A stretch of DNA of 64,000 nt, from the NCBI RefSeq assembly GCF_000010525.1, contig NC_009937.1, positions 2,361,501 to 2,425,500 of the forward strand, read 5' to 3'. Numbering within the stretch: position 1 is the stretch's first letter; every line of letters starts with the position of its first letter. Of the stretch, positions 1 through 64,000 are shown piece by piece. The notes under the pieces were generated by a model, which was not told the DNA's origin, made no database searches, and saw only the letters and a program-made list of their open reading frames with translations. The translations under genes were made by a program, and so were the position numbers. The stretch is from Azorhizobium caulinodans ORS 571. GTDB taxonomy: Bacteria > Pseudomonadota > Alphaproteobacteria > Rhizobiales > Xanthobacteraceae.

Positions 1-1
1 G

Positions 2-1285
2 TTCGAGGCCCACGGTCTCTATTCGACGGCGGAGCGGCGGGCGCGGGCGCTCGCGCTGCTCACCGAGGTGGGCATTCCCGAGCCCGAGCGGGCGATCCAC
101 GCCTATCCCTTCCAGCTCTCCGGCGGCCAGCGCCAGCGCGTCATGATCGCCATGGCGCTGGCGCTCGATCCGGTGCTGCTCATCGCCGACGAGCCGACAA
201 CAGCGCTGGACGTGACGACGCAGGCGCAGATCCTGAAGCTGATCCGCGAACTGCAGGAGAAGCATGGGACCGCGGTGATGTTCATCACCCACGACTTCGG
301 CGTGGTGGCGGACATTGCCGACCGTGTGGTGGTGATGCGGCAGGGGCGCGTGGTCGAAACCGGCACGGCAACGGACGTGCTCGGCAACCCTCAGCACGAG
401 TACACGCAGGCGCTCATTGCCGCCATCCCGACCGGGCGCGCGGCCGGTGTGGCGGCAGCAAAGGCGGAGCGTCAGGTAGTGCTGGAGGTGAAGGGCCTCA
501 CCAAGACCTACACGAGCCCCACCGGCTTCCTGAAGCCGCCCCGCGTGGTCCATGCGGTGCGCGATGTGAGCTTCACCCTCGCGCGCGGCGAGACGCTGGG
601 CGTCGTGGGCGAGAGCGGCTCGGGCAAGTCCTCGCTTGGCCGCTGCCTCGTGCGGCTGATCGAGCCGGACGGCGGTTCGATCAGGGTGGATGGGCAGGAG
701 ACCATGGGCCAGTCGGCGGGCCAGATGCGCCTGTGGCGGCGGCGGATGCAGATGGTGTTTCAGGACCCTTACGGTTCGCTCAATCCGCGCACCCGTGTGG
801 GCCGCATCATCGCGGAAGGGCCCATCGCCGCCGGCGTGCCGGTGAAGGAGGCGCTTCAGAAAGCGGGCGATCTCCTGAAGCTGGTGGGCCTCGATCCCTC
901 CGCCCTCGATCGTTTCCCGCATGAGTTTTCCGGCGGGCAGCGCCAGCGCATCGGCATTGCCCGCGCGCTGGCGCTTGATCCCGAGATCATCATTGCCGAC
1001 GAGGCGGTGTCGGCCCTCGACGTTTCCATTCAGGCGCAGGTGCTGCGCCTGCTGGCGGACCTCAAGGTCCGCCTCAATCTGGCGCTCGTCTTCATCACCC
1101 ATGATCTCAGGGTGGCCGCCACCATCTGCGACACGGTGGCGGTGATGCGCAAGGGCGAGGTGGTGGAGATGGGCCCGGCCGCCGACATCTTCGGCGCGCC
1201 GAAGCATGAGTATACCCGCCGCCTCATCGAGGCGATCCCGGGGCGCAGCGAGGGCGATGCCTTCGGCGCCCGGGCGGCGGTCTGA
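2..1285 (+). CDS. Peptide-type ABC transporter fused ATPase (5' partial)
   Basis: The frame is open from the first bases of the window, so the start and the first Walker A motif lie upstream. What remains is most of nucleotide-binding domain 1 (signature LSGGQRQR, Walker [13 protein letters not shown], switch His in ITHDFG) and a complete domain 2 (Walker [10 protein letters not shown], signature FSGGQRQR, Walker [13 protein letters not shown]). Each domain ends in the short oligopeptide/dipeptide-type C-terminal region. Fused DppD-DppF (GsiA-like) ATPases power uptake of peptides, and sometimes of other cationic or acylated compounds, at the inner membrane. The gene lies 89 bases before a putative acetylpolyamine amidohydrolase on the same strand, which hints that the transporter may bring in that enzyme's substrate. 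That link is inference from position only. Confidence 0.93.
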
Positions 1286-1374
1286 CGAGCGCGGGCTGCC
1301 CGCCACGGCGGCGGGCGGACCGCCTTGCGCACGGCAGCAAGTTTCCGCCGTGCGATGAGAGCACGAGGACTGTG

Positions 1375-2406
1375 ATGAAGTTCATTTTCGATCCGCGCCA
1401 GCTGCTGCATGACCCGGAACTCTATTTCCGCCGTGGCGCCTTCATTCCCCATCCCGAACAGCCCCAGCGCGCCATTCTCGTGCGCGATGCGCTGCTTGCG
1501 GCCGCCCATGAGATGGAGGCGCCGCGCGACCACGGCATCGCACCGGTGAAGGCGGTGCATGACGAGGGCTATGTGGACTTCCTGCTCACCGGCTGGCCGG
1601 AATGGGTGAAGGCCACCGGCACCACCGTGCCCGCTGTGCCGAACTATCACACGGACCGGCGCACCTGGCGCGTGCCGAAGGGCGTCATCGGCAAGCTCGG
1701 CTATTATTCCACCGACACGTCCTGTCCGCTCGTGGAAGGCACAGCCACTGCCATCTACTGGTCGGCCCAGACGGCCATCGAGGCGGCCGAGCGGGTGCGC
1801 ACGGGCGAGACGGACCACATCTATGCCCTGTGCCGTCCGCCCGGCCACCATGCGGTGCAGGACGCGAGCTGGGGCTTCTGCTTCTTCAACAATGCGGCGG
1901 TGGCGGCCCAGCATCTGCGCGGGCGCTTCGGCAAGGTGGCGATCCTCGACGTGGATACGCACGCCGGCAACGGCACGCAGGACATCTTCTATGAGCGTGG
2001 CGACGTGCTCTATGTCTCCATTCACACTGATCCCAGCGACTATACCCCCTTCTTCCTCGGCTATGAGGATGAGACCGGGCGAGGGGAGGGCGCGGGCGCG
2101 ACCCGCAATCTCGTGCTCCCGGTTGGCGCGGGCGTGGAGGACATTCTCGCGCGCTATGACGCGGCGGTGGAGATCATCCGCGCGTCCGGCGTCGAGGCGC
2201 TGGTGCTCTCCCTCGGCCTCGACATGTCGAAGGACGATCCGCTCTCCCTCGTGGGCATGACCACGGAGGGCTTCCGCATCGGCGCGGCGAAGCTCGCAGC
2301 GCTCGGCCTGCCGACGGTCATCGTCCAGGAGGGCGGCTATCTCGGGCCGTCCCTGTCGGACAATGCCGTCGCCTTCCTCGGCGCCTTCGAGGCGGCGCGG
2401 ACGTAG
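1375..2406 (+). CDS. Histone deacetylase family / acetylpolyamine amidohydrolase
   Basis: A 343-residue zinc-dependent deacetylase of the HDAC superfamily. Visible active-site elements are the His-His pair in PPGHHAVQ (about residues 158-159), zinc ligands in DVDTHAGNG (Asp194, His196), a further Asp near 283 in LGLDMS, and the catalytic Tyr in QEGGYLG (about 322). Bacterial members of this length usually deacetylate acetylpolyamines or other small acetylamides rather than histones. An in-frame GTG lies one codon upstream, but the GAGG ribosome site at 1365-1368 is better spaced for ATG 1375. It follows the peptide-type ABC ATPase on the same strand, consistent with catabolism of an imported acetylated amine. 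The substrate is inferred, not shown. Confidence 0.87.
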   Translation: MKFIFDPRQLLHDPELYFRRGAFIPHPEQPQRAILVRDALLAAAHEMEAPRDHGIAPVKAVHDEGYVDFLLTGWPEWVKATGTTVPAVPNYHTDRRTWRVPKGVIGKLGYYSTDTSCPLVEGTATAIYWSAQTAIEAAERVRTGETDHIYALCRPPGHHAVQDASWGFCFFNNAAVAAQHLRGRFGKVAILDVDTHAGNGTQDIFYERGDVLYVSIHTDPSDYTPFFLGYEDETGRGEGAGATRNLVLPVGAGVEDILARYDAAVEIIRASGVEALVLSLGLDMSKDDPLSLVGMTTEGFRIGAAKLAALGLPTVIVQEGGYLGPSLSDNAVAFLGAFEAART

Positions 2407-2423
2407 CATCCGGATGGACGAAA

Positions 2424-2458
2424 GGCTCCCCGGCGGGCATCCGCGACGCCGGGGAGCC
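2424..2458 (-). terminator. Hairpin terminator between convergent genes
   Basis: Two 12-base arms (2424-2435 and 2447-2458) are exact reverse complements around an 11-base loop. Read on the minus strand, the stem is followed by TTTCG, so it probably ends the SDR transcript. On the plus strand there is no T tract, although it may still slow transcription from the deacetylase gene. Confidence 0.6.
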
Positions 2459-2463
2459 GAACG

Positions 2464-3249
2464 TCAGCCGCGTGCGGCACCGCGCAGGGTGGGCAGGCCG
2501 ATGCCGGCCGCCTCGAAGCCGCCATCCACCGCCAGCACCTGCCCGGTGATGTAGCTCGACTTGTCCGAGCAAAGGAAATAGATGGCTTCCGCCAGCTCTT
2601 CCTCGCGGCCGTAGCGGTTGAGCGGGATGGCGTCGTGATAATCGGCGCGGATGGCTGGTGAATGCACCGCCTTCGCCATGGCCGTGTCCACGGGGCCGGG
2701 CGCCACCGCATTGACGCGGATCCCCATTTCACCCAGCTCCACCGCCAGTTGCTTCGTCAGGTGCGCGAGGCCGGCCTTGCTGGTGCCGTAGGCACTGCGC
2801 AGGGTGGACGCCCGAAGGCCCGAGATGGAGGTGATGTTCACGATCGCCCCGCCGCCCTCGCGGGCCATGATGGGCGCGGCCGCCGTCGTGCACAGGAAGG
2901 GGCCGGTGAGGTTCACGGCCAGCACCCGCTCCCATTCGTCGTCCGCCGTTTCCAGGAGCGGCTTGAAGACCGCAACGCCGGCATTGTTCACCAGCGCGTC
3001 GATGCGACCGAACTTGGCGACCAGTTCCTCCATGGCCGCGGCCACACCGGCGCGGCCGGAGACGTCGCATTCGATGGCGAGCGTGCGGTGATCCTCTCCC
3101 AGTTCGGCCACCACGGCGCGGAGCGCGGGACCATCGATATCCAGGAGGCCGACGCGCCAGCCTTCGTCGAGGAATCGGCGGGCGGCGGCAAGGCCGATGC
3201 CACGCGCGGCGCCCGTCACGAGGGCGACTTTATCGATGGAAGCGTTCAT
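2464..3249 (-). CDS. SDR family oxidoreductase
   Basis: A 261-residue classical short-chain dehydrogenase/reductase. It has the nucleotide-binding motif TGAARGIG near the N-terminus, NNAG at about residue 87, the catalytic Ser and Tyr-x-x-x-Lys (YGTSK) near 155, and a C-terminal DGGF typical of FabG-like enzymes. It should use NAD(P)H on a carbonyl or alcohol substrate that cannot be named from sequence. The ATG at 3249 fits the family N-terminus (MNASIDKVALVTG); a second in-frame ATG lies at 3261. It is transcribed away from the LysR gene at 3415, so the shared 165-base region probably carries the promoters for both, and the LysR protein is a likely regulator. Confidence 0.88.
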   Translation of the reverse strand: MNASIDKVALVTGAARGIGLAAARRFLDEGWRVGLLDIDGPALRAVVAELGEDHRTLAIECDVSGRAGVAAAMEELVAKFGRIDALVNNAGVAVFKPLLETADDEWERVLAVNLTGPFLCTTAAAPIMAREGGGAIVNITSISGLRASTLRSAYGTSKAGLAHLTKQLAVELGEMGIRVNAVAPGPVDTAMAKAVHSPAIRADYHDAIPLNRYGREEELAEAIYFLCSDKSSYITGQVLAVDGGFEAAGIGLPTLRGAARG

Positions 3250-3269
3250 GTTCTTATCCATTGTTGGCG

Positions 3270-3310
3270 TTGCATATTTCCTAGTCCGCGCGCGAGGGCG
3301 AGGAAAGCAA
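3270..3310. promoter_or_regulatory. Imperfect dyad in SDR/lysR divergent region
   Basis: TTTCCT at 3277-3282 and AGGAAA at 3301-3306 are inverted around 18 bases. Flanking TTGC (3270) and GCAA (3307) extend the symmetry with a 3-base offset. Its position between divergent genes, one encoding a LysR regulator, makes it a candidate binding site. The spacing is not a standard LysR T-N11-A box, so confidence is low. Confidence 0.3.
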
Positions 3311-3414
3311 TAAAGCTTCCATCCGCACCGGGAATTTCTTCGGTTCCATGATGCGGACCTGGATGCGATCTCTGGTGGTTGCCCGTGTCTCACGGGGTGA
3401 TCTGTGGTGGTGTG

Positions 3415-4326
3415 ATGGAGCGTCTGACCTGTGACCGCATGTTCGTGGCCGTGCTGGACACCGGCAGCTTCTCCGCGGCTGCCGAAAGGCTGGGAACCAG
3501 CAGCGGGCAGGCCTCCAAGCTTGTCTCGCGTCTGGAGACGGAGCTTGGCGTGCAACTGCTCAAGCGCACCACGCGGGCGCTCTCGCCCACGGAAGTGGGG
3601 CAGGCATATTATGAGCGCATCAAGCCGCTGCTCGATGAATTCGAGGCCCTCGATGCCTCGGTACGCAATGCCTCCGGCGCGCCGGCGGGGCGGCTGCGGC
3701 TCAGCGCGCCCATGTCGTTCGGGCACATCCAGCTCATGCCGCTGCTGCTCGATTTTGCCCGCGCCTTTCCGCAGATCCAGCTCAACGTGAGCTTCTCTGA
3801 TCGGCTGGTGAACGTGGTGGATGAAGGCTTTGACGCCGCCATCCGTATCGGATCCCCGAGGGATTCGAGCCTGATCGCGCGCAAGCTGTGCGACTCGCAG
3901 ATCATGTGGCTGGCCTCGCCCGCGTATCTCGCCTCCCATGGAACACCGCAGACACCGCAGGACCTTGTCCGGCATGCCTGCATCATCGACGACAATTTCC
4001 CCGAGCCGCTGGTCTGGCGGTTCCAGACACCCGATGGCGTCGGCGATGCGGTCACGGTCTCCGGCCGCATGCGCTTTTCCAGCGGCGAAGCGTGCCTCGC
4101 CGCAGCCGAGGCCGGGCTCGGCATCGCCCGCATGCCCACCTTCATCGCCGGGCCCAAGCTCAAGGCCGGGACGGTGGTGCCGCTCTTTCGCGATTTGATG
4201 CCACCGGCGCGGGGCGTCTATGCGCTCTATCCGCCGGGGCGCCATCTCGCCGTGAAAGTGCGCGCGCTCGTCGATTTCCTCGCCAATTGCTATCGGGGCC
4301 AGCCCGAGTGGGACCGTGGCTGGTAG
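3415..4326 (+). CDS. LysR family transcriptional regulator
   Basis: A 303-residue LysR-type protein. The N-terminal winged helix-turn-helix is clear (FVAVLDTGSFSAAAERLG, then QASKLVSRLETELGVQLL and RTTRALSPTEVG). It is followed by a periplasmic-binding-protein-like effector domain (residues about 90-295), with the usual RLRLSAPMSFG and DAAIRIG segments. ATG 3415 is chosen because the protein then begins MERLTCDRMF, as in relatives; an upstream TTG at 3379 would add 12 unlikely residues. It is divergent from the SDR gene and lies just upstream of the DoxX-VOC-hydroquinone reductase genes, so it probably controls one or both in response to an aromatic or quinone-type signal. The effector is unknown. 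Confidence 0.92.
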   Translation: MERLTCDRMFVAVLDTGSFSAAAERLGTSSGQASKLVSRLETELGVQLLKRTTRALSPTEVGQAYYERIKPLLDEFEALDASVRNASGAPAGRLRLSAPMSFGHIQLMPLLLDFARAFPQIQLNVSFSDRLVNVVDEGFDAAIRIGSPRDSSLIARKLCDSQIMWLASPAYLASHGTPQTPQDLVRHACIIDDNFPEPLVWRFQTPDGVGDAVTVSGRMRFSSGEACLAAAEAGLGIARMPTFIAGPKLKAGTVVPLFRDLMPPARGVYALYPPGRHLAVKVRALVDFLANCYRGQPEWDRGW

Positions 4327-4432
4327 GTCGATCTCTTCCATTCTGGAAGGAAACTGTCCCGTCTCGCCCGCTTAATCGCTCCGCTTCGGAAGAGGATAGT
4401 CCGCTCATCTTCACTTCCAGCGGATTTCATCC

Positions 4433-4846
4433 ATGTCCGACAGCCGTACCGCCCCTTACGCCGCCTTGCTTCTGCGCCTCGCGCTCGGCATCCTGTTTCT
4501 CGCCCATGCGGGCCTGAAGATCTTCGTCTTCACCCCCGCGGGCACCGCCGCCTTCTTCGGCTCCCTGGGCCTGCCCGGCTGGTTTGCCTATGTGACCATC
4601 TGCTGGGAAGTCCTGGGTGCCGCCGCGCTCATCCTCGGCATCTTCCCCCGGCTCGTCGCCGTTCTCATGATCCCGGTGCTGGCTGGCGCCATTGCGACCG
4701 TGCACGGTCCGGCCGGCTTCTTCTTCACGAACCCCAAGGGCGGCTGGGAATTTCTGGCGCTGTGGATCGCGGGCCTCCTGGCTCTGGCGCTCATCGGTGA
4801 CGGCGCCTTTGCCCTGAAGTCCACGCCGGTCGGCGCGCGCCGCTGA
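4433..4846 (+). CDS. DoxX family membrane protein
   Basis: A 137-residue integral membrane protein with four predicted hydrophobic segments (about residues 9-30, 48-70, 74-92, 105-123) and the DoxX-family pattern RLALGILFLAHAGLKI near the N-terminus. DoxX proteins are small four-helix membrane proteins often found with quinone- or aromatic-related oxidoreductases, and most have no proven function. It lies 106 bases after lysR and 21 bases before the VOC gene, so it is probably the first gene of a DoxX-VOC-glutathionyl-hydroquinone reductase operon. A role in redox homeostasis or quinone detoxification is an inference from these neighbours. Confidence 0.88.
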   Translation: MSDSRTAPYAALLLRLALGILFLAHAGLKIFVFTPAGTAAFFGSLGLPGWFAYVTICWEVLGAAALILGIFPRLVAVLMIPVLAGAIATVHGPAGFFFTNPKGGWEFLALWIAGLLALALIGDGAFALKSTPVGARR

Positions 4847-4867
4847 GGCGCAACAGGAGGACGGACC

Positions 4868-5734
4868 ATGACCGCAACCCTCGCCCCCTCTGCTCACGCG
4901 CCTGCAAGCGGCTTGTCGCTCGCCATGGGCCGGGTGGTGCTGACCGTGCACGACCTCGCCGGCGTCGCCGCCTTCTATGAGCGTGCGGTCGGCCTTCACC
5001 GGCTGCGGGGGGATGGGGAACATGTCGAACTCGGCGTGGGCGGTACCGTCCTCCTGGAACTGCGGCGGGACGCGGCTGCGCGCCGCTCCACCGCCCGCGA
5101 GGCGGGCCTGTTCCATACGGCCTTCCTGCTGCCCAGCCGGGTGGATCTTGCCCGCTGGACGCATCACGCCATGGCCGACCGGGTGCCGGTGGTCGGCGCC
5201 TCCGATCATGCGGTGAGCGAAGCCATCTATCTCACCGACCCGGAAGGCAACGGCGTGGAGATCTATGCCGACCGCCCCGCCAGCGCGTGGCGCTGGGACA
5301 ATGGCTCGATCCATATGGTCACAGAGGCCCTGCGGTTCGACACGCTCATGGCCGAGCCCGGCGCCGACACGCCCTGGCAGGGTTTTCCGGACGGCGCGGT
5401 GGTCGGTCACGTGCATCTGCAGGTGGGCGCGGTGCCCACCGCCGAGGCCTTCTATGCCGGCGTGCTGGGCTTCGACATCACGACCCATTATCCCGGCGCG
5501 GCCTTCTATGCCGCCAATGGCTATCACCACCATCTGGCGACAAACATCTGGAACAGCCGGGGCGCGGCGGTCCGCACCTATCCGTCCACGGGCCTTGCGG
5601 AATTCACGCTGGTGGCGGGGCCGGACCGGATGGAGGGCATCCGGGCCCGTACGGGGGAAACGGGGCCGGCCTTCAAGGTGACCGATCCCTGGGGGACAGT
5701 CGTGCGGATGATCGAGGACGGCGGCGCGCACTGA
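4868..5734 (+). CDS. VOC family protein, CatE-like two-domain dioxygenase
   Basis: A 288-residue protein with two vicinal-oxygen-chelate modules (about residues 15-130 and 155-285). The first begins MGRVVLTVHDLAGVAAFYE, and the second carries GHVHLQVGAVPTAEAFYAGVLGFD. Such two-module proteins resemble catechol 2,3-dioxygenase CatE of Bacillus, which opens aromatic rings using a metal bound by two His and one Glu. His and Glu residues are present at plausible positions (for example VGHVHLQV and NGVEIYADRP), but metal binding cannot be confirmed by eye. AGGAGG at 4856-4861 is a strong ribosome site for this start. It lies between doxX and a hydroquinone reductase, supporting a role with aromatic or quinone compounds. 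Confidence 0.85.
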   Translation: MTATLAPSAHAPASGLSLAMGRVVLTVHDLAGVAAFYERAVGLHRLRGDGEHVELGVGGTVLLELRRDAAARRSTAREAGLFHTAFLLPSRVDLARWTHHAMADRVPVVGASDHAVSEAIYLTDPEGNGVEIYADRPASAWRWDNGSIHMVTEALRFDTLMAEPGADTPWQGFPDGAVVGHVHLQVGAVPTAEAFYAGVLGFDITTHYPGAAFYAANGYHHHLATNIWNSRGAAVRTYPSTGLAEFTLVAGPDRMEGIRARTGETGPAFKVTDPWGTVVRMIEDGGAH

Positions 5735-5768
5735 CCGCGCAGCGGCACGAAAGGGCGAGAGACCGAAC

Positions 5769-6728
5769 ATGCTCGTGGATGGAAAATGGACCGCCGATTG
5801 GCAGCCGGTTCAAGCGACCGACGCCAAGGGCGGTTTTGTCCGGCAGGTTTCCGGCTTCCGCAGCTTCGTCACGCCGGACGGCGCGCCCGGACCGACGGGC
5901 GAGGGCGGCTTTCCCGCCGAGGCGGGCCGCTACCACCTCTATGTGGCCCTCATCTGCCCCTGGGCCTCGCGCACCCTCATCGCTCGCAAGCTCAAGGGGC
6001 TGGAGGATGCGATCTCGGTCAGCGTGGTGGAGCCGGCGCTGACGGAGGAAGGGTGGCGCTTCGGCGATTATCCGGGTGCCGATCGCGACACGCTGAACGG
6101 AGCCACCTTCCTGCACGAACTCTATTCCCGCGCCGATGCCCATTATACGGGGCGGGCGACCGTGCCGGTGCTGTGGGACAAGGTGCGCGGCACCATCGTC
6201 AACAATGAGTCCGCCGACATCCTGCGGATGCTCAATTCCGGCTTCGGTGCGCTCGCCCGGCCCGACCTCGACCTTTATCCCGCCGACTTGAGGGAGAGGA
6301 TCGACGAACTGAACGCGCGCATCTATCCGCGCCTCAACAACGGCGTCTATCGCGCGGGTTTTGCGACCACGCAGGGCGCCTATGAGGAGGCGTTCGCGGA
6401 CGTCTTCGGAATGCTCGACGAGCTGGAGGTGCGCCTTGCCGCTGGCGGCCCCTATCTATTCGCGGATCGCTTCACCGAGGCGGACATCCGTCTCTTCGTG
6501 ACGCTGGTGCGTTTCGACGCCGCCTATCACGGCCTCTTCAAGTGCAACCTGCGCATGCTGAAGGACTATCCCGCGCTCTCGGACTATCTGCGTCGGGTGC
6601 TCGACCTGCCCGGGGTACGGGAGACGGTGAACATCGACCATATCAAGCGCGGCTATTATTCGATCCGCGCGCTCAATCCGACCGGCATCGTACCCGTCGG
6701 GCCGGACGTCTCGGCGCTGGGGCTGTGA
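5769..6728 (+). CDS. Glutathionyl-hydroquinone reductase (xi-class GST, YqjG/PcpF-like)
   Basis: A 319-residue protein of the xi-class glutathione transferases. The catalytic cysteine sits in LICPWASRT at residue 63, the same place as in E. coli YqjG. The family-typical segments TVPVLWDKVRGTIVNNESADILRML and YPRLNNGVYRAGFATTQ are visible as two blocks, and a C-terminal helical domain contains EADIRLFVTLVRFD. These enzymes reduce glutathionyl-hydroquinones back to hydroquinones in the cytoplasm, recycling adducts formed during aromatic degradation or quinone stress. It is the last gene of the doxX-VOC cluster and is convergent, with a 12-base gap, to the FUSC exporter gene. Function is well supported by the active-site motif. 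Confidence 0.92.
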   Translation: MLVDGKWTADWQPVQATDAKGGFVRQVSGFRSFVTPDGAPGPTGEGGFPAEAGRYHLYVALICPWASRTLIARKLKGLEDAISVSVVEPALTEEGWRFGDYPGADRDTLNGATFLHELYSRADAHYTGRATVPVLWDKVRGTIVNNESADILRMLNSGFGALARPDLDLYPADLRERIDELNARIYPRLNNGVYRAGFATTQGAYEEAFADVFGMLDELEVRLAAGGPYLFADRFTEADIRLFVTLVRFDAAYHGLFKCNLRMLKDYPALSDYLRRVLDLPGVRETVNIDHIKRGYYSIRALNPTGIVPVGPDVSALGL

Positions 6729-6740
6729 GAGGCTGAGCGA

Positions 6741-8615
6741 TCAGGCGCTGCGCCCGATACGCAGCACTGGAAGCAGCGCCGTGAGGGCTGCCTGAGCCAC
6801 CCGCAGGTCCCCATCTGCATGTGCGGCGGTGATGGTGCCAAGTCTGGCCGCTGCACCATCGGGGTCACGCCGCAGGTCCGCCAGTGCTTCGAGGGCGTCC
6901 GTCAGCGCTGCCTGTTCCGGGGCGGCGGCCGACGCGAGTCTCAGACGCAGCCGGGCGATGGTCTCGCCGAGCGCGAGGGCCGAGAGCAAGCTCCAGCGCC
7001 GTTCCGCGCCCCGGCGCGAGCCGCGTTCCAGATGAATACTGAGCCGCATCATGCCCCGCCGCACCTGTTCCGCATCGCTGGTGCCCCGTGTATCCGGGCG
7101 GGCAAGGCGCGCGAGATCATCGGCGAGCGCCTGCGCCAGCCGCCGCGCCGTTCCGATCCGATTGCGCGGCAACAGGCGTACGACGGTTGTCGCCAGCCCT
7201 GCGGCCAGGATGAGGGCAAGGCCGCCGCTGAGGATGTCGCGCGCATCCGTCACCGCAGGCAGCACGGCCTGGCTCGCCAGCAGGAAGCACATGTTGGCAT
7301 CGATGGCGGGAATCGCGGTGCGGCGGCTCAGGCGGGCGAAGGCGCCGAGCATCAGGAACGGGGAGAGTGACATTACAAGTTCCAACGGCGTTGCGATGTG
7401 CGGCTGGATGCCGAAACGGTAGAGCGTGGCAATCGCCACGCCTGCGAGCACGCCGCAGAACATCAGCGGCGCCATGCGGCGCGGCGCCGGCAGCACGCCC
7501 ATCACCATGCCGAAGATGCAGACGCCGAGTGCCAGAAGCTCGCCCGCATTCGACGCCAACAGGAAGGCGATGGTGGCCGCAAGGGTCGTAGAAATGCCGG
7601 TGAAGATCCCGAGCAACAGCGCTTTGCGCCGGTCGGCCAGCGGAGAGAACAGGACCGTGCGCAACGTCCTTTGGCCTCCCCCCGCCGCCTCGGCTTCGGC
7701 GCCGAGCGCCGCATAGCTTTCCATCATCCGCCGGAGCGCGGCGCGCACATCGGCGTCCTGCACCCGGTCGGTCGCGGGTGCGAGGGCGTCGAGACGGCCA
7801 TCTTGCAACACCCGCTGGGCCACGGCGCGGGCGCTCGCTTCCTCAAGGGCGGGATGCCCGCTCGGCGCGGCGAAGGCGTGCCGCTGCAACTGGGCGAGAA
7901 GGCCGAGGGTCGCGACGATGAAGGCATCGATCCGGCGCAGCCGGCGGTAGCCGCTCATGGAGCCGGCAGTGACCTGCGCGGCGGCGGCCTGGAGATCGGC
8001 GATTTCCTTCAGCAGCCGCCGTTCGTCGGAGCCGCGCAGCGGGGCCTGCATCGTCAGGGCTGTCACCAGCACCTCCTCGGCCAGGGCGGCGAGCCGGGCC
8101 CGGAACTCCTCGACGGACGAGCGTGGCGTCCACAAGGCCGTGACGAGCGTGACTACCAGCACGCCGATCAGCGTGCATTCCACGCGCGCCATGGCGAGGG
8201 CCGGGCCGTGAGCGGGATGGAGGAGCGATGGCAGGAGCACCACGGCGGCCGTCATGCCGGCGAGCATGGCGCCATAGCTGTGAACGCCACGCATGAGGTG
8301 CAGGACGGCGGTCCAGACGGCGATCCAGAGGCCGAGGCAGGCGAGGACGACGGCGGGACCGGGATCGAGCCACATGAGCGCGAAGCCGAAGGCGGCCCCC
8401 ACCAGCGTGCCCACCACGCGGAAGACGGCACGTCCGATCAGCAGGCCCCGCGCCGGCTGCGACACCACCCAGACGGGCATCACCGCCCAATAGGCGTTCT
8501 CGATATGCAGGAAGGTCGCGATGGCGAAGGCGAGCCAGGCGGCGCAACCGAGTCGCACCGCCTCCCAGAAGGTCCGCCGGTCCAGCCCCAGCGTCCGGCC
8601 GAGCGTTTGAAACAT
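6741..8615 (-). CDS. FUSC family (fusaric acid resistance-like) membrane transporter
   Basis: A 624-residue membrane protein with two blocks of transmembrane helices (about residues 20-150 and 340-480), each followed by a soluble helical region. This is the FUSC/YccS/AaeB-like architecture of putative aromatic-acid exporters. The motif IENAYWAVMPVWVVSQPARG in the first block is typical of the family. ATG 8615 is preferred because a GGGGGA ribosome site lies six bases upstream; ATG 8621 would sit directly on it. It follows thiY on the same strand with an 85-base gap containing a strong hairpin, so it may be a separate unit. Its convergent partner is the hydroquinone reductase, and a shared role in handling aromatic compounds is possible but unproven. 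Confidence 0.87.
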   Translation of the reverse strand: MFQTLGRTLGLDRRTFWEAVRLGCAAWLAFAIATFLHIENAYWAVMPVWVVSQPARGLLIGRAVFRVVGTLVGAAFGFALMWLDPGPAVVLACLGLWIAVWTAVLHLMRGVHSYGAMLAGMTAAVVLLPSLLHPAHGPALAMARVECTLIGVLVVTLVTALWTPRSSVEEFRARLAALAEEVLVTALTMQAPLRGSDERRLLKEIADLQAAAAQVTAGSMSGYRRLRRIDAFIVATLGLLAQLQRHAFAAPSGHPALEEASARAVAQRVLQDGRLDALAPATDRVQDADVRAALRRMMESYAALGAEAEAAGGGQRTLRTVLFSPLADRRKALLLGIFTGISTTLAATIAFLLASNAGELLALGVCIFGMVMGVLPAPRRMAPLMFCGVLAGVAIATLYRFGIQPHIATPLELVMSLSPFLMLGAFARLSRRTAIPAIDANMCFLLASQAVLPAVTDARDILSGGLALILAAGLATTVVRLLPRNRIGTARRLAQALADDLARLARPDTRGTSDAEQVRRGMMRLSIHLERGSRRGAERRWSLLSALALGETIARLRLRLASAAAPEQAALTDALEALADLRRDPDGAAARLGTITAAHADGDLRVAQAALTALLPVLRIGRSA

Positions 8616-8665
8616 CCCCATTCCCCCGTGCCGGCCGGAGACCTGAGGTCCGGCGGCGGTTCCAT

Positions 8666-8694
8666 CCGGCGCGGCGGTGGTGCCGCCGCGCCGG
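8666..8694 (-). terminator. GC-rich hairpin between thiY-like gene and FUSC gene
   Basis: Perfect 12-base arms (8666-8677 and 8683-8694) around a 5-base loop lie just after the stop codon of the binding-protein gene. There is no T run on either strand, so it may act as an RNA-stabilising or partial termination structure rather than a classical terminator. Confidence 0.45.
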
Positions 8695-8700
8695 GCCGGC

Positions 8701-9639
8701 TCACTTGAGTTCGGTGGCGTAATCGGCCAGCGGCAGCTCCTTGGTGATGAGCTTGCTGTCCAGCATGAACTTGGCGAAGGCCGTGTAGCGCGCGGCATCC
8801 AGCGGCCGGGGATCGCGGGCGAAGAAGGGCAGGGTGACCTTCCAGGCCGTCTTGTTCAGCGAATTGTTGAGGTCCGGATAGGTCTTGGCGAAGGCGGTCC
8901 AGGTCTCGTCCGGGTGGGCGAGCAGATAGTCCGTGCCCTTCTTCAGCGCCGCCAGGAACTTGGCGATCTTCGGATCGTTCGCCTTGTCCTTGCGGGCGAG
9001 GACGATCAGTTCGTCATACATGGGCACGCCGTGGTCCTCGACATTGAAGATCAGCGGCTTGCCGCCGACTTCACGGATCTCCGTAGCCTCGAAGTTGCGG
9101 AAGCCGCCCACCACGCCGTCCACCTGGCCGGACATGAGCGCGCTGACGAGCTGGAAGTTCACGTTGATGAGCGTCACGTCGTCAATCGAGACGCCGGCGG
9201 TCTTCAGCATGGCGGTCAGGGTCGCCGTCTCGACGCCGCTCACGGAATAGCCGATCTTCTTGCCCTTGAAGTCCTTCAGGCTCTTGATGCCCTTGCCCTC
9301 CAGGGCCGCGAGGGTGTTCAGCGGCTTGTCGATGAGTGTGCCGACGCGCACCACCGGCAGGTTCTCCTCGGCGAGCAGATAGAGCTGCGGCTGGTAGGAG
9401 AGGGCGATGTCCGCCTGTCCCGCCGCCAGCAGGCGGGGCGGCATGGAGGGATCGGCGGGCGGCACGATCTCGACCTCAAGCCCGGTTTCCTTGAAGGCGC
9501 CGATGGAGTCGGCCACCAGGATCGGCGCGTGGTCGGGATTGACGAACCAGTCCAGCAGCACCGTCACCTTGTCGGCCGCAAAGGCGGGGCTGAGGCCGAA
9601 CAGGGCGAGCGCCGCGCCGAGAACCATCTTCCTGAGCAT
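8701..9639 (-). CDS. thiY: ABC transporter substrate-binding protein, NMT1/ThiY-like
   Basis: A 312-residue periplasmic binding protein with a clear signal peptide (LGAALALFGLSPAFA, cleavage after about residue 21) and the NMT1/THI5-like fold. Family features are LLDWFVNPDHAPILVA at the mature N-terminus, QADIALSYQPQ, GKKIGYSVSGVE and GVVGGFRNFEA. ThiY proteins bind the pyrimidine precursor N-formyl-4-amino-5-aminomethyl-2-methylpyrimidine for thiamine salvage. AAGGAC stands upstream of ATG 9639. It is the third gene of an ATPase-permease-binding protein unit. The assignment to thiamine-pyrimidine uptake rests on family resemblance; no TPP riboswitch or thi enzyme gene lies nearby, so another small aromatic ligand remains possible. 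Confidence 0.8.
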   Translation of the reverse strand: MLRKMVLGAALALFGLSPAFAADKVTVLLDWFVNPDHAPILVADSIGAFKETGLEVEIVPPADPSMPPRLLAAGQADIALSYQPQLYLLAEENLPVVRVGTLIDKPLNTLAALEGKGIKSLKDFKGKKIGYSVSGVETATLTAMLKTAGVSIDDVTLINVNFQLVSALMSGQVDGVVGGFRNFEATEIREVGGKPLIFNVEDHGVPMYDELIVLARKDKANDPKIAKFLAALKKGTDYLLAHPDETWTAFAKTYPDLNNSLNKTAWKVTLPFFARDPRPLDAARYTAFAKFMLDSKLITKELPLADYATELK

Positions 9640-9650
9640 TCCACGTCCTT

Positions 9651-10430
9651 TCAGTCGGGGCCGCGTCTGGCGGCGGCCGCATCGGGTACCCAGTACAGGA
9701 TGCGGCGGAGAAGCACATCGACCAATTGCCACAAGGCCACTGCCATCACCGCGAGGATGAAAAGGGCTGCGAAGCAGAGGGCCGTCTGCATGCGGGCATT
9801 GGCGTTCAGCATCACATAGCCGAGTCCCCCCGCCGCCCCCACCCATTCGCCGATGACCGCCCCGATGGGCGCGACCGCCGCTGCGACCCGCAGCCCGGAG
9901 CCGAGCGCCGGCAGCGCCGCCATCAGGCGGATGTGGCGCAATTCGGCCGCGCGGCTGGCCCGCATGGTGCGGGCAAGGTCCAGCCAGCCGGGCTCTGTTC
10001 GCCGCAGCCCGTCATGGAAGGTGGCGGCGACGGGAAAGAAGATGATGAGCACCGCCATCATGACCTTGGATGCGAGCCCGAAACCCAGCCACAGCACGAG
10101 GATGGGCGCCAGCGCAAAGACCGGGATGGCCTGGCTCACGACGATGAGCGGCGTCAGCCACCGCTGCACGACGGGCGAGGCCGCCATGGCGAGGGCGACC
10201 GATGCCCCCATGAGCACGCCGAAGAACAGGCCGAGGCCGATCTCGAGGGCCGTCGTCGCCGCGTGGCCGGCGAGATAGAAGCGCCCGTTCCAGAGCGCCT
10301 GCGCCACAAGCGGCGGCGTCGGCAGGATGTAGGGCGGCAGCGCGAAGGCGACCGCGATGAGCCACCACAGGCCGATCAGACCGACTGTCGTCAGGAGGCC
10401 GCGCCCCCATCCCGCGAACCGGCGTGTCAT
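9651..10430 (-). CDS. thiX: ABC transporter permease, ThiX-like
   Basis: A 259-residue inner-membrane permease of the SsuC/TauC/ThiX type with about six hydrophobic segments. The binding-protein-dependent transport signature is visible as RHIRLMAALPALGSGLRVAAAVAPIGAVIGEW, split here as an EAA-like loop near residues 165-195. It pairs with the ThiY-like binding protein (11 bases downstream) and the ThiZ-like ATPase (overlapping by four bases upstream) to form one importer. Translational coupling through the ATGA overlap is likely. Substrate assignment follows the binding protein. Confidence 0.88.
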   Translation of the reverse strand: MTRRFAGWGRGLLTTVGLIGLWWLIAVAFALPPYILPTPPLVAQALWNGRFYLAGHAATTALEIGLGLFFGVLMGASVALAMAASPVVQRWLTPLIVVSQAIPVFALAPILVLWLGFGLASKVMMAVLIIFFPVAATFHDGLRRTEPGWLDLARTMRASRAAELRHIRLMAALPALGSGLRVAAAVAPIGAVIGEWVGAAGGLGYVMLNANARMQTALCFAALFILAVMAVALWQLVDVLLRRILYWVPDAAAARRGPD

Positions 10431-11182
10431 GCGGCCTCCGCTATGAGGCGGCGCAGGAGGGCACCCTGGGCTTCCAGCACGGCCGCAGCGTCCGCGGGAC
10501 GGGGGACGGCGCCCGGCACGGTCATCGGAGAGCCGAGCCGGGCCGGCAGGCCCGAAAGCACACGCATCTCGTGCCCCAGCCGGCAGGCTTCCAGCGGATC
10601 GTGGGTGATGAGCAGCACCGTGCGGCCGGCGAGCAGTTCGGCGGCGAGGTCCTGGATCCGGGCGCGGGTGATAGCGTCGAGGGCGGAGAAGGGCTCGTCC
10701 ATGAGTACGAAGGGCTGGCGCTCATAGAGCGTGCGGGCGATGGCGGCCCGCTGCCGCATGCCGCCGGAAAGGGTCTGGGGCAGGGCCTTGGCAACACCCG
10801 CCAGACCTACGCGGTTCAGCAGGTGGTGGGCGAAATCCCGGTCCGCGACCTCCCCACGCAGCCGCGCGCCGAGGGTCACGTTGTCGAGCACGCAGAGCCA
10901 GGGCAGCAGGAGATCCTGCTGCGCCATATAGGCCACCCGATCGGTCACCGGCCGCCCGTCCGAGGCCGTGATCCGCCCCGCATGCGCCGGCACCAGCCCG
11001 GCGATGGCCTTCAGCAGGCTGCTCTTGCCCACCCCGCTTGGGCCGAGAAGCGCGGTGGTGCGCCCGCCCGGCAACGTCACGGAGAGGTCGGCGCAGAGGA
11101 CCTGCGCACCGTACCTTAGGGACAGTTCCTCGATGATGAGGTCCGGCGGCTCATCCGGCACGTGGGGGGAGGGCGGGGTCAT
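10427..11182 (-). CDS. thiZ: ABC transporter ATP-binding protein, ThiZ-like
   Basis: A 251-residue nitrate/sulfonate/taurine-type ABC ATPase with Walker A GPSGVGKSSLL, Q-loop YMAQQDLLLPW, signature LSGGMRQR, Walker B FVLMDEPFSALD and the switch His in LLITHDPLEA. It is the first gene of the three-gene importer and overlaps the permease gene by four bases. ATG 11182 is used; an in-frame GTG at 11194 would add four residues and cannot be excluded. Upstream, the 279-base interval to the plus-strand GNAT gene should hold both promoters. I searched it by eye for the CTGAGA core of a TPP riboswitch and did not find it. Confidence 0.87.
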   Translation of the reverse strand: MTPPSPHVPDEPPDLIIEELSLRYGAQVLCADLSVTLPGGRTTALLGPSGVGKSSLLKAIAGLVPAHAGRITASDGRPVTDRVAYMAQQDLLLPWLCVLDNVTLGARLRGEVADRDFAHHLLNRVGLAGVAKALPQTLSGGMRQRAAIARTLYERQPFVLMDEPFSALDAITRARIQDLAAELLAGRTVLLITHDPLEACRLGHEMRVLSGLPARLGSPMTVPGAVPRPADAAAVLEAQGALLRRLIAEAA

Positions 11183-11461
11183 GAGAACTCGCACGGGTTC
11201 ATCGAGGGCGCCCTTCGCACATATACGCGCCGTGACGCCGCAGACGACATGCTCTCGCTCTCATATCCCGTTGAAACATCATGGGGCGAGAGGCGCGGCG
11301 CGGTTCCCGACGGCCCGCCGGTGCTCCTAAATGTGCCGTAGGGGAATACGGCGTGCCATCTTTGCGCAAGCCTCGGCGCGCATACCGTTGAGCAATATAT
11401 AGGCACGATGAAACCGTTAGGATTGAGTCCCGGTCGGGCGCCGCCCATGAGGAACGAAGGC

Positions 11462-12004
11462 ATGCAACAGGAGGCGGTCGTTCGTCCATCCATCACTTTC
11501 AGGCTGCCGACCGACGCGGATTTTCCGGTTCTCGCGGAGATCCGCCGCGACCCGCACATGCAGGCCATGCTGATGGCCATTCCTGACCGCACCGATGACG
11601 CCGCCGTGCGGCAGTGGATCGAGCGCCGTGTCAGTGAGCCGAACGGCCTCTTCCGGGTTATCTGTGAAACGCAGGCGCAGGAAGCGCTGGGTTTCATCCA
11701 GATCAGCCAGGTCAATACCCGCGATCTTCATGGCTATGGCGCCGTTGCCTTGTCCCGCCGCTGCACCTTTCCCGGTGCGGCCCTGCTGGCCATGCGCGAG
11801 CTGATGCGGGCGGCCCGCGCCGATCTCGGCCTGCGCAAGCTCATGGCCGAGATCCGCAGCGACAATGTGGACGCCATCCGCATGAACGAGCTGTGCGGTT
11901 ACAAGGTCGTCGGCACGCTGGAAAGCCACTTTGCCGATGCCGACAACAAGAGGCACGATGTCCTGCTGCTGCAACGGGTTCTCGTCAGCCAGCGGACGAA
12001 CTGA
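11462..12004 (+). CDS. GNAT family N-acetyltransferase (RimJ/RimL-like)
   Basis: A protein of about 180 residues with the GNAT fold: an N-terminal RLPTDADFPVLAEIRRDP segment, a central beta region, and an acetyl-CoA-binding C-terminal half including LRKLMAEIRSDNVDAIRMNELCGYKVVG. It would transfer an acetyl or longer acyl group to an amine. ATG 11462 has AGGA eight bases upstream; in-frame ATGs also exist at 11447 and 11408. It heads a co-directional run (ACP, SDR, AMP-ligase, LuxE-like, LuxC-like). Within that cassette it might use an acyl-ACP or acyl-CoA made by its neighbours to acylate an amino compound, which is speculation. The 212-base region upstream of 11408 has an AT-rich stretch near 11390-11402 that could be part of its promoter. 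Confidence 0.78.
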   Translation: MQQEAVVRPSITFRLPTDADFPVLAEIRRDPHMQAMLMAIPDRTDDAAVRQWIERRVSEPNGLFRVICETQAQEALGFIQISQVNTRDLHGYGAVALSRRCTFPGAALLAMRELMRAARADLGLRKLMAEIRSDNVDAIRMNELCGYKVVGTLESHFADADNKRHDVLLLQRVLVSQRTN

Positions 12005-12043
12005 ACATTGATGCGGTGATTGCGAGGCCGCGCGGGGGGAAAG

Positions 12044-12280
12044 ATGGACGTTCAGGAAAAGGTTTTCGCCTCGTTCAAGGAAGCGTTCGATGTGGACGAC
12101 ACCATCGACCGTTCGCTCCTTGTCTATCGCGAGCTGCCCGAGTGGAACTCGATCGGCCATATGACCTTGGTTGCAGCTCTTGAGACCGAGTTCGATGCGA
12201 TGCTGGAGGCGGACGACATCCTCGCCATGAGCAGCTTCGACAAGGCGGTCGAGATCATGTCCAAATATCATTCCCATTGA
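12044..12280 (+). CDS. Acyl carrier protein
   Basis: A 78-residue acidic helical protein with the carrier-protein fold. The phosphopantetheine attachment serine is Ser36 in EWNSIGHMTLV, where NSIGHM replaces the more usual DSLxxV, followed by ALETEFDAMLEADDI. GGGGGAAAG lies just upstream of ATG 12044. It is 39 bases after the GNAT gene and 6 bases before the SDR gene, so it is surely co-transcribed with them. It is likely a dedicated carrier that holds the acyl chain activated by the AMP-ligase and reduced by the LuxE/LuxC-like pair, separate from the housekeeping AcpP. The holo form would need a phosphopantetheinyl transferase encoded elsewhere. Confidence 0.87.
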   Translation: MDVQEKVFASFKEAFDVDDTIDRSLLVYRELPEWNSIGHMTLVAALETEFDAMLEADDILAMSSFDKAVEIMSKYHSH

Positions 12281-12286
12281 TCTGCC

Positions 12287-13027
12287 ATGTGCATTGAGCT
12301 GACAGGGCGCGTCGCCCTCGTGACCGGCGCCTCCCGTGGCATCGGACTTGCCGTCGCGCGCCGTCTGGCCGATGCGGGCGCCACCGTCGTGATCAATGCG
12401 CGCCAGTTGGATGAGGGGCTGCTTGAGGGGTGGCCGCAGGATGTGCGGGAGCGCATCGTCCTGGAGGCGGGAGACGTGAGCGACCCGGAGGTCGCCCGGC
12501 GGATCGTCCGTGGCCTGTTCTCGCGCTTCAAGCGGCTCGACATTCTGGTCAACAACGCCGGCATCATGCGCGCCGCCATGATCGGCATGATCCCGGACGC
12601 GGACGTGCGTGCCACGCTCGACGTCAATGTCGGCAGCGCCATCCACATGACGCAGGCCGCTGCACGGCTGATGGCGCGCAGCGGCGGTGCCATCGTGAAC
12701 GTGGCCTCCATCGTCGGGCTTGAGGGCGCCTCCGGCCAGCTGGCCTATGCGGCGTCCAAGGCCGGCGTTGTGGGCGCCACACGCGCCGCCGCCAAGGAAC
12801 TGGCCCCGAAGGGCGTGCGGGTCAATGCAGTGGCACCGGGCTATATCGAAACGGACATGACCGCCAACCTCGGCGCGGAGGTGAAGGCGCAGACCCTGAA
12901 GACCATCGGTCTCGGCCGCACCGGCACGCCGGAGGATGTGGCCGATGTGGTGCTGTTCCTGTGCTCGGACCTCTCCCGCTACGTGACGGGACAGGTGCTG
13001 CGCGTGGACGGCGGCATGGTCATCTGA
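12287..13027 (+). CDS. SDR family 3-oxoacyl-ACP reductase-like (FabG-like)
   Basis: A 246-residue classical SDR with the cofactor motif TGASRGIG near residue 14, NNAG near 89, the catalytic Ser in VASIVGLEG and YAASK near 151, and C-terminal VTGQVLRVDGGMVI. These match FabG ketoreductases in length and motif order. Beside an acyl carrier protein it could reduce 3-oxoacyl-ACP or, alternatively, the aldehyde made by the LuxC-like enzyme. It starts 6 bases after the ACP stop and is followed after 15 bases by the AMP-ligase. Substrate is inferred from context. Confidence 0.88.
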   Translation: MCIELTGRVALVTGASRGIGLAVARRLADAGATVVINARQLDEGLLEGWPQDVRERIVLEAGDVSDPEVARRIVRGLFSRFKRLDILVNNAGIMRAAMIGMIPDADVRATLDVNVGSAIHMTQAAARLMARSGGAIVNVASIVGLEGASGQLAYAASKAGVVGATRAAAKELAPKGVRVNAVAPGYIETDMTANLGAEVKAQTLKTIGLGRTGTPEDVADVVLFLCSDLSRYVTGQVLRVDGGMVI

Positions 13028-13042
13028 TCGCGGGGCGCAGTC

Positions 13043-14491
13043 ATGACGGATCCCACATGCGCCGGACTGTTTCCCGAGCCGGACGGCACGTCGGATCGCC
13101 CGCTGGTGTGGGACGACCGCAGTGGCGTGTGGCGGACTGCCGATGACATCCGCGGCCTCAGCCTGCGCCTTGCCCAGCGGATTGAACGGCCGGGCAAGCA
13201 ACTCGTCTTTCTCCTCGCCACCAACGCGCCGGAGACGCTGGTCGGCCTGCTGGCAGCGGCAGCGGCCGGGCATGCGGTCGCCCTGATCGACCCCACCCTG
13301 TCGCCCGACAGGCTGGACGATCTGGTGCGGGACTATCGGCCGGAACTGGTGATCGGCACCGGAGCGGGTGCGCTCTGTCAGCCGGGAAATTGGAATGTCG
13401 CGCCGTCCGATGGGGTCTTCCCGGAGATCGCCGCGCGGATCGGGGCTACAGGCCCATCGGACATCCATCCGGACCTCGGGCTTCTGCTGCTAACCTCCGG
13501 CACCACGGGAAGCTCCAAATTCGTGCGCCTGTCCTGGGCTGCGGTGACGGCCAATGCCCGGCAGATTGCCGCGAGTCTTGCGATTACCCGCGAGAGCGTC
13601 GCGATTGCCCATCTGCCGTTCCATTACTCCTACGGCCTCTCCGTCATCACGTCCCATCTCGCTATGGGCGCGCGCATCGCCTTCATCGACGATGCGCTCA
13701 CCTCGCCGTCCTTCTGGGACAAGGTGGCGGACTGCGGCGGCAGCCATTTTCCGGGTGTGCCGTTCCATTACCGCGTCCTGACCCGGCTCGGCCTTGATCG
13801 CGCGCCGTCCAGCGTCACCTGCTTCACGCAGGCCGGCGGCCATCTCGAAACGCTGACCCAGACGACGATGATCGCTGTCTGCGAGAAGCGCGGGGCCCGT
13901 TTCTACGTGATGTACGGCCAGACGGAGGCGTCCCCGCGGATGTCCTGCGTGCCCAGTGACCGGCTGCTGGAGAAGCTCGGCTCCGTCGGGCTGGCAATGC
14001 CGGAGGGGCGTCTCAGCATCATCGATGGCGAGGGACGCCCACTGCCAGCGGGCGAGACCGGCGGCGTGGTCTATGAGGGTCCCAATGTGATGATGGGCTA
14101 TGCCACCTGCCGCACGGATCTCTCCCTTGGCGATACCACGGGCGGACGCATCGAGACGGGTGACCTCGGTCGTCTGGACGCTGAGGGCTTCCTGTTCCTG
14201 TCCGGACGGGCGGCGCGCTTCGCCAAGATCGCCGGATTGCGCCTCAGTCTCGACGACATGGAGCGGCAACTGGCCGGGCTCGGCACTGTCGCCTGCCTTG
14301 ATCTCGGGGAGCGGATCGCCGTGGTGTTCGAGGGCGATGTTCCGGAGGGCGCCAAGGAGCAGGCAAGAACCCTCGCGCTGGCCTGCAAGATTCCCGCAGC
14401 GACCTTCCAACTCAGGGCCTTGCCCGAGATCCCGCGCAAGACGAGCGGGAAGATGGATTATGCCCGTGCGAAGGAGGCGCTGAATGTTTGA
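13043..14491 (+). CDS. AMP-dependent acyl synthetase/ligase
   Basis: A 482-residue member of the ANL (acyl-CoA synthetase/adenylation) superfamily, a little shorter than typical acyl-CoA ligases. Motifs in order: the phosphate-binding loop LLTSGTTGSSKF (about residue 151), MYGQTEASPRMS (about 291), ETGDLGRLDAEGFLFLSGR (about 373) and the C-terminal catalytic Lys in PRKTSGKMDY. It would activate a carboxylic acid as acyl-AMP and pass it to CoA or, given the neighbouring carrier, to ACP. It overlaps the LuxE-like gene by eight bases, which suggests translational coupling. Chain length and acceptor are unknown. Confidence 0.9.
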   Translation: MTDPTCAGLFPEPDGTSDRPLVWDDRSGVWRTADDIRGLSLRLAQRIERPGKQLVFLLATNAPETLVGLLAAAAAGHAVALIDPTLSPDRLDDLVRDYRPELVIGTGAGALCQPGNWNVAPSDGVFPEIAARIGATGPSDIHPDLGLLLLTSGTTGSSKFVRLSWAAVTANARQIAASLAITRESVAIAHLPFHYSYGLSVITSHLAMGARIAFIDDALTSPSFWDKVADCGGSHFPGVPFHYRVLTRLGLDRAPSSVTCFTQAGGHLETLTQTTMIAVCEKRGARFYVMYGQTEASPRMSCVPSDRLLEKLGSVGLAMPEGRLSIIDGEGRPLPAGETGGVVYEGPNVMMGYATCRTDLSLGDTTGGRIETGDLGRLDAEGFLFLSGRAARFAKIAGLRLSLDDMERQLAGLGTVACLDLGERIAVVFEGDVPEGAKEQARTLALACKIPAATFQLRALPEIPRKTSGKMDYARAKEALNV

Positions 14492-15548
14492 GCCGCTCCT
14501 TCAGGCGTCGCCCTATTCGCTGCGGCAGGCGGAGAAGGAGGCGCGGCTGCTGCCAGGCCTAAACGAGCTGACGCGCTTCCACTATGAACACTGCGCCCCC
14601 TATGCCCACATCATCGATGCGGCCTGGGGCGGGCTCAAGGAGGCGCGGAGCATTGCCGACGTTCCCTTCCTGCCCGTGCAGATCTTCAAGCAGCTTGAAC
14701 TGTCCTCCACAGCGGCTCCCACGATGACGCTGCAATCGAGCGGCACGAGCGGGCAGACGCCGAGCCGCATCGTGGTGGATGCGGAAACGGCGGACCGGCA
14801 GTCGCGCGCGCTGGTGGCCACCTTCCGGCCCATTCTGGGGGACAGCCGGCTGCCCTTCCTCGCCATCGACACCAAGGACGTCATCAAGCCGAACAATCTG
14901 ACGGCGCGGGGCGCTGGCGTGCTCGGCATGATGAAGTTCGGCGCCAAGGCGACCTTCGCGCTCGCGCCCGATCTCGAAGTGGACGACGCCGTCATCCGCC
15001 GCTTCGTGGAGGCCAATCGGGGGCGTCCGTTCCTGATCTTCGGCTTCACTTTCCTCGTATGGACGAAGCTGTTCGACCATTATGCCGATGGTGAACTGGA
15101 TCTCTCCGATGCCATCCTCGTCCATTCCGGCGGCTGGAAGAAGCTCGAGGAAAAGAGGGTCTCCAACGCCGTCTTCCGTGCGTCTCTGAAGCGGCGCTTC
15201 AACGTCGAAAAGATCTATAATTTCTATGGTTTCGTGGAGCAGATCGGCTCCATGTTCGTGGAAGGCCCCGGTGGGCTGCTCTACCCGCCCAACTTCACCG
15301 ATGCGATCGTCCGCCGTCCCGGCAGTTGGGATGTGGCGCCGGAGGGGGAGGAGGGCGTTCTCCAGGTGGTGTCGCTTCTGCCCAAATCCTATCCCGGCCA
15401 CAGCGTGTTGACTGAGGATCGGGGAATGGTTGTCGCCACCGATGCTGGGCAGGATGGCCACTACGGCAAAGCGATCGTCGTGGCCGGCCGTGTTGCCAAG
15501 GCCGAGCTGCGCGGATGCAGCGACATCATCGCGGCCGAGGCGCGCTAG
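14484..15548 (+). CDS. LuxE-like acyl-protein synthetase
   Basis: A 354-residue protein of the LuxE acyl-protein synthetase family, the synthetase subunit of bacterial fatty acid reductase. An adenylate-forming loop QSSGTSGQTPSRI is visible near residue 84, YNFYGFVEQIGSMF lies near 244, and the C-terminus has RGCSD with Cys345 at the position of the cysteine that accepts the acyl group in Vibrio LuxE. Its length fits LuxE (about 370). It is coupled upstream to the AMP-ligase and is followed after 3 bases by the LuxC-like reductase, the same pairing as in lux operons. No luxA, luxB or luxD is present in the window, so the aldehyde product is probably used for something other than light. Confidence 0.9.
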   Translation: MFEPLLQASPYSLRQAEKEARLLPGLNELTRFHYEHCAPYAHIIDAAWGGLKEARSIADVPFLPVQIFKQLELSSTAAPTMTLQSSGTSGQTPSRIVVDAETADRQSRALVATFRPILGDSRLPFLAIDTKDVIKPNNLTARGAGVLGMMKFGAKATFALAPDLEVDDAVIRRFVEANRGRPFLIFGFTFLVWTKLFDHYADGELDLSDAILVHSGGWKKLEEKRVSNAVFRASLKRRFNVEKIYNFYGFVEQIGSMFVEGPGGLLYPPNFTDAIVRRPGSWDVAPEGEEGVLQVVSLLPKSYPGHSVLTEDRGMVVATDAGQDGHYGKAIVVAGRVAKAELRGCSDIIAAEAR

Positions 15549-15551
15549 GCC

Positions 15552-16787
15552 ATGGACAGGGCACAGAAGATCATTACCCAGTTCGGCCCCAATGGGCGCC
15601 GGTCCATGCTGGATGCGCAGGAACTCTGTGCGCGCCTCGACGCTGCGCGCCAGACGCTGCCGCATCCCTTCGAGGCGGAGCGCGTCCGGATCGTGGCTTC
15701 CGTCGCCGACGCGATCAGCCGGCACAAGGGCGAGCTGTCACCTGCCATCCGGTATCTCGGCTTCTGGACACGGGCGGCGGCGCTGAAGCTGCTGGAGCGC
15801 AGCTTCGCGGCCACCATCCCGCCCCACACGCTGCGCCGGCCGCGGGGAATGACTTTCCACCTGCCGCCGCGCAACGTCGAGACCATCTTCCTCTATTCGT
15901 GGATCCTGTCCTTCCTCGCCGGAAACGCCAACATCGTGCGCCTGCCGCAGGAGGTGAGCGGCACGGTCGGATGGGTTCTGGACCTGTTCCTTGCGGCGCT
16001 CGATGCGTCCAGCGAGCGGTCGCAGCTCTTCGTGCATTATCCGCTCGATACGGACCTCAGCGGGCTCATCTCCGCCCATAGCGATGCCAGGATGGTCTGG
16101 GGCGGTGATGCCAAGGTGGGGGCCTTCGAGCGCCTGCCGCTTAGGAATGGCGGCAAGTCGCTGTGGTTCGGCGACCGCTCTTCGCTCTGTCTTCTGGACG
16201 GCGCGGCCGTGGGTGCGCTCGGTCCGGCGGAGCGCGAGGCGCTGGCGCAGAAATTCTTCAACGACGTTTTCGTTTTCGACCAGATGGCCTGCTCCTCCCC
16301 GCAGGCGCTTTATGTGGTCGGCACGCCGACGGCGCATCTGGAAGGCGTCCGAAACCTGCTGGCGGCCATCGGCCACGTCGCGACGGCCAAGGGCGCCATC
16401 GGCGCGGCCGGGCACCAGATCGCCAAGATGACGGCGGCCTTCTCGGCTGCGGCGTCCGGGGATGTGATCGACTTGTCCTGGCGGGGGACGGAACTCACCA
16501 CCGTCGTCTCCGGCGTGGCCGAGCGTGTGGACCGGCGGATCGGCGGCGGCTTCCTCTCCGTGGTGTTCCTCCCCGATCTCGCTGCCCTCAACGGCGTGCT
16601 GCGGGAGCGGGACCAGACCATCACGCATTTCGGTTTCTCGGAAGACGCCATCCGCCTGGCGGCCGCGCGCAATCTCGGCCCTGGTGTGTCGCGCTGGACG
16701 CCCGTGGGCTCAGCGCTTGATTTCGACAGCGTGTGGGACGGGTACGACATCCTGTCCGAACTGACCCGCGCCTGCCGCGTCGGTTGA
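15552..16787 (+). CDS. LuxC-like acyl-CoA/acyl-protein reductase
   Basis: A 411-residue aldehyde-dehydrogenase-superfamily enzyme of the LuxC family, which reduces acyl groups delivered by LuxE to fatty aldehydes with NADPH. The catalytic cysteine is Cys247 in FDQMACSSPQ, the LuxC signature. An N-terminal helical region (RTLPHPF, ISRHKGELS) precedes the cofactor domain. It follows luxE by three bases and is the last gene of the cassette. The next 180 bases, up to the alanine racemase gene, show no clear terminator. With the ligase, ACP, SDR and GNAT it could form a pathway from a free acid to an aldehyde or an alcohol/amine derivative. The end product cannot be read from sequence. Confidence 0.91.
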   Translation: MDRAQKIITQFGPNGRRSMLDAQELCARLDAARQTLPHPFEAERVRIVASVADAISRHKGELSPAIRYLGFWTRAAALKLLERSFAATIPPHTLRRPRGMTFHLPPRNVETIFLYSWILSFLAGNANIVRLPQEVSGTVGWVLDLFLAALDASSERSQLFVHYPLDTDLSGLISAHSDARMVWGGDAKVGAFERLPLRNGGKSLWFGDRSSLCLLDGAAVGALGPAEREALAQKFFNDVFVFDQMACSSPQALYVVGTPTAHLEGVRNLLAAIGHVATAKGAIGAAGHQIAKMTAAFSAAASGDVIDLSWRGTELTTVVSGVAERVDRRIGGGFLSVVFLPDLAALNGVLRERDQTITHFGFSEDAIRLAAARNLGPGVSRWTPVGSALDFDSVWDGYDILSELTRACRVG

Positions 16788-16969
16788 GGTCGCGAGGAAC
16801 GAGTCCCCGCGCAGGACGGACGGTCTCTCAAACGGCTTCGCGTTTCGTGCGTGGCCTCGAACGGAGTTGTGATATCAGCATTAAAATCCGCTGTTTCGTG
16901 CAGTAAATGCGCGGAAATGCGGACGATCCTGCCGTAAACTTTGCACTGCAAAACGGCGCGGATGATGCC

Positions 16970-18088
16970 ATGAACGATTATCGGGCGAAAACCATGCTTG
17001 CGGATGGCGGCTGTGGTGTCCTCACCATCGATCTCGGTGCCCTCGCGCGCAATTACCGCAAGCTGAAAGAGACCGCCGCGCCTGCCGCCGTCGCTGCCGT
17101 GGTGAAGGCCGATGCCTACGGGCTTGGGGCTGGGCTCGTCAGCGAGCGCCTCTATGCGGAAGGCTGCCGGCACTTCTTCGTCGCCCATTTCGTCGAGGCC
17201 GTGCGCCTGCGCCCGACCCTGCCGGTGGAAGCGACCCTTCTCGTCCTTAACGGCCTGATGCCGGGCGAGGAGGAGCACGCGGCGGACCTGGGCGTGACGC
17301 CGGTCATCAATTGCCTTGAGCAGGCGGCCGCCTGGGCGACAGAGGCGAAGGTCCGTGGGACACGCCTCAAGGCCGCGATCCAGATTGATACCGGCATGTC
17401 TCGCCTCGGTCTGTCGGAGGCGGATGTCGCGTCCTTGCGGGCGGACAGCCTGTTCGCCGAGGCGGTCGAGCCCATCCTGCTTATGAGCCATCTCGCCTGT
17501 GCCGATACGCCGGCCGCTCCGGCGAGCGCCGGCCAGCTGGCCGTCATGCAGCGTGTTGCAGCACACTTCCCCGGCCTGCCGGTGTCGCTCGCCAATTCCG
17601 GCGGCGTCTTCCTTGGCGGCGCCTTCCATTTCGCCCTCGCGCGGCCGGGCATTGCCGTTTATGGCGGCGCGCCCGTGAGCGACGTTGCCAATCCCATGGA
17701 GCCGGTGGTCCGCATCGACATCCCGGTCATCCAGGCGCGAACCGTGCCGGCGGGCACGGCGGTGGGCTATGGCGGCACCTTCGTCACCACCGGCGAGACG
17801 CGGCTCGCGACGCTGAGCGGCGGCTATGCGGACGGCATTCCACGCCATCTCAGCTCCAGCGGCGCCCTCTACTATCAGGGCGTGCGTTTGCCCATCGCCG
17901 GGCGCGTCTCCATGGACAGCCTCACTGTGGATGCCTCGGCGCTGCCGGAAGGGGGCCTCCGGCTCGGCACCATGGTCGAATTCGTCGGCCCCAGCCAATC
18001 GCTGGAACAGGTGGCCGCCGACGCCGGCACCATCTCCTACGAGATCCTGACCCGCCTCGGCCGTCGCTATCGCCGGGTCTACATCTGA
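16970..18088 (+). CDS. Alanine racemase (catabolic, DadX-like)
   Basis: A 372-residue PLP-dependent alanine racemase. The PLP lysine is in VVKADAYGLGAG (about residue 45), and the second catalytic Tyr is in VGYGGTFVT (about 264). The conserved IAGRVSMDSLTVD and C-terminal YEILTRLGRRYRRVYI are present. It interconverts L- and D-alanine in the cytoplasm. ATG 16970 gives the usual family N-terminus; an upstream start at 16907 is possible. It is 36 bases before dadA, forming the alanine-catabolic pair in which L-alanine is racemised and then oxidised. The Lrp gene downstream is the probable regulator. The 182 bases before it have an AT-rich part (16870-16900) likely to hold the promoter. Confidence 0.93.
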   Translation: MNDYRAKTMLADGGCGVLTIDLGALARNYRKLKETAAPAAVAAVVKADAYGLGAGLVSERLYAEGCRHFFVAHFVEAVRLRPTLPVEATLLVLNGLMPGEEEHAADLGVTPVINCLEQAAAWATEAKVRGTRLKAAIQIDTGMSRLGLSEADVASLRADSLFAEAVEPILLMSHLACADTPAAPASAGQLAVMQRVAAHFPGLPVSLANSGGVFLGGAFHFALARPGIAVYGGAPVSDVANPMEPVVRIDIPVIQARTVPAGTAVGYGGTFVTTGETRLATLSGGYADGIPRHLSSSGALYYQGVRLPIAGRVSMDSLTVDASALPEGGLRLGTMVEFVGPSQSLEQVAADAGTISYEILTRLGRRYRRVYI

Positions 18089-18124
18089 CTATTCCAACAA
18101 GAACAAAATCCTACAGAGGGTGAC

Positions 18125-19378
18125 ATGCGGATCATCGTTCTGGGCGCCGGCGTCATCGGCGTCACCTCCGCCTATTTCCTGGCGAAGGCCGGCCATGAGG
18201 TGACGGTGCTCGACCGGCAGGCCGGACCGGCGCTGGAAACGAGCTATGCCAATGCCGGCGAGGTGTCGCCGGGCTATTCCTCGCCTTGGGCAGCGCCGGG
18301 CATTCCCATGAAGGCCGCCAAGTGGCTGTTCATGAAGCACGCCCCGCTCATCGTCCGCCCGACGCTCGATCCGGTGACCTGGCGCTGGATGCTCCAGATG
18401 CTCGCCAACTGCACCTCGGCCCGCTATGCGGTGAACAAGGGCCGCATGGTGCGCATCGCCGAATACAGCCGCGATGTGCTCATGCAACTGCGGGCCGATA
18501 CGGGCATCCGCTATGACGAGCGCATGCAGGGCACGCTGGAAGTGTTCCGCAGCCAGAAGCAGCTCGACGGCATCGCCAAGGACATCGCCGTCCTGAAGGC
18601 GGACGGCGTGCCGTTCGAGGTTCTGGACCGCGAAGGCTGCGTGCAGGTGGAGCCGGGCCTCAAGCCCGCCGCCCACAAGATCGTCGGCGGCCTGCGCCTG
18701 CCGGGCGACGAGACCGGCGACTGCTTCCTCTTCACCAATGCCTTGGCCAAGCTCGCTGAGGGCCTGGGCGTGCGCTTCGTCTACAATGTGGACCTGAAGC
18801 GCCTGCGCCGGGATGGCGACCGCATCGCGGCCGTCGAGACCGCGCAGGGCGATTACATCGCAGACAGCTATGTGGCGGCGCTCGGCAGCTACATGCCAGG
18901 CTTCCTCGCCCCGCTCGGCCTCGACCTGCCCATCTATCCCGTGAAGGGCTATTCCATCACCGTGCCGATCCTCGACGAGGCCAAGGCACCCGTCTCCACC
19001 GTGATGGACGAATATTACAAGATCGCCATCACCCGCCTCGGCTCGCGCATCCGCGTCGGCGGCATGGCGGAGATCGCCCGCTTCAACAAGGATCTGCCGC
19101 CCGCCCGCCAGGCGACGCTCACCCTCTCGGTGGAAGACCTGTTCGGCGGCGCCGGCGACCAGAAGAAGGCGGAGTTCTGGTGCGGCCTGCGCCCCATGAC
19201 GCCGGATGGCACGCCCATCATCGGCAAGACGAAGTTCGGCAACCTGTTCCTGAACGGTGGCCACGGCACGCTCGGCTGGACCATGTCCTGCGGGTCCGCC
19301 CGTCTCCTGTCCGACATCATCTCCGGTGCCAAACCCGAAATCTCCACCGAAGGGCTGGATCTCTCCCGCTATCGCTGA
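18125..19378 (+). CDS. dadA: D-amino-acid dehydrogenase small subunit
   Basis: A 417-residue FAD enzyme of the DadA family. It opens with the dinucleotide-binding motif [20 protein letters not shown], has the DadA-typical [19 protein letters not shown] near residue 40, and ends with [18 protein letters not shown] near 377. DadA oxidises D-alanine and other D-amino acids to keto acids and passes electrons to the respiratory chain at the inner membrane. GAGGG lies before ATG 18125. It sits directly after the racemase gene. A hairpin terminator follows, and then the Lrp-type regulator. Confidence 0.95.
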
Positions 19379-19427
19379 GCCGACGCCCGGGGGGCGTTTT
19401 CCGCGCGCCGCGGTTTGGCGTAAGAGG

Positions 19428-19451
19428 CAGGGCCGGCATTGTCCGGCCCTG
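19428..19451 (+). terminator. Hairpin terminator after dadA
   Basis: Nine-base perfect arms (CAGGGCCGG and its complement) around a six-base loop, followed by a pyrimidine-rich TCCTGTTCT. It lies 50 bases after the dadA stop and 34 bases before the Lrp start, so it probably separates the two transcripts partly or fully. Confidence 0.6.
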
Positions 19452-19484
19452 TCCTGTTCTGACGATGCGACACGGCTGAAGCCC

Positions 19485-19958
19485 ATGCACGAGATTGACG
19501 CGATCGACCGGAAGATCATCCGCCAGCTGCGGCTCGATGCCCGCATCTCCAATGTGGATCTCGGCAAGGTGGTGGGGCTGTCCCCGTCGGCCTGTCACCG
19601 CCGCATTGCGCTGATGGAGAAGGCCGGCATCATCACCGGCTATACGGCGCTCACCGACATGACAGCCGGCGCCCCGTCCATCGCCGTCATCATCCAGATC
19701 ACACTGGAGCGGCAGACGGAGGAATATCTGAACCGCTTCGAGCTCGCGGTGCGCAAGTTTCCCGAGATCCGCGAATGCCTGCTGATGACCGGCCTCTCGG
19801 ACTATGTGCTGCGGGTGGACGTGGAGAATGCGCTGGAGTTCGAGCGCATTCACAAGGAGATCCTGTCCGTTCTTCCCGGCGTGCTGCGCATCAATTCCAA
19901 TTTCGCCATCCGCAACGTGCTCGCCGACCGGCGGGTTGCGGCGCGGCCGGAGGATTAG
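19485..19958 (+). CDS. Lrp/AsnC family transcriptional regulator
   Basis: A 157-residue Lrp/AsnC protein. The N-terminal helix-turn-helix reads DRKIIRQLRLDARISNVDLG, then LSPSACHRRIALMEKAGII. A ligand-binding RAM domain follows (about residues 65-150), with LLMTGLSDYVLRVDVENALEFE. Such proteins respond to amino acids, and in many proteobacteria an Lrp homologue next to dadAX induces alanine catabolism with alanine as effector. Position directly downstream of alr-dadA supports that role. Its stop codon overlaps, by four bases, the convergent LysE gene. Confidence 0.93.
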   Translation: MHEIDAIDRKIIRQLRLDARISNVDLGKVVGLSPSACHRRIALMEKAGIITGYTALTDMTAGAPSIAVIIQITLERQTEEYLNRFELAVRKFPEIRECLLMTGLSDYVLRVDVENALEFERIHKEILSVLPGVLRINSNFAIRNVLADRRVAARPED

Positions 19959-20593
19959 CCCCGGCGTTCCAGCGCGAGGCGCAGGCCGAAGGCGACCAGC
20001 ACGCACCCCGTGAGCCCGTCGAGCACCCGGCGCACGGTGGGGCTCTGGAGCACGCGGGCGAAGGGACGTGTTGCGCCGACCAGCAGCGCGAACCAGCTCA
20101 TGCCCATCGCCACATGGATGGCAGCGAGGCCGAAGCTGAAGGCTACCACCGGCATGTCCGGCGGCACGAACTGGGGCAGGAACGTCACGTAGAAGATGCC
20201 GACCTTCGGATTCAGCAGATTGGTCATCAGGCCGCGCCAGAACCAGTTGCCGGCTGAGGCGTTACGGGGTACGACCACCGCCGCTCCGGCACCACCGTCG
20301 GGGCGTAGTGCTGCCAGAAGCATGCGGCCGCCGAGCCACAGCAGATACAGGCTGCCGACGACCTTGAGCACCATATAGGCGGTTTCCGACACCGCCAGCA
20401 GCGCCCCGAGGCCCAGCGAGGCGATCAGTCCCCAGAGCAGCACGCCTGACGAGACGCCCGCACCCGCCTGCAAGGCCGGGCGCGGCCCTTCCACGGCAGC
20501 GGTGCGGAGCACGAGCGCCGTGTCGAGGCCGGGCGTGATGACCAGCAGTGCGGCCGCGAGGGAAAAGGCGATCACCGCCGAAACCGGGTCCAT
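19955..20593 (-). CDS. LysE/RhtB family amino-acid exporter
   Basis: A 212-residue membrane protein of the LysE/RhtB family with about six hydrophobic segments. Family hallmarks are the N-terminal FSLAAALLVITPGLDTALVLRTA (ITPGPD-like motif), AGVSSGVLLWG, and LLNPKVGIFYVTFLPQF near residue 130. These proteins export amino acids or related amines from the cytoplasm. ATG 20593 gives the normal start (MDPVSAVIAFS). It is convergent with lrp and upstream of an unrelated flavoprotein gene. Whether Lrp controls it cannot be told. Confidence 0.92.
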   Translation of the reverse strand: MDPVSAVIAFSLAAALLVITPGLDTALVLRTAAVEGPRPALQAGAGVSSGVLLWGLIASLGLGALLAVSETAYMVLKVVGSLYLLWLGGRMLLAALRPDGGAGAAVVVPRNASAGNWFWRGLMTNLLNPKVGIFYVTFLPQFVPPDMPVVAFSFGLAAIHVAMGMSWFALLVGATRPFARVLQSPTVRRVLDGLTGCVLVAFGLRLALERRG

Positions 20594-20703
20594 GGCGCCT
20601 CCGCGCGGGGCGACGCGAAGACCTGCGGCCGCCCCCTGTTCCTCCGGCCGCTTCGGGCCGTTCGGATCTGAATAGCCGCCGGGCACGTGGATCGCCAGAG
20701 GGC

Positions 20704-21969
20704 TCAGCGCTCCAGCGCGTCCTGCAGGCGATACCAGGAGATGGCCGCCGAGGCGTAGAGCGGATGCAGGTCATGCACCGGCATGGGCCGGATGGGCGAG
20801 ACGGTGAGCGGAAGGGGAGAGGTCGCGTCCAGCAGGTGGGCGCCGATGGCGGTGCCGAGGGCGCTCGCCATGGCGACGCCCCGCCCGTTGTAGCCGAGCG
20901 CCGCGATGAGGCTAGGTGCGGGTTTGTGGACATGTGGCAGATGGTCCGGCGTCATGGCCACGCGCCCGGTCCAGTGGAAGTCGAGCGTCATGTCCCGCGT
21001 CTGCGGGAAGAAGTGATGGAGGGCCCCGATGATGCGGTGATAGTCGCCCGGCCCCGTCGGCTCGCGGAAGGTGCCGCGCCCACCCATCATCAGCCGGTTG
21101 CCGGGGCCGATGCGGAAATAATTGCCGATGCGCCGGGTATCGGAGACCACAGGTCCGTCCGGCAGGATGCGGGCCAGCATCTCGGGCGGCAGCGGCGCGG
21201 TGGCCACCTGGAAGCTGCTTGCGGGCACCATCGTCGCCCGGAGGCCGGGCCAGAGCCGATCCGTATAGCCATTGGTGGCGAGCAGCACCATCTGCGCCGC
21301 GACCGTCGCGCCATTGGCCGTGGACGCCTGCCACTGCGTGCCATTGCGCGCAAGGCGGGTCACGGGGCTCTCGCCATGGACGCGAACGCCAGCGGCCAAG
21401 GCGGCGCGGGCCAGCCCGAGGGCGTAGTTGAGAGGGTGCAGCGCGCCAGCGCGCCGGTCGATCCAGCCGCCGGCGAAGCCCTCGCTGCCGATGGCGCGGG
21501 CCATGGCGGGCGCATCGAGCCACTGGACCGGCGCGCCGCGCTTCGCCCATTGGCCCATGCGCTTTTCGATCGCCGGCAGGTGGCTGGTCTTCACGCTGGC
21601 CTGGATCCAGCCGGAGCGCCGGGCCTCGCAGGCGATGGCGTATTTCTCGATCAGGGTGAAGACCTGATCGGCGGCCTTGCCCACGAAATCCGTGGTCGCC
21701 TCGCCGAACAGGGTGTCGAGCGTATCGGGATCGTATTTCAAGCCGGGAATGACCTGCCCGCCATTGCGCCCGCTGGCGCCAAAACCCGGCGCCACCGCAT
21801 CGAGCACCACCACCGAGGCGCCGCCTTCCGCGAGCCGCAAGGCGGCGGTAAGGCCGGTGAAGCCCGCGCCCACCACCAGCACGTCGCAGCGCGCCGCGCC
21901 CGTGAGGGGCGGCGTATCCGGGGCAGGGGCGGCGGTGGCGGCCCAGATGGAGGCGGCGGAGGCTGTCAT
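20704..21969 (-). CDS. FAD-dependent amine/D-amino-acid oxidase family protein
   Basis: A 421-residue DAO-family flavoprotein. The FAD-binding motif VLVVGAGFTGLTAALRLAEGG begins near residue 29, GFGASGRNGGQVIPG lies near 61, and the C-terminal part has ALGYNGRGVAMASALG. The closest general type is the glycine/D-amino acid or gamma-glutamylputrescine oxidoreductase group (PuuB/OrdL-like), which oxidises secondary or primary amines. It is the last gene downstream of an amino-acid ABC importer (25 bases after the ATPase stop), implying that it acts on the imported compound. In-frame ATGs at 21969 and 21975 are both usable. The substrate is unknown. Confidence 0.87.
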   Translation of the reverse strand: MTASAASIWAATAAPAPDTPPLTGAARCDVLVVGAGFTGLTAALRLAEGGASVVVLDAVAPGFGASGRNGGQVIPGLKYDPDTLDTLFGEATTDFVGKAADQVFTLIEKYAIACEARRSGWIQASVKTSHLPAIEKRMGQWAKRGAPVQWLDAPAMARAIGSEGFAGGWIDRRAGALHPLNYALGLARAALAAGVRVHGESPVTRLARNGTQWQASTANGATVAAQMVLLATNGYTDRLWPGLRATMVPASSFQVATAPLPPEMLARILPDGPVVSDTRRIGNYFRIGPGNRLMMGGRGTFREPTGPGDYHRIIGALHHFFPQTRDMTLDFHWTGRVAMTPDHLPHVHKPAPSLIAALGYNGRGVAMASALGTAIGAHLLDATSPLPLTVSPIRPMPVHDLHPLYASAAISWYRLQDALER

Positions 21970-21993
21970 GGGCATATGTCCGAAGCGGCCGGG

Positions 21994-22721
<728 letters not shown>

Positions 22722-22725
<4 letters not shown>

Positions 22726-23378
22726 CGGGCTTTCCCCAGGCGCAGTTCGAGCTGGCGCATCACGATGTTCAGCGGCACCGTGAGGCACAGATAGAGCAGG
22801 GCCACCAGCGTGAAGATGGTCATGTTGTTGAAGGTGGAGGACGCCAGCATCTTGCCCTGCATGGTCAGCTCGGCCACCGAGATCACCGAGACCTGCGAGG
22901 AATCCTTCAGCAGCATGACGATGTTGTTGCCATAGGGCGGCAGCACGATCTTGAAGGCCTGCGGCAGGATCACCCGGCGCATCATGAGCGGGCGCTTCAT
23001 GCCGATGGACTTGGCCGCTTCCACTTGCCCCCGGTCGACCGCCTCGATCCCGGCACGGAAGGTTTCGCCGATATAGCAGGAATAGGTGAGGGCGAGACCG
23101 ATGACGCCGGCCTGGAAGGCGGAGAGATCGATGCCGAAGTCCGGCATGACGAAATAGATGTAGAACAGGATGACGAGGATCGGCACGCCGCGCACCAGTT
23201 CCACGAACACCCGCGTGGGGGCGGCAAGCATCGGCACGCCGGAGGTGCGCAGCAGCGCCCAGACGAGACCGAGGGCGGTGGACAGGCACAGCGCCAGCGT
23301 CGTGACGGCGATGGTCAGCCACAGCCCCTTGATGAGGATGGGCAGATATTCGGAGGATTGGGTGAGAAAGGCGGACAT
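22722..23378 (-). CDS. Amino-acid ABC transporter permease
   Basis: A 218-residue HisM/GlnP-type permease with about five hydrophobic segments. The family signature is visible: [19 protein letters not shown] near the middle and the EAA loop [25 protein letters not shown] about residues 125-150. It is translationally coupled to the ATPase gene. ATG 23378 is used; ATG 23399 is an alternative. Between it and the binding-protein gene (111 bases) lies a short perfect hairpin at 23405-23422 that may protect or attenuate the message. Confidence 0.92.
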
Positions 23379-23404
23379 GCGTGCCCCATGGCGGGCCAAC
23401 GGAT

Positions 23405-23422
23405 GCGACGGCGGGCCGTCGC
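23405..23422 (-). repeat. Intercistronic hairpin in amino-acid ABC operon
   Basis: GCGACGGC at 23405-23412 and its complement GCCGTCGC at 23415-23422 flank two bases. It lies between the binding-protein and permease genes, where such structures often raise the relative level of the binding protein. No T run is present. Confidence 0.35.
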
Positions 23423-23489
23423 GGCACCTGTACTTGCCGGCGCGATGGGCCGGGGAACGGACGGCGCGGCGCGCCGCCCGCGTTGTCGA

Positions 23490-24233
23490 TCAGAGGCCGT
23501 AGGCGGCGAAGATCTTGTCCAGCTCGCCGCTCGCCTTGAGCTTGAGGATGGCGGCATTGACCTTGGTCAGCAGGGCCGGATTGTCCTTGGCGATGGCGAG
23601 GGCGACCTGGCCTTCCTTGAGAGGCTTGTAGCCTTTCACGAGCCGCACGCCGAGGCCGGGGTTCTTGGCGATCTGGTAGGCGATGATCGGCTGATCGCCA
23701 AAGCCCGCCTTGATGCGGCCGAGCTTCACGTCGCGCATGATGTCGGCGATGCTCTCGTAGAGCTTCACTTCGCTGAAGATGTTCAGGGCCTTTAGGCTGT
23801 CGGCGAAGGTGGTGCCCACCTGCGCGCCCACCACCTGGCCCTTGAGGTCGTCGAGCGTGACATCCTTGGCGTCGGCGGCCACGAACATGGCGTCGCCATA
23901 GGTATAGACCGGTTCGCTGAAATCCACGACCTTGCGGCGCTCGTCGGTGGCAAGCATGCCGGCGGAGATGACGTCGATCTTGTGGGTGCTGAGCGAGGGC
24001 ACCAGCGCCGAGAAGGCGGTCAGCTCGAAGGTGGGCTTCAGGCCGACTTCGGTCGCGATCGCCTTGGCGAGGTCCACCATGGCGCCGGTGGGCTGCTGGG
24101 TGGTGGTGTCCACGAAGGTGAAGGGAACGCCGGTGGTGGTGACGCCCACCTTGAAGCTCTCCTGCGCCATCACGGGTGCGGAGAAGCCCACTGCGATGCC
24201 GACCGCCAGAGCGGCGAGAGATTTCAGAAACAT
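23490..24233 (-). CDS. Amino-acid ABC transporter substrate-binding protein
   Basis: A 247-residue periplasmic binding protein of family 3. The signal peptide [19 protein letters not shown] is followed by [19 protein letters not shown]. The family 3 blocks [45 protein letters not shown] (split across residues 95-122) and [13 protein letters not shown] are visible. AGGAG lies upstream of ATG 24233. It is the first gene of the importer operon and faces the XRE-cupin regulator gene across about 280 bases. The ligand is likely an amino acid or a related amine, given the downstream flavoprotein. Confidence 0.93.
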
Positions 24234-24410
24234 GCTGTCTCCTGTTCCGCGCTCTGGCATCCGGGCGCGCGCAAGCGCTCGCCGTCCGGCGCGTGTTGGT
24301 TCCGCCTCGAAGGATCGGCAGCAGGAAAGGGCTGCCTTGGCCGGTCCGCATCGGAACCGCCGCAGCCACTATAAGCCAACCCTGCACCTCGGCAATGGGC
24401 GCAGGTTGCA

Positions 24411-24432
24411 AAATTTCACTTTTATGAAAATT
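24411..24432. promoter_or_regulatory. AT-rich dyad between amino-acid transporter and XRE-cupin genes
   Basis: AAATTTCA (24411-24418) and TGAAAATT (24425-24432) are near-perfect inverted repeats (7 of 8) around six bases, within an AT-rich patch in a GC-rich region. It lies in the 281-base divergent interval 24234-24514, the natural place for the XRE regulator to bind. The rest of that interval shows no gene or other clear structure. Confidence 0.35.
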
Positions 24433-24514
24433 GGAACTGTGCGACGTCTTTCGTAATTCGATGAACTCTGTGATGGGCCATCGGAAATCGTTTCATTCAG
24501 GGATCGTTTTCACG

Positions 24515-25126
24515 ATGGTGAAGGGGCGGGCCGAAGTGGCGTCAACCGAGGACGAGGCGGCGAGCGAGCATGATCGTGCCTTCGGGTCCAGCATCCGCGA
24601 GGCGCGGCTCGCGCGCGGGCTTTCGCTCCAGCGCGTGGCGGATGCGGCCGGTCTTTCGGTGGGGTTGCTCAGCCAGGTGGAGCGCGGGATTTCCTCGCCC
24701 TCCGTGCGCGTGCTGCGGGCGATCTGCGGTGCCCTTGGAGTCACCGTGCAATCGCTGTTCGGGGAGGACGGGGCTCCGCTCTCCGAGAGCCGCCATGTGA
24801 TGCGGCCTTACCAACGCCGGCGGCTCGATCTCGGAGCCAAGGGCATCGTGAAGGAATTCCTCAGCCGCAGCGATCTCAGCACGCTGCAGATCATGGAAAT
24901 CATCCTCGCGCCCGGCGGCAGTTCCGGCGAGGAGGCCTATAACCACATTGGCGAGGAAGGCGGCGTGGTGGTGGAAGGCGCGATGGAACTCGTCATCGAC
25001 GGCACCGTGCACCGCCTCATGCAGGGGGATTCCTTCGCCTTCGAGAGCGCCCTGCCGCACAAGTTCCGCAACCTCTCGGAGGGCGTCACCCGCGTGCTCT
25101 GGATCACCACGCCGCCGGTGTGGTGA
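24515..25126 (+). CDS. XRE family regulator with cupin domain
   Basis: A 203-residue regulator: the helix-turn-helix (residues about 25-80) contains IREARLARGLSLQRVADAAG and LSVGLLSQVERGISSPSV. A cupin_2 domain follows (about 125-200), with HIGEEGGVVVEGAMELVIDG and PHKFRNLSEGVTRVLW. This layout is that of PuuR-like repressors, which sense amines or amino acids through the cupin. ATG 24515 gives the usual size and has AGGGA ten bases upstream; earlier in-frame ATGs (24461, 24473) are possible. It is divergent from the amino-acid ABC/flavoprotein operon, its probable target. Confidence 0.9.
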   Translation: MVKGRAEVASTEDEAASEHDRAFGSSIREARLARGLSLQRVADAAGLSVGLLSQVERGISSPSVRVLRAICGALGVTVQSLFGEDGAPLSESRHVMRPYQRRRLDLGAKGIVKEFLSRSDLSTLQIMEIILAPGGSSGEEAYNHIGEEGGVVVEGAMELVIDGTVHRLMQGDSFAFESALPHKFRNLSEGVTRVLWITTPPVW

Positions 25127-25142
25127 GGCCGGCGGCGCCCGC

Positions 25143-26276
25143 TCAGGACAGTCGGGCCATCAGGCCGGCGATGAGGCGGCCCCGCTCGGCCAAGGTGTCG
25201 ATGCGGATGTGCTCGTTGAGCGTGTGATAGTCGCCGCCGCAGGGCCCGAGGCTGTCCAGCGTCGGGATGCCGAGCGCTCCCGTGAAATTGCCGTCCGAGC
25301 CGCCGGGCGAGGAGCGGTGGGGCAGATCGAAGCCGAGTTCTCCGGCGATGGATTTCGCGAGGGCGTGGAGCGCCATGGAGCCCGCGTTCGGCTCCCACAC
25401 GGGGCGCACCACGCTGGTCTTCACCTCAAAGCCGGTGCCGTCCTCCCGCCGCTCGTTGAGGGCCAGGATGCGGGTGGTGCCGCGGTCGAGGTCCTCCTGC
25501 CGCTTGGCCATGCTCAGCGCTTCGCCGCTGCAGGTCGTGGCAACGCAGTTCACCCACTGCCCGCCATGGACGACGCCGACCGAAAAGGTGCAGTCGTCCG
25601 AGGTCATATCCTCGATTTCGGGAATGCGTCGCGCCATCTCCCGTATGGCGGAACGCCCTTCCTTCAGCGTTGCGCCGGCATGGCTCGCCCGGCCGTAAGC
25701 GGTGAGCTTGTAGCGGGCGATGGCATAGCGTCCCGTGGTCACGCCCTTGTCGGCAAGGCCGGGCTCGGGCACCAGCACATATTTGTGCGTCTTCGCTTCC
25801 TCTTCGATGAGGGTGCGGGTGCCGGGGCTGCCGATCTCCTCGTCGCTGGTGAAGAGGAAGGTGATGGGCAGCGGCGTCTCGATGCCGGCTCGCGTGAGCT
25901 GGATCAGCGCCTCCAGCGCGGTGAAGGTGCCGCCCTTCATGTCCAGCAGGCCCGGCCCCCAGCACAGGTTGCCCTCCTGCCGGAAGGCGAGCTTTTCCAG
26001 CGTGCCGATGGGATGCACGGTGTCGAAATGGCCCATCACAAGGATGCCGGGCGTGCCGGCATCCCTGTGCGGAAAGCGTATGCGGGCGCAGTCCCCGAGC
26101 CCGTCCGGCCCGGGGATATGGTCGACCTGTCCGCCTGCCGCCGCCGCGTCGCGCGCGGCCAGCGCCACGGCGCGCGAGACGGCCGCCGGGTCATAGGTAG
26201 GGCTCTCGCACTCGATCCAGGGGCGCAGGCGCGCCAGCATGGATGTCGTGTCGAACGGCAGGGCAGAGAGGTCCAT
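25143..26276 (-). CDS. M20 family metallopeptidase (glutamate carboxypeptidase-like)
   Basis: A 377-residue M20 zinc peptidase of the CPG2/ArgE type. The metal-ligand motifs are visible in order: GHFDTVHP (His, Asp), GPGLLDMKGG (bridging Asp), TSDEEIGSPG (catalytic and ligand Glu), and SPGGSDGNFT near the C-terminus. These enzymes remove a C-terminal amino acid from small peptides or N-acyl amino acids in the cytoplasm. It is the last gene of the glycine-riboswitch operon, 8 bases after the second M20 gene, so it probably helps degrade the peptide brought in by that operon's ABC transporter. The exact substrate is not known. Confidence 0.91.
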   Translation of the reverse strand: MDLSALPFDTTSMLARLRPWIECESPTYDPAAVSRAVALAARDAAAAGGQVDHIPGPDGLGDCARIRFPHRDAGTPGILVMGHFDTVHPIGTLEKLAFRQEGNLCWGPGLLDMKGGTFTALEALIQLTRAGIETPLPITFLFTSDEEIGSPGTRTLIEEEAKTHKYVLVPEPGLADKGVTTGRYAIARYKLTAYGRASHAGATLKEGRSAIREMARRIPEIEDMTSDDCTFSVGVVHGGQWVNCVATTCSGEALSMAKRQEDLDRGTTRILALNERREDGTGFEVKTSVVRPVWEPNAGSMALHALAKSIAGELGFDLPHRSSPGGSDGNFTGALGIPTLDSLGPCGGDYHTLNEHIRIDTLAERGRLIAGLMARLS

Positions 26277-26284
26277 GGCGTGCC

Positions 26285-27448
26285 TCAGGCCGCCGCGAGG
26301 CGGTCGGTGGCGACCGTCGCCAGCAGGCTGGAGCCGATGGGCAGGATGGCCTCGTCCAGGACGAAGCCAGGATTGTGCACCGGCACGTCGCCACCATGGC
26401 CGACCCAGAAATAGGCACCGGGGACAGCCCGCAGCATATCGGCGAAGTCCTCGCTGCCCATGATCGGGGCCACGTCGGTGAGCAGGTTCTCGGCACCGAC
26501 GATCTTGGCGATGCTCTTGGCGGCGGCGTCGCTCTGGGCCTCGTGATTCACCAGCACGTCGAAGATGGAGCGGATCTCCACGTCGATCTCCATCTCGAAG
26601 GTGGCGGCGATGCCGGCGGCGACGGTGCGCATGCGCTGGCGCATGAGTTCGCCGGTGGCCGCATCGAAGAAGCGGGTGGTGCCGCCGAGCGTCGCTTCCT
26701 GGGGAATGACGTTATAGGCCGAACCGGAATGGATCTTGGTCACCGACAGCACGGCGGCGTGCTGGGGATCGGCATTTCGGCTGACGATGGATTGCAGCGC
26801 CTGCACCAAAGCGGTCGCGGCGATCACCGGGTCGCGGGAGACCTCCGGGCGCGCGCCATGGGAGCCGCGGCCCGTGATCTTGATGTCGAAGAAGTCGGCC
26901 CCGGCCTGGGCCGGGCCGGCGAAGATGCGCACCTTGCCGGCCTCGATGTTCGGCGCATTGTGCAGGCCATAGACTTCATCACAGGGGAAGCGCTCGAACA
27001 GCTTGTCAGCCAGCATGGCGCGGGCGCCGCCGAGACCCTCCTCGGCCGGCTGGAAGATGAAATGGACGGTGCCGGCAAAGTCGTTGTTGCTGGCAAGATA
27101 GCGGGCTGCGCCCAGCAGCATGGTGGTGTGGCCGTCATGGCCGCAGCCGTGGAATTTGCCGGGATATTTGGAGGAGAAAGGCAGGTTGGTCGCTTCGTCC
27201 ATGGGCAGGGCGTCCATGTCGGCGCGCAGGCCGATGCGACGGCCCGGACCCTTGGCGCCGTGCAGCACGCCGACGACGCCGGTCTTGCCGATGCCACGAT
27301 GCACCTCGACGCCCCAGGAGGCGAGCTTCTCGGCCACCAGCGCGGAGGTGCGCACTTCCTCGAAGCCGATTTCCGGATGGGCATGGATGTCGCGGCGGAT
27401 GGCGACGAGATCGTCGGCGAAAGCTTCGATTTCGGGCAATGCAGGCAT
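26285..27448 (-). CDS. M20 family amidohydrolase (hippurate hydrolase/AbgB-like)
   Basis: A 387-residue M20D amidohydrolase. It has LRADMDALPMDEATNLPFSS and HGCGHDGHTTMLLGAA (metal ligands) near residues 80-120, FIFQPAEEGLGGARAM near 140 (catalytic Glu pair), and a C-terminal GSEDFADML. Members cleave N-acyl amino acids such as hippurate (benzoylglycine), indole-acetyl conjugates or aminobenzoyl-glutamate. Because its operon sits under a glycine riboswitch, an N-acylglycine or glycine-containing peptide is an attractive substrate, but that is inference. It is flanked on both sides by other peptidase genes with short gaps. Confidence 0.92.
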   Translation of the reverse strand: MPALPEIEAFADDLVAIRRDIHAHPEIGFEEVRTSALVAEKLASWGVEVHRGIGKTGVVGVLHGAKGPGRRIGLRADMDALPMDEATNLPFSSKYPGKFHGCGHDGHTTMLLGAARYLASNNDFAGTVHFIFQPAEEGLGGARAMLADKLFERFPCDEVYGLHNAPNIEAGKVRIFAGPAQAGADFFDIKITGRGSHGARPEVSRDPVIAATALVQALQSIVSRNADPQHAAVLSVTKIHSGSAYNVIPQEATLGGTTRFFDAATGELMRQRMRTVAAGIAATFEMEIDVEIRSIFDVLVNHEAQSDAAAKSIAKIVGAENLLTDVAPIMGSEDFADMLRAVPGAYFWVGHGGDVPVHNPGFVLDEAILPIGSSLLATVATDRLAAA

Positions 27449-27481
27449 GGGTCCGTCTCAGGTCAGCTTTGGGGGAGAAGG

Positions 27482-28978
27482 TCAGGCGAAGGCCGGGCCG
27501 TTGGGTTCCAGTCGCACGCCGGGGCGCAGATGCTTCCACGGCAGGCTGGCGGGGGAAAGGGGCATGGCACCGGGCGCGGTGCAGACCAGAATGGTTTCCG
27601 CAATCGGCGTGAAATCGGCCCGGAAATGCACGGAACTCTTGTTCACGAGGATCGCTTGCTCGGTCGGCTCGATGCCCACGTAGCGGAACATTGCCTGATC
27701 GGCGAGCTGCGCCTTGCGCGAGGCGACCACCACCCGCACGCCGCCGATGCGCAGGCAGGCAGAGCGACCGAGGAACATCGGCCCCTTGCCGAAATACGGG
27801 CCGGTGGCATTGAAGGTGCCGTCGGAGAGAGCCTCTACCGTGAAGGTGCCCTCGAACGGCGCATCCCCCGGAAGGCCCGACTTTCCGCCGAGCGCCAGCG
27901 TCACCTGACCCCCGACGCCCGCGGCATGGGCTGCGTCTGCCGCCTGCGGGTCCACCATCAGGCCGAGCGCCGCCCGCTCGGCACCGCAGGCGAGCAGCGC
28001 GCGCAGCATGCCCGTGGTGTCGGAGGTGCCACCGGCGCCGGGATTGTCCTGCGTGTCGGAGATCACCACCGGCTTTTTCGCCGTGGCGGCGATGGCCATC
28101 GCTTCCCGCACGCCCGCCTCGGGCGAGAAGGCGCTGCCGGCGAAGGCGTCCTCCTGCGCGAGGATGAGGGCGGTCATCGCGTCCGCGGCCGCATCGGCCT
28201 TCGCCTGGGTGTCCGCATAGGCGACAACGCTGCCGCCGCAGTCCGGAAAATCGGCGGCGGGGAAGCCGGGCAGGAAGGACAGGTGGACCAGCCCCATCTC
28301 GCGCTCGATCTGTGCCAACTGCTGATAGAGCGTGCGGCAGGGCTCCATCTCCGTGCACTGCCAGGCGATGGGCATGAGGAAGGGGATCTGCCGGAAGGCC
28401 TTGGCGAAGGGCTTGCCCGCCATGCGGTCGGCCAAAACATCCGCCGCGCGCCGGCCGGTGTCGGCCATATCCACGTGCGGATAGGTGCGATAGGCCACCA
28501 GCGCATCCGCCTCGTCCACCATGCGACGCGAGACATTGCCGTGCAGGTCGAGGCTCACCACCAGTGGCACGTCGGGACCGATGAGGTCGCGCACGCGGGC
28601 CTCGGTCTCGCCCTCGCCGTCGTCGTAATGGGTGGTCACCATGGCGCCGTGGAGGTCGAGATAGACGCCATCCACCGGGCCGAAGGCGGCCAGACGCTCC
28701 AGCATCTCGGCCATGATGCGCTCAAAGGCGTCCTCGGTCACATGGGCGGAGGGCGCAGCGGCGCACCAGAGCGTCGGCAGCACCTCCCAGCCCTTTTCGG
28801 CTGCGGCGGCGATGAAGCCGGAGAGGCCGGTGTTCTTCCCCGGCATCCGCTCGAAGATTTCCGCGCCCCGGCTGATGGGCGGGAAGCCGCCGCCATGCTC
28901 GAAGGCGGCGTAGGGCGCCTGTGCGGGGGCAAAGGTGTTCGTCTCGTGCATGAAGCCGCCGACGGCGATGCGGGTCAT
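27482..28978 (-). CDS. M81 family metallopeptidase (MlrC-like)
   Basis: A 498-residue M81 (microcystinase C, MlrC) family protein. The N-terminus has the family motif GGFMHETNTFAP (zinc-ligand region), DGVYLDLHGAMVTTHYDDGEG lies near residue 105-125, and an MlrC C-terminal domain follows (about 300-490, with SDTQDNPGAGGTSD). MlrC hydrolyses linear peptides in the microcystin degradation route; most relatives are uncharacterised peptidases found with peptide ABC transporters, as here. AAGGAC is upstream of ATG 28978. It follows the fused ATPase gene by 19 bases and precedes two M20 peptidases, so three hydrolases serve one importer. Confidence 0.92.
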   Translation of the reverse strand: MTRIAVGGFMHETNTFAPAQAPYAAFEHGGGFPPISRGAEIFERMPGKNTGLSGFIAAAAEKGWEVLPTLWCAAAPSAHVTEDAFERIMAEMLERLAAFGPVDGVYLDLHGAMVTTHYDDGEGETEARVRDLIGPDVPLVVSLDLHGNVSRRMVDEADALVAYRTYPHVDMADTGRRAADVLADRMAGKPFAKAFRQIPFLMPIAWQCTEMEPCRTLYQQLAQIEREMGLVHLSFLPGFPAADFPDCGGSVVAYADTQAKADAAADAMTALILAQEDAFAGSAFSPEAGVREAMAIAATAKKPVVISDTQDNPGAGGTSDTTGMLRALLACGAERAALGLMVDPQAADAAHAAGVGGQVTLALGGKSGLPGDAPFEGTFTVEALSDGTFNATGPYFGKGPMFLGRSACLRIGGVRVVVASRKAQLADQAMFRYVGIEPTEQAILVNKSSVHFRADFTPIAETILVCTAPGAMPLSPASLPWKHLRPGVRLEPNGPAFA

Positions 28979-28997
28979 GGATCTGTCCTTGCTTATC

Positions 28998-30647
28998 TCA
29001 CGCGCCGGCGGCGGCGGGCTCCAGCGGCCGGAAATTGGCGAAGTCCCAATGGCGGCCGGGGGCGGCGGCCAGGAGGTCGCGGGTGTAGTCCGCCTTCGGG
29101 GTGGCGAGAACTTCCTCGGCCGTACCGTATTCCACAATGCGGCCCTTATGCATCACAACCACATCGTCGCAGATCTGGGCTGCCACCCGCAGGTCGTGGG
29201 TGATGAACAGGATGGCGATGCCGAGCCGGGTCTGGAGGTCGGCCAGAAGGTCCAGCACCTGCGCCTGCACGGAAACGTCGAGGGCCGAGACCGCCTCGTC
29301 CGCCACCAGCACATCGGGCTCCATGGCGAGCGCCCGCGCGATGGCGATGCGCTGGCGCTGGCCGCCCGAGAACTGGTGCGGAAACCGCTCCACGGCATCC
29401 TCCGGCAGGCCGACGAGCGGCATCAGCTCGCGGGCGCGCTTCAGCGCCACGGCGGCGGGCACGCCGAAATTGCGCGGGCCTTCCGCAATGCTCTCGCCCA
29501 CCGTGATGCGCGGGTTGAGCGAGCGGTAGGGGTCCTGAAAGATCATCTGGATGCGCTTGCGATAGGGGCGCAACACGCTGGGCGAGAGGTCAGAGACTTC
29601 CTGCGCGCCGAGGCGAATCGAGCCCGAGGTGGGGTCGATGAGCCGCATCACGCAGCGGGCCACCGTGGACTTGCCCGAGCCGCTCTCGCCCACGATGCCG
29701 AGCGTGCGACCGCGCTGCAGGCGGAATGAGACGTCCTTGGCCGCCACCGTCTCGCGCGGCGCACGGAACAGGGCGCGGGAGGCGTAGGTCTTTTCCAGTT
29801 CGCTCACCGAGAGCACGGTCTCCGGCGAGGTTTCCGGACGCGGCGGGCGGGGCGTGAGGCTCGGCACGGCGCCCAGCAGGCGGCGGGTGTAGTCCTCCTG
29901 CGGCGCGCGCAGGATGGTGTCGATGGGGCCAGTCTCCACCACCTTGCCGTGGTGCATCACGCACACCCGGTCCGCAATGTCCGCCACCACGCCCATGTCA
30001 TGGGTGATGAACAGGACGGACGTGCCCATCCGTCCCTGCAGCTCCTTGATGAGCTTCAGGATCTGCTTCTGGGTGGTGACGTCCAGCGCCGTGGTGGGCT
30101 CGTCCGCGATCAGCAGCTTGGGATCGAGGATCAGCGCCATGGCGATCATGATGCGCTGGCGCTGGCCGCCGGAGAGTTGGTGCGGATAGGAGGCATAGAC
30201 GCGCTCGATATTGGGCAGGTGCACCTGCTCCATCATCGCCAGCACCTTCTCCCGACGCTCGCGACCGGAGAGATGCAGGTGGGTCTTCAGAACCTCCTCG
30301 ATCTGGCGGCCCACCGGGATCACCGGATTGAGCGCCGTCATCGGCTCCTGGAAGATCATGGCCATGCGGCTGGCCCGAAGCGCCCGCAGGCGGGCATCGC
30401 TTGCGCCCACCAGTTCCTCGCCCTCAAGCTTGATGCTGCCGCCTGAGAGGCCGAGCACCTTCTTGGGCAGCAGGCCCATGGTGGCGAGCGAGGTGACGGA
30501 TTTGCCCGAACCGCTCTCACCCACGAGACACAGGGTCTCGCCGGGCGCGATGGAGAGGGAGATGCCGTCAAGAACCCGCCGCTTGAGCGCGGCGATGTCG
30601 ACACACAGATTGTCGATGGTCAGGATGGGGGAAGGGGTGCCGCTCAT
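28998..30647 (-). CDS. Peptide ABC transporter fused ATP-binding protein (DppD-DppF type)
   Basis: A 549-residue protein with two full ABC domains. Domain 1 (about residues 10-260) has [31 protein letters not shown] and [12 protein letters not shown]. Domain 2 (about 285-530) has [30 protein letters not shown] and [12 protein letters not shown]. It powers peptide import through the two permeases upstream in the operon. AGAGGA lies before ATG 30647, and the start overlaps the permease stop by four bases. Confidence 0.95.
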
Positions 30648-31531
30648 GCGCCGGTCCTCTTCTTGAGCCGCGGGTCGAGTACGTCTCGGGCGGCATCGCC
30701 GATCAGATTCACGGACAGGATGCACATCGAGAGAAGCAGGCCCGGCCAGAAGATGAGCATGGGCTTCAGCTGGAAGTACATGCGCCCCTCCGAGATCATG
30801 TTGCCCCAGGAGGGAGTCTCGGTGCCGATGCCGGCGCCGAGGAAGGAAAGGATGGCTTCCGTCACGATGGCCGAGGCGCAGATATAGGTGCCCTGCACGA
30901 TCAGCGGCGCATAGGTGTTGGGCATCAGGTGGCGATAGAGCAGAGCCGGCAGGCGCGTGCCCATGGCGATGGCCGCCTCCACATAAGGCTCGTTGCGCGC
31001 GGAGAGCACCACAGAGCGCACAAGGCGCACCACGCGCGGCACCTCGGGAATGGTGATGGCGATCATCACCGTCGTCAGCGACGAGCCGGAGAGCGACACC
31101 ACGGCGATGGCGAGCAGTACGCTCGGAATGGCCATGAGGCCGTCCATCACCCGCATGAGGATGGCATCCAGCGTGCGGAAATAGCCCGACAGCAGGCCGA
31201 GCGGCAGGCCGATGGCGATGGAGATGACCATCACCCCCAGCCCGACGATGAGCGAGACCCGCGCGCCATAGATGAGCCGAGAAAGTAGGTCGCGGCCGTA
31301 GGAATCCGTGCCGAGCAGATACATGGGGCTGGGCGGCTTCAGCCGCTGCGTCGGCAGCATGGTGATGGGATCATGCGGGGCCAGCAGCGGCGCGAGGAGC
31401 GCCATGGCGGCGATCAGCACGAGGCAGACGGCGGCGACCGTCGGCGCGAAGCGCAGCCGCGACAGGTTCGGCAGATAGCGCGGCCGGCTGACGGGCAGGG
31501 CGCCCGCATCACTGGGAGAGGAGGCGGCCAT
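30644..31531 (-). CDS. Peptide ABC transporter permease (DppC-like)
   Basis: A 295-residue inner-membrane permease with about six hydrophobic segments. It has an N-terminal OppC-type region (LAPLLAPHDPITM and LLGTDSYGRDLLSRLIYGARVSL) and the EAA loop EAAIAMGTRLPALLYRHLMPN near residue 195. It pairs with the DppB-like permease. Its ATG overlaps the stop of that gene by one base (TGATG), so translation is coupled. Confidence 0.94.
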   Translation of the reverse strand: MAASSPSDAGALPVSRPRYLPNLSRLRFAPTVAAVCLVLIAAMALLAPLLAPHDPITMLPTQRLKPPSPMYLLGTDSYGRDLLSRLIYGARVSLIVGLGVMVISIAIGLPLGLLSGYFRTLDAILMRVMDGLMAIPSVLLAIAVVSLSGSSLTTVMIAITIPEVPRVVRLVRSVVLSARNEPYVEAAIAMGTRLPALLYRHLMPNTYAPLIVQGTYICASAIVTEAILSFLGAGIGTETPSWGNMISEGRMYFQLKPMLIFWPGLLLSMCILSVNLIGDAARDVLDPRLKKRTGA

Positions 31532-32472
31532 CAGTAGCGGATCCTCGGGTCCAGCAGGGAATAGGAGAGATCGACCATCAGGTTGATGAACACATAGATG
31601 CCGGAGGTGAGAAGGATCAGCCCCTGTATGACCGGATAGTCGCGGGCCAGAACCGCATCGACAATGAGCCGTCCGAGGCCGGGAATGTTGAACACGCTTT
31701 CGGTCACCACCACGCCCGAGATGAGCAGGGCAAAGCCGGTGCCGATGACCGTGAGGATGGGCACGGCGCTGTTGCGCAAAGCGTGGCGGAACAGGACGAT
31801 GCGCTCGGCGACGCCCTTGGCGCGGGCGGTGCGGATGTAGTCTTCCCCCAGCACGTCCAGCAGGCTCGCACGCGTCATGCGGGCGATCAGCGCCACATAG
31901 ATGGAAGCGAGGGTGAAGGCGGGGAGGGTGGCGCGCTGGGCGAAGGGGCCGATGCCGTTGGCGATCGTGCTGAAGCCCTGAACAGGGAACCAGCGCAGAT
32001 TGATGGCGAACACCTGGATCAGCACATAGCCGATGACGAAGACCGGCACGGAGAAGCCGAGCACGCACAGCGCCATCACGAGATTGTCGATGAGCGTGCC
32101 GTGCTTCCAGGCCGCCAGCACGCCCATGGGCACGGCGATGAGGATCGAAAGCACCATGGTGACGAGCGCGAGGTTGAGCGTCGGCCCGAGGCGCTGGCCG
32201 ATCAGCGTCGTCACGGGCGTCTTGGAGATGAGCGAGGTGCCGAGATCGCCATGCGCGAGCTGGCTGATCCAGGTGAGGAACTGGACGGGTATGGGCTTGT
32301 CGAGCCCGAGGCTGGTGCGGATGGCCTCCAGCTGTGCCGGTGTCGCCGTGTCGCCGGCGATGATGGCGGCGGGGTCGCCGGGCGTGAGGCGCAGCAGCAG
32401 GAAGACGAACAGCGCGACCACGCCCATGACGGGGATGGCGGCGAGCACGCGCCGGAGAACATAAGCGAGCAT
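31531..32472 (-). CDS. Peptide ABC transporter permease (DppB-like)
   Basis: A 313-residue DppB/OppB-type permease. It begins MLAYVLRRVLAAIPVMGVVALFVFLLLRLTPGDPA (family N-terminus, one helix then the PGDPA motif). It has the EAA-like loop RTARAKGVAERIVLFRHALRN near 205-225 and ends with DPRIRY. It forms the transmembrane channel with the DppC-like partner. The gene follows the binding-protein gene after a 60-base gap that holds a strong hairpin. Confidence 0.95.
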   Translation of the reverse strand: MLAYVLRRVLAAIPVMGVVALFVFLLLRLTPGDPAAIIAGDTATPAQLEAIRTSLGLDKPIPVQFLTWISQLAHGDLGTSLISKTPVTTLIGQRLGPTLNLALVTMVLSILIAVPMGVLAAWKHGTLIDNLVMALCVLGFSVPVFVIGYVLIQVFAINLRWFPVQGFSTIANGIGPFAQRATLPAFTLASIYVALIARMTRASLLDVLGEDYIRTARAKGVAERIVLFRHALRNSAVPILTVIGTGFALLISGVVVTESVFNIPGLGRLIVDAVLARDYPVIQGLILLTSGIYVFINLMVDLSYSLLDPRIRY

Positions 32473-32496
32473 GGATCGCCCTCGCTGGGAAACGGG

Positions 32497-32528
32497 GCTG
32501 CGCCCGGCCGGTGCGGGCCGGGCGCAGC
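32497..32528 (-). terminator. Strong hairpin between peptide-binding protein and permease genes
   Basis: Thirteen-base perfect arms (32497-32509 and 32516-32528) around a six-base loop, immediately after the binding-protein stop codon and without a T run. This placement is typical of structures that stabilise the upstream message, so the binding protein is made in excess over the membrane components. Confidence 0.5.
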
Positions 32529-32532
32529 GGCG

Positions 32533-34155
32533 TCAGTTGGCTTTCTTGATGTTCCAGAACAGCGGCGCCGGTCCCTGGATCAGCCCGGAAAGCGAGGTGC
32601 GGTAAAGGGCCGGAATGTAGTAGCTGCCGAGCGGCACGTAGGCCGCGTCGTCATAGGCGCGCTGCTGGATCTTTGTGGCGACCGCCTTCTGCTCGTCGAG
32701 CGTCTTGGCCGCGGCGAACTCCTCGCGCATCTTGATGATTTCCGGATCGTCCAGCCAGCCGAAGAAGCCGCCCTTCTTGCCACGCGTGTTGAGCATGGGG
32801 TTGACGAGGGGCGTCCAGACTTCGGCGCCGATCCAGTTGGTGAAGAACAGGCTCCATCCGCCTTCGGCCAGCGGGGCCTGGCTGGCGCGTCGGGTCACCA
32901 GGGTCTGCCAGTCCATGGGCTGGAGCGTGACCTTGAAGCCAGCATTGCGCAGGGCCTGAGCCGCCACCACCGGCTGGGGAGCGACCGTGATGACGTCGGT
33001 GGGCTGGAGGATGACGACGGGGGTGCCGTCATAGCCCGCCTCCTTCAGCAGCGCCTGCGCGGCCTTGATGTCGCCCGTGGCGAAGGTCTTGGGCGCGCCG
33101 GCATCCGTGGAGAGCGGGACGCCGCAGCCATACATGGACGGGCAGGCCGCGAAATATTCGGGATTGCCGATGAGGGCGGCGAGCACGTCGTTCTGCCCGA
33201 GCGCCAGCATGGCGGCGCGGCGGATCTTCACATTGTCGAAGGGCGGATAAAGGACGTTCATCTGCCCCATGGTCTGGGTGTTGAGGGGCGTCCAGCGGAA
33301 CTTCTTGATGTCCGGATTGGCTTCGGCCAGCGGCAGGAGGTCCACCGGCGGGGCCTCCATATAATCGATCTCGCCATTGTTGATGGCGTTCAGCGCCGTC
33401 TGCGCGTCGGGCATGTTCACCCATTCCACGCGGTCCACGTAGGCGACCTTGCCGCCGGCGGTCCAGCTCGGGGGCTCCTTGCGGGGCACGTATTTGTCGA
33501 ACTTCTCGTAGACCACCTTCACGCCGGGCTGGAACTCCGCCTTCACGAACTTGAAGGGGCCGGAGCCGATCTGGTCGGTGATGCTCTCGCTGGCGGGCGT
33601 CTCCGCGATGCGCTTCGGCATCATGAAGGGCACGACCGACGAGGGCTTGGCCAGCATCTCGAGCGTCGGGCCGAAGGGCTTCTTGAGCTTCAGAACAATG
33701 GTCTTGGCATCGGCGGCGGTGAGGCTCTCGGCGTAGTCCATGAGCATCTGGCCGCCGGTATCGCGCTGCGCCCAGCGCTTCAGGGAGGCGACGCAGTCTT
33801 CGGCGGTGACCGGCGTGCCATCGTGCCACAGCAGGCCGTCGCGCAGGGTGAGCGTGTAGGTCAGCCCGTCGTCGGAGACCTTGTACTCCGCCATCTGCGG
33901 CTGCGGTTTGTAATTGGCATCCATGGACAGCAGCGTGTCATAGATCATGTAGCCGTGATTGCGCGTGATGTGCGCGGTGGTGATGATCGGGTCCAGCACG
34001 CGCAGGCCCGAGTGCATCACCGCCCGGATGGTGGTGCCGGCCGCGTGGGCGGCGGGGGCGAGGGAGGACAGGCCAAGGGCAAGCACGGACGCCATGGTGA
34101 GCGTCTTCAGGGCCTTGCGCCGCGGGCCGGACACCTCGGTCTTGAACCAATTCAT
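32533..34155 (-). CDS. Peptide ABC transporter substrate-binding protein (family 5)
   Basis: A 540-residue family 5 extracellular solute-binding protein. The N-terminus carries a twin-Arg-like PRRKALKTL followed by a hydrophobic stretch and AHA, i.e. a signal peptide of about 38 residues. Family blocks are HITRNHGYMIYDTLLSMDANYKP, YTLTLRDGLLWHDGTPVTAEDCV (residues about 110-135) and NNGEIDYMEAPPVDLLP. It delivers peptides or peptide-like compounds to the DppBC-type permeases. GAGGGGA precedes ATG 34155. It is the first gene after a tandem glycine riboswitch, so its expression, and probably that of the whole seven-gene operon, responds to glycine. Confidence 0.94.
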   Translation of the reverse strand: MNWFKTEVSGPRRKALKTLTMASVLALGLSSLAPAAHAAGTTIRAVMHSGLRVLDPIITTAHITRNHGYMIYDTLLSMDANYKPQPQMAEYKVSDDGLTYTLTLRDGLLWHDGTPVTAEDCVASLKRWAQRDTGGQMLMDYAESLTAADAKTIVLKLKKPFGPTLEMLAKPSSVVPFMMPKRIAETPASESITDQIGSGPFKFVKAEFQPGVKVVYEKFDKYVPRKEPPSWTAGGKVAYVDRVEWVNMPDAQTALNAINNGEIDYMEAPPVDLLPLAEANPDIKKFRWTPLNTQTMGQMNVLYPPFDNVKIRRAAMLALGQNDVLAALIGNPEYFAACPSMYGCGVPLSTDAGAPKTFATGDIKAAQALLKEAGYDGTPVVILQPTDVITVAPQPVVAAQALRNAGFKVTLQPMDWQTLVTRRASQAPLAEGGWSLFFTNWIGAEVWTPLVNPMLNTRGKKGGFFGWLDDPEIIKMREEFAAAKTLDEQKAVATKIQQRAYDDAAYVPLGSYYIPALYRTSLSGLIQGPAPLFWNIKKAN

Positions 34156-34297
34156 GCAACAGTCCCCTCGGATCGGAATGGTCGGATGGTCAGGAAGGTG
34201 AGAGCGCCGGTCTTGTGTCTTGTCTGGCCTCTTGCCGTGCGACGTGTGCCCGCCACGGGGCGGCGCGGTGGCCGGCCCGTGCGATGAAGGTCGCCCC

Positions 34298-34469
34298 GTC
34301 CGTTCTGGGCCTGAGAGATTCACCGCTGACGCGGCTTGCTCCTTCGGCGGACCGGCAGGGCCGGTCACTCTCCGGACGTCTTCTGGCAGGCACCGGTCCT
34401 TTGACCTGAGAGTTTCCGGGGCGGTTGCTCCTTCGGTGCCGGATCGATCCGGTCTCTCCCGGTGCTGCC
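34298..34469 (-). promoter_or_regulatory. Tandem glycine riboswitch
   Basis: Read on the minus strand, two successive aptamers match the glycine (gcvT) riboswitch consensus. Aptamer I (34469-34386) has GGGAGAGACC, then CACCGAAGGAGCAA, then AAACTCTCAGGTCAAAGGAC, closed by a long P1 stem (GGCAGCACCGG with CCGGTGCC). After a short linker, aptamer II (34378-34298) has CCGGAGAGTGACC, CGCCGAAGGAGCAAGC and TCTCTCAGGCCCAGAACGGAC, closed by GTCCG/CGGAC. Such tandem RNAs bind glycine and usually switch expression of glycine-use genes. The expression platform should lie in the 142 bases before the binding-protein ATG; I see no clear terminator with a T run there, so the mode (on or off, transcription or translation) is open. 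Confidence 0.93.
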
Positions 34470-34767
34470 ATTCACGTGAAGGAGCCTAGCGCTCTCAACG
34501 AAATGCACAATAACTACGCGTGGTGAAAAAATAGCCGGTATACCGCAGGCCGACCGCTCCCCCGCCCAATGCGCAGGCAAACGGGCATCCTGCCATCATT
34601 CGGTGTGGTTGGGTGGGGCGCAATTTGAAGATGTTTTGCCGCTCAAATGCGAGGCGAGCGAGGGCTTCACCGGTGCGACATTTCCGGCGCGGCGGCCGGT
34701 CGTTTGTTGGGATAGGCCGGTGAGGGGATGCCTCCCCTTTGGGCGGGAGCGGGGCGTGCGGAAGCCG
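34470..34767. other. Intergenic region upstream of glycine riboswitch
   Basis: No gene supported. The part next to the riboswitch (34490-34545) is AT-rich and should contain the minus-strand promoter, although no convincing -35/-10 pair stands out. A six-base stem with a four-base loop at 34723-34738 lies just after the end of the TauE-like gene and might weakly terminate it. Confidence 0.4.
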
Positions 34768-35565
34768 TTACGCCAGCGTCATCACGCCGCGCACGACCAC
34801 ATAGATGCCGACCATCGCGACGATCAGGGCGAACAACCGCGACAACCGCCCCTTGCGCCCCGCAAGATGGCGCGCCAGCCGCTGGCCAAGGAGACCGCCG
34901 ATGACGCCTCCGCCGATGAACACAGCCACCATGCGCCAGTCGATGAAGCCTGAAACTGCGTAGTTCACCGCCGTCGTCACGCCGAAGGCGGTGACGGCCA
35001 CCAGTGAAGAGCCGATGGCGAAGATGAGCGGCATGCGCGTCGCTGCCAAAAGGCCGGGCACCACGAGGAAGCCGCCACCGATGCCGAAGAAACCCGAGAG
35101 CGTCCCGACCGCGACACCCATGCCGATCAGGCGGGGCAACAGCACGGGCGCAGACGTGCTCGATAGCCGCACGGCAGGATCTTCACCGGTGCCGGTACGG
35201 CGGAACATGGCCAGTGCAATGGCGATCATCAGGGCGCCGAACAGCAGAAGAAGTTTCTGTCCATCCATCGCCTTGCCGAGCGTGGAGCCGAAGGTCGCGC
35301 CGAGAACGCCAGCGAACGTGAAGACAATGGCACATGGCCATTTCACGTGCCCCGCCCGTGCGTGCCCGGCAAGATTCGCAGCCGCACTGACGGCTACCGC
35401 CACCGCGCTCGTCCCGATGGCGAGGTGGGGTGAGGGGACGCCGACCAGATAGACCAGAAGGGGGACTGCCAGCACGGAGCCGCCGCCCCCGATGAGGCCG
35501 AGAACCAGCCCGACGAGGGTCCCCGAAAAGAGCGTCAGGCCATCGGTGAGGAGGGAGGCGGGCAC
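34768..35565 (-). CDS. Sulfite exporter TauE/SafE family protein
   Basis: A 265-residue membrane protein with about eight hydrophobic segments and the twofold TauE/SafE repeat. The two glycine-rich motifs are GLIGGGGSVLAVPLLVY near residue 25 and GFFGIGGGFLVVPGLL near 160. The family moves sulfur-containing anions such as sulfite or sulfoacetate across the inner membrane. It is the last gene of the BigR-linked operon, downstream of a persulfide dioxygenase-like enzyme whose product is sulfite, so sulfite export is a reasonable role. Transcribed with the genes upstream after a 71-base gap. Confidence 0.9.
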   Translation of the reverse strand: MPASLLTDGLTLFSGTLVGLVLGLIGGGGSVLAVPLLVYLVGVPSPHLAIGTSAVAVAVSAAANLAGHARAGHVKWPCAIVFTFAGVLGATFGSTLGKAMDGQKLLLLFGALMIAIALAMFRRTGTGEDPAVRLSSTSAPVLLPRLIGMGVAVGTLSGFFGIGGGFLVVPGLLAATRMPLIFAIGSSLVAVTAFGVTTAVNYAVSGFIDWRMVAVFIGGGVIGGLLGQRLARHLAGRKGRLSRLFALIVAMVGIYVVVRGVMTLA

Positions 35566-35636
35566 GGGCGGGCTCCAGCCGGAACGGAGAAAAGCGCCCC
35601 GATCGCGCAGGGGCTACACGGATCGGGGCAGAGAGG

Positions 35637-36530
35637 TCACAGGCCGTTGATCGGCACCTTGAGGAACCGCTTTCCCGTCTCGTCGGGCGGCGGTAGTTCG
35701 CCAGCACGGATGTTTACCTGGATGGAGGGAATGATGAGGCGCGGCATGTCGAGGGTCGCGTCGCGGGCTGTGCGCATGGCGACGAACTCCTCTTCGCTCA
35801 CCCCGTCGCGCACGTGAATGTTGTGCGCCCGTTCATCGGCCACCGTGGTCTCCCAGCGGATGTCGCGGCCGTTCGGGCCGTAGTCGTGACACATGAACAG
35901 GCGGGTCTCGGGCGGCAGGGCCAAAACGCGCTTGATCGAACGGTAGAGCACGTGCGCGTCGCCGCCCGGAAAGTCGGCCCGCGCCGTGCCGCCGTCAGGC
36001 ATGAACAGCGTGTCGCCGACAAAGGCGGCATTGCCGATCACGTGGGTCATGCAGGCGGGCGTATGGCCGGGCGTGTGCATGGCGAAGGCCGTCATGCTAC
36101 CGATCCGGTAGGTATCGCCGTCCTTGAACAGCCGGTCGAACTGGCTGCCGTCGCGCTGGAATTCCGTGCCTTCGTTGAAGATCTTGCCGAAGGTCTCCTG
36201 AACGATGGTGATGTTTTCACCGATACCCATCTGTCCGCCGAGGGTCCGCTGGATATAAGGCGCGGCGGAAAGATGATCGGCATGCGCGTGGGTCTCGATG
36301 AGCCATTCCAGCCGGAGTCCGTGGTCCTGGATGAACGCGATGATCGCGTCTGCGGACTGGAAGGCGATGCGGCCGGCCGCGTAATCGATGTCCATGACGC
36401 TGTCGATGACGGCACAGGCGTTCGACTGCGGGTCCTTCACCACATAGCTCACGGTGTTGGTGGGCGCGTCGAAGAAGGCGGTCACCTCCGGTTTGACGGA
36501 CAGGTCAACGGCGTGCGGGATCGGGAGCAT
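35637..36530 (-). CDS. MBL-fold metallo-hydrolase, persulfide dioxygenase-like
   Basis: A 297-residue metallo-beta-lactamase fold protein of the ETHE1/Blh group. The metal motif THAHADHLSAAPYIQ is near residue 78, with further ligands in TPGHTPACMTH near 155 and a conserved MCHDYGPNGRDIRWET near 225. Persulfide dioxygenases oxidise glutathione persulfide to sulfite. In Agrobacterium and Xylella the related Blh enzyme is encoded beside BigR and detoxifies sulfide. Here the enzyme has only the MBL domain; the DUF442/rhodanese part found in some Blh proteins is absent. Neighbours are YeeE/YedE-like transporters and TauE, supporting a sulfide-to-sulfite pathway. Confidence 0.9.
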   Translation of the reverse strand: MLPIPHAVDLSVKPEVTAFFDAPTNTVSYVVKDPQSNACAVIDSVMDIDYAAGRIAFQSADAIIAFIQDHGLRLEWLIETHAHADHLSAAPYIQRTLGGQMGIGENITIVQETFGKIFNEGTEFQRDGSQFDRLFKDGDTYRIGSMTAFAMHTPGHTPACMTHVIGNAAFVGDTLFMPDGGTARADFPGGDAHVLYRSIKRVLALPPETRLFMCHDYGPNGRDIRWETTVADERAHNIHVRDGVSEEEFVAMRTARDATLDMPRLIIPSIQVNIRAGELPPPDETGKRFLKVPINGL

Positions 36531-36549
36531 GGAAGCGTCTCCGTTTGTT

Positions 36550-37008
36550 TCAGGGGCGGGTCTTCAGGGCATCGGTGCCCTGGGCCGTGGAGGGATGGCT
36601 CCGCCCGGCGAGCCAGCGGGCGAGGGCCATGCCGGCGAACATGGCGGGCACGAAGACGAGAACACCCGGCGCCCCCAGTGTGAGACTGGTGAGCGCGGGG
36701 CCGGGGCAGATGCCTGACAGTCCCCAGCCGATGCCGAAGATGGCCGGACCGACAATGACGCGGGCATCGATCTGCCGCGCCGTGGGCATATGGAAACGCG
36801 GCGCCACCCAGGGGTGGGGCTGACGGAGAGCCAGCCGGAAGCCGATGGTGGCGACGATGACAGCGCCGCCCATGACGAAGGCAAGGCTCGGGTCCCATGT
36901 CCCGGCGACGTCGAGGAAATTGAGCACCTTCGCCGGATCGGCCATACCCGAGACCACAAGGCCGAGGCCGAAGAGGAGGCCCGACAGTGGGGGGAGGAGC
37001 AGGGCCAT
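36550..37008 (-). CDS. YeeE/YedE-related membrane protein (DUF6691)
   Basis: A 152-residue membrane protein with four hydrophobic segments, of the short YeeE/YedE half-transporter type. The motif GLSGICPGPALTSLTLG near residue 105 contains the conserved cysteine of the family, and the N-terminus has LLFGLGLVVSGMADPAKVLNFLD. Together with the partner encoded one base upstream it should make a sulfur-compound (thiosulfate or related) channel. Both sit in the BigR operon. Confidence 0.88.
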   Translation of the reverse strand: MALLLPPLSGLLFGLGLVVSGMADPAKVLNFLDVAGTWDPSLAFVMGGAVIVATIGFRLALRQPHPWVAPRFHMPTARQIDARVIVGPAIFGIGWGLSGICPGPALTSLTLGAPGVLVFVPAMFAGMALARWLAGRSHPSTAQGTDALKTRP

Positions 37009-37009
37009 G

Positions 37010-37441
37010 TCAGCCTCCGAAACCGTGGCGGACGAGGAACACCGTCAGTCCGGCCGTCGCCATGAAGGTGAGGGTCGCGACCAGGGAGCGCAGCGAGAAG
37101 CGGGAAAGTCCGCATACGCCGTGGCCGCTGGTGCAGCCATGGCCCCAGACGGAGCCGAAGCCCACGAGGAGCCCTGCCCCCGCCATGAGCAGCAGGTTGC
37201 CCGAGACCGTTTGCGCGATGGGGCGGCCGGTCACGAGGATCATGGCCACCGGCGCGGCCACGAGGCCCGCGATGAAGGCGAGGCGCCAGTCGAGGCCGTC
37301 GTCCTCATAAGGTGGCAGGAGGCGGGAGGCGATGCCGCTGATGCCGGCGATGCGCCCTGACGCTGCCATGAGCAGCACGGCTGCGAGCCCGATGAGGGCG
37401 CCACCCGCCAGAGAGGTCCATGGGGTGAAGGTGGTGGTCAT
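37010..37441 (-). CDS. YeeE/YedE family membrane protein
   Basis: A 143-residue membrane protein with four hydrophobic segments, the second half of the split YeeE/YedE pair. It carries the sulfur-relay motif VWGHGCTSGHGVCGLSRFSLRS near residue 105, with two conserved cysteines. YeeE proteins pass thiosulfate through the membrane using conserved cysteines. It precedes the DUF6691 partner by a single base, so the two are surely made together. Confidence 0.9.
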   Translation of the reverse strand: MTTTFTPWTSLAGGALIGLAAVLLMAASGRIAGISGIASRLLPPYEDDGLDWRLAFIAGLVAAPVAMILVTGRPIAQTVSGNLLLMAGAGLLVGFGSVWGHGCTSGHGVCGLSRFSLRSLVATLTFMATAGLTVFLVRHGFGG

Positions 37442-37456
37442 GTGGTGTCGGCCGTG

Positions 37457-37681
37457 TCACTTCTTCGGCTGCGCCAGCGGGCAGGTGCGCAGGCCGACCA
37501 GCATATAGGCCGGGCAGAAGCCGAGAATGCCGGTCGCGATGAGGACGAGGCCCGCTGCCGCGGCCACCCAGAGCCAAGGTCCGAGGCTCGCCAGCGACGC
37601 TGCGGGAATGAACGGGAGGATGAGGAGTGCGATGCCGACTGCCACGCGGATGGCACGATCCAGGGAACCGACGTTGACCAT
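37457..37681 (-). CDS. DUF2892 (YgaP-like) small inner-membrane protein
   Basis: A 74-residue protein with two hydrophobic helices and the DUF2892 pattern: N-terminal NVGSLDRAIRVAVG and C-terminal GFCPAYMLVGLRTCPL with two cysteines. This is the membrane domain found fused to rhodanese in E. coli YgaP. ATG 37681 is chosen because GGAGAG lies five bases upstream; ATG 37693 has no ribosome site. It is the first gene of the sulfide operon, divergent from bigR. Confidence 0.87.
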   Translation of the reverse strand: MVNVGSLDRAIRVAVGIALLILPFIPAASLASLGPWLWVAAAAGLVLIATGILGFCPAYMLVGLRTCPLAQPKK

Positions 37682-37700
37682 GGGACTCTCCATGTGTAAA

Positions 37701-37730
37701 TTAGAAGATACGAATATTAGGTTATTCTAA
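37701..37730. promoter_or_regulatory. Putative BigR operator
   Basis: TTAGAA (37701-37706) and TTCTAA (37725-37730) form an inverted repeat around 18 AT-rich bases, ending one base before the bigR start. BigR-type repressors bind AT-rich dyads in exactly this divergent position and control both their own gene and the sulfide operon. Confidence 0.6.
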
Positions 37731-37731
37731 A

Positions 37732-38073
37732 ATGTCAACGAGCAAAAATGCCGCGCCGTCGACCCCGGGCGTCGTGGCGCTGGAAGCCAAAGCGGAGGAA
37801 GTGGCGGCGCTGCTGTCCTCCATGGCCAATGCCAAGCGTCTGCTGGTGCTGTGCCAGCTTGTGGAGGGCGAGCGTTCGGTGGGCGACCTTGCCGAGGTGG
37901 TGGGTCTCAGCCAGTCCGCGCTCTCGCAGCATCTCGCGAAGATGCGCCTGCAAGGGCTCGTGGAGACCCGGCGGGAAGCACAGACGGTCTATTACCGGCT
38001 GGCCAGCGGCGAGGTGCGGCAACTCCTCGAAACGCTCCATGGCATTTTTTGCGGCGACCTTGCGCCCGCTTGA
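37732..38073 (+). CDS. bigR: ArsR family repressor, BigR-like
   Basis: A 113-residue ArsR/SmtB winged-helix protein. The recognition region is VGDLAEVVGLSQSALSQHLAKMRLQGLVETRREAQTVYYRL (residues about 50-92). Two cysteines, Cys41 (LLVLCQL) and Cys107 (GIFCGD), match the sulfide-sensing Cys42/Cys108 pair of Agrobacterium and Xylella BigR, which form a di- or polysulfide and release DNA. The gene is divergent from a DUF2892-YeeE-YedE-persulfide dioxygenase-TauE operon, the same set controlled by BigR elsewhere. The start lies right beside the dyad operator, so the leader is very short. Confidence 0.93.
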   Translation: MSTSKNAAPSTPGVVALEAKAEEVAALLSSMANAKRLLVLCQLVEGERSVGDLAEVVGLSQSALSQHLAKMRLQGLVETRREAQTVYYRLASGEVRQLLETLHGIFCGDLAPA

Positions 38074-38441
38074 ACCGCCATGGGGCGGCCGGCCGGAATG
38101 GTCCTTTGGCGGGGGTTGCGCTCGCGCGAAAAAAGGTGAATTAAGCTGACCTAATCGCCGCAGTATTCTGTCAGCTAACGCAACGTTAGGCAGCGGATCA
38201 CTCGCTCACGTTGCGTCGCCTCACAGTTATTCCCTGCTGCCGGTCGGTATTCCGGGTGCGTGTTTTCACCGCGTCGCTGTTGGGCGGCAGGTGCGGCAGC
38301 AGCGCCCCAACGGGGCCGCAGACGCCTCGGGATCAGCGGGAGCGAAGGGGGCCGGACGGGCGTCACGCCCGTGCGGCCGCGTGGCTTGAAGGCATGCGAA
38401 CCCAGGATCTCCCGGACGATATCTGGCGCGAGGGAGACGAT
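38074..38441 (+). promoter_or_regulatory. Structured leader region of MFS gene
   Basis: This 368-base gap contains no supported gene. The first part (38130-38190) is relatively AT-rich and includes the exact dyad CTAACG-CAA-CGTTAG at 38175-38189. The second part carries a long hairpin at 38350-38378 (GGCCG and ACGGGCG arms with one mismatch, loop TCA). A promoter followed by a 200-base structured leader for the MFS gene is plausible. The in-frame extension upstream to 38211 is not preferred, because the ribosome site is at 38442. Confidence 0.4.
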
Positions 38442-39776
38442 ATGAAACGTCGTACCGATGAAGACTTCCGCCCCGTCGGGGATGGGTATGACACCAAGGA
38501 CACGGTGCGCCGTGTCAAGGCGATCCTGGTCGGATCGACCGGCAACCTGATCGAGTGGTACGACGTCTACGTCTTCGCCGCTTTCCAGCTTTACTTTGCT
38601 CCGTCCTTCTTTGCTGACCAGTCTCCGGCCCGTCAGCAGATCTTTGCTTCCATCGTCTTCGCGCTCGGCTTCCTTGCGCGCCCGTTCGGCAGCCTCCTGT
38701 TCGGCGCCATCGCGGACCGCTACGGCCGCCGGATCTCGCTCACCGCGTCCGTGCTGCTGATGTGCTTCGGCTCGCTCATCATCGCCTGCACCCCCTCTGC
38801 GACCCAGATCGGCATCGCCGCGCCCATCCTGCTCACGGTCGCCCGCCTCCTGCAGGGCCTGAGCCAGGGCGGCGAATACGGCGCCAGCGCCACCTATCTC
38901 TCGGAGATGTCGCACCCCAACCGCCGCGGCTTCTATTCCGGCGTCTGGTACGTGACGCTGATCGGCGGCCAGCTGATGGCGGTGTTCACCCTGCTCATCA
39001 TGCAGAAGCTGTTCCTCTCGGAGGACCAGATCCGGGCCTGGGGCTGGCGCATTCCCTTCTTCATCGGCGCGGCGCTGGCGGTTTATTCCTTCACCATGCG
39101 GCGGGACATGCCGGAGACCGACCTGTTCAATAAGGCGAAGTCGGTCGCCAAGGAGCGCGCCCCCCTCGCCGATCTCATGCGGCACTGGAAGTCGCTGCTG
39201 CTCGTGGTGGGCGTGACCATCGGCGGCACCTCCGCCTTCTACACCTACACCACCTACATGCAGAAGTTCCTGAAGCAGTCGGTGGGCCTCACGGCGGACC
39301 AGACCACCATGGTCACGGTCGGCACGCTCATCGTCGCTTTGATCATGCAGCCCCTCTACGGCTCGATCTCCGACAAGATCGGCCGCAAGCCGCTTCTGAT
39401 CTACTTCGGCGTGATGGGTACGCTGTTCACCTATCCGCTGCTGAACACCATCCAGACCACCAAGGACCCTTGGATGGCCTTCCTGCTGATCTGCGGCGGC
39501 TGGGCCATCGTCAGCGGCTATACGTCCATCACGGCCATCATCAAGGCGGAGCTGTTCCCCACCTCCGTGCGTGCCATGGGCGTGGGCTTCCCCTATGCCG
39601 TCACGGTCGCCGTGTTCGGCGGCACCGTGGACAGCGTGGCCCAGATCTTCAAGTTCGAGCTCCATTGGGAGCAGGGCTTCTACTGGTACGCCACCGCCTG
39701 CATCTTCGTGTCGCTGCTGGTCTATATCGGCCTCAAGGACACCAAGAAGACCTCGCGGATGGACGAGGCCCACTGA
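38442..39776 (+). CDS. MFS transporter, KgtP/ProP-like (alpha-ketoglutarate permease family)
   Basis: A 444-residue major facilitator with 12 predicted helices of the metabolite:H+ symporter family. Motifs include GSTGNLIEWYDVYVFAAFQ at helix 1, GALFGAIADRYGRR-type loop (here LLFGAIADRYGRR) and RLLQGLSQGGEYGASATYLSE in helix 4-5, and GSISDKIGRKPLL in the second half. Such proteins carry dicarboxylates or related acids. GAGGGAGA lies before ATG 38442. It is a single-gene unit: a structured leader precedes it and a strong terminator follows. Confidence 0.92.
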   Translation: MKRRTDEDFRPVGDGYDTKDTVRRVKAILVGSTGNLIEWYDVYVFAAFQLYFAPSFFADQSPARQQIFASIVFALGFLARPFGSLLFGAIADRYGRRISLTASVLLMCFGSLIIACTPSATQIGIAAPILLTVARLLQGLSQGGEYGASATYLSEMSHPNRRGFYSGVWYVTLIGGQLMAVFTLLIMQKLFLSEDQIRAWGWRIPFFIGAALAVYSFTMRRDMPETDLFNKAKSVAKERAPLADLMRHWKSLLLVVGVTIGGTSAFYTYTTYMQKFLKQSVGLTADQTTMVTVGTLIVALIMQPLYGSISDKIGRKPLLIYFGVMGTLFTYPLLNTIQTTKDPWMAFLLICGGWAIVSGYTSITAIIKAELFPTSVRAMGVGFPYAVTVAVFGGTVDSVAQIFKFELHWEQGFYWYATACIFVSLLVYIGLKDTKKTSRMDEAH

Positions 39777-39806
39777 TCGGGCGCTCTTCCGCATTCACGT
39801 GAAAGA

Positions 39807-39843
39807 AAGCCGCGCGGCGCTCATCGCTCCGCGCGGCTTTTTC
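39807..39843. terminator. Bidirectional rho-independent terminator
   Basis: Eleven-base perfect arms (39807-39817 and 39829-39839) with an 11-base loop are followed by TTTT on the plus strand. Read on the minus strand, the same stem is followed by TCTTTC. It ends both the MFS transcript and the nitronate monooxygenase transcript, which converge here. Confidence 0.85.
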
Positions 39844-39858
39844 ATGTCGGGACGAGCG

Positions 39859-40938
39859 TCAGGCGCCGAGCAGGGCGCGGGCGTCCGCCACGAGCTTCAG
39901 CGCCAGTTCGCCGGCCGGAAGACGAGGCGCGAGCCGGGCGGCCTGGCCCGACCAGAGATTGGTGAAATCGTCTCGCCCGTCGGCCTCGGCGCGGGCTTTG
40001 AGTGGCGCCAGCGCAGCGCCCGCAAGCGGAAAGGCGGGGGCATCGGGCGAGAGCGGGCCGATCTCGCGCATGATGCGGTTCATGACCCCGCGTGCCGGCC
40101 GACCGGTGAAGAGGTTGGTGAGCGCCGTTGTGTTGTCCTCCGCGCGCTCCAGCGCGGCGCGGTGGAGCGGTGCCACGCCTGCTTCTGGCGAAAACAGGAA
40201 GGCCGTCCCCACCTGAACCGCATCCGCGCCGAGCGCAAAGGCAGCGGCGACGCCGCGGCCGTCCGAAATGCCGCCCGCGGCAATTACCGGCACGGAGACG
40301 GCATCGCGCACCTGAGGCACCAGTGCGAAAGTGCCCACCTGCCGCGTCATGTCGAGATCGAGGAAGGCGCCGCGATGCCCACCGGCCTCAAGCCCCATGG
40401 CGATGATGGCATCGCAGCCCTTTTCTTCCAGCCATTTCGCCTCGGCAACCGTGGTCGCCGACGAGATCACCTTGGCTCCCGTGGCTTTCACGCGCGCCAG
40501 CAGAGAGGGTTCCGGCAGGCCGAAGTGGAAGCTCACCACCTCCGGTCGGCGGGCTTCGACGAGCACACAGAACTTCTCGTCGAAGGGCGCCCGGCCGCCG
40601 CCGGAGGGCACCGTGGCCGGATCGATGCCGGCCTCGGCGAAATAGGGAGCAAGTCGAGCGCGCCAGTTCGCCTCGCGCGCGGCATCCGGCACCGGCGGCG
40701 TATGGGCGAAGAAATTCAGATTGAGCGGTCGGCCGGGCAGTGCCTCCCGCATTTCAGCGATGGCGGCATCAAGCTGCTCGGGCGTGTATTGCGCGGCGGG
40801 GAGGGCGGCCAGACCTCCGGCCGCGCCGACGGCGATGGCGAGCTTCGGTGTTCCGGAACCTGCCATGGGCGCCAGCAGCAGGGGTAGATCGATGCGGAAG
40901 AGGTCAAGGATGCGGCGGTTCGGCCAGGCTTGGGACAT
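39859..40938 (-). CDS. Nitronate monooxygenase
   Basis: A 359-residue FMN-dependent NMO/2-nitropropane dioxygenase family TIM barrel. It has LLLAPMAGSGTPKLAIAVGAAGG near the N-terminus, GLEAGGHRGAF (flavin region, about residue 175) and ISDGRGVAAAFALGADAVQVGTAFL (phosphate-binding loop, about 215-245). These enzymes oxidise alkyl nitronates such as propionate 3-nitronate, protecting from nitro toxins. ATG 40938 gives the family start, but no strong ribosome site is visible. It lies 91 bases after a FAD/NAD(P)-binding protein gene on the same strand. Confidence 0.92.
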   Translation of the reverse strand: MSQAWPNRRILDLFRIDLPLLLAPMAGSGTPKLAIAVGAAGGLAALPAAQYTPEQLDAAIAEMREALPGRPLNLNFFAHTPPVPDAAREANWRARLAPYFAEAGIDPATVPSGGGRAPFDEKFCVLVEARRPEVVSFHFGLPEPSLLARVKATGAKVISSATTVAEAKWLEEKGCDAIIAMGLEAGGHRGAFLDLDMTRQVGTFALVPQVRDAVSVPVIAAGGISDGRGVAAAFALGADAVQVGTAFLFSPEAGVAPLHRAALERAEDNTTALTNLFTGRPARGVMNRIMREIGPLSPDAPAFPLAGAALAPLKARAEADGRDDFTNLWSGQAARLAPRLPAGELALKLVADARALLGA

Positions 40939-41029
40939 GGGACACACTCGCGTCTGCGCACCGGGCCGGTGCCCGGCCATTATGCATGGGCGCGCGCGAG
41001 CGGATATGCGAGGCGGGAATGGCTGTCCA

Positions 41030-42415
41030 TCAGGCGATGCGGTCGGCCAGGGTGTCCGCAAGGGCCGCGGTCTGGCGCCGGATGTCCGGGACGGCGACGA
41101 TTTCCCAGAACTGCCCCTTGCTCACAGGCCCGATGCCGAAGAGGCACGAATGTGCGGTGCCATCCGCCGCGACGATGGCATTGTGGGGCGTGACGTCGAG
41201 CCCCTGCCCGAGTGGGTCGGGACGCGCCACCCCCTCGCGCAGGAGCGATGCCACGAGCGGATCCTGCACCCGGCGATAATCCGATTGGGGTCCGGAGCAG
41301 TTGATGAGGTAGGTCGCCTCCCGCCACTCCAGCCGGCTTGAACCGCGGGGCCGGACGCCGAGGGCAAGGCCAGCGTCGCGGGCATCCAGCCGCACGCCAC
41401 GCGCCGCCTCCACCACGAGGCGTCCGCTGGCGAGATGGTGCGCAATGCGCGCGGCGATCTCCGGTGACATGCGATGGCGGTGAATGTCCCACCAGGGCCG
41501 GACATGGCGCAGGAAGCGCCGCCGCTCGACAGCATCGAAGCCCTGCCAGATGGCCTGCGTCGCCGGGCGCAGCGCATCGATCACGTCCCGCCAGCCGGCG
41601 CCGCTCGCCTCGGCGCGCTCCACTTCGGACCGCACCCGCCGCATGAGGGCTGCCACGGTTTGCGGGGGCGCCTCCGGATCGATGAAGGACGGCCAGGGCG
41701 CCGTTTCCCGGTGCTGCTGCGGAATGAGGCCGCGCCGGGAGACGACACGGATCGGCCCGCGGTGGCCGCGCGCATCGAGCCGGATCACCAGATCCACCAT
41801 CGTCAGGCCGGACCCGAGGATGATGACTGGCGCATCGGGCGCAATGCGGGCAAGCGCCGCCTCGTCCCAGGGATTGCGGATGATCAGTGAGGCGTCGCAG
41901 GCCGCGCAGCCCTCCGTGACCGGCAGTTCCGGCGGGAAGTTTCCGACCGCGAGCACCGCCGCGTCCACATCCAGAGGGACGGCGCCGGCGGGATGGAGGC
42001 GCACGCCCTCCGCATGGATCTCGAGGGACCGGATATCGAGCGGCAGGCGCCGGACAGTGCGGCCGGGCGCTGCCTGCGCCTCGACCGCAGCCAGCGTCTC
42101 GCTCAGATAACGCCCGTAAAGGCCACGCGGCGCAAAGGCGTGGCCGGAGGCGGGGACGGTGGCTCCGAGGCCCTGATTCGCAGCATGTGCCTGGAGCCAG
42201 CGCACGAAATGGCCCGGATCGTCAGCCAGCGCCGACATGTTGGAGGCACGGACATTCAGCAGGTGGTTGGGGTCGCCCGAACTGTAGGCGAGGCCCGGCC
42301 CGAACAGCCCGCTGCGCTCCAGCAGCAGGACTTCGACTCCAACCGGACCTCGCCGGAGCAGTTCGATGGTCAGCGAAGTACCGGAAAAGCCGGCCCCGAC
42401 GATGGCGATGCGCAT
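41030..42415 (-). CDS. FAD/NAD(P)-binding protein (COG4529-like)
   Basis: A 461-residue flavoprotein with the dinucleotide motif IAIVGAGFSGTSLTIELLRRG at the N-terminus. The family-typical LAYSSGDPNHLLNVRASNMSA lies near residue 45, a second nucleotide-binding site (PVIILGSGLTMVDLVIRLDARG) near 190, and a C-terminal LFGIGPVSKGQFWEIVAVPDIR. The family (FAD-NAD(P)-binding, HI0933-neighbouring group) is widespread, but the reaction is mostly unknown. Similar proteins are sometimes linked to sulfur or siderophore chemistry. It follows the DeoR regulator gene and precedes nitronate monooxygenase. Confidence 0.85.
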   Translation of the reverse strand: MRIAIVGAGFSGTSLTIELLRRGPVGVEVLLLERSGLFGPGLAYSSGDPNHLLNVRASNMSALADDPGHFVRWLQAHAANQGLGATVPASGHAFAPRGLYGRYLSETLAAVEAQAAPGRTVRRLPLDIRSLEIHAEGVRLHPAGAVPLDVDAAVLAVGNFPPELPVTEGCAACDASLIIRNPWDEAALARIAPDAPVIILGSGLTMVDLVIRLDARGHRGPIRVVSRRGLIPQQHRETAPWPSFIDPEAPPQTVAALMRRVRSEVERAEASGAGWRDVIDALRPATQAIWQGFDAVERRRFLRHVRPWWDIHRHRMSPEIAARIAHHLASGRLVVEAARGVRLDARDAGLALGVRPRGSSRLEWREATYLINCSGPQSDYRRVQDPLVASLLREGVARPDPLGQGLDVTPHNAIVAADGTAHSCLFGIGPVSKGQFWEIVAVPDIRRQTAALADTLADRIA

Positions 42416-42439
42416 GAACGAATTAGCGCTGTGGAATGC

Positions 42440-42461
42440 GACCGGATCAAGAAGTCCGGTC
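42440..42461 (-). repeat. Hairpin downstream of deoR-type gene
   Basis: Seven-base arms GACCGGA/TCCGGTC with an eight-base loop lie between the regulator stop and the flavoprotein start, without a T run. It may weakly separate the two genes. Confidence 0.3.
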
Positions 42462-42526
42462 CGAGCGCGTGAAATCCCCCACAGGAAAGGCCGAAACGTA
42501 AGGTTTTCGCCCTGGCCGTCGACCCA

Positions 42527-43378
42527 TCAGTCGCCAGATGCCACCACGAGCCGACAACCGGCCTCCGCCATACGCGTGGCGAGACGGTCGGGGGGCGCGG
42601 CATCGGTGATGAGGGTCGAGACGGCCTCAAACTCGGCCACCCGCACGACGGCGGAGCGGGCAAACTTCGTGGCGTCGGCCACCAGAAGGGTTCGCCGGGC
42701 ACGGGCGATCATGGCCTTCTTGGTCGCCACCTTGAGCGGATCGAAATCCATGATGGCGCCGTCCTCGTCATCGAAGCCGGAGCACCCGATCACCGCGAAG
42801 TCCGTGCGCAGGCCGTTCAACGTCGCAATCGCCTGCTCGCCCACAAGCGAGCCGTCCGCGCCGCGCATCAGGCCGCCCGTCACCACCACGTCGCCCACCG
42901 GCGCACCCGCGAGGATCGCAGCGGCACCGACGCTGGTCGTGACCACATGCAGGCTGCGATGGTCCAGAAGCGCGCGCGCGACCGCTTCCACCGTCGTGCC
43001 CACATCGAGACAGACGGAGGCGCCGTCTGGGATCATCCGCGCGCACGCCTCGGCAATGGCGCGCTTGGCATCCGTGGAGGTGGTGCGCTTCTGGCTGTAG
43101 GCGGGGCGGGCGGTGTTCTCTCGCTGGCCCGCGCCGCCATGGAAGCGCTGGATGAGGCCGGCTTCATCGAGGCGAATGATGTCGCGCCGCACCGTCTGGG
43201 TGGAAACGTCGAACAGTCGGGCGAGGGTTTCGATGGTGACATAGCCCTGCTCTCGCACCCGTTCCACGATCGCCTGCTGGCGGCCGGAGACATCGGGAGA
43301 AGCGGCGTCGGCGCCGGAGACGATAGGCGCGGCGGCAGAGGAGGGGGCTTCGGTCTCGGGCGCAGCGCGTCGGGGCAT
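42527..43378 (-). CDS. DeoR/GlpR family transcriptional regulator
   Basis: A 283-residue DeoR-type regulator. After an Ala/Ser-rich N-terminal tail (about 30 residues) comes the helix-turn-helix QAIVERVREQGYVTIETLARLFDVSTQTVRRDIIRL and the family phrase GLIQRFHGGA. The sugar-phosphate-binding domain (about 110-270) includes CLDVGTTVEAVARAL and GGLMRGADGSLVGEQAI. Such regulators respond to phosphorylated sugars or related metabolites. The gene is divergent from the SLOG-type gene and the ABC importer downstream of it; the dyad at 43421-43438 is a likely operator. This suggests it controls that importer and possibly its own downstream flavoprotein genes. Confidence 0.92.
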   Translation of the reverse strand: MPRRAAPETEAPSSAAAPIVSGADAASPDVSGRQQAIVERVREQGYVTIETLARLFDVSTQTVRRDIIRLDEAGLIQRFHGGAGQRENTARPAYSQKRTTSTDAKRAIAEACARMIPDGASVCLDVGTTVEAVARALLDHRSLHVVTTSVGAAAILAGAPVGDVVVTGGLMRGADGSLVGEQAIATLNGLRTDFAVIGCSGFDDEDGAIMDFDPLKVATKKAMIARARRTLLVADATKFARSAVVRVAEFEAVSTLITDAAPPDRLATRMAEAGCRLVVASGD

Positions 43379-43420
43379 GGGAACTCGATCAGGGATGGCG
43401 CTTGGCGTTTTTCGTCGGCT

Positions 43421-43438
43421 ATGTAAGAAAACTTACAT
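43421..43438. promoter_or_regulatory. Putative DeoR-type operator (perfect dyad)
   Basis: ATGTAAG and its exact complement CTTACAT flank AAAA, 42 bases upstream of the regulator start and 59 bases before the divergent SLOG gene. A further CGCATT/AATGCG inverted pair follows at about 43439-43460. Position and symmetry suggest autoregulation and control of the divergent genes. Confidence 0.55.
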
Positions 43439-43496
43439 CGCATTAGCGTATGCCAATGCGGAACGTCCGTCGAGCCGTGTTCAGGAGCCGCCCGCC

Positions 43497-44162
43497 ATGT
43501 CTTCCCTCGCTCCCGCTTCCATCCCCTCTCTGCTCTGGTCCGAAGGCGGCGTCCTGCTGCGGGACGGCGCCCGCTTCGATCCCTGGGCGCTCGCCTGGGT
43601 CGCCCTGGACGGGTCGGTGCAGGGGGAGGCGCATGCGGTCACGCCGTGCGAGGCGCTGACGCGGCTCAACGCCGAGGGGCAGATGCGCAAGGTGCCGGTG
43701 GGCATCATCGGCCCCAAGAATGCCAATCCGGAGCAGGAGACGCTGGCAGAGGCGCTGGGGCGGGCCTTCGCCAAGCTCGGCCTGACGTTGCTGACGGGCG
43801 GGCGCATGGGGGTGATGCAGGCCGCGAGCCGGGGCGCCTTCTCCGCCGGCGGGCTCACCATCGGCATCATTCCGGATGGGGAATGGGACACCGCCAATCC
43901 CTATGTGACGGTCCCCCTTGCCACCGGCCTCGGTCCGGCGCGCAATGCGATCGTGGCCCGCGCCTGCGAGGCGCTGGTGGCGGTCGGCGGCGAATATGGA
44001 ACGCTGAGCGAAATGGCCTTCGGCATGCATTTCGACCGGCTGGTGCTGTCCATGCTCAATGCCCCGGTGGTGAATGGCGTGGTGGCCTGCGCCACCATCG
44101 AGGAGGTGACCGAGCGGGTGGCGCTGCGCGTCCTGCGGCTGGATCGTCCGTTCGGTGGTTGA
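43497..44162 (+). CDS. SLOG-domain protein, TIGR00725/LOG-like
   Basis: A 221-residue protein. The C-terminal 155 residues form a Rossmann-type SLOG domain with VGIIGPKNANPEQ, LTGGRMGVMQAASRGAFSAGG and the nucleotide-handling motif RNAIVARACEALVAVGGEYGTLSE, close to PGGxGTxxE of LOG-type phosphoribohydrolases. The N-terminal 65 residues (GGVLLRDGARFDPWALAWVAL region) are an extra module I do not recognise. SLOG proteins bind nucleotides or their derivatives; the TIGR00725 subgroup has no settled function. AGGAG lies about ten bases before ATG 43497. It is transcribed just ahead of the ABC importer (83-base gap) and divergently from the DeoR regulator. Confidence 0.83.
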   Translation: MSSLAPASIPSLLWSEGGVLLRDGARFDPWALAWVALDGSVQGEAHAVTPCEALTRLNAEGQMRKVPVGIIGPKNANPEQETLAEALGRAFAKLGLTLLTGGRMGVMQAASRGAFSAGGLTIGIIPDGEWDTANPYVTVPLATGLGPARNAIVARACEALVAVGGEYGTLSEMAFGMHFDRLVLSMLNAPVVNGVVACATIEEVTERVALRVLRLDRPFGG

Positions 44163-44244
44163 TCGAAATCTTCCATATATGTCATAAAAGTATCATCGGA
44201 TCGGGCGCAGAAGATGCCCGACCATATGGGGGAAGACCGGCGCC

Positions 44245-45012
44245 GTGCTCGCCACCTGTCTCTATCTGCTGTTCCTGTTCGCGCCCATCGCCTTGCTGGT
44301 GATGGGATCGCTCGGGGAAAGCTGGACCAACAGCCTGCTGCCGAGCGGCCTTACCGGCCGCTGGTATGCGGAGCTGGCCGCCGATCCGAGCTTCCAGCGC
44401 GCGTTCCTCACCAGCCTCAAGGTGGTGGCTGCGACCTGCATCCTCGACATGCTGATCGCCGTGCCTCTGGCCTATGCGCTGCATTCCACGGCGCGGCGCG
44501 GCGTTCAGGCGGCGGCGCGGGTGGTGACGCTGTTGCCCATCGCCACGCCCGAACTGGTGCTTGGCTTCGGCTTCATCCTCGTCTTCTCCTCCGATGCCTT
44601 GCCGTTCATCGGCAGCATCTGGCTGCTCATTGCCGCCCATGTGGTGGTGACGCTGCCCTATCTCCTCAACATCCTTCTATCGGACATGACTCAGCTCAAG
44701 CTCGGCGACCTGGAGCGGGTGGCGGCCACCCTCGGCGCTCCCTTCATGAGCCGCTTCTTCGATATCGTGCTGCCGCTGGTGCGTCACAGCCTGTTCGCCG
44801 GCCTGATCACGGTCTCGGCCATCTCCATTGGCGAGTTCCAGATTTCCAATCTCATCGCCGGCTTCCTCACACGCACCTATCCGATCACGCTGTTGCAGGC
44901 CTTCTACGGCGCCACGGGCTTTGCCTGCGCCGCGACCGTCGTCCTGCTGGTGCTCGCGGTGACGGCCTCCGCGGCCGGTGCGCTGACGGCTCGCGCCGCA
45001 CGGACGGGTTGA
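44245..45012 (+). CDS. ABC transporter permease (PotC/FbpB-half type)
   Basis: A 255-residue permease with about six hydrophobic segments. Its start is GTG 44245, since no ATG occurs in frame after the upstream stop at 44185; GGGGGA lies 11 bases before it. The EAA loop is GDLERVAATLGAPFMSRFFDIVLPLVRHS near residue 155, as in spermidine, iron or phosphonate importers. It forms the channel with the second permease encoded at the end of the operon. The ATPase gene begins three bases after its stop. Confidence 0.9.
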   Translation: MLATCLYLLFLFAPIALLVMGSLGESWTNSLLPSGLTGRWYAELAADPSFQRAFLTSLKVVAATCILDMLIAVPLAYALHSTARRGVQAAARVVTLLPIATPELVLGFGFILVFSSDALPFIGSIWLLIAAHVVVTLPYLLNILLSDMTQLKLGDLERVAATLGAPFMSRFFDIVLPLVRHSLFAGLITVSAISIGEFQISNLIAGFLTRTYPITLLQAFYGATGFACAATVVLLVLAVTASAAGALTARAARTG

Positions 45013-45015
45013 ACC

Positions 45016-46095
45016 ATGAGCGTGCGTTTCGAGAACGTCTCCTTCCGCTATCCCGGCACGACCACCGGCGTCTTCGACATCGATCTGGAGATCGCGACCG
45101 GCGAGCTGCTGGCGGTCATCGGGCCGTCCGGCTCCGGCAAGAGCACGCTGCTGAAGCTGCTGTCCGGCTTTGCCGTGCCAGACACGGGCCGCATCCTCGT
45201 GGACGGCAAGGACGTCACGCATCTGCCGCCCCACGAGCGGGCCTTGGGCGTTGTCTTCCAATCCTATGCGCTGTTCCCGCATATGAGCCTCTGGCGCAAT
45301 GTCGCCTATCCGCTGAAGGTGCGGGGCATCCCGAAGACCGAGCGCCAGGAGCGGGCGCGCGACGCGCTCGCCCGCGTCGGCCTTGGCGATTTTGCCGAGC
45401 GGGCACCGACGAGCCTGTCGGGCGGGCAGCAGCAGCGTGTGGCGCTGGCCCGTGCGCTCGTCTTCTCGCCTCGTGCACTCCTGCTGGACGAACCGCTCTC
45501 GGCGCTGGACGCGGCGCTGCGCCATGGCATGCGGGATGAGATCATGCGGGTGCAGCGCAAGGCGGGCATCGCCACGCTGCATGTGACGCATGATCAGGAA
45601 GAGGCGCTTTCCATGGGCGACCGGGTGGCGGTTATGTCCGCCGGCCGGCTCGAACAGGTGGCGATGCCACGCGACCTCTATGACCGGCCCGCCAGCCGCC
45701 GGGTCGCCGCCTTCGTCGGTCACGCCAATCTGTGGGAAGGCATGGTTGTTGCGCCCGGCCTCGTCTCCACGCGGCTCGGGGAACTGGTGTGCGACACCGC
45801 CGGCTTCGCCACCGGCGCGGACGTGATCGCGCTGGTGCGCCCCGAGCACGTGGTGCCGCTGCTGGAACTGCCCTCCGGCCCGCGCCCCAATGTCTTCTTC
45901 GGCCATATGGCCGAGGACCGCTTCCTCGGTGCGGTGCGCCGCTGCGACCTTGAGGTCGGCGGCGGCACGGTGCGCATCGAGACCAGCATCCGCGCCGCCA
46001 TCGCGGCGGTCGCGGTGCCGCCGGACGCGATCCGGCTGCTGCCTCCCGAGAGCCCGTCCCCAACCCGGCCTGCCCACACAGGAAACCCGTCATGA
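45016..46095 (+). CDS. ABC transporter ATP-binding protein (PotA/FbpC type)
   Basis: A 359-residue ATPase of the PotA/FbpC class: Walker [18 protein letters not shown]-loop VVFQSYALFPHMSLWRNV, signature [15 protein letters not shown], Walker B LLLDEPLSALD, switch His in LHVTHDQEEALSMG. A TOBE regulatory domain occupies about residues 235-345. It overlaps the binding-protein gene by four bases (ATGA). Confidence 0.94.
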   Translation: MSVRFENVSFRYPGTTTGVFDIDLEIATGELLAVIGPSGSGKSTLLKLLSGFAVPDTGRILVDGKDVTHLPPHERALGVVFQSYALFPHMSLWRNVAYPLKVRGIPKTERQERARDALARVGLGDFAERAPTSLSGGQQQRVALARALVFSPRALLLDEPLSALDAALRHGMRDEIMRVQRKAGIATLHVTHDQEEALSMGDRVAVMSAGRLEQVAMPRDLYDRPASRRVAAFVGHANLWEGMVVAPGLVSTRLGELVCDTAGFATGADVIALVRPEHVVPLLELPSGPRPNVFFGHMAEDRFLGAVRRCDLEVGGGTVRIETSIRAAIAAVAVPPDAIRLLPPESPSPTRPAHTGNPS

Positions 46096-47174
46096 CGCAT
46101 TGGCTGATCAAGGCCGCCACCGCGGTCGCTCTGGCGCTGCCCGCCGCAGCGCTGCCCACCCTCGCCATGGCCCTCGACGGGCCGGAGCTTTTCCCCGGCG
46201 AGGCCGCCCTCTATGAGGCGGCGAAGAAGGAGGGGATGGTCGTCTCCTTCGACACCGGCCCCACCTGGGCGAACTGGGGCGAGCAGTTCAAGGCGTTCCA
46301 GAAGCGCTATCCGGGTGTCGAGATCGTCTATAACGACATCGGCTCAGCCCAGACGGTGGTGGCGCTCGACAAGTCGCGCAACCGGCCGCAGGCGGACACC
46401 GCCTATTATTTTGCGGGCTCCGCGCTGGACGCCGCCGCGAAAGACGTGGTGGCGCCGTTCCAGCCGGTGAACTTCGACAAGCTGGTGCCCGAGTTCAAGC
46501 AGGCGGACGGCAAGTGGTTCACCATCCACACGCTGAGCCCCGCCTTCCTCGTAAACAAGAACCTCGTGAAGACCCCGCCCAAGAGCTGGGCCGACCTTCT
46601 GAACGCCGATTACAAGAACGCGGTTGTCTATCTTGACCCGCGCTCGACCGGGCAGGGGCAGGTGGTGGCGATTGCCGCCGCTTATGCCAATGGCGGCAGC
46701 ATCGACAATGTGAAGCCGGGCATCGACTATCTCGAAAAGCTGCACAAGGCTGGCAACGTGCTGCGTACGGTCGGCACCACGCCTTATGCGCAGTTCCTCA
46801 AGGGCGAGATCCCGATCCTCATCGGCTATGAGAACGATGGCCTGAAGGCCAAGTACAAGGATGGCATGGGTGATGCCGTGGAGGTGGTGATCCCCTCCGA
46901 GGGCACCGTTGCCGCGCCTTATGCCATCAGCCTCGTGAAAGGCGGCCCGAACCCCAACGCCGGCAAGCTGTGGCTCAATTTCATCATGAGCGCCGACGGT
47001 CAGGCCCGTTTTGCGGAAGGCTATGTGCGCCCCGCCGTGCCCGGTATCGAACTGCCGGCCTCGGTGGCCGCCCAGATGCCCGCCATCAAGGCGACGCCGC
47101 TCGATGTGGCCAAGGCCAGCGCCAAGAAGGCCGAGATCGACCAGCTCTGGGCCAAGCAGGTGCTCGGCCAGTGA
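46092..47174 (+). CDS. ABC transporter substrate-binding protein (FbpA/AfuA class)
   Basis: A 360-residue family 1/FbpA-like periplasmic binding protein. The signal peptide ends near LPTLAMA (about residue 27). The mature protein has LYEAAKKEGMVVSFDTGP, IVYNDIGSAQTVVALDKSRN and GEIPILIGYENDG. This class binds ferric iron, 2-aminoethylphosphonate, thiamine or other anions; no diagnostic iron-binding tyrosine pair could be assigned by eye. No phosphonate or iron genes are near, so the ligand is open. A strong hairpin directly follows its stop codon. Confidence 0.91.
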   Translation: MTHWLIKAATAVALALPAAALPTLAMALDGPELFPGEAALYEAAKKEGMVVSFDTGPTWANWGEQFKAFQKRYPGVEIVYNDIGSAQTVVALDKSRNRPQADTAYYFAGSALDAAAKDVVAPFQPVNFDKLVPEFKQADGKWFTIHTLSPAFLVNKNLVKTPPKSWADLLNADYKNAVVYLDPRSTGQGQVVAIAAAYANGGSIDNVKPGIDYLEKLHKAGNVLRTVGTTPYAQFLKGEIPILIGYENDGLKAKYKDGMGDAVEVVIPSEGTVAAPYAISLVKGGPNPNAGKLWLNFIMSADGQARFAEGYVRPAVPGIELPASVAAQMPAIKATPLDVAKASAKKAEIDQLWAKQVLGQ

Positions 47175-47182
47175 GGTGAGCC

Positions 47183-47209
47183 GAAGGGCCGGCGTCGCGC
47201 CGGCCCTTC
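47183..47209 (+). terminator. Intra-operon terminator-like hairpin
   Basis: Twelve-base perfect arms (47183-47194 and 47198-47209) with a three-base loop are followed by TCCCGTTTTCG. It lies 9 bases after the binding-protein stop and 43 before the second permease, so it likely lowers expression of the last gene relative to the binding protein. Confidence 0.65.
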
Positions 47210-47251
47210 TCCCGTTTTCGACAGATGGCGCCGCACGAAGGCACGAGATCC

Positions 47252-48106
47252 ATGGCACAGAGCGCAAAGCAGGGCCGCTCCATTCCCATCGCCGGGCGGG
47301 GCGTGCGGCTGGCATTCGCGCTGCCGGGTCTTCTGGTGCTGGCGCTGTTCTTCGTCCTGCCGCTCGGCAGCATTGCGCGCGAGGCCTTCAGCGAGGGCGG
47401 ATCGGCCTTCGCTCGTGTGCTGGCCGATCCGGTCTTCTGGGGTGGCGTGCGCGGCTCGCTCATCCTCGGCACGCTGGCGCCGGGCTTCTCGGTGGTGGTG
47501 GGCTTCCTCGTGGCGCTGCATCTCGCCACCTTGTCCGAACGGGCGCGCGGTCTGGCCCTGTTCGCCATTTCCCTGCCGCTGACCTTCTCCGGCCTCGTGA
47601 TCGCCTATGGCTTCATTCTGGTGTTCGGACGCTCGGGTTTCGTGACCCTGCTGCTGGCGCGGCTCGGCGCCGATCCGGCCGTTGTGGGCGGCTTCATCTT
47701 CACGCCGGTGGGGCTGGGCCTTGCCTATTCCTATTATCTGATCCCCCGCGTGGTGCTGGTGATGCTGCCGGTGCTGACCAATTTCGACCGCAGCCAGATC
47801 GCCGCCGCCCGCTCGCTGGGCGCCACCGGCTTCACCGCGCATCTGGACATTCTGGTGCCGCAGGTGATGCCGGCGCTGATCACGGCCTTCTGCCTCACCT
47901 CCGCGGTTGCCATCGGAGCCTATGGCACGGCGCTGGCGCTCGTGGGCACGCAGGTGAACATCCTGCCGCTGGTGCTCTACAGCAAGGTCTCCGACGCCGG
48001 CTCGGACTTCCCGGCGGCGGCCGCCATCTCGCTGCTCCTCATGGGCCTGTGCTGCGCGGTTATCGGCCTCGCCGAACTGGTTCGCCGCGCGCGCCCCGCC
48101 GCCTGA
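47252..48106 (+). CDS. ABC transporter permease (PotB/FbpB-half type)
   Basis: A 284-residue permease with about six hydrophobic segments and the loop QIAAARSLGATGFTAHLDILVPQVMPALI near residue 180. It pairs with the permease encoded at 44245-45012. ATG 47252 is used; ATG 47225 would add nine residues. The order permease-ATPase-binding protein-permease is unusual but seen in some iron/phosphonate-type operons. A terminator follows at 48127. Confidence 0.9.
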   Translation: MAQSAKQGRSIPIAGRGVRLAFALPGLLVLALFFVLPLGSIAREAFSEGGSAFARVLADPVFWGGVRGSLILGTLAPGFSVVVGFLVALHLATLSERARGLALFAISLPLTFSGLVIAYGFILVFGRSGFVTLLLARLGADPAVVGGFIFTPVGLGLAYSYYLIPRVVLVMLPVLTNFDRSQIAAARSLGATGFTAHLDILVPQVMPALITAFCLTSAVAIGAYGTALALVGTQVNILPLVLYSKVSDAGSDFPAAAAISLLLMGLCCAVIGLAELVRRARPAA

Positions 48107-48126
48107 ACGCTTCCCACCCAAAAGGA

Positions 48127-48160
48127 AAGGCCGGGCGTCTCGCGACGCCCGGCCTTCTTC
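48127..48160. terminator. Rho-independent terminator between ABC operon and autotransporter gene
   Basis: Thirteen-base perfect arms (48127-48139 and 48144-48156) with a four-base loop, followed on the plus strand by CTTC. It ends the ABC operon and, read from the other side (stem then TCCTTTTGGG), can serve the convergent autotransporter gene. Confidence 0.75.
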
Positions 48161-48181
48161 ATGTACCCCCCGAGGGTCGGC

Positions 48182-51100
48182 TCAGAATTTGACCGTCAGC
48201 GCGCCGTTGAGGCCGTTGGCGGTCGCCGTGCCGGAATACTGTCCGGTGTAGTTCACCGACAGCAGCGTGTTCGTGGTCACGCGATAGTCGAGCCCCGCGC
48301 CGAGCAGCGCGGCGTCGCGGGCGAGCGGCGTGCCCGTCACCTGGAAGGGCACGAGCGCGCCGGCGAAGGTCTGGGTGGCGGTCGGGCTCACGTCGCCGAA
48401 GGCGTGCAGCCAGGCCACCGTGGCGGTGGGGGTGACAACGGCGCCGGGCGCCAGCGTCAGGTCGGCCCGCAGGCGGGCGCCGAGGGTGGAGAAGAGCGTG
48501 TCTTCGTTGGACGTGTTGCCGGCGAGCGCCGAGGTGCTGCCGTTTTCCGTATAGCCGTCGGTGGAGAGGTGCACGTAGGCGAGGCCGGCGTAGGGCGAGA
48601 TCACCGCCGGGGCCAGCGCCACGTCATAGGACACCTCGCCGAACAGCTGCGTCGTGCCCGCATTGAAGCTGGCACTGTTGCCGCCGACATAGCCGGGGAA
48701 GACGACCGAGCGGCTCATGGAGCCGTCGTGCCAGGTGTAGGTGAGGCCGCCGCGCAGGCCGATGGCGCCATACTGGCCGCCCGCATAGAGGCCGAGGTCG
48801 TAATTGTCGATGCTGCCGGAGGAATTGCGGGCATCCACCTGGAAGGTGGACTGGCTGTAGCCACCCACGAGACCCACGCGCCAGTTGTCGCTCACTGCCA
48901 CGTCGGCACCGGCGAAGACGCCGCCGATGTCGCTGCTCACGCTGGCGGTGTTGAGGTTGCCGCTGTTGTTGCCCCAGGAGCCGAAGCCCTGCAGCCACAG
49001 CGTGGGGGTGAGGCCGGGGGCGAGCGCCGCTGTGGCCGGGCCGCCGGGGGCGGTGCCGGTCGCCTGACGCAGGCGGCTGCCCACCGCGTCCCGCAGGAAG
49101 ATGGACTGTTGCTGCATCACCGTATTGGCGGAGGCATAGGCCTCGCCCGAGAGGGCGTCGAAGCCGGGGGCGAGAACCGCGCCCGTCTGCGAGCTGGCGA
49201 GCAGCGCATAGACCGGGTTCGACCAGCCCGCCTGATCAAGGCCCGCGGCAGTGGCTGTTTCATTGGCGGTGATCGCCTGGCTGGCGAAGGCGACGCCGTT
49301 GCGCTGCAACTGCATCGTGCCGCCGGTGCCCGAGAAGGTGAGCGAGGGCGACAGGAAGAGGAAGTTGGAGCTGGCGTTGGCGAAGCTGCCGCTGACGCCG
49401 CCGCCCGCCGTGAAAATGCTGTAGGTGGTGGTGGGCGAGTAGATGCCGCTCGCCGCGATCACCTGCAAATTGGCGCCGTTCACGGCGATGGCGCCGGTGG
49501 CGGCCACCCGGTCGGACTGGCCGGCCGAATTGATCTCCACCTGATAGGTAGAGCCCTGCTGGAAGGTGGCGTTGCCGGCCACATTCAGCGTGCCGATGGA
49601 ATTGCCGGGGGCGATGGTGCCGCCGCGCTGGGCGGTGAAGCCGCCGACCGTGCCGTTACCGCCCAGGAGGCCGCCCGAGCCGACCGTCACCGCGCCGGTG
49701 ATGGTGCCGTTGGCGTAGAGCGCGCCCGTGTTGCCGACGGTCACGTCGCGGGTGAGGCGATCGCTGGTGGCCATCTTCAGCGTGCCGGTGACATTGTCGA
49801 AATAGCCGACCGCCGAATAGAAGTCGATGCGGGTCCAGTAGCTGAGGGTCGTGCCGTAGAAGGCCGCCAGCGCCTGACCCTCGGTGTTCACGAGGATCTG
49901 GTTGATCGTGCCGGTGGCGAGATTGCCGTAGATGCCGCCGTTGGGGGCGAGCGTCTGGGCGGCGCTGGTGCTGCCGCCATAGACAGTGGCGAGCAGGATG
50001 GAGGCATCCGCCGCGCCGGCCGGAGCCTGCTCGCGCGGGGCCTGATCATAGCTCAGCGTCGGCAGGCCGTAGGTGAGGCGCGACTGGTAGAAGGCCTGAT
50101 TGGCGGCGGAGGGCACATAGGGATCGTTCGCCGTGTTCGCAGCGCTGGTGGCGCAGGCGGCGACCGAGGCCCCGCACTGGGCGGAGAGGTAGCCTTGCAT
50201 CTGCGCGTAGGCCGCCGTGAACAGGCTCGGCATGTTGAGCGCCGAGCCGGTCATGGCGGCGTTGTTGAGGTAGGCCGGATTGCTCAGCGCCTGCGCGAGG
50301 TCATAGCTCGCCAGCGCACGGCCGCCGATGATGTCGAGCGGATAGTGCACGCCCAGCACGATGCGGCTGTCCCCATACTCCGCCGCCCGCACCATCATGC
50401 TCTGGTAGAGCTGCGGGGCGAGCATGCCGAGCAGGATGGAATCCGTGAAGGCATAGGTGGTGTGCCCGCTCGGGAAGGACGGGTTGGTGGCGATGCCGTT
50501 GAGCGAGGTCGGGTCGAACTGGTTGATGCGGCCGGGCGCCACCTGCACCGGGCGCGAGCTGCCATAGACGTCCTGCCCCGGCTGCGTGCTCTTAACACCA
50601 TAGGCGAGGTCATAGACGCTGTCCGTGGTGTTCGGCAGGCCGTTATAGGTCGGCACGGAGAAGCCGGCGGGCGCGACGGCCGGCACCGGCACATAGTTGG
50701 CCGGCGTGGTGGAGGGGTTGGTGGCGGCGCCGTTGGCAAAATAGTTCTTGGCCACGCCGAGGTCGCTGCCGGTGTAGGAATAGGCCGTGCCCAGCAGGGT
50801 CACAACGCTGCCCAGCGCCCCGCCGGTGCCGCCGGCCACGCCCGTCTGGTAGATCGGGCCGAGGACCGAGCCATAGCCGCCGACCGGCTGCTGCGGCGTG
50901 ATGCCGTTGATCGGCGTCTGGGCCGGCAGGCCGCCCGCGAGGTTCGCCGCGACGCCATAGGTGCCGAGGCCGACGGACGACAGGTTGTTGGATACCGAGC
51001 CCAGCAGGTTCTTGTCGCTGACGGCGAGCGACTGGCGTGCGGTGTTGGCGCCGTTGTTGAGAACCACCACCTGATTGAGATTGCTGGTCAGCGTCTGCTG

Positions 51101-51256
51101 GCCGACCGCCGTGGCGTTCAGGCTCAGGAACGGCGACAGCAGATTGAGGATTGTGGCGCTGGAGCCGGAGATGTTGGCGGTCTGCGCGAGTGCAGTGCCG
51201 GAACTGACGGAGGCGACGAGAATTGCAAGCGTCGAGACGCTGGCCAGGTTGCGCAT
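48182..51256 (-). CDS. PAP2 acid phosphatase fused to autotransporter
   Basis: A 1024-residue secreted protein. A signal peptide (STLAILVASVSSGTALAQ) starts it. Residues about 40-430 are a vanadium-haloperoxidase/PAP2-type phosphatase with FPSGHTTYAF near 271 and SRIVLGVHYPLDIIGGR near 312, the two catalytic His/Arg motifs. A glycine-rich beta-helical spacer follows (about 495-680, with GSGGLLGGNGTVGG and APGNSIGTLNVAGN). The last 280 residues are an autotransporter beta-barrel ending in LTVKF, the terminal aromatic needed for outer-membrane insertion. It therefore probably displays or releases a phosphatase at the cell surface, where it could free phosphate from organic esters. GGGGTGGGA precedes ATG 51256. 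The gene stands alone. Confidence 0.9.
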   Translation of the reverse strand: MRNLASVSTLAILVASVSSGTALAQTANISGSSATILNLLSPFLSLNATAVGQQTLTSNLNQVVVLNNGANTARQSLAVSDKNLLGSVSNNLSSVGLGTYGVAANLAGGLPAQTPINGITPQQPVGGYGSVLGPIYQTGVAGGTGGALGSVVTLLGTAYSYTGSDLGVAKNYFANGAATNPSTTPANYVPVPAVAPAGFSVPTYNGLPNTTDSVYDLAYGVKSTQPGQDVYGSSRPVQVAPGRINQFDPTSLNGIATNPSFPSGHTTYAFTDSILLGMLAPQLYQSMMVRAAEYGDSRIVLGVHYPLDIIGGRALASYDLAQALSNPAYLNNAAMTGSALNMPSLFTAAYAQMQGYLSAQCGASVAACATSAANTANDPYVPSAANQAFYQSRLTYGLPTLSYDQAPREQAPAGAADASILLATVYGGSTSAAQTLAPNGGIYGNLATGTINQILVNTEGQALAAFYGTTLSYWTRIDFYSAVGYFDNVTGTLKMATSDRLTRDVTVGNTGALYANGTITGAVTVGSGGLLGGNGTVGGFTAQRGGTIAPGNSIGTLNVAGNATFQQGSTYQVEINSAGQSDRVAATGAIAVNGANLQVIAASGIYSPTTTYSIFTAGGGVSGSFANASSNFLFLSPSLTFSGTGGTMQLQRNGVAFASQAITANETATAAGLDQAGWSNPVYALLASSQTGAVLAPGFDALSGEAYASANTVMQQQSIFLRDAVGSRLRQATGTAPGGPATAALAPGLTPTLWLQGFGSWGNNSGNLNTASVSSDIGGVFAGADVAVSDNWRVGLVGGYSQSTFQVDARNSSGSIDNYDLGLYAGGQYGAIGLRGGLTYTWHDGSMSRSVVFPGYVGGNSASFNAGTTQLFGEVSYDVALAPAVISPYAGLAYVHLSTDGYTENGSTSALAGNTSNEDTLFSTLGARLRADLTLAPGAVVTPTATVAWLHAFGDVSPTATQTFAGALVPFQVTGTPLARDAALLGAGLDYRVTTNTLLSVNYTGQYSGTATANGLNGALTVKF

Positions 51257-51515
51257 GATCCCACCCCTATACGCATGTTAGCCCTGGGCCGGGACGCTAC
51301 TGCCTCACTTGTTCGGCCGCATTGTCATAGTGTGTCACAATAGAGGTGGTGGAACATTGTTGCGGAAAATCATCACATCTGAGATTTGGTAAATACGCGC
51401 GACGTTACGTTAGATGAAATGACGTATGGTTATTTTCCGAACGCAAATTTTGTCTTTTTCGCATCTTCGATGCCGATGCGCGGGAGGCGCCGCGCCGTCC
51501 GGCGCCGGCCTCAAA
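51257..51515. other. Intergenic region upstream of autotransporter gene
   Basis: No gene supported. The segment 51330-51470 is clearly more AT-rich than its surroundings and should hold the minus-strand promoter of the autotransporter gene. A short open frame at 51386-51607 has no ribosome site and no recognisable product. Confidence 0.4.
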
Positions 51516-51546
51516 CGAAAACGGCTCCGGCAGGGTGCCGGAGCCG
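51516..51546 (-). terminator. Rho-independent terminator of MFS gene
   Basis: Eleven-base perfect arms (51522-51532 and 51536-51546) with a GGG loop. On the minus strand the stem is followed by TTTTCGTTTG. It lies 30 bases after the MFS stop codon. Confidence 0.8.
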
Positions 51547-51575
51547 CAGGTTGCAAGCGTCAGAAGGGATGAGAC

Positions 51576-52892
51576 TCAGCCGCCGCCCATCTCGAGGCGC
51601 TTGTTGAGGCGAAGGGCCAGCAACGTGCACACACAACCCGAGAGCAGGTAGGCACCGGCAGCGACGAGACCGAAGTGGCTCGAAAGCAACAGGGCCGCGA
51701 GCGGCGCGAAGCCGGCACCGAACAGCCAGGCGAAGTCGTTCGTGATGGCGGAGGCCGTGTAGCGGTAGCGGTTGGCGAAGCGGGACGCCACCGCGCCCGA
51801 CGACTGACCGAACGAAATGCCGAGCAACGCGAAGCCGAGCACCATGAAGGTTAGCTCACCGGCAATGCCGCCATTCAGCAGTTGCGGTGCAAAACCGCTG
51901 AAGACGGCGATGGCCGCGGCAGAGGCGCCGAGCAGCGTACGGCGGCCCACCTTGTCCGCGATTCGCCCCGAGGCCACGATGGCGATGATGCCCACCATGG
52001 CGCCGATCGTCTCAACCACGAGGAAGCGCGTCGCGCCCTCCGAGGTGAAGAGATAGACCCAGGAGAGGGGGAACACGGTCACCATGTGGAACAGGGCGAA
52101 GGTCGCGAGCGGGGCAAAGGTGCCGACCGCGATGCCCGAGCCTTCCTCCCGCACCGTTTCAAGCACGGGCGCCGGCTGGAGGTCGCCGCGCTCGAAGAGC
52201 TGCTCATACTCAGGCGTCACCGCCATGCGCAGCCTGGCGAAGAGGGCGACCACGTTGATGGCGAAGGCCACGAAGAAGGGATAGCGCCAGCCCCACGAGT
52301 AGAAGTCCTCCGTCGAGAGGCTTCCGGCGAAATAGGCGAACAGGATGCTCGCCACGATAAGGCCGAGCGGCGCCCCGAGCTGGGGCAGCATGGCGTACCA
52401 GCCGCGGCGGCCCTCCGGCGCGTTCATGGCCAGCAGCGGCGCCAGCCCGTCCCACGCGCCACCCCAGGCCAGGCCCTGGGCGATGCGGGCCGAGGCCAAA
52501 AGCCAGACCGCCGAGACGCCGATCACATCCCGCGCGGGCAGGAAGGCGATGGCGACCGTGCTTGTGCCGAGCAGGAAGAGGGCGATGGTGAGCTTGGCGC
52601 CCCGGCCCCAGGTGCGGTCCACGGCGAGGAAGAGGGCCGTGCCGAAGGGGCGGGCGATGAAGGCGAGGGCGAAGAGGCCGAAGGAATAGAGCGTGCCGGT
52701 GAGCGGATCGGCTTCGGGAAAGAGCAGGCGGGGAAAGACAATGACGGACGCGATCGCATAGACGAAGAAGTCGAAGAACTCCGACGTCCGGCCGATGATG
52801 ACCCCGATCGCGATATCTCCTGGGTCGACCCGTCCCCCGTGGCTGTGAAGGACGACGGCGTCGTGCTCCATGGTCGATGCGGTAAGCGCCAT
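51576..52892 (-). CDS. MFS transporter (cyo-linked)
   Basis: A 438-residue major facilitator with 12 predicted helices of the metabolite:H+ symporter type: GRTSEFFDFFVYAIASVIVFP at helix 1, the RPFGTALFLAVDRTWGRG loop and RIAQGLAWGGAWDGLAPLLA in helices 4-5, and SGRIADKVGRRTLLG later. The gene is divergent from cyoA. MFS genes at this place are common next to cyo operons in alphaproteobacteria, so a link to the quinol oxidase (for example metal, cofactor or substrate supply) is possible, but the substrate is unknown. The 187-base divergent region holds a long imperfect dyad. Confidence 0.9.
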   Translation of the reverse strand: MALTASTMEHDAVVLHSHGGRVDPGDIAIGVIIGRTSEFFDFFVYAIASVIVFPRLLFPEADPLTGTLYSFGLFALAFIARPFGTALFLAVDRTWGRGAKLTIALFLLGTSTVAIAFLPARDVIGVSAVWLLASARIAQGLAWGGAWDGLAPLLAMNAPEGRRGWYAMLPQLGAPLGLIVASILFAYFAGSLSTEDFYSWGWRYPFFVAFAINVVALFARLRMAVTPEYEQLFERGDLQPAPVLETVREEGSGIAVGTFAPLATFALFHMVTVFPLSWVYLFTSEGATRFLVVETIGAMVGIIAIVASGRIADKVGRRTLLGASAAAIAVFSGFAPQLLNGGIAGELTFMVLGFALLGISFGQSSGAVASRFANRYRYTASAITNDFAWLFGAGFAPLAALLLSSHFGLVAAGAYLLSGCVCTLLALRLNKRLEMGGG

Positions 52893-52929
52893 GACACAAA
52901 CCCTCCTGCAACGAGAGTTTCAACCCTAA

Positions 52930-52975
52930 GGGAACCTCACTGTTCCGGTTCTGGCGCCGATCAAGTGACGTTCCC
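52930..52975. promoter_or_regulatory. Imperfect dyad between MFS and cyoA
   Basis: GGGAACCTCAC (52930-52940) and GTGACGTTCCC (52965-52975) are inverted with a single mismatch, 24 bases apart. A shorter GGAAC/GTTCC pair lies at the left arm (52931-52946). It sits between divergent promoters of the cyo operon and MFS gene, so a redox or oxygen regulator, perhaps the ActR encoded downstream, could bind. This is unproven. Confidence 0.4.
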
Positions 52976-53079
52976 TATCAGGAGATTACGGACGGCTTGG
53001 GCAAATTGTCCAATGTCCCTTGTGCTGCACCGCAGCTAACCGGTCTGGCACCATGCGATCTTTCTAGGCAGGTGCTCCC

Positions 53080-54246
53080 GTGAGCCGGTTCCGTCTCCTT
53101 GCCGTCATGCCGCTTCTGGCGGTCCTGTGCGGCTGCAACTTCGTCGTTCTGGACCCCTCCGGCGATATCGCCGTCCAGCAGCGTGACCTCATCCTGATCT
53201 CCACCGGGCTGATGCTCCTCATCATCATTCCGGTGATGGTGCTGACGGCGCTGTTCGCCTGGCGCTACCGGCAGTCGAACACGGCGGCCAAATATGATCC
53301 GGAATGGCATCATTCGACCAAGCTGGAGCTGGTGATCTGGTCGGCGCCGCTGGCCATCATCATCTGCCTCGGCGCCATCACCTGGATGGCGACCCATCTG
53401 CTCGATCCCTACCGTCCGCTCTCGCGCATCGCGTCGGACCGCCCGCTGCCGGCGAACGTCAAGCCGCTCGAGGTCCAGGTCGTGGCGCTCGACTGGAAGT
53501 GGCTGTTCATCTACCCGGAATTCGGGATCGCCACAGTTAACGAGATGGCTGCGCCGGTTGATCGCCCGGTGACGTTCAGCCTCACCTCGTCCTCGGTGAT
53601 GAACTCCTTCTTCGTCCCCGCGCTGGCCGGCCAGATCTACACGATGCCCGGCATGGAGACGAAGCTGCACGCGGTCATCAACGCTCCCGGCAACTTCCGC
53701 GGCTTCTCGGCCAATTACAGCGGCGCCGGCTTCACCTACATGCAGTTCGCCTTCAAGGGCCTCTCCCACGACGACTTCGACAAGTGGGTCGCCAGCGTGA
53801 AGGCGGGCAAGGACGGCGAACTCAGCCGCGCGGCCTATCTCGAACTGGAGCGTCCGAGCGAGAAGGTGCCGGTGCGCTACTATCCGAGCGTCGATCCCAA
53901 GCTCTTCAACGCCATCGTCAACATGTGCGTCGAGGCCAACAAGATGTGCATGGCCGACATGATGGCCATCGACGCCAAGGGCGGCCAGGGCCTCGAAAGC
54001 GCGCGCGCCGTGCTCCCGAGCTACGACAAGTATGCCCGCCGCGGCACCGTTCTCGGCGGCGAGGCCACCTACGTGGTCGGCGTGTGCTCGCCCGAGGATC
54101 TCTCCGCTCAGGCCGGTTCCGACCGCGCTCCGGTGGCCGTTGGCCAGCGCCGCGTGATCGGCGGCCCCTCCGCTCCCGTATTCACCCCCATCAGCGCACC
54201 CTCGGCGGTTCCCCTGCCGAGCCTGCGCACCCTTTCCAATTCCTGA
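53080..54246 (+). CDS. cyoA: Cytochrome bo3 ubiquinol oxidase subunit II
   Basis: A 388-residue lipoprotein subunit. The start is GTG 53080, because the only nearby ATG runs into a stop. The lipobox ends at Cys19 in [16 protein letters not shown], equivalent to E. coli CyoA. Two transmembrane helices (about 35-60 and 85-108) precede the cupredoxin domain (about 125-245). The CuA ligands of cytochrome c oxidases are missing ([13 protein letters not shown] where the Cys motif would be), confirming a quinol oxidase. The C-terminus runs about 70 residues beyond E. coli CyoA and ends in a Pro/Ser/Ala-rich tail. First gene of cyoABCD; cyoB follows after 11 bases. Confidence 0.95.
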
Positions 54247-54257
54247 CGCGAGGCGTC

Positions 54258-56270
54258 ATGTCTGCAGCCATCTCAACCCCCGTAAATCCCATCTTCGGGC
54301 GGCTCACGCTGGAGAGCCTCCCGCTGCATGAGCCGATCGTCGTCATGACGTTCTGCGTCGTGGCGCTGGGCGGCATCGCCGTCCTCGGTGCCCTGACGTA
54401 CTTCCGCCTCTGGGGCTATCTCTGGAAGGAGTGGTTCACGAGCGTGGACCACAAGAAGATCGGCATCATGTACATGGTGCTCGGCATCATCATGCTGCTG
54501 CGCGGCTTCGCCGACGCCATCATGATGCGCCTCCAGCAGGCCATCGCCTTCGGCGGTTCCGAGGGCTATCTGCCGGCGCACCATTACGATCAGGTCTTCA
54601 CGGCCCATGGCGTGATCATGATCTTCTTCGTGGCCATGCCGCTGGTCACGGGTTTCATGAACTTCGTGGTGCCGCTGCAGATCGGCGCCCGCGACGTGTC
54701 CTTCCCCTTCCTGAACAACTTCAGCTTCTGGATGACGGTGGGCGGCGCGGTCCTGATCATGGCCTCGCTGTTCATCGGCGAGTTCGCCAAGACCGGCTGG
54801 CTCGCCTATCCGCCGCTCTCGGGCATCGGATACAGTCCGGATGTCGGTGTCGATTATTATATCTGGGGCCTACAGGTCGCAGGTGTCGGCACAACATTGT
54901 CAGGCGTCAACCTGATCTGCACCATCATCAAGATGCGTGCCCCGGGCATGAGCCTGATGAAGATGCCGGTCTTCACCTGGACCGCCCTCTGCACCAACGT
55001 GCTGATCGTCGCCAGCTTCCCGGTCCTGACCGCCTGCCTCGCGCTGCTGTCGCTGGACCGCTATGTCGGCACGAACTTCTTCACCAACGACTTCGGCGGC
55101 AGCCCGATGCTGTACGTGAACCTGATCTGGATCTGGGGTCACCCCGAGGTCTACATCCTGGTTCTCCCGGTGTTCGGCATCTTCTCGGAGGTCACCTCGA
55201 CCTTCGCGGGCAAGCGCCTGTTCGGCTACACCTCGATGGTCTACGCCACGGTGGCGATCACCATCCTGTCCTACCTCGTGTGGCTGCACCACTTCTTCAC
55301 CATGGGCTCGGGCGCCAGCGTGAACTCGTTCTTCGGGATCACGACCATGATCATCTCCATCCCCACGGGTGCGAAGATGTTCAACTGGCTCTTCACCATG
55401 TACCGCGGCCGCATCCGCTTTGAAGTTCCGATGATGTACACGGTGGCCTTCATGCTCACCTTCGTCATCGGCGGCATGACGGGCGTGATGCTCGCCGTGC
55501 CCCCGGCGGACTTCGTGCTGCACAACAGCCTGTTCCTCATCGCCCACTTCCACAACGTCATCATCGGTGGTGTGGTGTTCGGCATCTTCGCCGGCATCGC
55601 CTTCTGGTTCCCGAAGGCCTTCGGCTTCAAGCTCGATCCCTTCTGGGGCAAGTGCTCGTTCTGGTTCTGGGTGGTGGGCTTCTACTTTGCCTTCATGCCG
55701 CTCTACGTGCTGGGCTTCATGGGTGTCACCCGCCGCATGCGCGTCTTCGAGGACCCGTCCCTCCAGATCTGGTTCGTCGTTGCCGCCTTCGGTGCCGCGC
55801 TCATCGCGCTCGGCATCCTGTGCTTCCTCATCCAGCTCGGCGTCAGCATCCTGCGCCGCGACAAGCTGCGGGACACCACGGGCGACCCGTGGAACGCCCG
55901 CACGCTGGAGTGGGCGACGTCTTCCCCGCCGCCCGCCTACAACTTCGCCTTCACCCCTGTCGTGCACGACCATGATGCCTGGTACGACATGAAGGCGCGC
56001 GGCTACGAGCGTCCGCTCACCGGCTTCAAGCCGATCCACATGCCGCAGAACACCGGCGCCGGCGTGCTCCTCGCCGCCTGCAGCACGGCCATGGGCTTCG
56101 GTCTCATCTGGTACATGTGGTGGCTGGTTGCGGCGAGCTTCATCGCTCTCCTCGCCATCGCCATCGGTCACACCTTCAACTACCACCGCGACTTCTACAT
56201 CTCCGCCGAGGAGGTGACGCGGACCGAGGATGAGCGGACCCGCCTCATCGCTGCGCAGGTGAAAGCATGA
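54258..56270 (+). CDS. cyoB: Cytochrome bo3 ubiquinol oxidase subunit I
   Basis: A 670-residue heme-copper oxidase core with about 15 helices. Heme and CuB ligands are visible: [10 protein letters not shown] (low-spin heme His), [12 protein letters not shown] (CuB His with cross-linked Tyr), [10 protein letters not shown] (two CuB His) and [11 protein letters not shown] (heme His pair). Quinol-site residues Arg and Asp in [12 protein letters not shown], and His and Gln in AHHYDQVF, match E. coli CyoB Arg71, Asp75, His98 and Gln101, so the electron donor is ubiquinol. The enzyme reduces oxygen to water and pumps protons. It overlaps cyoC by four bases. Confidence 0.97.
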
Positions 56271-56893
56271 GCTCTGCCGCCACCCCCCAGACCGGCGCGC
56301 CCGTCTTCTACGAAGTAGACGAGCACGCGCATCCCGAGGGCCACAGCACGGCCCTCGGCTTCTGGATCTACCTGATGAGCGACTGCCTCATCTTCGCGAT
56401 GCTGTTCGCCACGTTCGGCGTGCTGGGCGGCAATTACGCGGCGGGTCCGGGACCGAAGGATCTGTTCGACCTCAAGCTCGTGGCGGTGAATACCGCCATG
56501 CTGCTGTTCTCCTCCATCACCTATGGCTTCGCCATGCTGGCGATGGAGAAGGGCCGCCAGTCGCAGGTCCAGCTCTGGCTGGCGATCACCGCCCTGTTCG
56601 GTCTCGCCTTCCTCTCGATCGAACTCTACGAGTTCCATCACATGATCCACGAAGGCGCCGGCCCGCAGCGCAGCGCCTTCCTGTCGGCCTTCTTCACGCT
56701 GGTCGGCACCCATGGCGTCCACGTCACCTTCGGCCTCATCTGGCTGGTGACGATGATGGTTCAGGTCGGCCGCTTCGGCCTCATCACCGCCAACCGTCGC
56801 CGCCTGATGTGCCTGTCCATGTTCTGGCACTTCCTGGACGTGATCTGGATCGGCGTCTTCACCTTCGTCTATCTCATGGGGATGCTGCGATGA
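56267..56893 (+). CDS. cyoC: Cytochrome bo3 ubiquinol oxidase subunit III
   Basis: A 208-residue membrane subunit with five helices: [21 protein letters not shown] near residue 28, then [25 protein letters not shown] near 120, [13 protein letters not shown] and [21 protein letters not shown] at the end. It stabilises subunit I and lines the oxygen/proton path. It is coupled by four-base overlaps to cyoB and cyoD. Confidence 0.96.
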
Positions 56894-57288
56894 GCGCTAA
56901 CGGCCACGCACACTCGGGCGCAGCCCACGGCCATGACGCGCACGGCGCCCATGGCGAAGATCACGGCCACGGTTCGTTCAAGAGCTACATGACCGGCTTC
57001 ATCCTGTCGGTCATCCTCACCGCCATCCCGTTCTGGCTGGTGATGACGAATGCGCTCGGCAACAACCAGCTGACGGCCATCGTCATCATGGCCTTCGCCG
57101 TGGTGCAGATCGTCGTGCACATGATCTACTTCCTGCACATGACCGGTAAGGTCGAGGGCGGCTGGAGCATGCTGGCGCTCATCTTCACCGTCATCGTGGT
57201 GGTGATCGCGCTGAGCGGCTCTCTGTGGGTCATGTACCATCTGAACGCCAACATGATGCCGTCCCACGACATGCGGATCGCTCCGTGA
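56890..57288 (+). CDS. cyoD: Cytochrome bo3 ubiquinol oxidase subunit IV
   Basis: A 132-residue subunit. The His/Gly/Ala-rich N-terminal 28 residues (repeated HG, HD and AHG) may bind metal ions and are longer than in E. coli CyoD. Three helices follow (about 33-55, 62-84, 92-114), with [13 protein letters not shown] between them. It helps insert CuB in subunit I. It overlaps cyoC by four bases and the SURF1 gene by four bases. Confidence 0.93.
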
Positions 57289-58055
57289 GTGAGGACCGGC
57301 CGGAGGCTGCGGGCTCTGCCCGCGGCACCGACAATCAGACGGACGGGGCCAAAAGCCCCGTCCGTGCTGTTTGGGCCATCGGTTTCCTGCTGGTCCTTGC
57401 GGTCGTCTTTTTCTCGCTCGGCACGTGGCAGGTCTATCGGCGGGCCTGGAAGCTCGATCTGATCCAGCGGGTGGAGACCCGCATCCATGCCGCCCCTTCG
57501 GCGCCACCAGGCCCCAACGCCTGGCCGGGTGTGACGGCAGCTTCCGATGAATATCGCCATGTGACTGTGACCGGCCGCTTCATTCCGGACCGGGAAGCCC
57601 TGTCGCTGGCCGTGACGGAGCTCGGCGGCGGGTTCTGGGTGATGGCGCCGTTCCGGACCGATGCGGGTTATGTGGTGCTTGTGAACCGGGGCTATGTCCC
57701 GCCGGAAAAGAGGGACCCCGCCAGCCGCGGCGCGGCGCTGACCGACGCGGAAACCCGTGTCACCGGGCTTCTGCGCATCAGCGAGCCCAAGGGCGGCTTC
57801 CTGCGCTCGAATGATCCTGCCGCCGGCCGCTGGTATTCCCGCGATGTGGCTGAGATGGCGGAGACCTTTGGCCTGTCCGACGTCGCGCCCTATTTCATCG
57901 ACGCCGAAGCGGGCGCGCCGAACACCTATCCCGTCGGCGGCCTCACCGTGGTGCGCTTCCCGAACAGCCATCTGGTCTATGCGCTGACGTGGTTTTCCCT
58001 TTGCGCTATGGCTCTGGGTGCGGCGGTTCTGGTGTGGAGGCGCCGCGTCCGATAG
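57285..58055 (+). CDS. SURF1 family oxidase assembly protein
   Basis: A 256-residue SURF1/Shy1-type assembly factor. Two transmembrane helices (about residues 27-45 and 228-248) flank a periplasmic domain with the family phrases LGTWQVYRRAWKLDLIQRV, GGGFWVMAPF, VLVNRGYVPP and the C-terminal NSHLVYALTWFSLC. SURF1 proteins help deliver or insert heme in heme-copper oxidases. The start is GTG 57285, overlapping the cyoD stop (GTGA), so it is translated with the oxidase and probably serves the bo3 enzyme. Confidence 0.93.
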   Translation: MSEDRPEAAGSARGTDNQTDGAKSPVRAVWAIGFLLVLAVVFFSLGTWQVYRRAWKLDLIQRVETRIHAAPSAPPGPNAWPGVTAASDEYRHVTVTGRFIPDREALSLAVTELGGGFWVMAPFRTDAGYVVLVNRGYVPPEKRDPASRGAALTDAETRVTGLLRISEPKGGFLRSNDPAAGRWYSRDVAEMAETFGLSDVAPYFIDAEAGAPNTYPVGGLTVVRFPNSHLVYALTWFSLCAMALGAAVLVWRRRVR

Positions 58056-58067
58056 GAGCGCGCCGCC

Positions 58068-59381
58068 ATGCCCGTCGCCCAGCAAGACACCAGCGGGAAC
58101 AAGAACCTCTTCCTGCTGATCCAGCTCCGCTGGCTGGCCGTGGCGGGGCAGGTCTTCACCATCCTCGTGGTGGATGTCTGGCTTCACATCCGCCTGCCGC
58201 TCCAGGAGATGATCTCCGTCCTGCTGCTGCTGGTCGGCCTCAATCTCGTGGCTCTCTGGCGCCACCGCAGCGAGGCGGAGGTCACAAATGTCGAACTGCT
58301 GGGCGAACTGATCCTCGACGTCGCGGCGCTGACGGCCCAGCTCTATCTCAGCGGCGGCGCCACCAACCCCTTCATCTCGCTCTATCTGCTCCAGGTGGGG
58401 CTGGGAGCGGTGCTGCTCCAGCCCTGGTCGGCCTGGGTGCTGGTGGTGCTGACCAGCGCCTGCTTCGTCTGGCTGATCGGCCAGTTTCGCCCGCTGCCTC
58501 TGCCGCATGACGACCATTCGACCCTGTTCAACCTGCATATCGGGGGCATGTTCGTCTGCTTCCTGCTGGCGGCGAGCCTGCTGGTGCAGTTCATCAGCCG
58601 CATCAGCGCGAACGTCCATGAGCGGGAGCAGAGGCTGGCGGAACTGCGTCGCAAATCGGCGGAGGAGGACCTCATCGTCCGCATGGGCCTGCTCGCCTCG
58701 GGCGCGGCCCATGAACTTGGAACGCCGCTCGCGACGCTCTCGGTGATCCTGAACGACTGGCAGCACATGGAGGCGGTGGAGGAGGACCCCGAGCTGATGG
58801 AGGACCTCTCCGAGATGCAGGCGCAGGTGGCGCGCTGCAAGATGATCGTTTCGGGCATCCTGATGTCGTCGGGGCAGGCGCGCGGGGAGGGGACCCTTCG
58901 CACCACGGCCGACGTCTTCTTCGACGAACTGGTGGACGAGTGGCAGGAGAGCCGCTCGCCGGCTGCGCTCGAATTCGTGAACGACCTGCCGCCGGATCTG
59001 CCCATCATCTCCGACGTCGCTCTGAAACAGGTGATTTTGAACGTCTTCGATAATGCGCTAGAAGCCTCTCCGGCATGGGTCGCCGTCAGCGTCACCCGTG
59101 CCGCAGACGCCATTGTGCTCGAGGTCCGCGACCATGGTCCGGGATTCGCCCCGGACATCCTTGCCGAGTTCGGCAAGCCCTACGGCTCCACCAAGGGGCG
59201 GCCGGGTGGCGGGCTTGGTCTCTTCCTCGTGGTCAATGTGGTCCGCAAGCTTGGAGGCACCGTAACAGCGCAGAACGAGGCTGACGGAGCGTCCGTCATC
59301 CTGGATTTGCCGCTGCATGCTCTCTCACCCGATGTCGATGACGGAGACCACCACACCCCGCCTGCTGATCGTCGAGGATGA
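58068..59381 (+). CDS. actS: Redox sensor histidine kinase, ActS/RegB-like
   Basis: A 437-residue membrane histidine kinase. Six N-terminal helices (about residues 15-185) include the quinone-linked GGATNPFISLYLLQ segment of RegB proteins. The phosphorylated His is His215 in GAAHELGTPLATLS, the RegB H-box. Cys257 in QVARCKMIV matches the redox-active cysteine of RegB (Cys265 in Rhodobacter). The ATPase domain has LNVFDNALEAS and GRPGGGLGLFLV. These kinases sense the ubiquinone pool or oxygen and control respiration, fixation and similar genes through ActR/RegA. It follows the cyo-SURF1 genes by 12 bases and overlaps actR by about 50 bases. Confidence 0.94.
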   Translation: MPVAQQDTSGNKNLFLLIQLRWLAVAGQVFTILVVDVWLHIRLPLQEMISVLLLLVGLNLVALWRHRSEAEVTNVELLGELILDVAALTAQLYLSGGATNPFISLYLLQVGLGAVLLQPWSAWVLVVLTSACFVWLIGQFRPLPLPHDDHSTLFNLHIGGMFVCFLLAASLLVQFISRISANVHEREQRLAELRRKSAEEDLIVRMGLLASGAAHELGTPLATLSVILNDWQHMEAVEEDPELMEDLSEMQAQVARCKMIVSGILMSSGQARGEGTLRTTADVFFDELVDEWQESRSPAALEFVNDLPPDLPIISDVALKQVILNVFDNALEASPAWVAVSVTRAADAIVLEVRDHGPGFAPDILAEFGKPYGSTKGRPGGGLGLFLVVNVVRKLGGTVTAQNEADGASVILDLPLHALSPDVDDGDHHTPPADRRG

Positions 59382-59877
59382 CGCGTCCTTCGCGCGCGCC
59401 CTGCGCCGCTCCTTCGAACGGCGAGGCTACGAAGTCCGGCTGACCAGCAGTCTCGAAGGCGTGCAGTCCGTGCTCTCCGAAGTGACGCCGGCCTATGCGG
59501 TCGTGGACCTGAAGCTCGCTGGCGGTTCCGGCCTTGAGTGCGTGAAGGAACTGCATGGCCGCGACGGTGACATGCGCATCGTCGTCCTCACCGGTTTTGC
59601 CAGCATCGCGACCGCCGTGGAGGCCATCAAGCTCGGCGCCTGCCACTATCTCGCCAAGCCGGCGAACACGGACGACATCGAGGCAGCCTTCGGCAAGGGG
59701 GGCGGCGACCCGACCATCGCGGTCACGGCCCGTCCCACGTCGCTGAAAACGCTGGAGTGGGAACGCATCCACGAAACGCTGCTGGAAACCGACTTCAACA
59801 TTTCCGAGACCGCCCGCCGTCTCGGCATGCATCGCCGCACGCTCGCCCGCAAGCTCGAGAAGAAGCGTGTTCCCTGA
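59332..59877 (+). CDS. actR: Response regulator, ActR/RegA-like
   Basis: A 181-residue response regulator. The receiver domain has LLIVEDDASFARAL, the phosphorylated Asp59 in AVVDLKLAGGSG, and VVLTGFASIATAVEAIKLGACHYLAKPA. The C-terminal Fis-type helix-turn-helix ETARRLGMHRRTLARKL is nearly identical across RegA/ActR/PrrA proteins. ATG 59332 is used (59317 also in frame). It overlaps the kinase gene. ActR proteins activate or repress oxidases and other redox-responsive genes, so the adjacent cyo operon is a likely target. Confidence 0.95.
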   Translation: MSMTETTTPRLLIVEDDASFARALRRSFERRGYEVRLTSSLEGVQSVLSEVTPAYAVVDLKLAGGSGLECVKELHGRDGDMRIVVLTGFASIATAVEAIKLGACHYLAKPANTDDIEAAFGKGGGDPTIAVTARPTSLKTLEWERIHETLLETDFNISETARRLGMHRRTLARKLEKKRVP

Positions 59878-59901
59878 GGTCGTCCTGGCCCGGCGGAGCC
59901 G

Positions 59902-61299
59902 TCAGGCGACGGCGGCGCCCGCTGCGGATCCGGCAAGGCGTCCCAGCACCACGGCGGTGAGCAGGCCATTCCCTGACAGATAGCCGGACGCCTGCGAACC
60001 CGAGACGCCGCATGCTGCCCCGCCCGAGGCGTAGAGGTTGGGCAGGGATGTGCCGTCGGGCCGCAGCACACGCGCGTGCTCGTCCACCACGAGGCCGCCC
60101 TGGGTGTGGAACAGCGCGCCGGTCACACGCACCGCATGGAATGGCGCCGAGAGCTGCTGGTCGGCACGGAAGGCGCGGCCGAAGGTATCGGTGGCGCCGT
60201 CCAACTTCAGCCGCTCCACGTCGGACAGGGTCGAGATGAGCGCGTCCGCCGGCAGACCGGTGCGCGCGGCGAGCGCCTGCGGCGTGTCGGCTGTAACGAT
60301 TGCGCCTATGGCCTCGGCCTGCCGGAAATCCTCGAATTGCCGGGCGATGCCGGCGATGCGGGTGTCGAAGATTGTCCAGGCCATCCGGTTCGGCTGTCGC
60401 AACACCTCGGCGGCCTGCTCGGAATAGCCATGCATCTCATTGCTGAAGCGCCGCCCTTCCGCATTTACCTGCACGCCGCCTTCCGTGATGGTGGCCCAGG
60501 TGATGAGGATGCCGGCGGGATACGCCACCGAGCCGTGGCCCTGATGGCCGGACAGATGCCGGGTGGCCGCGCCCAGCGCCTCGCCCCACAGCAGGGCATC
60601 GCCCTGATTACCCGTGTGGCCGAAATAAAGCGCGTCGGCGAGCGTCGGGATGTGGGCGCGCACCAGATCGGCATTGCCGCCATAGCCGTTGCAGGCGAGC
60701 ACGAGCTGGCAGAGGGCAACCTCCTCCGTCGAGCCGTCCGGCCGCTCCAGCGTGACGCCCAGCAGGCGGTCGTTTTCGTCGGCATGAAGCTGCGTGACGC
60801 GGGCGTCGCAGAGGATCTCGATGCCGCGAGCCTCGGCGGCGCCGCGCAGGGCATCCACCAGTTCCTCGCCGGAGCGCGACGGCAGGCCGTGCATCCGCCG
60901 GGCGCTGTGGCCGGGGTAGCTGAAGTCGGAGATCACCGAAAAGGGCAGGCCGTGGGTGTCGGCCAGCCACTCCACGGCCGGGCCGGCTTCCGCCGCGATG
61001 CGTGCCACGAGGGTAGCGTCCGGCTCGCCATGGGCCTTGGCCATGATGTCGGCGGCGAACTGCGCGGCCGAATCGGCGATGCCCGCCTCCGTCTGCCAGC
61101 GTGTGCCGGCGGCAGGGATGAGACCGGCGGAGAGCGCCGTCGAACCGCGCGGCACCGGATCGCGCTCCAGTACCAGCACCTCGGCCCCGGCCTCTTGCGC
61201 CGCCAGTGCCGCCACGAGGCCCGCTGCCCCGGCGCCGATGATGACCACGGGCACATGGAAGCCGAAGGTTTTTCCGGACTGGCGGACAATGGGGCTCAC
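59902..61299 (-). CDS. FAD-dependent oxidoreductase, fumarate reductase/KstD-like
   Basis: A 465-residue flavoprotein of the FAD_binding_2 family (succinate dehydrogenase/fumarate reductase/ketosteroid dehydrogenase group). It has the motif VVIIGAGAAGLVAALAAQEAG near residue 18, STALSAGLIPAAGT near 53, LACNGYGGN near 205, and C-terminal ASGGAACGVSGSQASGYLSGNGL. It would introduce or reduce a carbon-carbon double bond or oxidise a carboxylic acid. The gene is divergent from the LeuCD-like hydratase pair. The 127-base interval contains a dyad similar to one before the downstream gntR gene, which suggests they act in one catabolic path (for example of a tricarboxylate or methyl-branched dicarboxylate). 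Confidence 0.87.
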   Translation of the reverse strand: MSPIVRQSGKTFGFHVPVVIIGAGAAGLVAALAAQEAGAEVLVLERDPVPRGSTALSAGLIPAAGTRWQTEAGIADSAAQFAADIMAKAHGEPDATLVARIAAEAGPAVEWLADTHGLPFSVISDFSYPGHSARRMHGLPSRSGEELVDALRGAAEARGIEILCDARVTQLHADENDRLLGVTLERPDGSTEEVALCQLVLACNGYGGNADLVRAHIPTLADALYFGHTGNQGDALLWGEALGAATRHLSGHQGHGSVAYPAGILITWATITEGGVQVNAEGRRFSNEMHGYSEQAAEVLRQPNRMAWTIFDTRIAGIARQFEDFRQAEAIGAIVTADTPQALAARTGLPADALISTLSDVERLKLDGATDTFGRAFRADQQLSAPFHAVRVTGALFHTQGGLVVDEHARVLRPDGTSLPNLYASGGAACGVSGSQASGYLSGNGLLTAVVLGRLAGSAAGAAVA

Positions 61300-61333
61300 G
61301 GCGGCCTCGCGCGTCTCAGGTTATGTCTCGGTG

Positions 61334-61353
61334 CAGGACAGTAAGCTGTACTA
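61334..61353. promoter_or_regulatory. Putative GntR operator upstream of leuC-like gene
   Basis: AGGACAG and CTGTACTA flank TAAG, giving a dyad that agrees at 14 of 20 positions with the perfect palindrome at 63508-63527 in front of the gntR gene. It lies in the divergent region between the flavoprotein and LeuC-like genes, near an AT-rich TATAAAAC promoter-like stretch. Confidence 0.5.
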
Positions 61354-61426
61354 GATATAAAACAAGTATTGCCTCTCGCGCCGGAACGGGCCTACCCTTT
61401 GGCACAGCATTTCCGGAGGCGACGCA

Positions 61427-62842
61427 ATGGCGGCGAAGACCGCGCGAACCCTGTTCGACAAGGTGTGGGACGCGCATGTGGTGGTGCAGCGGGAGGACGG
61501 CCAGAGCCTGCTCTGGATCGACCGTCACTTCCTGCACGAGGGTTCTTTCCATGCCTTCGACAAGGTGGCTGGCCGTGGCGCTTCGCTGGCGCGGCCGGAC
61601 CTCACCTTTGGCGTCGAGGACCATTATGTGCCCACCCGCGTGCGGCAGCTGGACCTGATCGATCCCGCCATCCGCCGCATGATGGAACAGCTGCGCGCCA
61701 ACACGCTGCGCCATAAGGTGCGCCTGTTCGATGTGGATGATCCTGCGCAGGGCATCGTCCATGTGGTGGGGCCGGAGCAGGGGCTGACGCTGCCTGGCCT
61801 TTCCATCGTCTGCGGCGACAGTCACACGGCAACCCATGGCGCGTTCGGCGCGCTTGCCTTCGGCATCGGTGCCTCCGAGGTTGCCCATGTGCTGATGACG
61901 CAGACGCTGTGGCAGAACAGGCCCAAGCGCTTGCGCATCCGCGTGGAGGGCAGGCTGGCGCCGGGCATCGTCGCCAAGGACGTGGCGCTCTCCATCATCG
62001 CCGCCATCGGCGCGGATGGCGCGGCTGGCCATGCCATCGAATATGCAGGCTCGGTCGTGCGCGGCCTCTCCATGGAAGGGCGGCTCACGCTCTGCAACCT
62101 CTCCATCGAGGCGGGCGGGCGCTGCGGCATGATCGCCCCTGACGCCACGACCCTCGATTATGTGCGCGGGCGGCCCTATGCGCCCGAAGGCGCGTTGTTC
62201 GATGCGGCGGCGGAGGCGTGGCTGGCGCTCGGCAGTGATGCGGATGCGGAATTTGACCGTGAGGTGGTGCTGGATGGCGATGCCATAGCGCCCATCGTCA
62301 CTTGGGGCACGAGCCCCGAGGATGCGCTGCCCATCACCGCCACCGTGCCTGATCCCGAGCGGGTGGACGACGCGGCGAAGGCCGCCCACATCCGCGATGC
62401 CGTCTCCTACATGGACCTGCGGCCGGGCCAGCGGCTCAGCGACATTGCGGTGGACCGCGTCTTCATCGGCTCCTGCACCAACAGCCGGATCGAGGATCTG
62501 CGCGCCGCCGCCGCCGTTCTAGCGGGGCGTTCCGCCAAGGTGCCGGGGCTCGTGTCGCCCGGTTCCGCACTGGTGAAGCGGCAGGCGGAGGAGGAGGGAC
62601 TGGACGCCATCTTCCGCGCCGCCGGCCTTGAATGGGTGGAAGCCGGCTGCTCCATGTGCGTCGGCATGAATGGCGATCTCGTGCCGGCCGGTGAGCGCTG
62701 CGCCTCCACCACCAATCGCAATTTCAAGGGCCGGCAGGGGCCCGGCGCCCGCACGCACCTCATGTCTCCCGCCATGGTGGCTGCGGCGGCCGTGACGGGC
62801 CATCTCACCGACATGCGCCCGCTGCTTGAGGGGAGGAACTGA
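61427..62842 (+). CDS. LeuC-like aconitase-family hydratase large subunit
   Basis: A 471-residue 3-isopropylmalate dehydratase large-subunit homologue. The iron-sulfur cluster cysteines lie in [17 protein letters not shown] (about residue 350) and [11 protein letters not shown] (about 410-413), and the N-terminus has [16 protein letters not shown] stands before ATG 61427. With LeuD-like subunit it isomerises or hydrates a dicarboxylic or tricarboxylic acid. The true leucine pathway gene usually sits with leuB; here the neighbours are a flavoprotein and a GntR regulator, so a catabolic role on another acid (for example citraconate, maleate or a 2-methylmalate) is possible. It overlaps leuD by one base. 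Confidence 0.9.
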
Positions 62843-63456
62843 TGCAGCCCTTCATCCGGCTCGAATCCATCGGCTGCCCGCTCCCGCTCACGGGCGTTGA
62901 CACCGACCAGCTTATCCCCGCGCGCTTCATGAAGCGCTCGCGGGCGGAAGGCTATGGCGGCTATCTGCTGCATGACCTGCGGTTTGAGGGGGAGGGCAAG
63001 CCGATTGCCGACTTCCCGCTCAACCAGCCGCTCTATCAGAGCGCGGAAGTGCTGGTGGCGCGGCGCAATTTCGGCAGCGGCTCGTCCCGTGAGGCGGCGG
63101 TCTATGCGCTGGCGGACTTCGGCTTCCGTTGCGTTGTGGCACCCAGTTTCGGCGACATCTTCGCCTCCAACGCCGTGAACAACGGCCTGCTGCCCGCACG
63201 CGTCTCGGAGGCTGATTGCGAGGCGCTGCTGGCGGGGCTCGCAACGCAGAATCGCATGGTGGTGGACCTTGAGGCCTGCACCATCGTCTGCGGCAATCTG
63301 AGCGTCCCCTTCGAGGTGGACCCCGTGTGGCGCACCAAGCTGCTCAATGGTTGGGACGACATCGACCTCACCCTGAGCCGGCAGGCGGAAATCGCCGCCT
63401 TCACGGCCTCCGACGCGAGCCTGCGCCCATGGATGGCGCCGCGCCGTCCGGAATGA
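62842..63456 (+). CDS. LeuD-like aconitase-family hydratase small subunit
   Basis: A 204-residue small subunit (swivelling domain) of the isopropylmalate dehydratase type, with GVDTDQLIPARFMKRSRAEGYGG near residue 17 and NFGSGSSREAAVYALADFG near 74, the substrate-binding loop. It completes the LeuC-like enzyme; the TGATG overlap couples the two subunits. A hairpin with a GU pair follows at 63465-63500. Confidence 0.91.
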   Translation: MQPFIRLESIGCPLPLTGVDTDQLIPARFMKRSRAEGYGGYLLHDLRFEGEGKPIADFPLNQPLYQSAEVLVARRNFGSGSSREAAVYALADFGFRCVVAPSFGDIFASNAVNNGLLPARVSEADCEALLAGLATQNRMVVDLEACTIVCGNLSVPFEVDPVWRTKLLNGWDDIDLTLSRQAEIAAFTASDASLRPWMAPRRPE

Positions 63457-63464
63457 TGCGCAAA

Positions 63465-63500
63465 GCTCCACCTGGGCGCTTGACAGCAGCCGGGTGGAGC
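63465..63500 (+). terminator. Hairpin after leuD-like gene
   Basis: Eleven-base arms (63465-63475 and 63490-63500, one G-U pair) around a 14-base loop, followed by GGTCTCTTAA. It may partly terminate the leuCD transcript before gntR. Confidence 0.4.
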
Positions 63501-63507
63501 GGTCTCT

Positions 63508-63539
63508 TAAGACAGAAACCTGTCTTATATTAAAGACAG
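63508..63539. promoter_or_regulatory. Putative GntR operator (overlapping dyads)
   Basis: TAAGACAG-AAAC-CTGTCTTA (63508-63527) is a perfect 8-base inverted repeat. Its right arm pairs again with AAGACAG at 63533-63539 (CTGTCTT, six bases, AAGACAG). Thus three copies of one half-site stand 14 bases before the regulator start, consistent with autoregulation by the GntR protein. Confidence 0.65.
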
Positions 63540-63552
63540 ATCAGGGATGCCC

Positions 63553-64000
63553 ATGTCGAGCGTCGAACCGCTGAAGGCCCGCCGGCTCTACCTGCTCTTG
63601 CGCGACCGCATCCTCAGCGGCGAGGCGAGCCCGGAGAGCCGTCTGCCGAGCGAGCCGGCGCTGGCCTCCACCTATGGCGTGTCCCGCGTCACCGTGCGCC
63701 GCGCGCTCGATGAACTGGCCCGCGAGGGCCTCATCGAGCGCCGCCCCGGCTCCGGCACCTTCGTCAGCGGCAATGCCGCTTCCGCGCCCATGGTGGCGGA
63801 CTTCTCCAACGTGCTCACGCATCTGGTGGAGATGGGCCGGCGCACCGGCGTGAAGCTGCTTTCCTTCGGCTATCTCGCGCCGACGCCCGCGCTGGCGGAA
63901 GAGCTGAAGCTGGAGGCGGGCGAGCGGGTGCAGCGCTCAGTGCGCGTGCGCCTCATCGACGGCCAGCCCTTCTCCTATCTGGTCACCCACGTTCCCGAGC
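63553..64000 (+). CDS. GntR family regulator, HutC subfamily (3' partial)
   Basis: The first 149 residues of a GntR-type regulator whose end lies beyond the window. The winged helix-turn-helix has LYLLLRDRILSGEASPESRLPSEPALASTYGVSRVTVRRALDELAREGLIERRPGSGTFV as several contiguous blocks (residues about 10-70). The start of a UTRA ligand-binding domain follows (KLLSFGYLAPTPALAEEL, then RSVRVRLIDGQPFSYL). AGGGA lies six bases before ATG 63553; an in-frame ATG at 63547 is less well spaced. It is preceded by a palindromic operator, and a similar site occurs before the LeuC-like gene, so it likely controls this cluster. Confidence 0.92.
   Translation, partial: MSSVEPLKARRLYLLLRDRILSGEASPESRLPSEPALASTYGVSRVTVRRALDELAREGLIERRPGSGTFVSGNAASAPMVADFSNVLTHLVEMGRRTGVKLLSFGYLAPTPALAEELKLEAGERVQRSVRVRLIDGQPFSYLVTHVPE

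Follow-up and report, generated by a model that had tools for sequence, protein, structure and literature searches.

The analyzed window (the whole stretch of 64,000 nucleotides of the Azorhizobium caulinodans ORS 571 genome, whose numbering is used for the cassette) contains, at positions 11462-16787, six intact open reading frames (ORFs) on the + strand, in the order GNAT-ACP-SDR-ANL-LuxE-LuxC:

11462-12004, + strand: GNAT acyltransferase, 180 aa (alternative ATG start at 11408)
12044-12280, + strand: acyl carrier protein (ACP), 78 aa (alternative TTG start at 12020)
12287-13027, + strand: FabG-like SDR, 246 aa (Pfam adh_short_C2)
13043-14491, + strand: ANL (AMP-forming) ligase, 482 aa (Pfam AMP-binding)
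14484-15548, + strand: LuxE-like acyl-protein synthetase, 354 aa (PF04443; Cys345)
15552-16787, + strand: LuxC-like acyl thioester reductase, 411 aa (PF05893; Cys247)

The ANL and LuxE ORFs share 8 bases and a gap of 3 bases separates luxE from luxC, in agreement with a preliminary description of this DNA, which had reported six tightly packed genes with this overlap and spacing. No promoter-like site was found at the cassette, and terminator-like sites were not above chance. All six genes are kept in three Azorhizobium species and are under purifying selection: comparison with the two other species gave dN/dS values of 0.05-0.28 in 12 of 12 cases (dS being near saturation for ACP and for one GNAT pair), and therefore the cassette cannot be attributed to chance. 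Among the six, LuxE shows the highest conservation across Azorhizobium species (80% and 84%).

The gene identities given in the preliminary description were borne out by Pfam matches of GNAT (Acetyltransf_3, 4.6e-13), SDR (2.9e-64), ANL (1e-42), LuxE (6.6e-41) and LuxC (3.3e-26). ACP has no Pfam match; its identity was assigned on the basis of a 24-row profile matching solved ACPs (best 2.7e-06) and a predicted four-helix model (mean pLDDT 93.9). Its Ser36, invariant in 28 of 28 ACP rows, would by the family rule carry the phosphopantetheine. Cys345 of LuxE and Cys247 of LuxC align with cysteine in all chosen rows (30/30 and 21/21, respectively, each including three loci with a true lux LuxE), so the catalytic residues are intact, as had been claimed. 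The SDR scores 249.2 bits against the NCBIfam 3-oxoacyl-ACP reductase model TIGR01830, below the FabG cut-off of 297.75. Direct reading of the ANL ORF revealed the P-loop LLLTSGTTGSSK and a C-terminal PRKTSGK motif. This ligase matches many solved adenylating enzymes, and these matches are uninformative on its substrate.

In light-emitting bacteria, LuxE and LuxC act on fatty acids. The cassette proteins resemble these enzymes in the aligned catalytic cysteines of both and in the match of the LuxE profile to solved LuxE 7xc6_E (1.2e-26); the match of LuxC to solved LuxC 7xc6_A is weak (0.047). Unlike bioluminescence operons, the cassette lacks luxA, luxB and luxD, none of which, as previously noted, occurs among its genes or directly after luxC. 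Moreover, LuxE (40.3 bits; cut-off 550) and LuxC (21.4 bits; cut-off 750) score far below the NCBIfam long-chain equivalog cut-offs, and in the tree the cassette LuxE groups with glycan-type rows, separated by a long branch from lux-operon LuxE. A remnant of a light-emission system was rejected on the basis of these scores and this branch. LuxE occurs once in the A. caulinodans genome, while for LuxC an additional weak match (30.3 bits) lies at 637948-638361 of the genome; the LuxC family also has matches in nine of 14 control genomes.

The core ACP-SDR-ANL-LuxE-LuxC recurs beside sugar-type acyltransferases and glycan genes, and was found in exactly this order in 18 of the 56 related loci examined (14/44 and 4/12). 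In five of the 18 (L086, L095, L151, L152 and L154), a PseH-like GNAT gene precedes ACP within a pseudaminic-acid-type island, which results in the same six-gene order. Conservation of gene order, which the preliminary description had put forward for verification, thus holds for the core in 18 loci and, with a PseH-like GNAT, for all six genes in five. Directly before the core there are PseG and PseH-like genes in L151 and L152, and a PseG-like gene (below cut-off) with a PseH-like gene in L154; L095 has a PseH-like gene before the core. In L086 the core is preceded by pseB, C, F, I, G and a PseH-like gene, and followed by glycosyltransferases and a PseD-like protein. A NeuB gene lies at most about 7 kb from LuxE in eight of 32 genomes. 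Other contexts include Deinococcus NW-56, where the core is annotated between EPS glycosyltransferases and an acetyltransferase, and five loci with adjoining hexapeptide-repeat proteins (L010, L011, L013, L048 and L093), the last of which continues with a DegT aminotransferase and a glycosyltransferase. In L010 the search for an ACP was negative, as was that for an acyltransferase in the flanks scanned for L049, L090 and L091. Locus L149 carries ACP-ANL-iron alcohol dehydrogenase-fused LuxE/LuxC inside a sugar cluster, which places an alcohol dehydrogenase beside LuxC, matching the position of the SDR in the Azorhizobium cassette.

The Azorhizobium cassette itself stands apart. As stated in the preliminary description, no glycosyltransferase or polysaccharide genes are seen beside it in the window; luxC is directly followed not by a glycosyltransferase but by an alanine racemase gene, and a DadA-like gene also lies downstream. 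Among the 25 commonest families listed for 59 chosen flank proteins of seven isolated cassettes (60 further families lie outside this list) there is no glycosyltransferase. The 11 flank proteins of the window have no match in L008, L009, L010, L011 or L013, and two of them, transporters, are matched in L014 (33% and 43% identity); the neighbours of related cassettes therefore mostly differ from those in the window. A link with the alanine racemase and DadA was rejected, since neither is matched beside six other cassettes.

The GNAT scores 40.4 bits against PseH (TIGR03585), short of the cut-off of 93.1; the PseH-like proteins of the five islands also score below it (64.5-80.4 bits). Because it shares only 17-21% identity with the PseH-like rows and fails this cut-off, its position in front of ACP may reflect a separate recruitment. 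With a GNAT from a sugar locus of this genome it shares 41% identity. Its predicted model, built from a 10-row alignment, has a mean pLDDT of 85.8, and a sequence search gave no match to solved chains. A pseudaminic acid pathway in A. caulinodans was rejected, as its genome contains no NeuB match, and therefore the acceptor would not be pseudaminic acid synthesized in the usual way. Five matches to PseC-type aminotransferases were found in the genome, all below cut-off; one belongs to a sugar locus that includes a GNAT gene of its own, and both congeners carry loci of a similar kind. The best candidate for the acceptor is an amino sugar from the DegT/GNAT/TPR-GT41 sugar locus of this genome. 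Four flagellin-type genes are located elsewhere in the A. caulinodans genome.

Besides the bioluminescence enzymes, three described systems are comparable. According to the available part of PMC7874193, flagellin glycosylation islands of Aeromonas group II contain the same five ORFs in the same order, described as "fatty acid" genes; in A. piscicola AH-3, orf1-orf2-orf3-luxE-luxC lie downstream of pseH, and the reported deletion spans fgi-1 to fgi-12, with luxC outside it. The A. caulinodans cassette shares with them the five enzymes, their order and the GNAT just upstream (pseH there), but differs in the lack of NeuB from its genome, the lack of a glycosyltransferase after luxC, and a GNAT scoring below the PseH cut-off. 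Enterobacterial flagellin glycosylation islands carry acp, luxE, luxC, caiC and fabG (PMC4875605, available part); here the comparison was of gene kinds, which are the same, and the Azorhizobium cassette lies outside any such island. Among the matches listed for A. caulinodans, flagellin glycosylation and LuxE/LuxC, there is no published report on this cassette.

The tetronate genes of Vibrio cholerae O1 have ACP-, ligase-, alcohol dehydrogenase- and LuxC-like roles. The cassette would resemble this system in supplying a short hydroxy-acyl group for an amino sugar, a likeness in the roles of the genes. A gene set of the V. cholerae kind is seen in L149, where the iron alcohol dehydrogenase replaces the SDR and LuxE and LuxC are fused. 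All the features of a tetronate-type set (ACP, ANL, LuxE/LuxC, an alcohol-forming dehydrogenase and an acyltransferase) are present together in the cassette, with the SDR as the dehydrogenase. The V. cholerae genes (VC0248-0252) belong to the O-antigen locus, and loss of WbeL abolishes the O antigen (PMC3441752, available part), whereas the Azorhizobium cassette stands alone.

We consider it likely that the cassette serves glycan acylation, and the six genes probably constitute a portable module that supplies an acyl group and transfers it to a surface glycan. LuxE would activate a short carboxylic acid (e.g. one carboxyl of malate) and transfer it via its own cysteine to LuxC, which would convert it to an aldehyde. 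The SDR would then act as a reductase on the aldehyde (or on a keto group), yielding an alcohol. With the hydroxy acid finished, the ANL ligase would load it onto the dedicated ACP, and the GNAT would carry out the last step by moving the acyl group from ACP onto an amino sugar, at its amino group. The earlier idea of an acid loaded on a carrier, reduced and passed on is thereby retained, but not that of an undescribed lipid or signal pathway, as the core has already been described in Aeromonas islands (PMC7874193, available part). The core indeed comes close to a known polysaccharide pathway, a placement that the preliminary description had set against its own reading, as it lies in flagellin, pse and EPS clusters, but no glycan genes adjoin the Azorhizobium cassette.

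More tentatively, the acyl group might be a tetronyl-like C4 dihydroxyacyl (3-deoxy-glycero-tetronic, as in V. cholerae O1). Two unexplained moieties, of 376.14 and 102 Da, were reported for AH-3 flagellin (PMC7874193, available part). The Pse5Ac7Ac residue has a mass of 316.127; exchange of an acetyl for C4H6O3 gives 376.148, and C4H6O3 itself is 102.032, so a C4 dihydroxyacyl would fit both moieties by arithmetic alone, as would any C4H6O3 isomer. A. caviae Sch3 carries plain Pse5Ac7Ac (PMC9290775, available part) and would lack the core, judging by the grouping in the available part of PMC7874193 (single-sugar strains having group I or III islands) and not by the Sch3 sequence. Dihydroxybutyryl is absent among the matches listed for the pseudaminic acid and flagellin literature.

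It seems unlikely that the cassette forms a glycan-independent pathway to a free lipid or signal, whether a fatty aldehyde, a fatty alcohol or, through the GNAT, an N-acyl amine. Such a pathway would agree with the lack of adjoining glycan genes in the window, the varied genes around the seven isolated cassettes (first 25 families) and the downstream alanine racemase and DadA-like genes, but the core is repeatedly accompanied by a dedicated ACP and by sugar-type acyltransferases, it recurs within glycan clusters, and the flank genes of the window are mostly absent beside other cassettes.

N-(3-hydroxybutyryl) amino sugars occur in flagellin glycans, and the SDR is FabG-like; it could accordingly reduce a beta-keto acyl-ACP to 3-hydroxybutyryl-ACP for N-acylation, with LuxE/LuxC as a side step. 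We find this equally improbable, as LuxE, the best conserved of the six proteins, and LuxC would be left without a role, and exchanging a group of pseudaminic acid for hydroxybutyryl gives a mass of 360.153 instead of 376.14.

Lux-type LuxE/LuxC use fatty acids, which would suit the slightly less probable addition of a long-chain fatty acyl group. Such a liposugar component was proposed from gene names in both island papers (PMC4875605 and PMC7874193, available parts), but the long-chain cut-offs are missed by LuxE and LuxC, and the AH-3 glycan, as described in the available part of PMC7874193, has no fatty acyl mass. Finally, decay from an earlier glycosylation island, suggested by the isolated position and the genome without NeuB, is very improbable and was rejected given the dN/dS values, the absence of internal stops and the retention of all six genes by three species.

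Returning to glycan acylation, we suggest, with some hesitation, that the cassette may be an "acyl pen" which is self-contained and moves horizontally. In it, LuxE, LuxC and the SDR would convert a single carboxyl of a C4 diacid into an alcohol, the dihydroxybutyrate would be carried by the ANL ligase and private ACP, and the acyltransferase, exchangeable between GNAT, PseH-like and hexapeptide types, would write it onto whichever amino sugar the host makes. If true, a plant symbiont would gain a tetronyl-like sugar on its surface, and the unexplained moieties of 376 and 102 Da in Aeromonas flagellin would be accounted for. The island papers record luxE and luxC as "fatty acid" genes and, in their available parts, leave the product undetermined (PMC7874193, PMC4875605). 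While the core was already known from flagellin glycosylation islands, in this nitrogen-fixing soil bacterium it stands alone, and such a free-standing six-gene copy in a non-pathogenic plant symbiont, with neither glycosyltransferases nor pse genes nearby, would allow the acyl group to be made and identified alone. The case also suggests that many relatives of the enzymes of light emission form a glycan toolkit in which acyltransferases can be exchanged.

Reading of open frames combined with Pfam distinguished six genes on one strand:

11462-16787, + strand: GNAT, acyl carrier protein (ACP), FabG-like SDR, ANL ligase, LuxE-like protein, LuxC-like protein.

The ligase and luxE genes overlap by 8 bases, and a 3-base gap separates luxE from luxC. 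The families named in the preliminary description agree with Pfam for all proteins but the ACP, for which no Pfam match was found; its assignment draws on a profile search of solved chains, in which ACPs were matched (best 2.7e-06), a confident model (pLDDT 93.9) and an active serine, Ser36 when counted from a start at 12044, that is invariant in 28/28 aligned rows. The catalytic residues are intact, as had been stated: the LuxE cysteine aligned in 30/30 and the LuxC cysteine in 21/21 rows, chosen by hand and in both sets including the lux loci L145-L147, where LuxE exceeds the lux cut-off and the adjoining ORFs match luxC, D, A and B by size alone. Compared with two congeners, every cassette gene gave dN/dS (Nei-Gojobori) of 0.05-0.28 (12/12 comparisons), with dS near saturation for the ACP (up to 3.4) and GNAT (up to 1.8); no internal stops were found. 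The window spans 2361501-2425500 of a single contig of 5369772 bases. Named records of close kin are those of Azorhizobium oxalatiphilum and A. doebereinerae.

With the LuxE of the cassette as query, three of 61 related genomes were positive, i.e. A. caulinodans itself and the two congeners. A LuxE profile detected 10 of 385 genomes of the class (own genome counted) at E 1e-80 or better and 19 at 1e-3; the phylum-wide figures were 22/398 and 33/398. Scans of named genome contigs yielded 8 loci and plasmid records 27, six of which were examined closely; a Nonomuraea copy is present in an unannotated record of the plasmid set. A second, weak LuxC-family match in the A. caulinodans genome (L002, G000:C1:637948-638361; 30.3 bits) falls within an open frame of 846 aa. 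In two genomes of one genus (G747 and G752; loci L068 and L069) the LuxE match was reported to contain an in-frame stop, perhaps reflecting a match-edge effect, phase variation or decay.

Homologues of all six proteins were sought in 44 fetched loci (L numbers), then in 12 further loci. The gene-neighbourhood search suggested in the preliminary description showed a recurrent five-gene core: the one-strand order ACP-SDR-ANL-LuxE-LuxC was exact in 14 of the 44 loci and in four of the 12 (L151-L154).

Exact-order loci, set of 44: L008, L009, L011, L012, L014, L042, L043, L049, L086, L090, L091, L093, L094, L095.

In several of these the ORF limits are those of the longest open frame and overrun a neighbouring gene; L011 and L012 are near-identical copies. 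In the remaining loci the genes are rearranged or fused, a component such as the SDR or ACP is missing, the locus runs past a contig end, or LuxE is of a different type. Lux loci make up three of the 12 further loci, and in Ponticoccus LuxC is separate from the rest, on the opposite strand.

The cassette is not a lux system: its LuxE scored 40.3 against 550 bits and its LuxC 21.4 against 750, and its LuxE is set apart in a tree with weak support on 12 of its 28 inner branches and with four long, uncertain rows. Nor is it a pseudaminic acid (pse) island, as NeuB gave no match in the A. caulinodans genome; none was found in the two congeners either.

In other bacteria the core does occur among pse genes. 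In L086, the scanned genes 5′ of it encode PseB, PseC, PseF, a heptosyltransferase-like protein, PseI, PseG and a PseH-like GNAT; 3′ of it are two glycosyltransferases, one unscanned ORF and a PseD-like flagellin modification protein (70.1 bits against a cut-off of 670). PseG was also identified in L151 and L152, and a PseG-like protein in L154 (134.6 against 153.55 bits). A PseH-like GNAT lies immediately 5′ of the ACP in L151, L152 and L154 and is also present in L095, and five loci (these four and L086) share the six-gene order of the cassette with a PseH-like first gene. Their PseH-like proteins scored 64.5-80.4 bits, below the PseH cut-off of 93.1, which would suit an altered acyl donor. 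Of 32 genomes, 23 have NeuB, and in 8 it lies no more than about 7 kb from LuxE; a GT2 match was located within about 8 kb of LuxE in at least 6 of 25 genomes.

Other copies have different companions. In Deinococcus NW-56, exopolysaccharide glycosyltransferases and an acetyltransferase flank the core, by annotation. Two Rhizobium plasmid loci (L045:6365-14245 and L046:4368-12245) encode ACP, ligase, LuxE and LuxC (annotation and homologue search), with an annotated LpxA-like acyltransferase, a glycosyltransferase and two transketolase-like genes; the transketolase might extend the aldehyde. A hexapeptide-repeat protein occupies the GNAT position in L010, L011 and L013; in L093 such a protein lies 5′ of the ACP, with a DegT aminotransferase and a glycosyltransferase 3′ of LuxC. 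L048 has a PglD-like hexapeptide protein 3′ of LuxC, and L087 a GNAT ahead of the SDR. The scanned flanks of L049, L090 and L091 contained no acyltransferase; they encode a transporter, GT2, methyltransferase, polysaccharide deacetylase and HpcH/HpaI aldolase. The latter two adjoin LuxC in L091 (L091:6263-7889), a further possible use of the aldehyde. Within a sugar cluster, L149:4831-10115 carries a tetronate-like set – ACP, ANL ligase, iron alcohol dehydrogenase and a fused LuxE-LuxC (825 aa) – 3′ of a glycosyltransferase; two genes further lies a polysaccharide deacetylase.

In A. caulinodans the cassette adjoins an ABC-transport operon and alanine racemase/DadA. The window also contains a histone-deacetylase-domain protein (1372-2403; PF00850, 2.1e-60) and a glycine riboswitch aptamer (34384-34471, - strand; 69.6 bits) directly ahead of an ORF at 32533-34368 (- strand). 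Eleven flank proteins from the window had no match beside the cassettes of L008, L009, L010, L011 and L013. For L014, matches at 33% and 43% identity were obtained with the transport permease and ATPase, and therefore a similar ABC operon may lie upstream there. No glycosyltransferase was present among the 25 commonest of 85 Pfam families in 59 chosen flank proteins of seven isolated cassettes, a tally excluding the hexapeptide proteins, scanned earlier. Given the flank comparison and this tally, the cassette therefore seems free-standing and mobile in these bacteria.

The GNAT of the cassette is 51% and 43% identical to two GNATs of its own genome, against 17-21% to PseH-like rows:

G000:C1:3232233-3232718, - strand: GNAT 51% identical to that of the cassette (identity search).
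G000:C1:3981841-3998104: sugar locus with the other GNAT (L108, L114).

No glycan genes were recognized around the former, among genes read without a family scan. The sugar locus encodes a TPR-GT41 protein (shown for this genome alone), an FkbM methyltransferase, DegT aminotransferase, CmcI-type methyltransferase and the GNAT, as well as WbqC, PhyH, a methyltransferase, GT2, RmlC-like epimerase and nucleotidyltransferase. Both congeners have similar loci, judging from GNAT matches, ORF positions and sequence starts, and three genes were confirmed in the L166 copy. The sugar locus could be an O-glycosylation locus for a protein, possibly flagellin, without nonulosonate.

Gene content and order, conserved active sites, selection, and association with acyltransferases and glycan genes were observed. 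We infer a scheme that would give all six proteins a place in one line: an aldehyde, formed by LuxE and LuxC through reduction of a short carboxylate, would be reduced further to an alcohol by the SDR (in L149, by the iron alcohol dehydrogenase), the ANL ligase would load the hydroxy acid onto the ACP, and the GNAT would move the acyl group to an amino sugar. A C4 dihydroxyacyl group is preferred. A tetronate pathway for Vibrio cholerae O1, with roles for its genes, was reportedly proposed by Morona in 1995.

One report describes tetronate as a substituent of perosamine in the V. cholerae O1 antigen, names VC0248-0252 as the tetronate genes and records loss of the antigen without WbeL (PMC3441752). 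By mass arithmetic, Pse5Ac7Ac (a pseudaminic acid derivative) with one acetyl replaced by C4H6O3 has a mass of 376.148, and C4H6O3 alone 102.032. According to another report, the flagellin glycan of Aeromonas piscicola AH-3, a strain with the core, includes a pseudaminic derivative of 376.14 Da and an unassigned moiety of 102 Da; an Aeromonas deletion described there spans fgi-1 to fgi-12, with the core outside it (PMC7874193). Plain Pse5Ac7Ac is recorded on Aeromonas caviae Sch3 (PMC9290775), and this strain should lack the core because group I or III islands are said to belong to single-sugar strains (PMC7874193). Aeromonas hydrophila AH-1 likewise has a single pseudaminic derivative. The five-gene core is common to group II flagellin glycosylation islands and the cassette, which is predicted to act like the acyl part of such islands and of tetronate-type O-antigen loci.
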